From positions 1-43,362 of the forward strand of contig CAMGIP010000005.1 in the NCBI GenBank assembly GCA_946056155.1: a stretch of 43,362 nt of DNA. The letters run 5' to 3'. A model generated the notes under the pieces. That model was not told where the DNA came from. It saw only the letters and a list, made by a program, of their open reading frames with translations, and searched no databases. Positions within the stretch are counted from its first letter, which is position 1. Each line of letters starts with the position of its first letter. Source of the stretch: an uncultured Mediterranea sp. Lineage in GTDB: Bacteria > Bacteroidota > Bacteroidia > Bacteroidales > Bacteroidaceae. Positions 1 to 43,362 of this stretch are shown here, in pieces. The position numbers and the translations under genes were made by a program.

Positions 1-2
1 TT

Positions 3-1145
3 GAAGGACTTATTGTACCGGACAGTAATGCCCGTGAGGCGGCTGTGGTCAACAAACTGAAGGTTTATGGTGCCCAATCGCTGAAGGAGGTGGTGGAGTT
101 CTTCAACGGCAAGGAGAGCCTGCAACCTACGATTATGGACACCCGTGCCGACTTCTACTCGCGCCAGACCGCCTTCGACTTTGACTTTGCCGAGGTGAAG
201 GGTCAAGAGAACGTGAAACGGGCTTTGGAGGTGGCCGCCGCAGGCAGTCACAACATCCTTCTGGTTGGCTCGCCGGGCAGCGGCAAGTCGATGCTGGCCA
301 AGCGACTTCCCTCCATACTCCCTCCCCTATCGCTCGCCGAGAGCTTGGAGACCACACAAATCCACTCCATAGCCGGCAAGATAGGGAGTGAAGGAGGCCT
401 CATCTCCGTCCGTCCCTTCCGGTCGCCCCACCACACCATATCATCAGTGGCCATGACCGGTGGCGGCAGCTATCCACAGCCCGGTGAAATCAGTCTGGCC
501 CACAACGGCATCCTCTATTTGGACGAGCTGCCCGAGTTCCAGCGTCAGGTCTTGGAGGTACTCCGTCAGCCCTTGGAGGACCGGAAAATCAGCGTCTCCC
601 GCGTGAAGTTCTCCGTAGAGTATCCCGCCAACTTCATGTTTGTAGCCTCGATGAACCCCTGTCCTTGCGGTTATTACACCCACCCCACCAAGCGTTGTGT
701 ATGCAATCCCGGTCAGGTACAGAAGTACCTCAACAAGATTTCGGGTCCCCTGCTCGACCGCATCGACCTGCAAATTGAGGTCGTGCCCGTACCCTTTGAG
801 AAGATGGCCGAACAGCAGCCCGGTGAGCCGAGTGCCGTCATCCGTGAGCGTGTCATCCGTGCCCGGCAGATCCAGGAGCAACGCTTTGCCTCCGTACCCG
901 GTGTACACAGCAACGCCCAAATGACCAGTCGCCTCATCAATGAGTATGCCCGTCCCGACCAGAAGGGTCTCGACCTGCTCAAGTATGCCATGTCCCGCCT
1001 CAACCTCTCCGCCCGTGCCTACGACCGCATCCTCAAGGTGGCCCGCACCATAGCCGACTTGGAGGGCAGCGAGCAGATCCAGACCAACCACCTGGCCGAA
1101 GCCATCGGCTACCGCAACCTTGACCGCGAGGATTGGGCAGGGTAA
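3..1145 (+). CDS. comM: Mg-chelatase-like / YifB-ComM family AAA+ ATPase, 5'-truncated by the window edge
   Basis: The frame is open from nt 3 (EGLIVPDSNAREAAVVNKLKVYGA...). Walker A GSPGSGKS, 'RPFRSPHHTISSVAMTGGG' and 'MNPCPCGYYTHPTKRCVCNP' are typical of ComM/YifB. Ends ...RNLDREDWAG*. Confidence 0.95.
   Translation, partial: EGLIVPDSNAREAAVVNKLKVYGAQSLKEVVEFFNGKESLQPTIMDTRADFYSRQTAFDFDFAEVKGQENVKRALEVAAAGSHNILLVGSPGSGKSMLAKRLPSILPPLSLAESLETTQIHSIAGKIGSEGGLISVRPFRSPHHTISSVAMTGGGSYPQPGEISLAHNGILYLDELPEFQRQVLEVLRQPLEDRKISVSRVKFSVEYPANFMFVASMNPCPCGYYTHPTKRCVCNPGQVQKYLNKISGPLLDRIDLQIEVVPVPFEKMAEQQPGEPSAVIRERVIRARQIQEQRFASVPGVHSNAQMTSRLINEYARPDQKGLDLLKYAMSRLNLSARAYDRILKVARTIADLEGSEQIQTNHLAEAIGYRNLDREDWAG
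1111..1145 (+). repeat. Direct repeat copy 1 (3' end of comM)
   Basis: accgcaaccttgaccgcgaggattgggcagggtaa; matches 2781-2815 at 33/35 positions. Confidence 0.95.
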
Positions 1146-1203
1146 TAATAGCCACTCCCCTCTTTCAGAATTCAAAATAATCTCATATTTTTGTTCAGAA
1201 AAT

Positions 1204-2766
1204 ATGGAGAACTGCACATTGAAAAGTTTGCCTGTCGGCATACAGACCTTTGAGAAAATTGTAGAGCAAGACCATTTGTACATCGACAAGACGGAATATA
1301 TCTACAAGATGCTGAAATTCAGCAGCTACATCTTTCTGAGCCGCCCTCGGCGGTTTGGCAAGTCGCTGCTGGTCTCCACCCTCCAGGCCTACTTCGAGGG
1401 GAGGAGGAAACTGTTCAAAGGTCTCTACATAGACCATGTGGAGAAGGAGTGGATAGCCTATCCCGTGATTAGACTCGATATGTCTATGGCCAAACATCTG
1501 GGAAAAGAGGAGTTAGAACGGATGCTGTTGTACATCATCGAACAGAACGAGCGGCGTTATGGTTTGACATCAACCCTTATCGACCCCAACCTTCGCTTGG
1601 CAAACCTTATTCAAGAGTTGCACACCCTCACCGGCAAAAAGGTGGTCGTCTTGATTGACGAATATGATGCCCCTTTGCTCGATGTGGTTCATGAGAAGGA
1701 AAGACTGCCCCAGCTCCGCCAGGTCATGCGCAACTTCTTCTCTCCTCTGAAGGCTTCTGACCCCCATTTGCAGTTTCTCTTTATCACCGGCATCACCAAA
1801 TTCTCACAACTCAGCATCTTCACCGAACTCAATAACCTGAAGAACATCTCTATGAACCCAGAGTTTGCAGCGGTGTGCGGCATCAGCGTGGAAGAGGTGC
1901 AGACACAAATGGCCGACTATCTCCAAGCGTTTGCCCAATCCAAGCAGAAAAGCCCTCAAGAGATACTTGACTCACTGAAACGACAGTACGACGGCTACCA
2001 CTTCACCTGGCCCTCGCCCGACATTTTCAACCCCTTCAGCCTGCTCAACTCATTGCAAGACAAGCAGATTAAGAGCTACTGGTTTGAGACAGGTACGCCA
2101 ACCTTCCTTATCGAAAAGCTTAAGGAGTATCAGGTATTGCCCTCCATGCTTAAGCCCACATGGGTCATGGCACCAGACTTTGATGCCCCCACGGAGAACA
2201 TGTCTTCTATCATGCCCCTACTCTACCAGGCAGGCTATTTCACGATCAAGGAGTATGATGAAATCAGCGATTTGTATCTGCTCAATCTCCCCAACAATGA
2301 GATACGCATCGGCCTGATGCAGAGCCTTCTGCCCAACTTTGTGCAGACAGATGCCATGCAAGGTAACACCACCATAGGCCTGATGAACAAGGCATTGCAG
2401 CAGGAGCAACTTGATGAGATGCTCAGACTCCTTCAGAGCTATCTGCTGACCGTTCCACAATGCGATAATACCAATTACGAAGGCCATTACCAGCAGTTAC
2501 TCTACGTCATCTTCTCTCTTCTAGGTCGCTATGTGGATGTAGAGGTACGCACCTCTGATGGTCGTGTGGATATGGTGATGAACTCCGGCAAAGCACTCTA
2601 CCTCTTCGAACTGAAGCTGAACCATACAGCTGAGGCAGCCATGAAGCAAATCAACTTGAAGGATTATCCCGCACGCTTCGCACTCAGCGGATTGCCCGTC
2701 ATCAAGGTAGGCATAAACTTCGATATGAAGCGACACACCCTCTCGGATTGGAGCATAGAGAAGTAA
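1204..2766 (+). CDS. AAA-ATPase_like / PD-(D/E)XK nuclease-domain protein (PF09820 + PF08011 type)
   Basis: ORF 1120-2766; likely start at 1204 (MENCTLKSLPVGIQTFEKI). Walker A-like SRPRRFGKSLLV, Walker B VVLIDEYDAPL, C-terminal GRVDMVM...LFELKL (D-ExK) nuclease motif. Confidence 0.9.
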   Translation: MENCTLKSLPVGIQTFEKIVEQDHLYIDKTEYIYKMLKFSSYIFLSRPRRFGKSLLVSTLQAYFEGRRKLFKGLYIDHVEKEWIAYPVIRLDMSMAKHLGKEELERMLLYIIEQNERRYGLTSTLIDPNLRLANLIQELHTLTGKKVVVLIDEYDAPLLDVVHEKERLPQLRQVMRNFFSPLKASDPHLQFLFITGITKFSQLSIFTELNNLKNISMNPEFAAVCGISVEEVQTQMADYLQAFAQSKQKSPQEILDSLKRQYDGYHFTWPSPDIFNPFSLLNSLQDKQIKSYWFETGTPTFLIEKLKEYQVLPSMLKPTWVMAPDFDAPTENMSSIMPLLYQAGYFTIKEYDEISDLYLLNLPNNEIRIGLMQSLLPNFVQTDAMQGNTTIGLMNKALQQEQLDEMLRLLQSYLLTVPQCDNTNYEGHYQQLLYVIFSLLGRYVDVEVRTSDGRVDMVMNSGKALYLFELKLNHTAEAAMKQINLKDYPARFALSGLPVIKVGINFDMKRHTLSDWSIEK

Positions 2767-2780
2767 CTTATCTGGATCAC

Positions 2781-2815
2781 ACCGCAACCTTGACCGCGAG
2801 GACTGGGCGGGGTAA
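2781..2815 (+). repeat. Direct repeat copy 2 (isolated comM 3' end after the ATPase/nuclease gene)
   Basis: accgcaaccttgaccgcgaggactgggcggggtaa; 33/35 identical to 1111-1145, with both differences at synonymous third codon positions. Confidence 0.95.
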
Positions 2816-3107
2816 ACGGAGATAGACAGGTGAAAATCTATTGATATTCTGAATAAATGAGGGCAGTCGTAAAATCAGATTAAAAGATACAACGGATTGA
2901 TTGCCAATGAAGCTGCTTTGGGAATGTACCGTAAGAACATACAAGGTGATGTGTGGCATCAGCTCCTGGCTGGACGAACATAGATTGGGAACGAAGTACA
3001 ACGAGGCCCATGCTACTCCCATTGTGGTCGTATTGGGAATACAAGAACGATGGGAGAAGGTTATGAAGATCTATAGTTTAACGCTTTTGACTTGCCATAG
3101 TCATTCC

Positions 3108-3611
3108 TTATGCATTATCTGTTTCCACATATTTAGGTGAAGCTCCATATTTATTCTCAATCTGCTCACTATCAAAACAAAAAAAGACCAACAAGGTAAC
3201 TTGATATATAGCTATTGCAATCGAGTACACCCAGTACTTGACTATGAGTTTCGACATAAACTGAACTTCAAAGCCAATCCGATTATCATTACTTCCTGTT
3301 GCCATCAATATCTCATAGATTTCATAGATATCATAGACAAGGAATACCATCACGCCAACCTTTAATAAGGCTCCTATTCCCCACCACCATCCGCTACGAC
3401 CGGAATCATGTAAACGACGAATAGTCAGGGGTATTGTCAATAAGTAAAGCAGAAAGCCTACAATCGGTGACAGTACCAAAGACACAATAAGCACTGCCAA
3501 TTGCACCCACCAAAATTCAGAGCGACGAGAACAACCTTTGCACTGAAATATCTTACTGGTAGAAGCACTAATTGCATCAGCAAATCCTAAAGATGGAGTT
3601 GGTTTTATCAT
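3108..3611 (-). CDS. DUF805 family membrane protein
   Basis: CKGCSRRSEFWWVQL...IPLTIRRLHDSGRSGWWWGI is typical of DUF805; several hydrophobic segments. Confidence 0.85.
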   Translation of the reverse strand: MIKPTPSLGFADAISASTSKIFQCKGCSRRSEFWWVQLAVLIVSLVLSPIVGFLLYLLTIPLTIRRLHDSGRSGWWWGIGALLKVGVMVFLVYDIYEIYEILMATGSNDNRIGFEVQFMSKLIVKYWVYSIAIAIYQVTLLVFFCFDSEQIENKYGASPKYVETDNA

Positions 3612-4002
3612 GATCGTTCAAAATTTTAACGTAAGCTCAATATAATATAAGTATCTGTAAATTTGTTGATTAGCGAAATGACTATAACTGTATAGTGTTC
3701 AAATACAAAGAATCACATACAATAATCGCTATGATCACCGAGGACAAAGTTACAGAATTATTTTGGATTGAACCGATAAAAATCCCTTATTTTCTTCGGG
3801 ATGAGTAAAAAACGATTCGGGAAATGCCAGAGCGTGGAGGGTTGGGGCATCTACACAGTTCCCCGCGGGCATACAATATAACAAGCCCTGTTGCCTGAAT
3901 TCAGTTTGTGCGTACTACATTCGTCCTTTGAGTCTGAAGATGGGATAGTTACTCTATGAACAGTCAGTCAGTTTGCCTTTGAAATCGCCTCAGTTGAGGT
4001 GT

Positions 4003-4095
4003 GAAAATTCCCCAGTTAGAGTACGTACACTTTTCTAGTTAGAGAGATTTTGCGCTCTAACTAGGAAAAAATTTTTCTCTAACTGGGAAAATTGA
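4003..4095. repeat. Nested inverted repeats built from four copies of a CTCTAACTRG motif
   Basis: Outer arms cccagttagag (4011-4021) / ctctaactggg (4077-4087); inner arms ctagttagag (4035-4044) / ctctaactag (4055-4064). Confidence 0.85.
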
Positions 4096-4118
4096 GCATC
4101 GTTTCAGTCGATTTTTTA

Positions 4119-4134
4119 GGGGGAATAATTCCCC
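4119..4134. repeat. Short palindrome GGGGAATAATTCCCC
   Basis: Perfect 7+1+7 dyad immediately after the nested inverted repeats; possible terminator or cruciform. Confidence 0.6.
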
Positions 4135-4335
4135 TCTTCGGGAGCTATACGGCCAGTTCATTCCGCCAACATACTATATATAATAAGGTATAGAAAGAAG
4201 CAGAGAACTGAAGTGGAAGGAGTACGCGGCGGCTCTTGGACAAATTTGCCATGCGTTGGAACAGGATTGACAGCCGGCCGGACAGAATTGCCTGTATAAA
4301 AGACAAGATTGGAGCGAGGTGTGGAAAATAACCGC

Positions 4336-4343
4336 TACTTTTG
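4336..4343 (+). promoter_or_regulatory. Bacteroides-type -7 box (TACTTTTG) upstream of the lyase gene
   Basis: Matches TAnnTTTG, about 60 bp before the likely start codon. Confidence 0.55.
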
Positions 4344-4407
4344 CAGCCGTGAGAAACACTCACACGGCTTTGCCTCATCTCGTCTAACTCACTCTATTGA
4401 AATGCTC

Positions 4408-7008
4408 ATGAAAAAAATCGGCTACCTCATCTGCCTGCTGCTCGCAACCACCACCCTTCAGGCACAACCCAACATCAGACTGACCGCTACCTCGCTCATG
4501 CACGAGACGCGTGTCACCCCACAACCGGCCAACGAGACCTTGCTGACCGACCGCTTCGTCTCCTTCCAATGGCCTCTGCCCGTAGAGGCACGTCCCCAAG
4601 GGGCACGACTGGACGGATTTGAACAACCGGTCAAGAAGATAGAGAAGAGCAAGCTGGCCTACAAAATCCGCTTTGCACAAGATGCCCAATTCAAGAAGGG
4701 AAAGGTAGAGGCCGACACCCACTGGCCCCTCTTCAACCCTGAGAAACCGTTGGCCGAGGGTACCTGGTACTGGCAATACGGCTATGTGAAGGAGGGCAAG
4801 ACCGAGTGGAGCGAGGTGCTGACCTTCACCGTAGGCGACAACGGGCAGAAATTCTGTCCGCCGTCGTACAAGGAGGCCATCACCAAACTGCCCGCCACCC
4901 ATCCGCGCATCTGGGTGGAGAAGGAGAACTGGAAGCAGTTCATCGCCAAGGCACAAGGCAAGGTGGAGTACCAGTGGTACATCGAACGAGCCGACAAGGT
5001 ACTGCAGACCCCCATGAAGAGCGTCAAGGATATCAACACCAACCAGGTAAAGAACCTAACCAATGAGGTGCAAATCAACTCCTACCTCACCCGCGAAAGC
5101 CGTCGCATCATCGATGCCGAGGAGAGCAATACCGAGGCTTTGATACGGAGCTACATCCTCACTCGGGAGAGGAAGTATAGCGACGAGGCCATCCGGCGTG
5201 TCTTCACGATGATGAACTGGGACAAGGAGAAGAATGTGAAGGGCGACTTCAACGCCTCGGCCCTGCTCTCGCTCTGCTCCATGGCCTATGACACCTTCTA
5301 CAACATCCTCACCTCCGACCAGCGTCAGACGCTGTTGGAGGCTATTCGGGTGAAGGGCACGGAGATGTACGACCACTTCAACAACTACTTGGAGAACCAC
5401 ATTGCCGAGAACCACATCTGGCAGATGACCTTCCGCATCCTCACCATGGCGGCATTCAGCACCTACGGCGACCTGCCCGAAGCTGCTGTCTGGACCAACT
5501 ACTGCTACAACGTCTGGCTGGCCCGCTTCCCCGGTCTGAACAAGGATGGCGGATGGCACAACGGCGACTCCTACTTCACGGTGAACACCCGCACACTCAT
5601 CGAGGTGCCCTACTTCTACAGCCGCCTCACTGGCTTTGACTTTTTCAGTGACCCCTGGTATGCCAACAACGTGATGTACACCATCTTCCAGCAGCCCCCC
5701 TTCTCCAAGTCGGGCGGCAACGGCAGCAGTCACCAGAACGTGACACGCCCCAACAGCACCCGTATCGGCTACCTCGATGCCTTGGCCCGTCTGTTGGGCA
5801 ACAGTTATGCCGCCGACTTCGTGCGCCGCACCTTGGCCGTAGAGCCCGACTATCTGAAAAAGGCACTGCTCAACAAGCCGGGCGACCTCGCTTGGTTCCG
5901 CCTGCAGTGCGACAAGCCGCTACCCGAAGGTCCGGGTCTCACCGCCCTTCCCTCCGGTTATATCTTCCCCGAGACGGGAGTGGCCTCGTTCCTCACCAAC
6001 TGGGACCGGGTGGGCAGCAACGCCATGTGGAGCTTCCGCAGCAGCCCCTACGGATCCACCTCACACGCCATAGCCAACCAGAACGCCTTCAACACCTTCT
6101 TCGGCGGCAAGCCTATCTTCTACAGCAGCGGGCACCACATCGCCTTTACCGATATACACAGCATGTTGTGCCACCGAGCTACCCGCAGCCACAACACCAT
6201 CTTGGTGAACGGCATGGGGCAGCGCATCGGTGTAGAGGGTTATGGCTGGATACCTCGCTACTACGCAGGCGAGAAGATTGGCTACGTGCTGGGCGATGCC
6301 TCCAATGCCTACGGCAAGGTCATCTCTCCGCTCTGGCTGCAACGGGGCAAGGAGAGCGGAGTGTCATACACACCGGAGAACGGATGGGACGATGTGCCAC
6401 TGACCAAATACCGCCGCCACATCGTCAACTTGGGCAAGTCGGGCTACATCTTCATCTACGACGAGTTGGAGAGCCGCGAACCAGCCGACTACACCTTCAT
6501 GCTCCACACCGTGGCAGAGCCCATGACCGTGGAAAGTGACAACCCCCGCTTTGTCCATGTGCAGGGTCTCTCCGGACGGGGAGGAGCCTCGGATGCCTAT
6601 CTCTTCTCCACAGGCAAACTGCAGACCGACTCCACATCGCGCTTCTTCGTACCTGCCCACAACTGGCTGCGTGCCGATGCCAAGGGCAACTTTACCCAAT
6701 ACTCCAACCACTGGCACTTCACGGCCAAGTCGGAGAAGGCCAAGGTCTATCGTTTTGCCACCATCATCCACACCCATGCCCTGAAGCATCCGAGCAAAGA
6801 GCCTGAGATACTGGAGGATGGCCGCATCAAGATACCCGGCTGGCTCATCAGCGTCAACCTCAAGGGAAGCGGTGCCCCCTCCTTCTTTATCCGCAGTACC
6901 CAGAAGGAGGGGACGGTAAACATCACCTACAAGGGGCAAGAGACCATCGTGGTAGAAGAGGACAAGCAGACCACCTTAGAGGACATCGTACCAGAGCTGG
7001 AGATATAA
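4408..7008 (+). CDS. Secreted heparinase II/III-like polysaccharide lyase (DUF4962-type)
   Basis: ORF 4309-7008; likely start 4402 or 4408 (MKKIGYLICLLLATTTLQAQ signal peptide). Long alpha-helical N-terminal half, then the heparinase II/III-like C-terminal motif (ATRSHNTILVNGMGQ). Confidence 0.85.
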   Translation: MKKIGYLICLLLATTTLQAQPNIRLTATSLMHETRVTPQPANETLLTDRFVSFQWPLPVEARPQGARLDGFEQPVKKIEKSKLAYKIRFAQDAQFKKGKVEADTHWPLFNPEKPLAEGTWYWQYGYVKEGKTEWSEVLTFTVGDNGQKFCPPSYKEAITKLPATHPRIWVEKENWKQFIAKAQGKVEYQWYIERADKVLQTPMKSVKDINTNQVKNLTNEVQINSYLTRESRRIIDAEESNTEALIRSYILTRERKYSDEAIRRVFTMMNWDKEKNVKGDFNASALLSLCSMAYDTFYNILTSDQRQTLLEAIRVKGTEMYDHFNNYLENHIAENHIWQMTFRILTMAAFSTYGDLPEAAVWTNYCYNVWLARFPGLNKDGGWHNGDSYFTVNTRTLIEVPYFYSRLTGFDFFSDPWYANNVMYTIFQQPPFSKSGGNGSSHQNVTRPNSTRIGYLDALARLLGNSYAADFVRRTLAVEPDYLKKALLNKPGDLAWFRLQCDKPLPEGPGLTALPSGYIFPETGVASFLTNWDRVGSNAMWSFRSSPYGSTSHAIANQNAFNTFFGGKPIFYSSGHHIAFTDIHSMLCHRATRSHNTILVNGMGQRIGVEGYGWIPRYYAGEKIGYVLGDASNAYGKVISPLWLQRGKESGVSYTPENGWDDVPLTKYRRHIVNLGKSGYIFIYDELESREPADYTFMLHTVAEPMTVESDNPRFVHVQGLSGRGGASDAYLFSTGKLQTDSTSRFFVPAHNWLRADAKGNFTQYSNHWHFTAKSEKAKVYRFATIIHTHALKHPSKEPEILEDGRIKIPGWLISVNLKGSGAPSFFIRSTQKEGTVNITYKGQETIVVEEDKQTTLEDIVPELEI

Positions 7009-7062
7009 CCCCTAAGGAGGAGCATCCCTCTCCTAAGCAGCCCATTTCAATGGCCTAATCAG

Positions 7063-8547
7063 TTACTCCTGCTGATGCTGCCCCAACCAGATACTCCTCA
7101 TGGGCCAAGCAGACAGCTTGATCCTGCTCTTGCCCGAGAGCGAAAAGAGGCTGGCACCACACTGCTGGGGAGCTGCAAAGGTGAGCAGCGAGCACACTGA
7201 TGCCCCATCATTGACAAACAGCTCGATGGTGGACTTGTCAACAAACAGGTGCAACTTCACCACCCCATCTACAGGGGAGACCTTATGGTGGGCCACACGG
7301 CTGAATTTATCTATCTCTGCATCGGTAGAGTGGGTACGGTCTATCAGGAGTGTACCCGAACTGGTATCATAGCTCACCACCACTTTCCGTCCATCCACTT
7401 CGCAGAGGTGGAACCCCACCACATCATTGCCATTAGGCTGGATTTCAGCCAGAAGCTCATACGTATTGTCCATCTTTGAGATTTCCGGCAAGGGTGAAAT
7501 GCCAGGCTTCAACCTGCGTGATGAGTAGTATTCGGCTCCCCGCAAGGATTGCAGTGCTTCGCAAGGGGTCTGATAAAGCCGCAACCCCTGCGGTGTGGAG
7601 CGCAACGTGTACTCGCGTGGAATGGACCAGATGCCCTTGCCGTACGTGGTTGGGGCCGTAGTGGCATAATCCCAAGTGTTGACCCACCCTATCGTATATA
7701 CCTTATCGGCATCATTATCATAATTCTGAAAAACGCGCGAAGCGTAATAGTCCAGTCCCTCATCAAGGTAAAGAGGAGCAGCATTGGGCTGGTCAGGGAT
7801 GAATTGCTCCCCATCAAAATCACCTACAAAATACTGTTCGCGTGCCCAGTTGACCGAAATCACCAGCACCCATTTTTTCACCTCAGGATTTCCATCCACA
7901 CAAACCTGAAACAGGTCCGGACATTCCCATGAACGTTCCGAGTCGCCCATAGGTCCGAAATCACTCATCCAGCTCCACTGTTTCAGGTCAGCCGATTGGT
8001 AAAAAGCAACCTTCTTCTCCAAAGCCTTGGCTACGAGCATCACCCAGCGCTGGTTCTTTTCATCCCAGATTACCGTGGGGTCACGGAACTCGGTGCTCCA
8101 TATATCAAGCACAGGATTGAGGTCGAAATATTGGAAAGTAACCCCCTTGTCGAGGCTGAAAGCAATGGATTGAGACTGCTTCTTCGAGGCTTCGTCAAAC
8201 GATGTGAAGGCGGCGATTGGCGTATTCACGCCATAGCCAGCGGTGTTTTGGCGATCAATGACCACACTACCGGTAAAGGGGGCAATGCCCTTAGGCAGTT
8301 GGGTGATGGCATTGTCGTTCAGCTCCTTCCAGTGCACCAAGTCGGTGGTTTCTGCTGCCCCCCAGCAATACGCCAAGTACTTGCCGTTGAATTTGATGAG
8401 TCCACAAGGGTCGCCAATCCAGCGGTGAGCCGGAGTATAGTGATACTGGGGACGATACTTTTCGTTATACAATTCTTGCGAATCTTGCGAAGAAGCGTTG
8501 CCGGCTAACAGGAGCAACAGCATGTAGAGGGTTACAAATCGTTTCAT
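7063..8547 (-). CDS. Glycoside hydrolase family 32 (fructan-type hydrolase)
   Basis: YHYTPAHRWIGDPCGLIKFNGKYLAYCWG (WMNDPNG-like block), EFRDPTVIW (RDP block), SWECPDLF (EC block); signal peptide. Confidence 0.9.
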   Translation of the reverse strand: MKRFVTLYMLLLLLAGNASSQDSQELYNEKYRPQYHYTPAHRWIGDPCGLIKFNGKYLAYCWGAAETTDLVHWKELNDNAITQLPKGIAPFTGSVVIDRQNTAGYGVNTPIAAFTSFDEASKKQSQSIAFSLDKGVTFQYFDLNPVLDIWSTEFRDPTVIWDEKNQRWVMLVAKALEKKVAFYQSADLKQWSWMSDFGPMGDSERSWECPDLFQVCVDGNPEVKKWVLVISVNWAREQYFVGDFDGEQFIPDQPNAAPLYLDEGLDYYASRVFQNYDNDADKVYTIGWVNTWDYATTAPTTYGKGIWSIPREYTLRSTPQGLRLYQTPCEALQSLRGAEYYSSRRLKPGISPLPEISKMDNTYELLAEIQPNGNDVVGFHLCEVDGRKVVVSYDTSSGTLLIDRTHSTDAEIDKFSRVAHHKVSPVDGVVKLHLFVDKSTIELFVNDGASVCSLLTFAAPQQCGASLFSLSGKSRIKLSAWPMRSIWLGQHQQE

Positions 8548-8711
8548 TGTTATTTATGGTATTAAATGGGGTAAAAATACATTTTTTCTACAAAATAACC
8601 TCAAATATCAGATACTGGCTATAAGAAATGTTTCACAGACTATCACAATTTGCCCTCACGCACATTTTCCGATATGAAATATACAGTATTCACAGCCTCT
8701 GACATGGTGAT

Positions 8712-8761
8712 TACCTCATCTTATTGCTGCTGCTCGCAACCACCGCCTTTAGACAGGAGAA
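8712..8761 (+). pseudogene. Possible relic of a signal-peptide coding region similar to the lyase gene at 4408
   Basis: tacctcatct...ctgctgctcgcaaccacc...ctt; the 18-nt exact match ctgctgctcgcaaccacc also occurs at 4435-4452. The same frame reads YLILLLLLATTAFRQE (compare YLICLLLATTTLQAQ). Confidence 0.4.
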
Positions 8762-8790
8762 ACAAAATCTAGAGAAATCATGACTTTTCG

Positions 8791-8822
8791 TTTGGGTCAT
8801 TCAAGATAGTTTTGTATATTTG
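8791..8822 (+). promoter_or_regulatory. Bacteroides-type promoter for the acyltransferase gene
   Basis: TTTG (8791-8794)-N20-TATATTTG (8815-8822), about 20 bp before the GTG start at 8843. Confidence 0.7.
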
Positions 8823-8842
8823 TTCTTAGAAACTCTAAAACC

Positions 8843-9859
8843 GTGAAGAACAAGAGACTATCTTATTTGGACAACATCAAGGTGATGCTCACCTGGTTAG
8901 TGATTTTCCACCATGCAGGACAGGCGTATGGGAATGGAGGAGAATGGCCCTACAAGCCCTCCAATCCGGAGGAGTTCATGCCCTGGATCTGGCATTTCTT
9001 TGCCGTGAATGCCTCCTTCTTCATGGGTCTCTACTTCCTGATTTCCGGCTATTTCATACCCAGCAGTTTCGACCGGCAGGGATGTCTGACTTTTCTGAAG
9101 AAGAAGTTGCTGAGATTAGGACTTCCGTTGGTGATGGTAGGCTCGGTGCTCTCTTTCGGCTGCAGAAAGTTTGAACTGGCCCACTTGTGGTTTGTGGAGA
9201 ATCTGCTCTTCTTCTGCCTCCTCTATGCCATCTATCGCTCTGTATTCAGGCCCATAAGCCACGACTGCGACTCCCGTCCGACTGTGGTGGGACTAGCCCT
9301 TTTGGCCCTTGTGATGGGCTTGGGCAGTTGGGTTATCCGGCAATACAGTCTGCAGGACCATTGGGTTTCGATCTGGATTCTCGTGCTTGAGCCAGCCCAC
9401 TACCTTCAGTACGTCATGATGTTTGTCTTGGGCATTCTTGCCTACCGCTTCAACTGGATAGAGAAGATGAGCAACCGTACGGGAGCCATTACCCTCGCCA
9501 TCGGCACGATGCTGGCCGCCGACCATTATCTGCGCGGCTCCCTCCCTTGGGACGATTGGGTATGGCAATGGTTTGGCCTCTACGAGTCCTTCCTCTGCCT
9601 CTTCATCAACTTCGGACTTCTCTGGCTGTTCCGCCAATACCTGAATCAGGCGAACCGCTTCATGCAATGGTGTGCCGCGCAGAGCTATGGAGCCTACATC
9701 ATCCACCTGCCCCTGATGCTTGCCATACAGAATCTCTCCGACGGAGTCTGGGTGGGTGCCTTTGGCAAGTTCATGCTCATAGGAGTAGTCACCACCCTGG
9801 TTTCATTCCTCCTGACCTGGCTGATGCGCATGATTCCGGGAGTGAAGCAGATTATCTGA
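8843..9859 (+). CDS. Acyltransferase 3 family membrane protein
   Basis: KNKRLSYLDNIKVMLTWLVIFHHAGQAYG N-terminus, repeated transmembrane helices, QSYGAYIIHLPLMLAIQ C-terminal motif. GTG start. Confidence 0.9.
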   Translation: MKNKRLSYLDNIKVMLTWLVIFHHAGQAYGNGGEWPYKPSNPEEFMPWIWHFFAVNASFFMGLYFLISGYFIPSSFDRQGCLTFLKKKLLRLGLPLVMVGSVLSFGCRKFELAHLWFVENLLFFCLLYAIYRSVFRPISHDCDSRPTVVGLALLALVMGLGSWVIRQYSLQDHWVSIWILVLEPAHYLQYVMMFVLGILAYRFNWIEKMSNRTGAITLAIGTMLAADHYLRGSLPWDDWVWQWFGLYESFLCLFINFGLLWLFRQYLNQANRFMQWCAAQSYGAYIIHLPLMLAIQNLSDGVWVGAFGKFMLIGVVTTLVSFLLTWLMRMIPGVKQII

Positions 9860-9898
9860 CACGCAAGCATCCAAGACCTATCTTGTTACACTAAAAAA

Positions 9899-12800
9899 CT
9901 ACTGCGATGTATTGAGATTGGTTGGTGTGCAATCATCAGAGTTCCCTCTACGGTAGTCCATAGGAGTCACATGATACTTCTCCTTGAAGCACTTACTGAA
10001 ATACTTGGGATTGATGTAACCTACCCTGTCGGAGATTTCAGCCATGTTGAGTTCAAGATGGTTACGCAGCAGGAAGGCAGCTCTTTTCAGACGGAAATCG
10101 GTAACGAATTCTCTTGGAGTCTGCCCCGTGATGGCCTTGAACTTGGTAAAGAACTTGGTCCGCGACATGCAGAGGGTCAATGCCAGCTCATCCACATTGA
10201 ACTCGCTATCCTCCATACGCCGCTCAACAATCTCCATCACCTGATCCACGAATTGCTTATCCATGGCATTTGTGGCCAACACCGACAAATCGGCTTGGGG
10301 CTGACGACTATACTTCTCCTGCAACATCATACGGCTCTTCACTAAGTTGTTGCATCTTGATAGCAGAATGTTGACATTGAAAGGCTTCGAGATATAATCA
10401 TCGGCCCCCATCCGCAATCCCTCTAAGTTGTGCTCAATAGCCGTTTTGGCAGTAAGCAGCACTACAGGTATATGGCAGGTATCAAAATCATTTTTTATGG
10501 TACGGCAGAGCTCTGTGCCGGTTACTTCCGGCATGATCACATCACTCAGGATAATGTCTGGCATTTCACTATGTGCCTTCTCGATTCCCTCCTTGCCATC
10601 GTATGCATTGATGACCATATAGAGTTGGCTGAAGATACCCGAAAGCATATCGTTCAGTTCCCTGTTGTCCTCCACAATGAGAATCTTGTGCCGATGGTTT
10701 TGGTCACCCTTATCCTCCCGGCCCAGTTCCTGTTCCTGCAACAACGTCTGCAAACTCTCTTCCTCAATCTTCTCTGGGCGCAAGACATGTATCTCAGAAG
10801 AATCCCTACAGATCTGCTCCTCGGTGAAGTGCTCATTACCCATAGGGAGATGCACGCGAAACGTACTTCCCTGCTTCGGCTCACTCTGCACCTCTATGCT
10901 TCCGTGATGCAGTTCCACCAGTCCCTTGGTCAATGCCAGTCCGATACCTGTACCTGTGTTGATGTATGAGTCGTTATCTATCTGATAGAACCTGTTGAAT
11001 ATCTTATCGATATCCTCGGCCTTTATCCCCACCCCATTGTCGGCGACTTCTATGATGACCTCCTGAGCCCATTTCCTCACCGCAATGGAGATATGTCCTC
11101 CCTTGGGAGTATATTTGAAGGCATTCGAAATGAGGTTGTTCAACACCTTCTGCATCTGCTTGGCATCAAACCAAAGTCGGATATCCTCGCCACTCTTGTC
11201 GAAGGTGAAAGCTATATTACGCTGCTCGGCATGCTCCTGAAACAGCAGGAAGAGTTCATAGACAAACTCCACAATGTTGTGTTCACTCACCTTGATGCTC
11301 ATGTAGCCCTGCTCCTGCTTTCTGAAATCCAGCAATTCACTAATCAGCGCCTTCATCTGAAGAGAGTTCTTATAGACACTTAACATCTTGCCATATACAT
11401 TGGGAGTGAGAGAACGGATCTGCAATAACATCTCCATCTTTCCAATGATCAGAGTAAGCGGAGTGCGAAACTCATGAGAGATATTGGTGAAGAAGCGCAG
11501 CTTGCTCTGGTTCAATTGCTCTATATCTCGGATATGGTTCTGCTCATATTTGAGAGACTCCTGCAGCTGGATACGCCGATAGTAGGTTCGTACCAGAAAC
11601 CACATCAGACTGCCTATAGTGATGAGATAAATCAGATAGGCGACATAGGTTCGGTAGAATGGAGGCAGGATCTTGATTTCCAACCTGCTGGCAGGTACCA
11701 ACGCCTCATCTACTCCTTCGGCCTTTACTATCAGCGTATAGGTACCCGGATTCAAATTGGTATAAGTAATCGTATGCTGTTTAAGTCTGTTCCAGCTCTC
11801 GGAGAATCCCTCCATCCGATAGATGATTTTATCCTTGCCAAACGGCACAAAGTCTGTCGTAGTATATTCGATGTTGAACAGGTTCTGATTGGCCTTCAGG
11901 GTGATAGAAGGAGTATAGCTGATATCTTGCGTCAGGATGCCATCGGAGCCACCCACATGGACAACCTGTCCATTCACCGTGAGGCGGTAGGGCAAGATGC
12001 GATAAGAGCGGTGTTCCGATTGCCAGACGTTCTCCGAGAATGATACCATGCCATCGGTGCCGCCGATAAAGATCTCGCCCCTACCGTTGCGAAAAAGCGC
12101 TTGAGGATTGATGCAGCTCAAAGGCAGATCGTCATAATTGGTAAACCGCTTGGTCTGACAATCGAGAATAGAAAATCCCAAATCTGTGGTGATGAGCAAT
12201 CGGTTGTCGGAAAGCTCACAGGCATTATACACCACGTTGCTGTTCAGACCATTGTTTTTCATGTCAAAATTTTCAAAGCATTTGGAATCAGGCAGATAGA
12301 GATCTAGCCCTTCATCGTTGGTACATATCCATATCCGATGCTGGCTGTCCTCATAGATGGTGTTGATACTATTGCTGCTGATGCCGCCCTTTATGGCATA
12401 GTTCACTTTATAGTTGTCCATCTGCTTCGTATCGAAGTGGTAAACCGATATTCCGTTGATATTGTTGGTGATCCAGAGGTTGCCTTGATGATCGAGCATC
12501 AATCCGACGGTTGAAGTCGTCACATAACGTGCATCAGGATTATCCAAGAGCAGTTGGCTTTTGCCGCTTTTCGGGTCAAAGAGAGCCAGGTTGTTGGTCG
12601 TGGCCAGAATCAGCTTCCCTTGGTAAGGCAACACATCCTCCACGATATTCGAAGGGATGGTTGTTGAATCCCCCGCTACATGTCTGTAGCTGGTTACCTT
12701 TGCTGTTTTCAAGTCCAGCTTGTTCAGTCCTCCCAAGTGCATGCCCATCCATAGTATCTCCTGTTCGCTATCGTAGTACATGGAGCGGATATTGCTTTGA

Positions 12801-13936
12801 GACAAGAGTTGGAACTTTCCCTCCTTGTACCACTGGTATCGTCCAGTTTTCGGATCATATCTGTTGAGTCCACCCCCTTCGGTGCTGATCCACAAGATGC
12901 CATCCTTTCCTTCACAGATGCGGCTTACAATGGGCGAGCTCAGTCCTATTCCCTCGTGAGCCGATGGCTGATATTCCTGATAGACCTGCTTTTGAGGATG
13001 GAAATAGTTCACCCCACCAAAGTAGGTCCCCACCCACATGTTCCCCTGAGAGTCACACGCCAAACTCCAAACAGACGAATGGCTCAAGCTCTTCTTCTTG
13101 TCGGAGTGGCCGTAGTGACTAAATGTTCCATCCTTTGGGTTGAACCTGTTCAGTCCGTTGAAGGTTCCTATCCAGATATTGCCCTCCAAATCCTCACAAC
13201 AGCGGTGAGCAAAGTTGGAACTGAGGCTATAGGGATTGCCCTCTTCCTTCATGAAATGAGTCACTTCACCTTGGTGTAGCCGATAGACGCCTCCACCGGA
13301 ACGATCGGCGACCCAGTAGTCCCCGCTTCGGGTACGCAATATATCACTGATATGTCCATGGGGCAGCAATGGTCTCAACTCACGCTCTGAAGTGAGCAGA
13401 TGTAGCCCTTGTCCCGAAGTACCTATCAGAATGGAGTCGTTATGGATATGGAAGCGGCTGATGTGAAAGCGATGGTCGGGCATTTGGTAGAAGAGAGAGA
13501 GCTGGCCATTCTCATATTTGTAGATACGGTGTCCGTCTGTGGTGTAAAGGTGGTCAGCATAGAAGGCCGAGAACATACCGTTCATGGTCAGATGATTGAA
13601 GGTATCGGTCTTGATGTCGTATTCCGATACCCCCATGATACCTATCAGATAGACATGTCCACGCCGGTCGCCAATGACTTGATAGATATTATTGTAGCGC
13701 AGGGAGTTCTTATTCCCCTTTTCCTTTTTGAAAATCCTGAAATCCTTGCCATTGTAAAGGCTCACTCCATTGCGGGTACCAAACCACAAAAAACCACGCT
13801 CATCTTGGTAGATGGAGATGACCGAATTGTGTGACAAGCCATTGTCGGTCGTCAAGTGAATAAAAGAGATGTCTTGCCCCTTAGCAAAGAGACAGATAAA
13901 GAGCGTAAATAATAGGAGTAGAAGTTTCGTTTTCAT
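9899..13936 (-). CDS. Hybrid two-component system regulator (HTCS)
   Basis: Likely start 13936 (MKTKLLLLLFTLFICLFAKGQ). Multiple Reg_prop-type propeller repeats, Y_Y_Y domain, TM helix, histidine kinase (ISHEFRTPLTLIIGKME; DNGVGI), receiver (ILIVEDNREL...IILSDVIMPE), AraC HTH. Confidence 0.95.
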   Translation of the reverse strand: MKTKLLLLLFTLFICLFAKGQDISFIHLTTDNGLSHNSVISIYQDERGFLWFGTRNGVSLYNGKDFRIFKKEKGNKNSLRYNNIYQVIGDRRGHVYLIGIMGVSEYDIKTDTFNHLTMNGMFSAFYADHLYTTDGHRIYKYENGQLSLFYQMPDHRFHISRFHIHNDSILIGTSGQGLHLLTSERELRPLLPHGHISDILRTRSGDYWVADRSGGGVYRLHQGEVTHFMKEEGNPYSLSSNFAHRCCEDLEGNIWIGTFNGLNRFNPKDGTFSHYGHSDKKKSLSHSSVWSLACDSQGNMWVGTYFGGVNYFHPQKQVYQEYQPSAHEGIGLSSPIVSRICEGKDGILWISTEGGGLNRYDPKTGRYQWYKEGKFQLLSQSNIRSMYYDSEQEILWMGMHLGGLNKLDLKTAKVTSYRHVAGDSTTIPSNIVEDVLPYQGKLILATTNNLALFDPKSGKSQLLLDNPDARYVTTSTVGLMLDHQGNLWITNNINGISVYHFDTKQMDNYKVNYAIKGGISSNSINTIYEDSQHRIWICTNDEGLDLYLPDSKCFENFDMKNNGLNSNVVYNACELSDNRLLITTDLGFSILDCQTKRFTNYDDLPLSCINPQALFRNGRGEIFIGGTDGMVSFSENVWQSEHRSYRILPYRLTVNGQVVHVGGSDGILTQDISYTPSITLKANQNLFNIEYTTTDFVPFGKDKIIYRMEGFSESWNRLKQHTITYTNLNPGTYTLIVKAEGVDEALVPASRLEIKILPPFYRTYVAYLIYLITIGSLMWFLVRTYYRRIQLQESLKYEQNHIRDIEQLNQSKLRFFTNISHEFRTPLTLIIGKMEMLLQIRSLTPNVYGKMLSVYKNSLQMKALISELLDFRKQEQGYMSIKVSEHNIVEFVYELFLLFQEHAEQRNIAFTFDKSGEDIRLWFDAKQMQKVLNNLISNAFKYTPKGGHISIAVRKWAQEVIIEVADNGVGIKAEDIDKIFNRFYQIDNDSYINTGTGIGLALTKGLVELHHGSIEVQSEPKQGSTFRVHLPMGNEHFTEEQICRDSSEIHVLRPEKIEEESLQTLLQEQELGREDKGDQNHRHKILIVEDNRELNDMLSGIFSQLYMVINAYDGKEGIEKAHSEMPDIILSDVIMPEVTGTELCRTIKNDFDTCHIPVVLLTAKTAIEHNLEGLRMGADDYISKPFNVNILLSRCNNLVKSRMMLQEKYSRQPQADLSVLATNAMDKQFVDQVMEIVERRMEDSEFNVDELALTLCMSRTKFFTKFKAITGQTPREFVTDFRLKRAAFLLRNHLELNMAEISDRVGYINPKYFSKCFKEKYHVTPMDYRRGNSDDCTPTNLNTSQ

Positions 13937-14123
13937 AATGACAGGGGTAACGCGCGGCAAATATAATATAAAATTTCCAAAAGAATCGGATTTTTCGTCT
14001 GGATTTGTGACAAATCCGTCCATTTCCGAAGAGGCTTTTGTTCACCTGCCATTTTTACCTCCAAATGTACAATTTCACCCCATTTCTTGTACCTATTTCT
14101 ACCATTGTCTTTTCCAAATCACC

Positions 14124-14131
14124 TACTTTTG
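14124..14131 (+). promoter_or_regulatory. Bacteroides-type -7 box (TACTTTTG) for the GH88-susCD operon
   Basis: TAnnTTTG match with TTG upstream (14105-14107), about 36 bp before the GH88 ATG. Confidence 0.6.
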
Positions 14132-14166
14132 CAGCGGATTAATACCTTTTAACGAAGAATTACAGC

Positions 14167-15405
14167 ATGAAAAGCAAGTTGGCACATACCCTCTTAGGAG
14201 CAGTGGCGGTAGGGATATTCATCACCTGCTGCCAGATGAACATGCCGCCCGATTTCCTGACTGAAAACATTGAGCACGCGGACAGACAGTACAGGCATCT
14301 GGTGAATAATTTGCCACAACAGAGCCCTGTATTGTTTCCCCACACCCAGAATGGAGATGGGGAGCATAGGTACGCACAGGTAGGCCATGACTGGACGGTA
14401 GGCTTCTTTCCTGGCAACCTGTGGCATCTGTATGCACTCACTGGCAAAGAGTACTGGAAGCTGACGGCCGAGAAATATACCCAACTGCTGGAACAAGTGC
14501 AATACGATACGTTACAACAGGATATCGGTTTCATTATCGGATGCAGTTATCTGAATGGATACCGACTGACTGGCAAAAAGGAATATGTCCCTGTGGTCAT
14601 TCAAGCGGCACAGACTCTTGCTACCCGTTTCCGCCCCAACCTCGGAGTCTTTGAGTCGTATCCTTCAAATCGGCTAAGCAGGAAGAGGGGTAATAGCCTT
14701 ACAGCGAAAGAGGAGGGGATAGACAGAAATCTCTGTGCAGTGGTGATAGGCAGTATGATGAATTTAGAGATACTCTTTGAGGCTACCCGGCTCTCGGGTG
14801 ACTCTACCTATTACACTATGGCATGCTCTCATGCCAAGCAGACACTGAAAAACCATGTACGGGAAAACGGGAGTATCCATCAGGTAGTAGGCTACCATCC
14901 CTCCACGGGCAAGGTTGAGTACCAAGGTTCCAAGCAGAGCCAAGACGATGAACTATCGTGGGCAAGAGGGCAAGCCTGGGCACTGTATGGATGTACGATA
15001 TGCTACCGCTATACCCAAGACAGCAGTTACCTGCGTCTGGTAGAGAAACTCTATAACTATGTATTTACCAATCCCAAACTGCCCGAAGACCTAATACCCT
15101 ACTGGAATCTGGACGCCTTGAACATTTCCAAAGAGCCGAGGGATGTTTCAGCAGCAGCCATCATAGCCTCAGCTCTCTATGAGCTGTACACCTTGACGCA
15201 GAACGAAATCTATAGCAAGACAGCGGACCGTCTGATGGAGGCTTTGGCCTCACCCGTCTATCGGGCCGACATCGGTAAAAACCTCGGTTTCCTGCTGATG
15301 CATTCGGTAGGCAGCAAACCCGATGGATGGACCATCGACAAGCCGCTGGTCTATGCCGACTACTATTTCTTGGAAGCCTTGAAACGCAAATCGAAGATTG
15401 AATGA
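14167..15405 (+). CDS. GH88 family unsaturated glucuronyl hydrolase (lipoprotein)
   Basis: VGHDWTVGFFPGNLWHLYALTG and DELSWARGQAWALYG motifs; lipobox ITCC. Confidence 0.9.
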   Translation: MKSKLAHTLLGAVAVGIFITCCQMNMPPDFLTENIEHADRQYRHLVNNLPQQSPVLFPHTQNGDGEHRYAQVGHDWTVGFFPGNLWHLYALTGKEYWKLTAEKYTQLLEQVQYDTLQQDIGFIIGCSYLNGYRLTGKKEYVPVVIQAAQTLATRFRPNLGVFESYPSNRLSRKRGNSLTAKEEGIDRNLCAVVIGSMMNLEILFEATRLSGDSTYYTMACSHAKQTLKNHVRENGSIHQVVGYHPSTGKVEYQGSKQSQDDELSWARGQAWALYGCTICYRYTQDSSYLRLVEKLYNYVFTNPKLPEDLIPYWNLDALNISKEPRDVSAAAIIASALYELYTLTQNEIYSKTADRLMEALASPVYRADIGKNLGFLLMHSVGSKPDGWTIDKPLVYADYYFLEALKRKSKIE

Positions 15406-15443
15406 CCTTATACTATTTTTTTAACACTTAATTTATTAGAAAG

Positions 15444-18400
15444 ATGAAGAACTTCTTCCCCATGAAGATACCCCAAAAGCAGATGTGGCTCTTGGCGGTG
15501 TCATTGTCGTTTGGACAAGTGGCTTTTCCTTCAGGCAACTTTGTACCGGAAGAGGCTTCTGTTGCCCACGCTGTGACGCAACAGAATCTAAAGACGGTCA
15601 AGGGAACAGTGACAGACAACTACGGCCCCGTCATCGGTGCCAGTGTCATTGTGAAAGGTACAAGCCGTGGAGTGATTACTGATCTGGATGGTAAGTTCCA
15701 GCTCGAGGTGCCGGTAGGTGCCACCATTGTGGTATCTTTTGTAGGATACAACAACAAGGAAATCAAGTACTCCGGCCAATCCTCCCTACAGGTGAAGCTG
15801 GCAGAGGATGTGCAACAATTGCAGGAGGTTCAAGTCGTGGCTTACGGTACGACGAGAAAGGTGACCGTAACGGGTGCCATGTCCTCCATCACTTCACAGG
15901 ATGTGCTGAAGACACCAGTCTCCAGCATGAGTAATGCCTTGGCAGGTAAGGTTCCAGGACTCTCCACCGTACAGACTACCGGCCAGCCTGGTGCCGATGA
16001 TGCGGTGCTCTACGTACGCGGCGTGGGTTCACTTTCCGAATCTCTCTCCACACCGTTGGTTCTGGTGGATGGTGTGCAGCGCTCATTCAACCAGATTGAC
16101 CCCAATGAGGTAGAGGATATCACCGTGCTAAAAGATGCCTCAGCTACCGCCGTCTTCGGAGTGCGAGGTGCCAACGGTGTCATCATCGTGACGACCAAAC
16201 GAGGAAAAGAGGGAAAGGCTAAGGTCAACTTCTCTACCTCTTTTGCCCTGCAGATGCCTACTCGTATGCCAGATATGGTGGGTAGTTACGACTATGCACG
16301 TACCTACAACGAAGCTCAGCTTCGGGATGGCGTGGCCCAAGATGCCCTCGCTTTTTCTCCCGAAGTAGTGGAGGCCTTTCGAACTGGTAGCGATCCTCTG
16401 GCCTATCCCAGCACCGACTGGCTGGATCTGCGCATGAAGAATACAGCTCTGCAGACCCAGCACAACGTGACCATTTCGGGAGGTACTGAAAAAGTACGAT
16501 ACTTTGCCTCGTTGGGCGTCTTCACCCAAGAAGGCCTCTTCAAGACCTATGAAACGGACTACAAGAGCAACTATAAGTACAACCGCTACAACTACCGCAT
16601 CAATCTGGACGTGGATCTCACGAAATCCACCCAGCTGCGCATAAACGTGGGAGGTCGGGTCAATGACAAACGTACCCCTAAGTATGATGAAAGCTTGAAT
16701 AGCTACTTCCAACAGCTTTATTGGGCCGTACCTTTTGCCGGTCCGGGTATTGTTGACGGCAAATATCTTAAAACAGACCAGAGAATCTGGAACCAGGGAG
16801 AGATGAAAGACGGCATGAATGCCTACGGACAAGGATACATCACCTCGGCTGGTAATGTACTGAATTTCGACTTACTGCTGGAACAAAAGCTCGATATGCT
16901 GACCAAAGGACTGAAAGTACATCTCAAGGGCTCCTACAACAGCAGTGTGACTTTGAGCAAAACACGCAGTGGATCTGTACCATACTATGAAGTGATACAT
17001 AATGACGATGGTACCAACTCGCTCAAACGATATGGTGAAAAGACCACATTGGGCTATTCGGAGAGCATCGGACGCTCACGCGACTGGTATATGGAGGCTG
17101 CACTCAATTACAAGCGCAAGTTCGGTGAACATCAAGTGGGCGGATTGGTCATGTACAACCAGTCTATGACCTACTATCCTGCGGGGCCCAGTGAGTATCT
17201 TTCTATCCCCAGAAGCTACTTAGGTCTGGTGGGACGCGTCACTTACGACTGGAAGACACGCTACATGGCAGACGTCAATATCGGTTACAACGGCTCAGAA
17301 AACTTTGCCGAAGGACATCGCTTTGGCCTCTTCCCCGCCTTTTCGGTAGGTTGGATCATCACCGAAGAGAAGTTTATGCAACCCTTGAAACCTTTTATCA
17401 GCTACCTCAAGCTGCGTGCCTCTTATGGTATTGTAGGTAATGACCGCACGAGCGATAATTCCCGCTTCCTCTACCTTCCTGACGTCTATACACCATCTAC
17501 TGGCAATTACTATTTCGGCACAGGTTCTGCCGCCCTGAAGGGGGCAGCCGAGTCGAGAAAGGGCAACCCCTCCGTTACGTGGGAAACGGCAGCCAAACAG
17601 AACTATGGTGTTGACCTCTATCTCATCAACAGCAAACTGAAGGTGAACTTTGACTACTTCATCGAGCATCGCCGGGACATTCTGATTTCCCGTGGATCTG
17701 CTCCTGGGTATCTGGCCGTAAACCTTCCCAAGGCCAATCTGGGTAAAGTGAACAACAAGGGATTCGAGGTGGATGTAAAGTGGAGTGATCAGGTGAATGA
17801 CTTCAGGTACAACATTGGGTTCAACGTATCCTATGCCAAGAACAAGATTATCTTTCAAGATGAGGTCACCTATCCTTACGAATGGATGCAACGTACGGGT
17901 CGCTCCGTAGGCCAGAACTTCGGTTACCGCTTCGACGGTTTCTTTTCGGAAGAGGATGTGGCTAAATATAGCACGGAGAAGGGAATTACCATGCCTGACT
18001 ATGGTACAGGTTTTGAACCTCATCCGGGTGATGCCAAATACAAAGACCTTAGTGGCGACATGAAGATTGACCAGAACGATGTGGCACCTATCGGCAATAC
18101 CATCTATCCAAGACTGACCGGCGGCATCAATTATGGCTTCTCATACAAGGGCTTCGATGTGAGCATGACCTGGCAGGGAGCCACGAAGGTTTCACGCCTG
18201 TTAGATGATGTCTTCAGAAACCCCTTTGGCGACACCAACAATCGTGGATTGTTGAAGTACTTCACGACAGATACCTGGACTCAAAAGGGAGATGCTGCCC
18301 TCTATCCGGCCATATCCTTTGTAAACAAAGATCACAACACCATCGCCTCTGACTTGTGGTTACGCGATGCCTCCTACCTTCGTTTGAAGAACGTGGAGGT

Positions 18401-18587
18401 CGGCTACAACTTCAGCAAGAAGGCTTTGCAGAAGATACACCTCGGTAGCCTGCGCGTCTATGCAACCGGATACAACCTGATTACCTTTGACAAACTGAAG
18501 GTGATAGATCCTGAAGCCAAAACGGGTGTAAGTGCCAAATATCCTGTGGTGATGGTAGTGAACCTGGGAGTTAAAGTAGGATTCTAA
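15444..18587 (+). CDS. SusC/RagA-family TonB-dependent receptor with N-terminal carboxypeptidase-D-like domain
   Basis: VKGTVTDNYGPVIGASVIVKGTSRGVITDLDGKFQLEVP, plug motif TPLVLVDGVQRSFNQIDPNEVEDITVLKDASATAVFGVRGANGVIIVTTKRG. Confidence 0.97.
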   Translation: MKNFFPMKIPQKQMWLLAVSLSFGQVAFPSGNFVPEEASVAHAVTQQNLKTVKGTVTDNYGPVIGASVIVKGTSRGVITDLDGKFQLEVPVGATIVVSFVGYNNKEIKYSGQSSLQVKLAEDVQQLQEVQVVAYGTTRKVTVTGAMSSITSQDVLKTPVSSMSNALAGKVPGLSTVQTTGQPGADDAVLYVRGVGSLSESLSTPLVLVDGVQRSFNQIDPNEVEDITVLKDASATAVFGVRGANGVIIVTTKRGKEGKAKVNFSTSFALQMPTRMPDMVGSYDYARTYNEAQLRDGVAQDALAFSPEVVEAFRTGSDPLAYPSTDWLDLRMKNTALQTQHNVTISGGTEKVRYFASLGVFTQEGLFKTYETDYKSNYKYNRYNYRINLDVDLTKSTQLRINVGGRVNDKRTPKYDESLNSYFQQLYWAVPFAGPGIVDGKYLKTDQRIWNQGEMKDGMNAYGQGYITSAGNVLNFDLLLEQKLDMLTKGLKVHLKGSYNSSVTLSKTRSGSVPYYEVIHNDDGTNSLKRYGEKTTLGYSESIGRSRDWYMEAALNYKRKFGEHQVGGLVMYNQSMTYYPAGPSEYLSIPRSYLGLVGRVTYDWKTRYMADVNIGYNGSENFAEGHRFGLFPAFSVGWIITEEKFMQPLKPFISYLKLRASYGIVGNDRTSDNSRFLYLPDVYTPSTGNYYFGTGSAALKGAAESRKGNPSVTWETAAKQNYGVDLYLINSKLKVNFDYFIEHRRDILISRGSAPGYLAVNLPKANLGKVNNKGFEVDVKWSDQVNDFRYNIGFNVSYAKNKIIFQDEVTYPYEWMQRTGRSVGQNFGYRFDGFFSEEDVAKYSTEKGITMPDYGTGFEPHPGDAKYKDLSGDMKIDQNDVAPIGNTIYPRLTGGINYGFSYKGFDVSMTWQGATKVSRLLDDVFRNPFGDTNNRGLLKYFTTDTWTQKGDAALYPAISFVNKDHNTIASDLWLRDASYLRLKNVEVGYNFSKKALQKIHLGSLRVYATGYNLITFDKLKVIDPEAKTGVSAKYPVVMVVNLGVKVGF

Positions 18588-18602
18588 ACTATTAATAAAG
18601 AT

Positions 18603-20438
18603 ATGATTATGAAATCAATCAGAAAATATATCCAAGGATTGGCCGTATCGCTGGTACTGGCCTCCACCTTGTCGTGTGAAGATTTCGCTTTGGGAGAGGA
18701 TTTCCTGCAGAAGCCCCCAAGCAGCGATGTAACCATCGACACCATCTTCTCCACCGCCGAATATGCGCGCCGCGTGTTGTGGTACAGCTACTCCTATCTG
18801 CCTATTGGCTACCCTACGGGGTACAACTTCACCAGTGCCATGTGGTATGGCATCCAGGAGGGGCTGACCGATTTGTGCCACTCCTACCTGACATGGGATG
18901 GGGTGAATATCAATTATTACAACGGAGGCTATAATGCCAGTCACGAGGACAGCTCTGGGGGTAATGGTGGTATGGCTACGAAATATCGCTTCACCAGCCG
19001 CAACCAGTGGAAGAGCATCCGCCACGCTTGGCTGCTGATAGAGAATGTGGACCGAGTGCCCGACATGAGTGCGGAAGAGAAGAGCCAGTTGAAGGCGGAA
19101 GCCAAGATTGTGATTGCCATCCACTACATCGACATGATTCGTCATTACGGTAGCGTGCCTATTGTGGATCACGCGATTGATGCCAATGACAGCAACTTGC
19201 CTCACCGCGCCACTTTAGAGGAGACGGTCGATTTTGTCGTCAAGCTGCTGGATGAGGCCAAGGATTGCAAAGAGCTACCCTGGTTTGTGGAAGAGGAAGA
19301 TTCGGGTACGGATGTGTGGAGTGGACGCTTGACCCGTGCCTCAGCCTATGGCTTGAAACAGCGTCTGCTGCTCTTTGTAGCCAGTCCGCTCTTCAACTCC
19401 GAAGAGCCCTACTATCCGGGAGAGGCATCGGACAAACTGATGACTTGGTTTGGCGGCTATGATATACAACGGTGGAAAGATGCCGCCAAGGCCGGTGAAG
19501 AGTTTATGGCAGCTATCCAACGTGAAGGTCACTATGAGCTGGTACAGACCGTCCCTTATCGCATGGCCTTCCGAGATGGTTACTATACACGCGGTACAAC
19601 CGAATCGTTAGTGTCGGTACGTCGTCATTACAAAACGAGCAATGTAGGCGCCATCATGCAATCCATGCGCTGGGGAGCCTGGTGTCCGACCAAAGAGTAT
19701 TTTGATATGTTCCCCATGGCCGATGGCAGTGATTTCAGTTGGGACAATCCGGAACATGCCAAGAATCCCTTCGTCAACCGCGATCCACGCATTTATGAGA
19801 CTATCGTGATGTGCGGAGATGACTTCCAAGGCTCCAAAGCAGAAGTGTTCCAAGCCAAAAGCGGAGACGCCAACTATCCCGCCGGAGCGCATTGGAAGAA
19901 GGGCACGAATATGGATGGAGCGCAACTATCTACGGGTATCACCGCACGTAAGTTTGTCCTCGACCGCAAAGGGGAGTGGAACGGCCGCCTGATCCATTGG
20001 CCCTATCTCCGTCTGGCAGAGTCTTACCTCTCTTATGCAGAGGCCCTGAACGAGGCCAACGGAGGCCCGAACGCTACGGCTTATGAATATGTAAATAAGG
20101 TACGCGCACGCGTAGGTCTGAACGGACTTCCCGCAGGACTCAACCAGGAGCAGTTCCGTGAAGCTGTGCTACGCGAGCGAGCCTGCGAACTGGGTTACGA
20201 AGAGATACGTTTCTTCGACCTCATCCGCTGGAAGCGTGAGGCCGATTTCACGAAGCGTCTGCATGGTCTGAATATTTATCGCCATAAAACCACCAAGGAG
20301 TATCTGTGCGAGCCATTTTTGCTGAAGCAGCGTGCCTGGCAGAAGGAAGACGGATTCTCGCCCAAATTCTATCTGAGTGCATTCCCTTCCACAGAGGTGA
20401 ACAAAGGATATGGACTTATCCAGAATCCCGGGTGGTAA
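18603..20438 (+). CDS. SusD/RagB-family nutrient-binding lipoprotein
   Basis: Lipobox LASTLSC, TPR-like fold, C-terminal RERACELGYEEIRFFDLIRWK and IQNPGW. Confidence 0.95.
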   Translation: MIMKSIRKYIQGLAVSLVLASTLSCEDFALGEDFLQKPPSSDVTIDTIFSTAEYARRVLWYSYSYLPIGYPTGYNFTSAMWYGIQEGLTDLCHSYLTWDGVNINYYNGGYNASHEDSSGGNGGMATKYRFTSRNQWKSIRHAWLLIENVDRVPDMSAEEKSQLKAEAKIVIAIHYIDMIRHYGSVPIVDHAIDANDSNLPHRATLEETVDFVVKLLDEAKDCKELPWFVEEEDSGTDVWSGRLTRASAYGLKQRLLLFVASPLFNSEEPYYPGEASDKLMTWFGGYDIQRWKDAAKAGEEFMAAIQREGHYELVQTVPYRMAFRDGYYTRGTTESLVSVRRHYKTSNVGAIMQSMRWGAWCPTKEYFDMFPMADGSDFSWDNPEHAKNPFVNRDPRIYETIVMCGDDFQGSKAEVFQAKSGDANYPAGAHWKKGTNMDGAQLSTGITARKFVLDRKGEWNGRLIHWPYLRLAESYLSYAEALNEANGGPNATAYEYVNKVRARVGLNGLPAGLNQEQFREAVLRERACELGYEEIRFFDLIRWKREADFTKRLHGLNIYRHKTTKEYLCEPFLLKQRAWQKEDGFSPKFYLSAFPSTEVNKGYGLIQNPGW

Positions 20439-20485
20439 TAATCTCTACTCTAACAACAAAATAACCATCTTATACTTATATTGGT

Positions 20486-23251
20486 ATGAAAAAAAGCATG
20501 AATCTGTTTGTGACTGCCCTGTTCTTGTCGTCCATCTCAGTGGCACAAGTACAGGTGGACAGTCTGCAACAATATGGACGGGGCATCTCGTTCAACAAGA
20601 AAGAGGCAACCACAGCTGGAGCAGTGGCCACATCGGATCTGTTGGAACACCGCACCAGCACGAACCCTTCCAATTCGCTATTCGGATTAATACCGGGCTT
20701 GCAGGTGCTGCAGAATGCCGGTCCCGATTTTGGAGGTGATGAGGCAACCCTCTACATCCGTGGTATCAGCACCACTAATTCAAACAGCCCGCTCATCCTA
20801 GTGGATGGATTTGAACGAAGCGTGGATAACCTCACGGTGCAAGACATTGAATCGGTTACCGTCCTCAAGGATGCGGTAGCCCTGACGCTCTACGGCATGC
20901 GCGGAGCCAACGGAGTGGTGTACATCAAAACCAAACGCGGCTTCAAGGGCAAACCTGTCATCAACTTCGGCTATGAGTTCAAGATGAACACACCCACCTA
21001 TCTCCCCAAAATGGCCGACAGCTATACCTATGCCCAAGCGCTGAACGAAGGGTTGCAGAATGAGGGATACGCTCCCCGCTATAGCCAACGTGAATTGGAT
21101 GCCTTCAAAGAGGGCACCTATCCGGAGGCCTATCCCAATGTAGATTGGTTTGATGAGGCATTACGCGACCACAGTTATGCACAAAATGTCTATTTCACCA
21201 TTCGTGGCGGAGGTGAAGTGGCACAATATTTTGCGCAGCTGAACTATGTGAACAGCCAAGGTATTCTGGCCCATACGGACGACAACGAGGGCTATTCCAC
21301 CCAGCACAAATATTCCAACCTGAATTTTACCAGCAACCTGGATGTTAAACTGGGAGCAACCACCAAGCTGGCCTTGGGATTGCGCGGAAACTTCTCGGAA
21401 ATCAACCGGCCCAGTACCGGAACATCCGATATCTTTACAGCACTCTTTCAGGTGCCCTCAGCTGCAATGCCTGTGATGACCTCCAAAGGAATGTGGGGAG
21501 CCACTACTGTATATGGTAACAACCCCGTGGCCTACATCTCGGCAAGCGGATACCGACGCGACCAGGAACGCAACCTGTATGCTGACCTGCAACTCACTCA
21601 GAACTTGGACTTTATTACCAAAGGACTCTCCGCTGCTGTTCGGGTAGGGTTCGACAATGAGGCCATCTATTGGGACCAAAACAGCCGTAAATTCGCTTCA
21701 CAACAGGTCTCCTTGGATTGGGAGTCGGGTGAATACAAGTACAATAAGCTCTCTGAAGAGGGAGCTCTGACCTTCAGCAGCAGCATCACCAACGTGATTC
21801 GCCACTACAACTTCAATGTGCAGGTCAATTATGACCATGCCTGGGGTAAGGACCACAAGCTGAATACCACCCTGCTCTATGCTGTGGACAAGGTGACCCA
21901 GCGAAGCCAAAATACGGCAAGAGCCTTTATGGATATCGTAGGACAGGCTCACTACTCATACAAGGGACGTTACCTGGCCGACTTCGCCATTTCAGGTTCG
22001 GCATCCAGCGTACTGAATCCTGACGACCGCTGGGGTATCTTCCCCTCCATAGGAGCAGGATGGATCCTATCGGAAGAGCCTTGGCTGAAGTCAAACCAAC
22101 TGAATTTCCTTAAACTGCGTGCCTCCTATGGCGTAACGGGACGCGCTGACTACGGCGTAAACCTTTGGCGCGACACCTATGGTGGCGGTGGAAGCTACTA
22201 CTTCAAGGATACCCCCACATCGTTCGGAGGAACCAAGGAGAGCCGTCTGGCTACCCCCGGCCTGACCTATGAGAAGTCACACAAGCTGAATGTAGGTATA
22301 GACCTTATGGCTTGGAACCGACTCTCCCTTACCTTGGATGGCTATTTTGACCATCGCACCGACATCTTAGTAAGTGGTTCAGGATCTACCTCTACTGTAC
22401 TGGGTATTGGAGCACCCAATATGAATGATGGTGTAGTCAATTCCTATGGTATAGAGACTGGAGTAAACTGGAACGACCACATAGGCAAAGTCTTCTACCA
22501 AGTGGGGGGACAGTTTACCTTTAGCCGTAACAAGATCAAGGAGATGAACGAACAGTACCGTCCGTATGATTACCTCAAACGGACAGGCCATTCGGTAGGT
22601 CAGATCTTCGGCTACGAAGTGGAAGGAATCTACAAGAGCCAGGAAGAGATTGATTCCAGACCGGTGAAACAGTATCTGGACGAGGTATATCCAGGTGATT
22701 TGAAATTCAAGGACCAGAATGGAGATAATCGGATTGACGAATACGATGTAGTGGCTTTGGGCTATAACGAAAGTTGTCCGGAAATCTACTACAGCTTCAA
22801 TCTGGGTGCAGAGTACAAAGGCTTGGGCTTCACAGCACTGTTCCAAGGGGCTGGTAATTACAGCCAGATATTGGATACCCGAAGTGTATATCGCCCGCTG
22901 ATCAACAACAATACCATCTCACAGTACTATTATGACCACCGCTGGAGCGAGAGCAACCCTAACGGAACACTTCCCCGCCTGACCACTACCAGCTCAGCCA
23001 ACAACTACAACACCAACTCGTTGTGGGTAGCTGATGCCTCTTTCTTGAAACTGCGCACCTTGGAGGTCTATTACCATCTGCCCCAACAATGGCTGAAGGG
23101 CACCCGTTGCCTCAGCAATGTCAAACTGTTTGCACGAGGACATGACCTATTCAGCATCAACAAGCTGAATGGTGTGTGTGATCCGGAATCCGTAGGAGCC
23201 ACCTATCCGCTGATGCGTCAAGTAACCTTCGGTGTTAATTTAAGTTTTTAA
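20486..23251 (+). CDS. SusC-family TonB-dependent receptor lacking the N-terminal carboxypeptidase-D-like domain
   Basis: Short leader, then the plug domain (SPLILVDGFERSVDNLTVQDIESVTVLKDAVALTLYGMRGANGVVYIKTKRG) and beta-barrel; 921 aa. Confidence 0.95.
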   Translation: MKKSMNLFVTALFLSSISVAQVQVDSLQQYGRGISFNKKEATTAGAVATSDLLEHRTSTNPSNSLFGLIPGLQVLQNAGPDFGGDEATLYIRGISTTNSNSPLILVDGFERSVDNLTVQDIESVTVLKDAVALTLYGMRGANGVVYIKTKRGFKGKPVINFGYEFKMNTPTYLPKMADSYTYAQALNEGLQNEGYAPRYSQRELDAFKEGTYPEAYPNVDWFDEALRDHSYAQNVYFTIRGGGEVAQYFAQLNYVNSQGILAHTDDNEGYSTQHKYSNLNFTSNLDVKLGATTKLALGLRGNFSEINRPSTGTSDIFTALFQVPSAAMPVMTSKGMWGATTVYGNNPVAYISASGYRRDQERNLYADLQLTQNLDFITKGLSAAVRVGFDNEAIYWDQNSRKFASQQVSLDWESGEYKYNKLSEEGALTFSSSITNVIRHYNFNVQVNYDHAWGKDHKLNTTLLYAVDKVTQRSQNTARAFMDIVGQAHYSYKGRYLADFAISGSASSVLNPDDRWGIFPSIGAGWILSEEPWLKSNQLNFLKLRASYGVTGRADYGVNLWRDTYGGGGSYYFKDTPTSFGGTKESRLATPGLTYEKSHKLNVGIDLMAWNRLSLTLDGYFDHRTDILVSGSGSTSTVLGIGAPNMNDGVVNSYGIETGVNWNDHIGKVFYQVGGQFTFSRNKIKEMNEQYRPYDYLKRTGHSVGQIFGYEVEGIYKSQEEIDSRPVKQYLDEVYPGDLKFKDQNGDNRIDEYDVVALGYNESCPEIYYSFNLGAEYKGLGFTALFQGAGNYSQILDTRSVYRPLINNNTISQYYYDHRWSESNPNGTLPRLTTTSSANNYNTNSLWVADASFLKLRTLEVYYHLPQQWLKGTRCLSNVKLFARGHDLFSINKLNGVCDPESVGATYPLMRQVTFGVNLSF

Positions 23252-23263
23252 AGAAGTAATGCA

Positions 23264-24934
23264 ATGAAACATATGAATCTTAGAAACAGCCTATTGCTTT
23301 TGGCAGCGCTATCATTTGCCGGATGCAACATCTTGGATTGCGACGAATCTTCCGACTACTCCAAGCAGGAGATCTTCGACAGCTTTACCCGATCCAAGAA
23401 TATGGTGACCAATATCTACAGCTACCTGCCCTCTGATTTCTGCAACACGGAGGGAGCCATGCTCGATGCGGCTACAGACGATGCCATTCATGTCTATAAA
23501 TCATCCAATATATGGCGGTTTGTGGATGGCACGTGGTCGGCCAACCGCACGGCAAACGATGTGTGGGGCACCTACTACACTGCCATCCGTTCGGCCAATC
23601 TCTATTTAAAGGAATCGGAAGGACAAGATTTCAAGGATTGGGAGTTTTCGGATGACTATCAGAACATGATGAAAGCCTTCGCCAACTATCCCTACGAGGT
23701 ACGCTTTCTCCGTGCCTTCTTCTACTTTGAACTGGCCAAGCGGTACCACAACATTCCCTTAGTGACTGAAGTACTCACCACCGATGAGGTGAACAAACTG
23801 GTGCCTGCCTCTTTTGAGGAGGTAATCAAGTTTGTAGTGGACGAGTGCACTGCCGTGGCTGAGGTTCTTCCCGTAAACTATACCGGATTTGCCGATAAGG
23901 AGACCGGACGCATCACCAAAGGGGCTGCATTGGCGCTGAAATCCCGTGCCACGCTCTATGCAGCCAGTCCGCTGTTCTCTGCCGATGACAAATCCAAATG
24001 GAAAGCAGCCGCCAGCGCAGCTTATGAGCTGATCGGTGCATCGAACGAATTGGGATATAAACTGATAGGAAGCTTTGTCAACCAGTTTGGTTCTACAGCC
24101 AACACGCGTGTTGAGAATATACTGGTGCGTCCGGTAGGTGAAACCGGTGCTTTTGAACAGGCCAACTTCCCCATGGGGGTAGAGGGAGGAAAAAGTTCTA
24201 CCTGTCCCACCCAGAATTTGGTGGATGCTTTTGAGATGAGCGATGGTACGCCATTTGACTGGAACAATCCGGCACATGCGGCCAATCCTTACGCCAACCG
24301 CGACCCGCGTCTGGCACTTACCGTGGCCTATAATGGTATGAATTGGCCAAAGAATACGCTGGAAATCTGGGAAGGTGGTGCCAACGGACTCCCCATACTG
24401 AACGCTACACCTACGGGCTATTACCTGCGGAAGTATGTGAATAATGCGCTGAACTTTGCCTCTGGCTCTACCACCACCAAGTCACACCATTTTTGGGTGC
24501 TGTTCCGTTATGCTGAGGTACTGCTGAACTATGCAGAGGCTATGGTGAATGCTTTTGATAACCCCGACTATAGCGATGCTGACTATCCGCTGTCTGCACG
24601 CGAGGCATTGAATCAGATACGCGGACGAGCTACGGTCAACATGCCTGCCCTACCTGCGGGATTGTCAAAGGCCGACTTTATCGCACGTCTGAAAAACGAA
24701 CGTCGTGTAGAGCTTGCTTTTGAAGGACATCGGTTCTGGGATGTACGGCGCTGGAAGGCTTTGAATGAAACTGCGGACATCTATGGTGTCAAGGTGGTGA
24801 AGAACGATACAGGATATGAATACACCAAGTTCCTGTATGAACATCGCACCATAACCGATAATCTCTATTTCTATCCCATCTCCAATGTAGAAAAGTACAA
24901 GAATCCCAATCTGGGACAAAACCCTGGATGGTAA
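23264..24934 (+). CDS. SusD/RagB-family nutrient-binding lipoprotein
   Basis: Lipobox LSFAGC; LKNERRVELAFEGHRFWDVRRWK and NPNLGQNPGW C-terminus. Confidence 0.95.
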   Translation: MKHMNLRNSLLLLAALSFAGCNILDCDESSDYSKQEIFDSFTRSKNMVTNIYSYLPSDFCNTEGAMLDAATDDAIHVYKSSNIWRFVDGTWSANRTANDVWGTYYTAIRSANLYLKESEGQDFKDWEFSDDYQNMMKAFANYPYEVRFLRAFFYFELAKRYHNIPLVTEVLTTDEVNKLVPASFEEVIKFVVDECTAVAEVLPVNYTGFADKETGRITKGAALALKSRATLYAASPLFSADDKSKWKAAASAAYELIGASNELGYKLIGSFVNQFGSTANTRVENILVRPVGETGAFEQANFPMGVEGGKSSTCPTQNLVDAFEMSDGTPFDWNNPAHAANPYANRDPRLALTVAYNGMNWPKNTLEIWEGGANGLPILNATPTGYYLRKYVNNALNFASGSTTTKSHHFWVLFRYAEVLLNYAEAMVNAFDNPDYSDADYPLSAREALNQIRGRATVNMPALPAGLSKADFIARLKNERRVELAFEGHRFWDVRRWKALNETADIYGVKVVKNDTGYEYTKFLYEHRTITDNLYFYPISNVEKYKNPNLGQNPGW

Positions 24935-24981
24935 AAGTACGTTCACGAAGGTAATCAGTTTGTTAATCGGATAGCGTTTAG

Positions 24982-25030
24982 GGGCTGCATGATTAGGGAG
25001 ACCTCCTGAGTCATGCAGCCCTTATTTTAT
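24982..25030 (+). terminator. Intrinsic terminator closing the GH88-susCD operon
   Basis: Stem gggctgcatga (24982-24992) / tcatgcagccc (25011-25021) followed by ttattttatt. Confidence 0.8.
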
Positions 25031-25138
25031 TCTATGTGTATAATCTGGAAGCCTCAAAACTAATAAAGCCCAAGTTTCATGTATTTTTAAACTCATTTCC
25101 GCGAGTAGCGTCACCCTTAGATTGCATAATCCACCCGA

Positions 25139-26275
25139 TTAGTTACCGAAGAACTTCCGTTCTATCCAAAGCTGGAAGAACTGGTCATAAACGGTATAGA
25201 CACTCCTTTCCTGGGTAATGAAATCCTTCTCTAAAAGACCTTTGACGGCAGATACCACAGCACTGGGTGAGGTCAGGTGATGTTTTTGGGCAAACTTTCC
25301 ACCTGATATACCTTGCGCTTCCCCCTCTTGTGCAATGGCCAACAGCACATTCCGCTGTTTTTCCGGCATCTGATAAAGGATGTTTTCGTAGGTGTCGGAG
25401 GATAAGTCCAATATGAACCGGATAGCCTCATCAATCATTCCAGGTGTACAAGTCGCTCCAACAGCAGTCACTTGATAGAGATAGTTCATCACCTTCTGCA
25501 TGTACGAGGTGATGCTACGGAAACGGCTATAAACCTGATTTACAACCTCTGTATCAAGATGCTTACCCCCCTGCTCAAATTTCTCTAAAGCAAACTCGCG
25601 ATATTTCTCCAAGGGAATGGGCTGGAGGTTGAACAGCGTGACCGACTGATAAAAGGGCCTGGCTGGAGAGGTAAACATCTCCCCCATCAGATGCCTTTGA
25701 GAACCGGAAAATATGAAGTTGGCATTGGGACAATGCTGGATGTAGGTCCGCAAGATAGCTTCCATGTTCCTGTTACCTTCATAACAGGTTATCTGCTGAA
25801 ACTCATCAATCGCCACTAAGCAGTGGCGGTCGGCCTGTGCCAAGTAGCGGAAAATTTCGTCAAGCGTCAGCTCGGGATTGCTCAACCGGCTCAGTCCGAT
25901 GCCCCAGACTGGACAGCCATTGATGTCGAAGGATATCTCGGAACGGATAGAACTGACCATCTGCAGGAAGTGCTCCCACACCGTGCGCCCTCGACTTCTC
26001 AACTCTTCAAGAATATGTTTGCCAAGCAATGAAACAAAATCCTGCAAGCTCTTTGTAGGATAAATATCCACAAGAAAGGTGTAATAATGCTGCCTGATTT
26101 CCGGCTGGTTGAAGCAGTGGCAAATAAGATCAGTCTTACCCATGCGGCGAGGCGAGATAAGAGCTACATGATTACCATTGGTAAGCATGTTCACCAGCGT
26201 AGAGGTCTCCTGAATACGATCGCAGAAGTAGGCTGCACCGGCATAGCCGTTAGTAATGAAGGGATTCCGTGTCAT
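25139..26275 (-). CDS. AAA family ATPase (archaeal ATPase_2-like, C-terminal winged helix)
   Basis: Walker A ISPRRMGKTDL, Walker B CLVAIDEFQQI, arginine/sensor-like FIFSGSQRHLMGEMF; C-terminal winged-helix-like region. Confidence 0.85.
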   Translation of the reverse strand: MTRNPFITNGYAGAAYFCDRIQETSTLVNMLTNGNHVALISPRRMGKTDLICHCFNQPEIRQHYYTFLVDIYPTKSLQDFVSLLGKHILEELRSRGRTVWEHFLQMVSSIRSEISFDINGCPVWGIGLSRLSNPELTLDEIFRYLAQADRHCLVAIDEFQQITCYEGNRNMEAILRTYIQHCPNANFIFSGSQRHLMGEMFTSPARPFYQSVTLFNLQPIPLEKYREFALEKFEQGGKHLDTEVVNQVYSRFRSITSYMQKVMNYLYQVTAVGATCTPGMIDEAIRFILDLSSDTYENILYQMPEKQRNVLLAIAQEGEAQGISGGKFAQKHHLTSPSAVVSAVKGLLEKDFITQERSVYTVYDQFFQLWIERKFFGN

Positions 26276-26330
26276 AGCTTCTATTATTTATGGCAAAGGT
26301 ATCACTTTAATTGCAGACTACAATAAAAAA

Positions 26331-26361
26331 CTATCTAAAAATGATAATTACTTTTAGATAG
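26331..26361. repeat. Perfect 10-bp inverted repeat upstream of the ATPase gene
   Basis: CTATCTAAAA - 11 nt - TTTTAGATAG. Confidence 0.85.
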
Positions 26362-26395
26362 AATATGAAAACCTTATCCCTGGAACTATACGGTA

Positions 26396-27334
26396 CTACA
26401 GCGAGCACCACAGGGTAACAAGAAAAGGTACGGAGAAATCGACCACAAAGCCATGGAAGATGGAGACAACTACCCACTTATTGCCACAGGTACGGGCTAT
26501 GACAGGAAGGGTGGTATCCATCGTCGTGGCTCCTCCAGCTGAGATGGGAGACAACGGGCCAAACCAACGTACGAACAGTGGAGCAGCCAGCAAAGTGAGG
26601 AGTTCACGGGAGATATTGGACAGCAGGGCTATCGTGCCCAACTCGGCACCACGATACTCGGTGATGAAGATGCTCGACAGGGAGTAGTAGGCAAAGCCTG
26701 AACCTACTGCCAAGCAGTCGGTCAACGAACGGTGGCTCAGTACAATGCTCACCATAGCCGTGGCCACCAGCGTACCCAGTATGGTACAGAGAGGTAACAG
26801 GACAAGACGGGGATTGAGTGCGCGGAAATTCTTCAGTATCTGCGGGTCACTCCCTATGCTGGCACCCACACAGGCCATCAATGTAGCCAAAACGTAGAAG
26901 CTGAAATCATTAATACGCTCTGCCAGACCAGCATCCATGGCCATCCAGCCCGTCAGAGCAACAACTACACCCAATACAAAGAAGGCGATGATAACCAGAC
27001 TACCCTTCAAAGCCCCGAACAACGGTTCTGATTGCTGAACATCAGTAGCGGGAGAGACCTCACCAGCCTCATCCTCCCGGCGAGTCACTCTCCACAATCC
27101 CCAGGCCGCCGTTACACTGCCCAATGTACCGGCCAACGCAATCAGCACGGCTTCTAGTCCCAGCGTCGCCAGTCCCTGTACGATACGCTCATTGCTGCCC
27201 ACTTCCAATCCCAACAGGAAGAGAAGGGTCCAGATGAGCATCGTAATCACCCGGCCAAGCCTTCCGAAAAGGCATCGGCGCAACAGATAACCGGCAATCA
27301 TACCGGAGAGCATGATGAGTATAATGGTAAACAT
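26396..27334 (-). CDS. LysO family (DUF340) lysine exporter-like membrane protein
   Basis: ORF 26396-27400; likely start 27334 (MFTIILIMLSGMIAGYLLRR). The GxxxGS segments and 'YYSLSSIFITEYRGAELGTIALLSNISRELLTLLAAPLFVR' match LysO/YbjE. Confidence 0.85.
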   Translation of the reverse strand: MFTIILIMLSGMIAGYLLRRCLFGRLGRVITMLIWTLLFLLGLEVGSNERIVQGLATLGLEAVLIALAGTLGSVTAAWGLWRVTRREDEAGEVSPATDVQQSEPLFGALKGSLVIIAFFVLGVVVALTGWMAMDAGLAERINDFSFYVLATLMACVGASIGSDPQILKNFRALNPRLVLLPLCTILGTLVATAMVSIVLSHRSLTDCLAVGSGFAYYSLSSIFITEYRGAELGTIALLSNISRELLTLLAAPLFVRWFGPLSPISAGGATTMDTTLPVIARTCGNKWVVVSIFHGFVVDFSVPFLVTLWCSL

Positions 27335-27358
27335 ATCGATTTTACAAAGATGGGGTGC

Positions 27359-27476
27359 AAAGATAGTGCAAACCGAATGCAAATAAAAATATGCTTGCAT
27401 ATTATTTTATTTGCTGAGGTGCAGCCTATCTTATCTAAAGATAGTGCAAACCGAATGCAAATAAAAATATGCTTGC
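27359..27476. repeat. Two identical 40-bp direct repeats at a 78-bp period
   Basis: aaagatagtgcaaaccgaatgcaaataaaaatatgcttgc at 27359-27398 and 27437-27476. Confidence 0.95.
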
Positions 27477-27483
27477 CAAATAA

Positions 27484-27515
27484 TTTGGCCACTTCCCGGG
27501 AATCCACTACTTTTG
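27484..27515 (+). promoter_or_regulatory. Bacteroides-type promoter for the redoxin gene
   Basis: TTTG (27484-27487)-N20-TACTTTTG (27508-27515). Confidence 0.7.
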
Positions 27516-27564
27516 TCATCAGCAGTAGGAACAGACAATGTTTTACCTTAACAAACATACGGAT

Positions 27565-28116
27565 ATGATAAAGAGACTCTTTTTACTGACTTGGCTGTTC
27601 TGCTTGTCAGCAGGTCAGCTGTTCGGCCAACAGCAGCGTGGCGAACAGACTGTTACCCCCGATAGTGTGGGATATATCGTCAAGGTGGGCGACATGGCAC
27701 CTGACTTCACTGTGGAGCTGACCGATGGAACCAAGGTGACGCTTTCCCAACTGCGGGGCAAACTGGTGATGTTGCAGTTCACCGCCAGCTGGTGCGGGGT
27801 GTGCCGCAAGGAGATGCCCTTCATCGAGAAGGAGATCTGGCTACCCAACCGGTCGCGCACAGACTTTGTACTGATTGGCATCGACCGTGACGAACCGCTG
27901 GATAAGGTAAAAGCCTTTGCCCGTCAGACCAAGGTAACCTATCCCTTGGGACTCGACCCCGGTGCCGACATCTTCGCCCTCTATGCCGACCGCAAGGCAG
28001 GCATCACTCGCAACGTACTCATTGACCCTGAGGGACGCATCATCAAGCTGACACGCCTGTACAATCCGGAAGAGTTTGCCTCACTCGTCCAGCTCATCAA
28101 TGAGCGACTGAAGTGA
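27565..28116 (+). CDS. TlpA-like secreted thioredoxin/redoxin
   Basis: Signal peptide MIKRLFLLTWLFCLSAGQLFGQ; FTASWCGVCRKEMP (WCxxC) active site. Confidence 0.9.
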   Translation: MIKRLFLLTWLFCLSAGQLFGQQQRGEQTVTPDSVGYIVKVGDMAPDFTVELTDGTKVTLSQLRGKLVMLQFTASWCGVCRKEMPFIEKEIWLPNRSRTDFVLIGIDRDEPLDKVKAFARQTKVTYPLGLDPGADIFALYADRKAGITRNVLIDPEGRIIKLTRLYNPEEFASLVQLINERLK

Positions 28117-28222
28117 TGAAGTGGTCGCTTCTTTCACTTCTTGCATACCATAAGACTGTTTTTCATATAAAAGGACATCGATGCTTTTGCAAAGAAGCAC
28201 ATGTCCACAGAATGACAGATGC

Positions 28223-28678
28223 TTAGGATTGCTCATCGGACGATGGAAAAGCTTGCTTACGCTGGGCCTTGAGAACCTCCTTCTGCATCTTACGGGTAAG
28301 GTCCTCGCGAAAGGTGGTCTTCTGCTTGAGGTCCTTGAAGTCCTCGCCTGGTTCCCAATGGACGCGCACGGCCTTGATATGCTTGTCGGGATCAAAGTCT
28401 TTCATGCTCTTAGCACCTATGCAGTCAAGGGTGGGATAGAACTTCCCCAACTCGGCAAGATCTATCTTGTAACCTTCAGCCATCTTCTCTGCCATGGCTT
28501 CGGCCAAGGTAGAGATTACGGCCTTGTAATCTCCTTTTCGGAACGCTGATCCATGTAGCAGGATGCTCTCAATCAGTTCATCAATCGATAGGGTCTTCTC
28601 ATACTGGGCTGAGGCATACGCCTTCTTGCCACGCTCGGGATAGCGGGGATGACCGCGCATTACTAAGGTATATTTCAT
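28223..28678 (-). CDS. HU-like (HU-HIG type) DNA-binding protein
   Basis: KYTLVMRGHPRYPERGKKAYASAQYEKTLSIDELIESIL...DLAELGKFYPTLDCIGAKS is typical of Bacteroidales HU-like proteins. Confidence 0.8.
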   Translation of the reverse strand: MKYTLVMRGHPRYPERGKKAYASAQYEKTLSIDELIESILLHGSAFRKGDYKAVISTLAEAMAEKMAEGYKIDLAELGKFYPTLDCIGAKSMKDFDPDKHIKAVRVHWEPGEDFKDLKQKTTFREDLTRKMQKEVLKAQRKQAFPSSDEQS

Positions 28679-28809
28679 CGTTAGCTAATTGTTTGGGGTT
28701 CATAAAACAAAAGTCAGCGCGAAGATAATGCCATACAAAGGGAAAAACAAACATTTTCCAAAGAAAAGTATAACTGCTGACAAGGAACTGGCTATTAACT
28801 CAATAAAAA

Positions 28810-28878
28810 GTAAGATTAATAATCTTACAGCAGTAGGATTAATAATCATACTTCCTCAAGATTATTAATCTTATCGCC
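28810..28878. repeat. Three tandem 23-bp units, each carrying a GATTA-N-TAATC palindrome
   Basis: gtaagattaataatcttacagca / gtaggattaataatcatacttcc / tcaagattattaatcttatcgcc; dyad centres at 28819, 28842 and 28865. Confidence 0.9.
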
Positions 28879-29016
28879 AAGTAAGCTATCTTCATGGAGT
28901 ATCTTTATTGTCTTCTGCCGGATAATGGACTAGTTTGCCAAGGAAAACCTAACAAGTATGAAGATGGATTGATTTGGAATATTGCCGCCCAGGGAAGAGG
29001 TCATCCCTTCTTGAAC

Positions 29017-29053
29017 AAAAAAGACGTTACGCGCCCGAAAGCAACGTAACGTC
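29017..29053 (-). terminator. Intrinsic terminator downstream of tRNA-Gln (minus strand)
   Basis: GACGTTACG / CGTAACGTC 9-bp stem; on the minus strand it is followed by TTTTTTG. Confidence 0.75.
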
Positions 29054-29075
29054 CAAAGAAAGGGGGAAGGGGATG

Positions 29076-29146
29076 TTGGACTACCAGGACTCGAACCTGG
29101 GCAAACAGAACCAAAACCTGTTGTGCTACCATTACACCATAGTCCA
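29076..29146 (-). tRNA. tRNA-Gln (anticodon TTG)
   Basis: Minus strand TGGACTATGGTGTAATGGTAGCACAACAGGTTTTGGTTCTGTTTGCCCAGGTTCGAGTCCTGGTAGTCCAA folds as a cloverleaf with TTG anticodon. Confidence 0.95.
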
Positions 29147-29208
29147 AACTTGGGGCTTTCTGTTAAAAAGCGGTGCAAAGATAGGGTGTTGAATCCACAT
29201 TAACAAAT

Positions 29209-29245
29209 AAATGGCCCACTTTTTTATGAAAGCGGGCCATTTTTA
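29209..29245 (-). terminator. Terminator-like hairpin after tyrS
   Basis: aaatggccc ... gggccattttt; 8-9 bp stem, A/T-rich on both sides. Confidence 0.65.
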
Positions 29246-29284
29246 TCTTTTGTCATCCTTTCAGGACGAACCTAAACAGACAAA

Positions 29285-30583
29285 TCACTTGGCGATAACC
29301 AGGTAGTAGTTCTTCTTGCCACGCTGTACGAGAAGATACTTACCGTCAAGCAGATCGGCTGCGGTGATGATCTGGTCAAAGGCAGAAAGTTTCTCCTTAT
29401 TGAGTGATACACCGCCACCCTGTACCAGCTTGCGCATCTCACCTTTGGAAGCAAACACAGCGGCATGCTCTACAAAAAGATCCACTGCCTTCACCCCTTC
29501 GTTGAGAGAATCACGACTGATTTCAAACTGGGGAACACCCTCAAATACTGCCAGCAAAGTGGGCTCATCGAGTCTCTTCAGCGCCTCGCTCGTACCGTTG
29601 CCGAAGAGGATACCCGAAGCCTCTACTGCGGCATTGTACTCCTCTTCTGAGTGTACCATGATGGTCACCTCCTTGGCCAAACGCTTCTGGAGGATGCGCA
29701 GATGGGGTGCCTCCTGATGCTGGGCTACAAGGGCATCAATCTCCTCCTTCTCGATGGAGGTGAAGATCTTGATGTACTTTTCGGCATCGTCGTCGCTGAC
29801 GTTCAGCCAGAACTGGTAGAACTTATAGGGAGAGGTACGCTGGGGGTCGAGCCAGATGTTACCGCTCTCGGTCTTGCCGAACTTCTTACCGTCGGCCTTC
29901 GTGATGAGCGGACAGGTAAGTGCATAGGTCTCCACTTCGCTGCCCAACGTGCGGCGGATAAGCTCAGTACCGGTGGTCATGTTGCCCCACTGGTCATTTC
30001 CGCCCAACTGCAGTTTGCAGCCCTTATGCTGATAGAGGTAGAGGAAGTCATAACCCTGAAGGAGCTGGTAGGTAAACTCGGTGAAGGAGAGTCCGTCACG
30101 GGCCGTGCCGTTCAGACGCTGCTGCACGCTATCCTTGGCCATCATGTAGTTGACAGTGATATGCTTGCCCACTACGCGGGCAAAATCCAGGAAGGTGAAG
30201 TCCTTCATCCAGTCGTAGTTGTTGACCAGTTCGGCCTTGTTGGGTGCATCGGTATCGAAGTCCAGGAACTTGGCCACCTGCTTCTTGATACACTCCTGGT
30301 TGTGATAGAGGGTCTGGTCGTCCAGCAGGTTACGCTCCTGACTCTTTCCGGAGGGGTCGCCAATCATACCGGTAGCTCCGCCCACCAGGATAATTGGTTT
30401 GTGTCCACACCGCTGGAGGTGACGCAGCATCATGATGCCGCAAAGGTGTCCGATGTGAAGTGAGTCGGCTGTGGGGTCTGTACCGAGGTACGCAGTTACC
30501 ATCTCCTTTTCCAGGAGTTCTTCCGTACCCGGCATCATCTGTGCCAACATGCCTCGCCACTTGAGTTCTTCTACAAAATTCAT
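29285..30583 (-). CDS. tyrS: Tyrosyl-tRNA synthetase
   Basis: Likely start 30583 ([11 protein letters not shown]). [14 protein letters not shown] (HIGH), KFGKTESG (KMSKS-type), C-terminal S4 domain. Confidence 0.97.
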
Positions 30584-30657
30584 ATTGTTCTGGTATTTAA
30601 ATGATTCTTTATTTGGAGTGGGCAAAATTACGACTCTTTGCGGGAAGTACCAACTCT

Positions 30658-31305
30658 TCACGCGGGAAAAAAGAGTTTTTGCACGTTTTCACCGATAATC
30701 CGGTGGAGCGACTCGACTGTTTCACCCTTCAGACGGGCCACTTCGGCATAAAGGGTATGGATATCTTCCTCACTTTCATCACTCTCAAGCAGCAGGCGGT
30801 CGAGCGGAGTGGAGCGTACAGCCAGCGGATTGAACCTATGGCCGTAGGAGAGATAGAGGCCATGCCTGCAGTACTGCTCTGCAGCCTGAGGCTTGCCGCG
30901 GAAACCGTGGATAATCCAGGGCATCTGAGGAGAGAGTCTCCGATAGGAGGACCACAATAGCTCTGCAGCTTTAACGGCATGTATCACCACCGGCTTACGA
31001 AACTCCTCAGCCCATGCGGCCTGCTGCTCAAAACATGACTGCTGGAGAGACAACTCTCCGCCACGCAGTGTATCATAGCCCACCTCGCCTACAGCCAACA
31101 GCTGGGGATGGGAGAGTAGCGCAGGTATCAGCGCCAGCTCCTCAGCAGCAGAGTCAGGGTGCAGAGTGTCCCAAGGGTGAAGTCCCACGGAATACCAATG
31201 GCCGGACAACGGATGAAATCCCAATGGAGAGAGGCTGACAATAGCTGTTCCCGGATATACGGGAAGGCGATGGGTATGGATGTCAATGGGGTAAACGGGG
31301 GACAT
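30658..31305 (-). CDS. TatD family hydrolase
   Basis: [44 protein letters not shown] motifs. Confidence 0.88.
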
Positions 31306-31353
31306 AGTGAGAGATTAGAGGCTTATGGAGAGAGTCTTGAAAAGAGGAAGCTG

Positions 31354-31587
31354 TCAAGGTACCGGATCATATCCAGAACCTCCCCAGGGATTGCAACGGA
31401 GGATGCGCCAGATGGCGAGGCAGAGTCCCTTGAAGGGACCATGCTTCTTCACCGCCTCCACCGCATACTGCGAGCAGGTCGGGGTAAAGCGACAACAGGG
31501 ACCCAACAAGGGGGAGATGCAACGCTGATAGAAGTAAATGGGATAGAGCAACATCAGCTCCAGCAGATGCAACAACTTCTTCTTCAT
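31354..31587 (-). CDS. yidD: Membrane protein insertion efficiency factor YidD
   Basis: [57 protein letters not shown]. Confidence 0.96.
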
Positions 31588-31596
31588 AATCAGAGA

Positions 31597-32232
31597 CTAT
31601 TTATTCGGTAAATCCTCAGCAACCTGACCGGATGCCATCGGATTGGTTGATGCATTAGCATCGGCAGCAGCTTCCGAAACAGCAGGAGCAGTAGAAACCG
31701 CGGAAGAATCTGACGGAACAGCATCGGCAGCAACTTCCGAAACCGCAGGAGCAGTAGGCTCAGAAGCAGGAGAGACTGGAATAACAGGAGCCGACTGCAG
31801 ACGTTCGACTATCCGTTGGAGTGCTGTCTTCACCCGCTCCTCTATCAGGGAGGTGAGGACCAGCTTGTCGCTCAGATAGATGAAGGTGATGGCCACCTGA
31901 CGGCCCGAGTCCTGCAAGGTAGGAAGCAGCAACTGCTTGTTCAGCCGATAGGCCTCACGGATCTGACGCTTCACCCGGTTACGCTTCACGGCTCGCTTGA
32001 ACCGGCGCTTGGGCACACTGACCATGATGGAGGCGGCACTCTGTTGACCCTCTACCTGCATGTAAACCACGCGGAGCGGAAAGAGGGAAAAGGAACGGGA
32101 GGTGCCAGCAAACATCGCACCGATGATTTTCTTCCGGCACAGACGTTCTGACTTGTGCAACGTATGACGCAAAGGAGCTGTAGAAGCACTCTCGGAGAGA
32201 GAAGGCTGAAGAGTAGTGGAGGAGGTCATCAT
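31597..32232 (-). CDS. rnpA: Ribonuclease P protein component with an unusual Ala/Ser-rich C-terminal tail
   Basis: SVPKRRFKRAVKRNRVKRQIREAYRLNK core; tail APVIPVSPASEPTAPAVSEVAADAVPSDSSAVSTAPAVSEAAADANASTNP. Adjacent yidD supports the call. Confidence 0.94.
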   Translation of the reverse strand: MMTSSTTLQPSLSESASTAPLRHTLHKSERLCRKKIIGAMFAGTSRSFSLFPLRVVYMQVEGQQSAASIMVSVPKRRFKRAVKRNRVKRQIREAYRLNKQLLLPTLQDSGRQVAITFIYLSDKLVLTSLIEERVKTALQRIVERLQSAPVIPVSPASEPTAPAVSEVAADAVPSDSSAVSTAPAVSEAAADANASTNPMASGQVAEDLPNK

Positions 32233-32260
32233 CGGCTATATATATATCAAGGTGTATTAC

Positions 32261-32389
32261 AAAAAAAAAAAAATTTCGCACCTCTTCTCCCTGCTCCCCG
32301 AATACGGGACGAATCCAGTTTTTCCTCCCGAAGGAGGAGTCTGTCATTCGCCACAAGGGGAATAAATAGCAGAGCGCAGAGGTGCGAAA
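32261..32389 (-). ncRNA. Candidate structured small RNA or attenuator between hemD and rnpA
   Basis: Minus strand: 12-bp closing stem TTTCGCACCTCT (32389-32378) / AGAGGTGCGAAA (32285-32274), inner TCCTCC-TTCG-GGAGGA and CCCG-TATT-CGGG hairpins, then a T13 run (32273-32261). Confidence 0.55.
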
Positions 32390-32410
32390 CACAACGGAAG
32401 GAGGGAAACC

Positions 32411-33157
32411 TTACTGGTTGTTCTCCTTGAGGTAAAGGTCAAGCGCGGCCGTCATGGAGGGAGCCTTCTCCGAGGGAGCCTCCAGGTCAAGCCTAAGCCC
32501 AGCATCGCGCACCGCCTGAGCTGTAGTAGCTCCGAAGGTAGCTATCTTTACGTTGGTCTGATCAAAATTGGGGAAGTTCTTCAGCAGAGAAGCCACACCG
32601 GCAGGGCTGAAGAAGACCAACATATCATAGTCAAACTTCTCATCCTCACTGAAGGTTGTGCTCACCGTGCGGTACATCACCACCTCGTTGTGCTGTATCT
32701 TACTCTGGTCAAGTGCGTTCTTGATATCATCATTGTGCACGTCCGACAGGGGTACGAGATACTTCTCACTCTTATGTTTCAAGATGATGGGCACCAGATC
32801 TTCAAACTTACCCGTCGGTCCAAAGAAGATTTTGCGCTTGCGATACTGCACATACTTCTGGATATACAATGCAATTGTTTCGGAAACACAGAAATACTTC
32901 ATTGTTTCCGGAATAGTTACACGCAACTCGGTGCTAAGATTGAAAAAGTGGTCGATGGCATGCCTTGATGTGAAAACAATGGCAGTATGGTCAAGAATGG
33001 AGACCTTCTGCTGTCTGAATTCTTTCGGAGATAGGCTTTCCACCTTAATAAAAGGGCGAAAATCGATGTTTACGCCATACTTCTCTGCAATGTCGTAGTA
33101 AGGGGACTTATCAGAAGTCGGCTTAGGCTGCGACACTAATACTTTACTTATTTTCAA
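32411..33157 (-). CDS. hemD: Uroporphyrinogen-III synthase
   Basis: KISKVLVSQPKPTSDKSPYYDIAEKYGVNIDFRPFIKVE...; HemD-like fold motifs VFTSRHAIDHFF and FFSPAGVASLLKNFP...ATFGATTAQAVRDAGL. Confidence 0.88.
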   Translation of the reverse strand: MKISKVLVSQPKPTSDKSPYYDIAEKYGVNIDFRPFIKVESLSPKEFRQQKVSILDHTAIVFTSRHAIDHFFNLSTELRVTIPETMKYFCVSETIALYIQKYVQYRKRKIFFGPTGKFEDLVPIILKHKSEKYLVPLSDVHNDDIKNALDQSKIQHNEVVMYRTVSTTFSEDEKFDYDMLVFFSPAGVASLLKNFPNFDQTNVKIATFGATTAQAVRDAGLRLDLEAPSEKAPSMTAALDLYLKENNQ

Positions 33158-33161
33158 CGTC

Positions 33162-33899
33162 CTAATTTTTTATTATCAAACACTCGTTTAGCTGAAGGAT
33201 GCCATAAAAAAGTAATACATAGGGCATCACTTCCAGGGCGCAAAAGTACATAATTAATAGAATAACACCATAAAAATGGGCACAAAAAAGCTTTAACCAC
33301 TTGTAAAACTCCAATATTTTCACAAACAACAGGAAAATTAACGAAATCGAGAGCAAAACAGGAAGATCAAAAGCGAAATATACTTCGAGAAGAACAAAAG
33401 GGAAAAGCGCAAAACCCAGATAATAAAGTAGCGTAGAATAGGATTCTATCCAGAGTTCAACCTTTTCCCTGTCAAAAAATATCCATCCAATCAGAGAATA
33501 TGCCAACCACTTCAATACCACATAGAGCATGCAGATGGCAAAGTAGATGGCCAGCAGAAGAAGCGAGGAGTGCTGGACGATGAGCTCAGGAGTGGTCTCC
33601 AAGAAGATGCAAAAGAGAAGGATAGCACAGAGCATACAGGTCTGTAGGGTCAGCAGGAGCAGACTCCGCATGTCTGAGGCTGTGGAGGTAGAAAAGATGC
33701 TGGTGCGCTGACGGTGAAGGAGGAAGTCTTTAATGAGCTGGAGCAGAAACTTCCGATTGCGTGAGAGCACAAAAGATGATAAGAAAAAACAACAGACCAG
33801 GATGATGGAGACCCCGTCATCCAAACGGGGAGTATAGGAACGGGGAATGCCGGCTACTCCGGACAGCAACAGGGAAACCATAGACATCAACATCATCAT
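33162..33899 (-). CDS. DUF4271 family membrane protein
   Basis: Multi-TM protein between hemD and a LOG-like gene, the arrangement I associate with DUF4271 in Bacteroidetes; its start overlaps the upstream stop (ATGA). Confidence 0.75.
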   Translation of the reverse strand: MMMLMSMVSLLLSGVAGIPRSYTPRLDDGVSIILVCCFFLSSFVLSRNRKFLLQLIKDFLLHRQRTSIFSTSTASDMRSLLLLTLQTCMLCAILLFCIFLETTPELIVQHSSLLLLAIYFAICMLYVVLKWLAYSLIGWIFFDREKVELWIESYSTLLYYLGFALFPFVLLEVYFAFDLPVLLSISLIFLLFVKILEFYKWLKLFCAHFYGVILLIMYFCALEVMPYVLLFYGILQLNECLIIKN

Positions 33900-34477
33900 A
33901 TGGCAGCAAATTTACGTACGGAGGCATCCCACTGGGGCGTGGAAAAGAGCATCTCCACCGCCTCATCTGCCGTGGAGGCTACCCGCCAGATATCAGCATG
34001 CTGCAACCGCATGAAATGTTCATCTACTGCCCGATGCAGCATCTCAAGCAGAGGCTGAAAATAGCCGTTGGTGTTGAGCAGGATGATGGGATTGAGGTAG
34101 AGGCCCAACTGCTTCCAGGTGATCACCTCAAGCAGTTCCTCTAAAGTACCGCATCCTCCCGGTAACGCAATGACCGCATCACTCAGCCGGGCCATGGTCT
34201 GCTTCCGTTCATGCATATCAGAGACTATCCGCAGTTCGGTCATGCCCTGATGGTGCCATCCCTGCTCTACCATGAAGCGGGGAATCACACCAATGGCCTC
34301 GCCTCCACCCTGTAACACCGCATCGGTCACAGCAGCCATCAGCCCCATATTGCCGGCACCGTTGACCAACCGGAGTTGTCGCTCTGCCAGCAATGTGCCC
34401 AACCGGCGGGCTGCTTCGAAATAGGCCTCATCTATCTTGGTACTGGAGGCGCTGAACACACATACACTCTTTATCAT
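33896..34477 (-). CDS. LOG family (TIGR00730) Rossmann-fold nucleotide hydrolase
   Basis: LVNGAGNMGLMAAVTDAVL, MHERKQTMARLSDAVIALPGGCGTLEELLEVITWKQLG. Confidence 0.93.
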   Translation of the reverse strand: MIKSVCVFSASSTKIDEAYFEAARRLGTLLAERQLRLVNGAGNMGLMAAVTDAVLQGGGEAIGVIPRFMVEQGWHHQGMTELRIVSDMHERKQTMARLSDAVIALPGGCGTLEELLEVITWKQLGLYLNPIILLNTNGYFQPLLEMLHRAVDEHFMRLQHADIWRVASTADEAVEMLFSTPQWDASVRKFAAI

Positions 34478-34668
34478 AACTCTTCTTTAGTTCGTTATCT
34501 ACGGGTTATGCCGCACTTTTGTCAGCAAAATTGCGACAAAATTAGGGTTTTTACAAATAAGTAGCAACTTAGATGTACAATAAACCCAGAGATTTTGTAA
34601 TTTCGCACCGAGAATCATTCAAAATGAATGGAGCGAACCCGAAAACAAAAATCAAGAACCCAAACAAT

Positions 34669-36255
34669 ATGGTAAGAAAGTTCGATTTCCTCGTCATCGG
34701 CTCGGGTATTGCCGGTATGAGCTTTGCACTTAAAGTGGCAGAGAAGGGCAGCGTGGCCCTCATCTGCAAAGCGGGCCTGGAAGAGGCCAACACCTATTTT
34801 GCTCAAGGAGGCATTGCCTCGGTAACCAATCTGAAGGTGGACAACTTCGACAAGCACATCGAAGACACCATGATAGCCGGAGACTGGATCAGCGACCGGG
34901 CAGCTGTAGAGAAGGTGGTCAAGGGAGCTCCTGCCCAAATAGAGGAGCTGATACGCTGGGGTGTGAATTTCGACAAGAAGGAGGATGGTGAGTTTGACCT
35001 CCATAAAGAGGGGGGACATAGCGAATTCCGCATCCTGCATCACAAAGACAATACGGGTGCCGAAATACAGACCAGCCTCATCGAAACGGTGAAGCAGCAT
35101 CCCAACATCACGGTCTTTACCAACCACTATGCGGTGGAGATCATCACGCAACACCATCTGGGAATCATCGTCACCCGCCACAAACAGGGCATCAAATGCT
35201 ACGGTGCCTATGTGCTCAACGAAGAGACAGGACAGGTGGATACCTTCCTTTCGAAGGTTACGGTCATGGCTACCGGCGGTTGTGAGGCGGTCTATCGCCA
35301 TACCACCAATCCGCTCGTGGCTACGGGCGACGGCATAGCGATGGTCTATCGTGCCAAAGGTGCCGTGCAGGACATGGAGTTCATCCAGTTCCACCCCACT
35401 GCACTCTACCACCCGGGCGACCGTCCATCCTTCCTCATCACAGAGGCTATGCGCGGCTACGGTGGTGTGCTCCGTACCCTCGACGGCAAGGAGTTTATGC
35501 AGAAGTATGACCCGCGCCTCTCGTTGGCTCCGCGCGACATCGTGGCCCGCGCCATCGACAATGAGATGAAACAACGTGGTGAAGACCACGTACTGCTTGA
35601 CGTTACCCACAAGGATCCTGAAGAGACCAAACGCCACTTCCCCAATATCTACAAGAAGTGCCTGAGCATAGGCATCGACATCACCAAGGAGTGCATTCCT
35701 GTGGCTCCTGCCGCACACTACCTCTGCGGAGGCATCAAGGTGGATTTGGACGGACAGAGCAGCATACGCCGACTCTATGCCATCGGCGAATGCAGCTGCA
35801 CGGGACTCCACGGAGGCAACCGACTGGCCAGCAACTCGCTCATTGAGGCCATTGTCTATGCAGATGCCGCAGCCAAACACTCCATCAGCGTGATGGACCG
35901 CTACGACTTCAACGAGGATGTACCCGAATGGAACGATGAGGGCACCATCTCTACCGAAGAGCGCATCCTCATCACACAGAGCATGAAGGAGGTGAACCAG
36001 ATTATGGAGGCCTACGTAGGTATCGTACGCAGCAACGTGCGTCTGACCCGTGCCTGGAACCGGTTGGACATCCTCTTTGAGGAGACCGAACGGCTCTTCA
36101 AGCGCAGCAAGGCAACCCGCGAGCTGTGCGAACTGCGCAACATGATCAATGTGGGATACCTCATCACCAAACAGGCCATGGAGCGCAAAGAGAGCCGGGG
36201 CCTACACTACACCATCGACTATCCGCGTGCCGATGCAGAGGAGAAGAAGGGATAA
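34669..36255 (+). CDS. nadB: L-aspartate oxidase
   Basis: ORF 34573-36255; likely start 34669 (MVRKFDFLVIGSGIAGMSFALKVAEKG). FAQGGIASV, EFIQFHPTALY, GGNRLASNSLIEAIVYA. Confidence 0.95.
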   Translation: MVRKFDFLVIGSGIAGMSFALKVAEKGSVALICKAGLEEANTYFAQGGIASVTNLKVDNFDKHIEDTMIAGDWISDRAAVEKVVKGAPAQIEELIRWGVNFDKKEDGEFDLHKEGGHSEFRILHHKDNTGAEIQTSLIETVKQHPNITVFTNHYAVEIITQHHLGIIVTRHKQGIKCYGAYVLNEETGQVDTFLSKVTVMATGGCEAVYRHTTNPLVATGDGIAMVYRAKGAVQDMEFIQFHPTALYHPGDRPSFLITEAMRGYGGVLRTLDGKEFMQKYDPRLSLAPRDIVARAIDNEMKQRGEDHVLLDVTHKDPEETKRHFPNIYKKCLSIGIDITKECIPVAPAAHYLCGGIKVDLDGQSSIRRLYAIGECSCTGLHGGNRLASNSLIEAIVYADAAAKHSISVMDRYDFNEDVPEWNDEGTISTEERILITQSMKEVNQIMEAYVGIVRSNVRLTRAWNRLDILFEETERLFKRSKATRELCELRNMINVGYLITKQAMERKESRGLHYTIDYPRADAEEKKG

Positions 36256-36329
36256 CCCTACGTTTCACAAGTGATAAACTGGCTCAAAGTTAACAATTTG
36301 ACAAGTTGACGAGACATCAGAAAACAATA

Positions 36330-36373
36330 ACGACCCGGCAGGAGAATCGGAAAATCGGTTCCTGCCGGGTCGT
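36330..36373. terminator. Strong hairpin between convergent nadB and rubrerythrin
   Basis: Perfect 14-bp stem acgacccggcagga / tcctgccgggtcgt with a 16-nt loop. Confidence 0.7.
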
Positions 36374-36454
36374 AATGTATAGCTATGCTTGTTAACTTGT
36401 CAATTGAAATACAACTCGTTAACGGGTCAACTCAATTATAAATTAAAAATTGAA

Positions 36455-37033
36455 TCACATATTGGTCTTCTTCACCTCGAAGTAAGCCTGCGGATGCAGA
36501 CAAGCGGGGCAGAGTTCAGGAGCCTCCTTGCCTTCATAGATGAATCCACAGTTGCGGCACTGCCAAACCACTACCTCATCCTTAGCAAACACCTTACCGG
36601 CTTCGATGTTCTTCACGAAAGCCAAGTAACGCTCTTCGTGACCCTTTTCAGCCACAGCAATGTTGCGGTACATGGTGGCAATTTCGGGGAATCCCTCTTC
36701 ATCGGCAATATCAGCAAACTTGGGATAATCCAGCGTCCACTCCTCGTTTTCACCGGCAGCAGCAGCCTTCAGGTTGTCCAATGTCTTTCCGATAACACCA
36801 GCGGGATAGCAAGCGGTGATTTCCACACAGCCACCTTCCAGCCACTTGAACATACGCTTGGCGTGCTCCTTCTCCTGATCAGCCGTCTCCGTGAAGATAG
36901 CAGCAATCTGCTCGTAACCTTCCTTCTTAGCTACACTGGCAAAGTAGGTGTAGCGGTTGCGTGCTTGTGATTCACCGGCAAACGATGTCAACAGATTCTT
37001 CTCAGTTCTTGTTCCTTTGATGCTCTTGCTCAT
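36455..37033 (-). CDS. rbr: Rubrerythrin
   Basis: SIKGTRTEKNLLTSFAGESQARNRYTYFA N-terminal ferritin-like domain; C-terminal rubredoxin CRNCGFIYEGKEAPELCPACLHPQAYF. Confidence 0.97.
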   Translation of the reverse strand: MSKSIKGTRTEKNLLTSFAGESQARNRYTYFASVAKKEGYEQIAAIFTETADQEKEHAKRMFKWLEGGCVEITACYPAGVIGKTLDNLKAAAAGENEEWTLDYPKFADIADEEGFPEIATMYRNIAVAEKGHEERYLAFVKNIEAGKVFAKDEVVVWQCRNCGFIYEGKEAPELCPACLHPQAYFEVKKTNM

Positions 37034-37086
37034 AATTCTTTCTATTATTAATTAAGGGTTAATACTTCTTTTTTCTTTTCGCTCTG

Positions 37087-37119
37087 CAAATATAACGAAT
37101 AAATTGTAATCATTACAAT
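37087..37119 (-). promoter_or_regulatory. Rubrerythrin promoter overlapped by a Fur/PerR-like 7-1-7 palindrome
   Basis: Minus strand: -7 TATATTTG (37094-37087); palindrome ATTGTAAT-C/G-ATTACAAT at 37103-37119 contains the -33 TTG. Confidence 0.6.
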
Positions 37120-37318
37120 ATTATTAATAAAAATTCCGCCCAAGATATACTTTTAACTATTAATTAACCAAAAGAGGAGCTAAAACCTCCTTGCTAAAGG
37201 GTGGAGAAGGAGCTTTTGACCCCCTTGATAACCTCTGAAGGCAGCCCCAGATGAAACTTTACAGGGCTCAAATAGGTAAAAACGGCAGATGAATAGTCGA
37301 TATTCCACACTTTTTGAT

Positions 37319-37326
37319 TAATTTTG
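37319..37326 (+). promoter_or_regulatory. Bacteroides-type -7 box (TAATTTTG) upstream of the SulP gene
   Basis: TAnnTTTG match; implies a leader of about 120 nt. Confidence 0.5.
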
Positions 37327-37459
37327 CAGCCGATAACAAATACACCACGGTTTTTTTCCCTGTTTCTCTCCCCGTGACCGAGGAAGCAGCGTGCTTCGCA
37401 ACGTGCCGCCGGGAAGGAGCGAGAGCCGGGGTCATCACACGTAAAAAGATTGTATTGGA

Positions 37460-39178
37460 ATGAATGCGTTTGACTTTTTCAAACCCAAGCTCTTCACCAC
37501 GCTGAAGGGCTATCGGAAGGAACTGTTCACGGCCGACCTGATGGCCGGAGTGATTGTAGGTATTGTGGCCCTCCCCTTGGCCATAGCGTTTGGTATTGCT
37601 TCAGGTGTATCCCCGGAAAAGGGAATCATTACGGCCATCATTGCCGGATTCATCATCTCCCTGCTCGGAGGTAGCAAGGTACAGATTGGTGGTCCTACAG
37701 GAGCCTTTATCGTCATCATCTACGGCATCATCCAACAGTATGGTGAGGCGGGTCTGATTGTAGCCACCCTGATGGCAGGTGTCATACTTATCTTGCTCGG
37801 AGCCCTGAAGCTGGGTGCAGTCATCAAGTTTATCCCCTACCCCATCATCGTGGGTTTCACCAGCGGTATCGCCGTCACCATCTTTACCACCCAGATAGCC
37901 GACGTACTGGGCCTTCAGCAAGAGGCGATAGGTATTGATGGTAGCGCCATCATGATTCCGCTCAAGACGCCAGGCGACTTCCTCGGCAAGTGGGCCTGCT
38001 ACATGCAGCACCTGCAGAGCATACAGCCCTGGACCGCTGTCGTGAGCATCGTGAGTATCATCATCATCGCCATCACACCCCGATTCTCCAAGAAGATTCC
38101 GGGATCGCTGGTGGCCATTGTACTGGTGACTCTGGCCGTATGGCTGCTGAAAACTTATGCCGGAGTGGAAGGTATTGATACCATCGGTGACCGTTTCAGC
38201 ATCAAGGCCGAACTGCCGGACGCCGTGGTGCCTGACCTCAACTGGGAGGCTATCCGCAGCCTCTTCCCCGTGGCGCTAACCATCGCTGTATTGGGTGCCA
38301 TTGAGTCACTCCTCTCTGCTGCCGTAGCAGATGGTGTAATTGGCGACCGCCACGATTCCAACACCGAACTGATAGCTCAGGGTGTGGCCAACATGGTGAC
38401 TCCCCTCTTTGGCGGCATTCCGGCTACCGGCGCCATTGCCCGTACCATGGCCAACATCAACAACGGCGGCAAGACCCCCGTAGCCGGTATGGTCCATGCC
38501 GTAGTGCTGCTGCTCATCCTGCTGCTGCTCATGCCTTTGGCCCAATATATCCCCATGGGCTGTCTGGCCGGTGTGCTGGTCATCGTGGCCTATAACATGA
38601 GCGGCTGGCGCACCTTCAAGGCGTTGCTGCGCAACCCAAAGAGTGATGTCAGCGTGCTGTTGGTCACCTTCTTCCTAACCGTTATTTTCGACCTGACCGT
38701 AGCCATTGAGGTGGGTCTGCTGATTGCTTGCGTGCTCTTTATGCGTCGTGTCATGGAGACCACAGAGATTTCGGTCATCAAGGATGAGATTGACCCCAAT
38801 ACTGAAACCGATGCTGCCCTGCATGAGGAACATCTGATGATACCTGAAGGGGTGGAGGTGTATGAGATCAACGGTCCCTACTTCTTCGGAATTGCCACCA
38901 AGTTCGAGGAGATGATGTCACAGATGGGAGACCGCCCCAAGGTGCGCATCATCCGTATGCGTAAGGTACCCTTCATCGACTCTACGGGTATCCACAACTT
39001 GGAGAACTTCTGCCTTATGTCACAGAAGGAGGGCATCACCGTGGTACTCTCCGGCGTGCGTGACAACGTACACCGCGTACTGGCCAAGTCGGGATTCTAC
39101 CCGTTGATTGGCGAGGAGAATATCTGTGCCAACATCAATGATGCGCTCTACAGAGCACAAGATATTGTCAAAGCATAA
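37460..39178 (+). CDS. SulP family anion transporter with STAS domain
   Basis: TADLMAGVIVGIVALPLAIAFGIASGVSPEKGIITAIIAGFIISLLGGSKVQIGGPTGAF; C-terminal STAS (VPFIDSTGIHNLENF). Confidence 0.96.
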   Translation: MNAFDFFKPKLFTTLKGYRKELFTADLMAGVIVGIVALPLAIAFGIASGVSPEKGIITAIIAGFIISLLGGSKVQIGGPTGAFIVIIYGIIQQYGEAGLIVATLMAGVILILLGALKLGAVIKFIPYPIIVGFTSGIAVTIFTTQIADVLGLQQEAIGIDGSAIMIPLKTPGDFLGKWACYMQHLQSIQPWTAVVSIVSIIIIAITPRFSKKIPGSLVAIVLVTLAVWLLKTYAGVEGIDTIGDRFSIKAELPDAVVPDLNWEAIRSLFPVALTIAVLGAIESLLSAAVADGVIGDRHDSNTELIAQGVANMVTPLFGGIPATGAIARTMANINNGGKTPVAGMVHAVVLLLILLLLMPLAQYIPMGCLAGVLVIVAYNMSGWRTFKALLRNPKSDVSVLLVTFFLTVIFDLTVAIEVGLLIACVLFMRRVMETTEISVIKDEIDPNTETDAALHEEHLMIPEGVEVYEINGPYFFGIATKFEEMMSQMGDRPKVRIIRMRKVPFIDSTGIHNLENFCLMSQKEGITVVLSGVRDNVHRVLAKSGFYPLIGEENICANINDALYRAQDIVKA

Positions 39179-39239
39179 AGGTCAGAGAGCTATCATCTGC
39201 TGACAAGAACATAGAACCAACAGTTAAGAAAGCACACCT

Positions 39240-40136
39240 ATGGCAAGGAAACGGAAGGAAAAGAGGAGCAACAGTGTCTATCTGTTCATCTGCATCGTGG
39301 TGGCCATCTGTTTGGCCTACGAACCACTGACCTCACTGACGGAACAAGGCGTTACAGGCGACACCCCGGAACAGCAGGATAGAGCAGACTCCCAGCAAGG
39401 AACGCAGGAGAGGAAGCCGCTCAGCAAGATGCCGGAGAAGAGTAGCGGGATGGAGCTGCCGGCATCGCTCAAGGAGAGCCGGAGCGAGCTTATCCTGGAA
39501 CGGATGGGATATACCGTCTCCTTCAACGCCAAGTGGAACTTGCCCAACTGGGTGGCTTGGGAACTGAACCGGGACAAACTGGTAGAACGGGAGAGCAGAA
39601 ACAACAAGTTTCTGCCCGACCCGGACCTCCAGAACGGTAAGGCGGTGACAACCGATGATTATACCAACAGCGGTTACGACCGGGGACACATGTGTCCCGC
39701 AGGGGATAACCGGTGGCATTGGAGGGCCATGCAGGAGAGCTTCTACATGACCAACATCTGTCCGCAAGACCACAACCTGAACCGGGGCGACTGGAAAGAA
39801 CTGGAGGAGAAGTGCCGCACTTGGGCGGAACAGGAGGGAAGCATATACATCGTATGCGGACCTATCCTCTACAAGAAAAAACACCAATCCATCGGCAAAG
39901 AACACCGCATCCTGGTGCCCGAAGCCTTCTTCAAAGTGGTGCTCAGCCTCAACGGTGACCAACCGAAAGCTGCAGGATTCATCTTCAAGAACAGCTCGGG
40001 AAACCGGAAACTGAGTGCCTACATCAATACGGTGGATGAGGTGGAACGCATCACCGGCATCGACTTCTTCCCCCGTCTGCCGGATGATGTAGAACAAAAG
40101 GTGGAGGCTGAAATCGGTTCCTTCTCCGGAATCTGA
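39240..40136 (+). CDS. DNA/RNA non-specific endonuclease (NUC1/EndA-like), N-terminally anchored or secreted
   Basis: YDRGHMCPAGDNRWHWRAMQESFYMTNICPQDHNLNRGDWKELE matches the DRGH nuclease motif; N-terminal hydrophobic segment. Confidence 0.93.
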   Translation: MARKRKEKRSNSVYLFICIVVAICLAYEPLTSLTEQGVTGDTPEQQDRADSQQGTQERKPLSKMPEKSSGMELPASLKESRSELILERMGYTVSFNAKWNLPNWVAWELNRDKLVERESRNNKFLPDPDLQNGKAVTTDDYTNSGYDRGHMCPAGDNRWHWRAMQESFYMTNICPQDHNLNRGDWKELEEKCRTWAEQEGSIYIVCGPILYKKKHQSIGKEHRILVPEAFFKVVLSLNGDQPKAAGFIFKNSSGNRKLSAYINTVDEVERITGIDFFPRLPDDVEQKVEAEIGSFSGI

Positions 40137-40307
40137 GCCTAAGGCTCCTAAGTATAGCTGATTACTGATGAAAAACGCAACGGGGAGGAGAGATTCTTCT
40201 GTATGAACAAACGCTGAAAAGATAGAACTGAGGAGTGCAAAGTACGAAAAACAACGCTTTTATCGAGGTCCTACCCAAAGAATCTATAACCAAAACAATA
40301 CAGAAGT

Positions 40308-41621
40308 ATGAAACATTGGATGTTATGCGCGGCCCTGTTGATGTGCCTCGTGGCTACGGGTAAAGCCCAGAATTACCCCTACCGCAGCGATGCGCTGTGG
40401 ATTACTGTACCCAACCATGCCGACTGGATCTACCGCACCGGTGAGAAGGCAACCATCGAGGTGCAACTGCTCCACTATGGTGTGCCTCAGGAGGATGTAA
40501 CTATTCATTATGAAGTGGCTGACGACCTGATGAAGGCTGACCGACGCGACTCGGTGAAGCTCTCCAAAGGACGTGCCACCATCCCGGTAGGTACCATGCG
40601 ACAACCCGGCTTCCGCGACTGCCGGATGTGGGCCCGCATCGGATCTGCCACCTACCGCCACCACATCAAGTTGGGCTTCTCTCCCGAACAGATTGTGCCC
40701 TACACTCAGATGCCCAACGATTTCCAGGCTTTTTGGCAGCAGAGCATCAAGGAAGCATCGGAGTTTCCGCTCACCTACACCCTGCAGCCGGCCGACGACT
40801 ACTCCACCGACCGCATCAAGTGCTACCTGCTGAAGCTCACCCTCAACAAACAGGGACAGGCCATGTATGGCTACCTCTTCTATCCCCGCGAGATACCCGA
40901 GGGAGGTTGCCCCGTCGTGCTCACTCCTCCGGGAGCCGGCATCAAGACCATCAAGACACCCCTGCGCCATAAGTACTATGCCGAACAGGGATGTATCCGG
41001 TTGGAGATGGAGATTCACGGACTGAACCCCACTTTGAGTGACGAGCAGTTCAGCGAAATCAGCCGTGCCTTCAACGGAAAGGAGAACGGCTACCTGACCG
41101 TAGGCCTCGACCAGCGCGACAGCTATTATATGAAGCGGGTCTATCTCGGCATGGTACGTTGCATCGACTTCCTCACCTCACTCCCCGAGTGGGACGGCAA
41201 GCATGTAGCCACCGTAGGAGGTAGTCAGGGAGGAGCCTTGGCACTCGTGGCTGCCGCTCTCCATCCCAAGGTGACCCATTGCGTGGCCAACCATCCTGCC
41301 CTCACCGACATGGCTGGCTTCAAGGCCAAACGTGCCGACGGCTATCCCCACTTCTCCAAGATAGCCGGCATGGATACCCCGGAGAAGGTGAAGACCATGG
41401 CCTACTACGACGTCATCAACTTTGCCCGTCTGCTCCACATCCCCACCCGTCTGACGTGGGGCTTCAACGACGACACCTGCTCTCCCACCACCAGCTATGC
41501 CGTCTATAACATCCTCACCTGCCCCAAGGAGGCACTGATTACGCCAGTCAACGAGCACTGGACCTCTGAGGAGACCGAGCGCAGCCACTTCACCTGGCTG
41601 TTGGAGCAGTTCAAACTTTGA
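40308..41621 (+). CDS. Acetyl xylan esterase (AXE1)-family secreted carbohydrate esterase
   Basis: Signal peptide; FQAFWQQSIKEA, CPVVLTPPGAG, VGGSQGGALALVAAALHPKV (GxSxG), late Asp/His region WGFNDDTCSPTT...NEHW. Confidence 0.85.
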   Translation: MKHWMLCAALLMCLVATGKAQNYPYRSDALWITVPNHADWIYRTGEKATIEVQLLHYGVPQEDVTIHYEVADDLMKADRRDSVKLSKGRATIPVGTMRQPGFRDCRMWARIGSATYRHHIKLGFSPEQIVPYTQMPNDFQAFWQQSIKEASEFPLTYTLQPADDYSTDRIKCYLLKLTLNKQGQAMYGYLFYPREIPEGGCPVVLTPPGAGIKTIKTPLRHKYYAEQGCIRLEMEIHGLNPTLSDEQFSEISRAFNGKENGYLTVGLDQRDSYYMKRVYLGMVRCIDFLTSLPEWDGKHVATVGGSQGGALALVAAALHPKVTHCVANHPALTDMAGFKAKRADGYPHFSKIAGMDTPEKVKTMAYYDVINFARLLHIPTRLTWGFNDDTCSPTTSYAVYNILTCPKEALITPVNEHWTSEETERSHFTWLLEQFKL

Positions 41622-41657
41622 CATATCAACCATTGATAAACCAATATCCTATTATTT

Positions 41658-43013
41658 ATGAGAAAGAATTTTCTATCCGTCGCATGTATCGCTATCGCCA
41701 TGCTGAGTGCATGCAGTCAAGAAAAGAAGGCCGAAGAGAGCCAGGTCAGCTATGCCCAACAGATGATAGCCTCCCACGGCTTGGGCGATTTCTACTGCAA
41801 CCGCAGTTATCACGACAGCCTGAGCACCGTGATGTGGGACTATGTATCGGGTCTGGTAGCCAACGCAGTCCTGCAAGCCTGGGAAATCTATCCCGAGCAT
41901 GAGGAGTACTACCGTGCCGTGAAGGCTTTTGCCGACAACTCCACCAATGCCGATGGCACGCAGATACTCAATGCCAAGGGAGAGAACGCTTTACGCCCGA
42001 GCAATATCGATGACCTTCCAGCCGGTAACGTCTATTTTGCCCTCTATCAGGAGGAGATGCGCCGTGGCCATACCGCCGAAGCCGAGCGCTACCGCACCGC
42101 AGCTTCGATCATCCGCAACCAGCTGAAGAACGACCATGAGCGCATTGCCAAGGGTCTGCCCGGAGAGGGAGGATTCTTCCACAAAGCCATCTACCCCAAC
42201 CAGATGTGGTTGGACGGCCTCTTCATGGGTTCACCCATCTATGCCCGCTGGCAGCACTTCTTCGGTGAGAGCAGCGATATGGAGAGTTGGAGCGACATTG
42301 CCCTGCAATTCAAGACCATCCACCGCTACACCTACGATGAGGAGAAGCAACTCAACTACCACGCCTGGTCGGCTACGCCGGAAGATGCCAACTCCTTCTG
42401 GGCCCGTCGTGAAGAGCCTCACAAAGGATGCAGCCAGGAGTTTTGGGGTCGCGGCATGGGTTGGTACTTTGCCGCCTTGGTGGATGTGCTGGAGTATATG
42501 CCCCGCACCCATCCCGACTTTGCTGCTGTGCATGAGATTCTGAATCAGGTGGCTGCCGGTCTGGCCCGCCGTCAGGATGCAGCGAGCGGCGTATGGTATC
42601 AGTTGCTTCAGTACGATGCCACCAAGCAGGCCGATGGCAAGGGTGACCAAGTGGGCGACCAGACTTACAACGTAGGCACCCAGGCCAACTATTTGGAGGC
42701 CTCCTGCTCAGGCATCTTCACCTATGCCTACCTCAAGGGCATCCGCTTAGGTCTGTTGGACAAGAGCACCTACATGCCCGTAGCCGAAAAGGCCTACGAG
42801 GGTCTCGTCAAGCAGTTTATCCGTCCGCGTCAGGATGGCAAGATTGACATCATCCAGACCTGCGCCTCAGCCGGCCTTGGTCCGGCCAAGGACCCCTCAC
42901 GCACAGGTACTGCCAACTACTACCTGGCCGGCAAGGACATCACCGTAGTGGAGAATGAGGGTAAGGCCATCGGCACCTTCATCATGGCTTCTGTGGAGTG
43001 GGAGCGCAAATGA
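41658..43013 (+). CDS. GH105/GH88-like unsaturated uronyl hydrolase (lipoprotein)
   Basis: Lipobox LSAC; NQMWLDGLFMGSPIYARW, FWGRGMGWYFAALVDVLEYMP motifs. Confidence 0.9.
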   Translation: MRKNFLSVACIAIAMLSACSQEKKAEESQVSYAQQMIASHGLGDFYCNRSYHDSLSTVMWDYVSGLVANAVLQAWEIYPEHEEYYRAVKAFADNSTNADGTQILNAKGENALRPSNIDDLPAGNVYFALYQEEMRRGHTAEAERYRTAASIIRNQLKNDHERIAKGLPGEGGFFHKAIYPNQMWLDGLFMGSPIYARWQHFFGESSDMESWSDIALQFKTIHRYTYDEEKQLNYHAWSATPEDANSFWARREEPHKGCSQEFWGRGMGWYFAALVDVLEYMPRTHPDFAAVHEILNQVAAGLARRQDAASGVWYQLLQYDATKQADGKGDQVGDQTYNVGTQANYLEASCSGIFTYAYLKGIRLGLLDKSTYMPVAEKAYEGLVKQFIRPRQDGKIDIIQTCASAGLGPAKDPSRTGTANYYLAGKDITVVENEGKAIGTFIMASVEWERK

Positions 43014-43028
43014 TAAAATGTAAAAGAT

Positions 43029-43087
43029 AATCCCGACCAACACCGCTTCCGGAAACCTTTCTGAAGAATAGTTGGTCGGGATTTTTG
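43029..43087 (+). terminator. Intrinsic terminator after the GH105 gene
   Basis: aatcccgaccaac (43029-43041) / gttggtcgggatt (43071-43083) followed by tttgg. Confidence 0.75.
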
Positions 43088-43269
43088 GACAAATTATAGA
43101 TACCAAGATAAATGGTACACCATATGTGACCCCACCTACATTGGTGCAAAGATTGGAATGTGTATGCCTTCTTTTGAAAACGAATCACCAAAATTAGAAA
43201 TCTGGTAATAATATCGGCGATTTGATTAAATCCAACACACGGATCTTTTGAGCAACCCACGGAGAATGC

Positions 43270-43362
43270 TTACCTCATCCAACCGCTGAGGGCATACAGA
43301 GGTACATTCTCCATCCACTCCTGATCTATGTATGAGCACAGGGATAGTCGCAATCCTTTCAG
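43270..43362 (-). CDS. Possible C-terminal fragment of a gene continuing past the window edge
   Basis: Minus-strand open frame LKGLRLSLCSYIDQEWMENVPLYALSGWMR*; only 30 codons visible, family not recognised. Confidence 0.25.
   Translation of the reverse strand: MKGLRLSLCSYIDQEWMENVPLYALSGWMR

Follow-up and report, generated by a model that had tools for sequence, protein, structure and literature searches.

Certain integrative elements, among them integrase-dependent genomic islands, IMEs and CIMEs, target a conserved gene at its 3' end and leave it restored after insertion. The locus analysed here lies at the beginning of a 43,362-nucleotide stretch of DNA from an uncultured Mediterranea sp. 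(contig CAMGIP010000005.1 of assembly GCA_946056155.1), which is referred to in its full length as the window. It resembles these elements in that a direct repeat reproduces the end of its target gene, comM, including the stop codon, with a cargo gene located between the two copies. Unlike them, however, it lacks both a recombinase and an excision module, has no second occupied site and showed no exact empty site in the relatives compared. The cargo belongs to the DUF1703 family, whose expansion and recombination, horizontal transfer and occurrence on plasmids are described in parts of a published account, together with its multicopy occurrence in Cardinium and other bacteria (PMC6387759). As far as these parts go, the gene in the window shares the domain architecture, the intact motifs, the multicopy state and the signs of horizontal transfer of that family, whereas duplicated gene ends, such as the one found here, are not among the features they report. 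A further parallel is provided by a duplication of the comM-GH32 region in a related genome (G155), which likewise has left an orphan copy of the comM 3' end behind comM. There, however, the repeat continues into the intergenic region and the promoter of the GH32 gene, whereas the repeat in the window stops at the stop codon and encloses a different gene.

The relevant part of the window is organized as follows:

3..1145, + strand: comM (YifB-family Mg-chelatase-like AAA ATPase; PF01078, PF13335, TIGR00368), with its 5' end beyond the contig edge
1111..1145, + strand: repeat copy 1, the functional comM end (35 bp, stop codon included)
1146..1203, + strand: AT-rich spacer of 58 bp (29% GC) between the comM stop and the ATPase start
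1204..2766, + strand: gene for a DUF1703-type protein of 520 aa, with PF09820 (AAA-ATPase_like) and PF08011 (PDDEXK_9) and intact motifs
2781..2815, + strand: repeat copy 2, an orphan comM 3' end that matches copy 1 at 33/35 positions, with two synonymous differences
2816..2860, no strand: stretch of 45 bp behind copy 2
2861..3004, + strand: insertion-sequence relic, composed of a terminal end (2861-2909) and, joined to it, a fragment from inside the transposase gene (2908-3004)
3007..3051, + strand: short intergenic relic with two more occurrences elsewhere in the genome
3108..3611, - strand: gene for a DUF805 membrane protein
4309..7008, + strand: gene for a DUF4962 / heparinase II/III-like protein
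7063..8547, - strand: GH32 gene

The duplication of the comM end, initially claimed in a sequence-only reading of the locus, was confirmed. The two copies are spaced by 1670 bp and show 94% identity, with two mismatches (GAT/GAC and GCA/GCG) that leave the translation of each copy as RNLDREDWAG*. In a search of the whole 2.64-Mb assembly, copy 2 was recovered with an E value of 5.4e-9, a similarity far above chance. Its edges are abrupt, since it begins 14 bp 3' of the ATPase stop and its last bases are exactly those of the stop codon, and the likeness between the copies breaks off sharply at either side. The same reading had stated that nothing upstream of copy 2 resembles comM, and indeed the window contains no further comM-like sequence, with the next best match to copy 2 reaching 21/35; moreover, copy 2 does not belong to any other conserved gene. 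The exclusively synonymous mismatches weakly suggest that both copies diverged as working comM ends. Their weight is small because, for two random transitions within the 35-bp repeat, the chance that neither alters the protein is about 12% (roughly one case in eight). The combination of repeat and ATPase gene is real and confined to one lineage.

The protein encoded between the two copies matches PF09820 in its N-terminal part (E = 1e-66, 224.6 bits, Pfam cut-off 26.1) and PF08011 in its C-terminal part (E = 6e-17, 62.0 bits, Pfam cut-off 25.5). It contains a Walker A motif (RPRRFGKS, at position 47) and a Walker B motif (LIDEYD, at 150) and has kept the D...ELK motif of PD-(D/E)XK nucleases (GRVDMVM at 453 and ELKL at 469); the PADLOC anti-phage defence models did not match it up to E = 1. 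The spacer preceding the gene carries a Bacteroides-type -7-like TATTTTTG just 5' of the ATPase start, which may represent the promoter of this gene, and shows no clear match to the sequence downstream of comM in relatives. Seven PF09820 matches are present in the genome, so that the family is multicopy in this organism as well. In a quick tree, the protein from the window and a paralog belong to a clade made up largely of sequences from Prevotella and other Bacteroidales and are separate from most members of the genus, and relatives of the ATPase are found on Bacteroides and Parabacteroides plasmid records. A horizontal origin of the gene is plausible, without any tie to the repeat.

When a degenerate comM-tail motif, which misses some variants, was scanned over 160 genomes of the genus, at least one match was obtained in 85 of them, and two matches only in the genome containing the window (G000). 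We also compared 53 comM loci with at least 600 bp of downstream sequence, the window included, by searching each tail against its own downstream region. Only two loci had a second tail, the window with 33/35 and G155 with 30/35 matches, while all other loci reached at most 22/35. None of the 52 other loci has a member of the DUF1703 ATPase family directly behind comM; in G153, a relative with 37% identity is the second gene behind comM. Because of this absence and the dual motif matches unique among the 160 genomes, the gene was probably gained in the lineage of the window. An empty site, with the comM stop running straight into the sequence from 2816 onward, had been predicted, but none was found in any of the relatives examined; G155 lacks the ATPase and is rearranged. 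Likewise, the 45 bp behind copy 2 do not match any sequence in the relatives, including that downstream of their comM genes. In G033 (L051), an unrelated AAA ATPase gene separates comM from its next neighbour, in a gap that is empty in G002 (L050) and G015 (L048), and no repeat of the comM end flanks this inserted gene. The sequence downstream of comM in G011 includes the C-terminal remnant of another ATP-binding protein. The notion of the comM end as a hotspot for AAA ATPases, as occupied in G000, in G033, by the remnant in G011 and by the second gene in G153, was dropped, as the number of cases among the 53 loci is not clearly above chance; genes of this type are probably common enough for a few to occur near comM by chance.

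It had further been proposed that other ATPase paralogs might be flanked by duplicated 3' gene ends and that the locus could show how the family spreads. Strong direct repeats flank 9 of the 61 ATPase loci with enough flanking sequence, compared with 6 of 179 control genes from the same contigs. Two of these nine loci are located in the genome of the window (the window itself and contig C16), one owes its repeat to a MITE (L147) and one to a promoter/hairpin repeat (L127), and the others represent tandem paralog arrays or promoters common to them. Among 28 further loci of the genus, no non-tandem repeat rose above the threshold, only tandem arrays being recovered, and no comparable unique repeat was found in about 87 other ATPase loci, except for one paralog in the same genome. 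The repeats are thus not a general mark of the family, and we rejected att-like spread as a general trait of it. The paralog on C16 (L079, G000:C16:29418-31382) is the one nearest to the protein in the window (72% aa identity) and lies between two terminator-region copies that are 81% alike and occur nowhere else in the genome; in relatives, the orthologs of the flanking transporter genes are followed by unrelated sequence, and no empty site emerged there. Two side observations concern the family at large: at least five DUF1703 genes are arranged in tandem in L268 (G182:C1:1843093-1850998), and a MITE-like element with the inverted ends AGGTRGGTTCTATAAATT lies beside ATPase genes in other Bacteroidales (L145, L147 and L153).

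As the leading reading, held tentatively and at somewhat less than an even chance, we propose that the 3' end of comM underwent one recombination, which brought in the DUF1703 gene together with a comM-like end. The gene, equipped with its own promoter, would have entered the gap behind comM in the lineage of the window, on DNA that carried, or was joined via, a short comM-like end. After a crossover inside this end, comM would have been complete on the upstream side of the gene, with an orphan comM end of 35 bp on its downstream side, and the region behind the orphan end would afterwards have been eroded by IS insertion and deletions. A single event is favoured because both copies are abruptly bounded and the gene lies exactly between them, and we infer that it gave rise to the insertion and the repeat alike. 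As to its nature, we favour homologous or short-homology recombination over the action of a dedicated recombinase. We counted in support of this recombination the strength of the repeat, the occurrence of the arrangement in this lineage only, the synonymous differences (as weak evidence), the history of the family across Bacteroidales (the Prevotella-type placement and the plasmid records), the repeat around the C16 paralog and the occupied and empty states of the gap in G033 and its relatives. Counted against it were the failure to find an exact empty site, the unmatched stretch 2816..2860, the presence of a tail copy without the ATPase in G155, the fact that repeats are not general around the family, the lack of a comM-end repeat at the insert in G033 and the expectation of AAA-ATPase neighbours by chance.

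A close rival, nearly as likely as a single recombination and quite possible in its own right, is that a segment with its start inside the comM 3' end underwent tandem duplication and most of the extra copy was then deleted, with the ATPase gene having arrived or lain there independently. The orphan tail would then be a relic and no mark of mobility. Exactly such a course is seen in G155, whose comM is the most similar to that of the window (87% aa identity). In this genome, a GH32 gene 82% identical to the gene at 7063-8547 follows 268 bp after the comM stop, whereas the corresponding interval in the window spans 5.9 kb and holds the ATPase gene, copy 2, the IS relic and the DUF805 and DUF4962 genes; since GH32 is only 268 bp away from the comM stop, G155 has no ATPase at the corresponding position. 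The second comM tail of G155 (L206, contig C47) is located beyond GH32, 1985-2019 bp after the comM stop, and its changes are mostly non-synonymous. Its surroundings are repeated as well: offsets -49 to 200 match 1970-2208 (66%; 261 bp), and the GH32 promoter at offsets 1768-1876 recurs at 2300-2408 (83% over 109 bp), so that in the second unit the promoter and the comM tail are still recognisable and the GH32 body is missing. As judged from this arrangement, the second tail clearly stems from a tandem duplication that started inside the comM 3' end and was followed by deletion of the second GH32 copy, and an orphan comM end therefore needs no cassette.

Consistent with a similar course in the window, G155 and G000 are the sole loci with a tail copy among the 53 compared, a decayed tandem paralog has left behind a 3' end in L123, and the region after copy 2 is full of relics. 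Positions 2861-3051 form a mosaic of IS and intergenic relics in pieces of 45-100 bp, and the region has clearly been broken and rejoined several times. These pieces were also considered as an array of gene ends, an idea rejected in view of their identity as relics. Further downstream, a segment of about 142 bp upstream of the DUF805 gene (3627-3768) recurs in many genomes of the genus, often twice in each, and the segment 3876-4170 has a copy at 87% on contig C112. Duplication and decay is weakened, however, by the observation that the sequences after the two tails of G000 are dissimilar, unlike those in G155, and by its need for a pair of events that both broke at the comM stop. Moreover, the duplication in G155 is suggested to be independent of the repeat in the window because its GH32 promoters resemble each other (83%) more than that of the window (~54%). 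One ancestral tandem duplication shared by G000 and G155, although possible, gained no support from the GH32 promoters (18 versus 21 informative sites).

Site-specific integration, with the comM 3' end as the attachment site, the 35-bp copies as attL and attR and a recombinase acting in trans, appears unlikely. The insert would in this case be an element of a single gene without its own recombinase, or else what is left of a larger integrative element. The layout agrees with gene-end integration, and the comM end of G011 coincides with an assembly break: the comM contig stops within the last comM codons, where contigs C57 and C75 (L043, L042) overlap by 55 bp, as at a fork in an assembly graph. 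In addition, G000 and G011 agree at 58 of 59 positions in the comM tail, while the preceding 600 bp are 73% identical, a contrast unmatched by any other of the 666 pairs (3.5 standard deviations) and yet borderline because so many pairs were compared. On the other hand, there is no recombinase in or beside the ATPase unit, inspection by eye of the first ORFs that follow comM in relatives revealed no tyrosine recombinase, and the family as a whole is devoid of such repeats. The phage and plasmid collections contained no element with this comM tail, the single match in the phage collection being a bacterial chromosome contig, and the titles and abstracts listed by a literature search yielded nothing usable on comM as an integration site in Bacteroides. 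The att-like cassette originally proposed is only partly supported: the flanking repeat stands and the gene looks like a newcomer, while no exact empty site was found in relatives and, apart from the C16 paralog, no comparable recurrence at other loci. A mobility reading is possible for the locus in the window alone, and as an account of the whole family it lacks support. It is distinctly improbable that the comM 3' end serves as an attachment site for an unseen integrative element in the Bacteroides/Mediterranea group, with DUF1703 genes travelling as one-gene cassettes that have no recombinase and rely on that of the element, and with the window and the break in G011 as two traces of it.

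It is highly improbable that the arrangement is an artefact of assembling or binning this metagenome-derived genome: the bin is 81% complete and contains a second comM (65% aa identity) on a contig that ends at the comM 3' end (G000:C202, L044) and is probably a contamination, but the GH32 gene of the window lies near comM in G155 too, and a 35-bp repeat, being shorter than usual assembly k-mers, is not expected to cause a false join.

Collectively, the locus does not prove a new kind of gene mobility and more probably represents a scar left by ordinary recombination or duplication. As illustrated by G155, caution is warranted, since local duplication and decay can yield an orphan gene end that imitates an att site. 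In gut Bacteroidales, ATPase/nuclease genes of the DUF1703 type abound and occur in multiple copies, with no established role or route of spreading. If true, the entry of a recombinase-less cassette into gene ends would be a new route of mobility, for which the locus in the window, without establishing it, provides a testable case.
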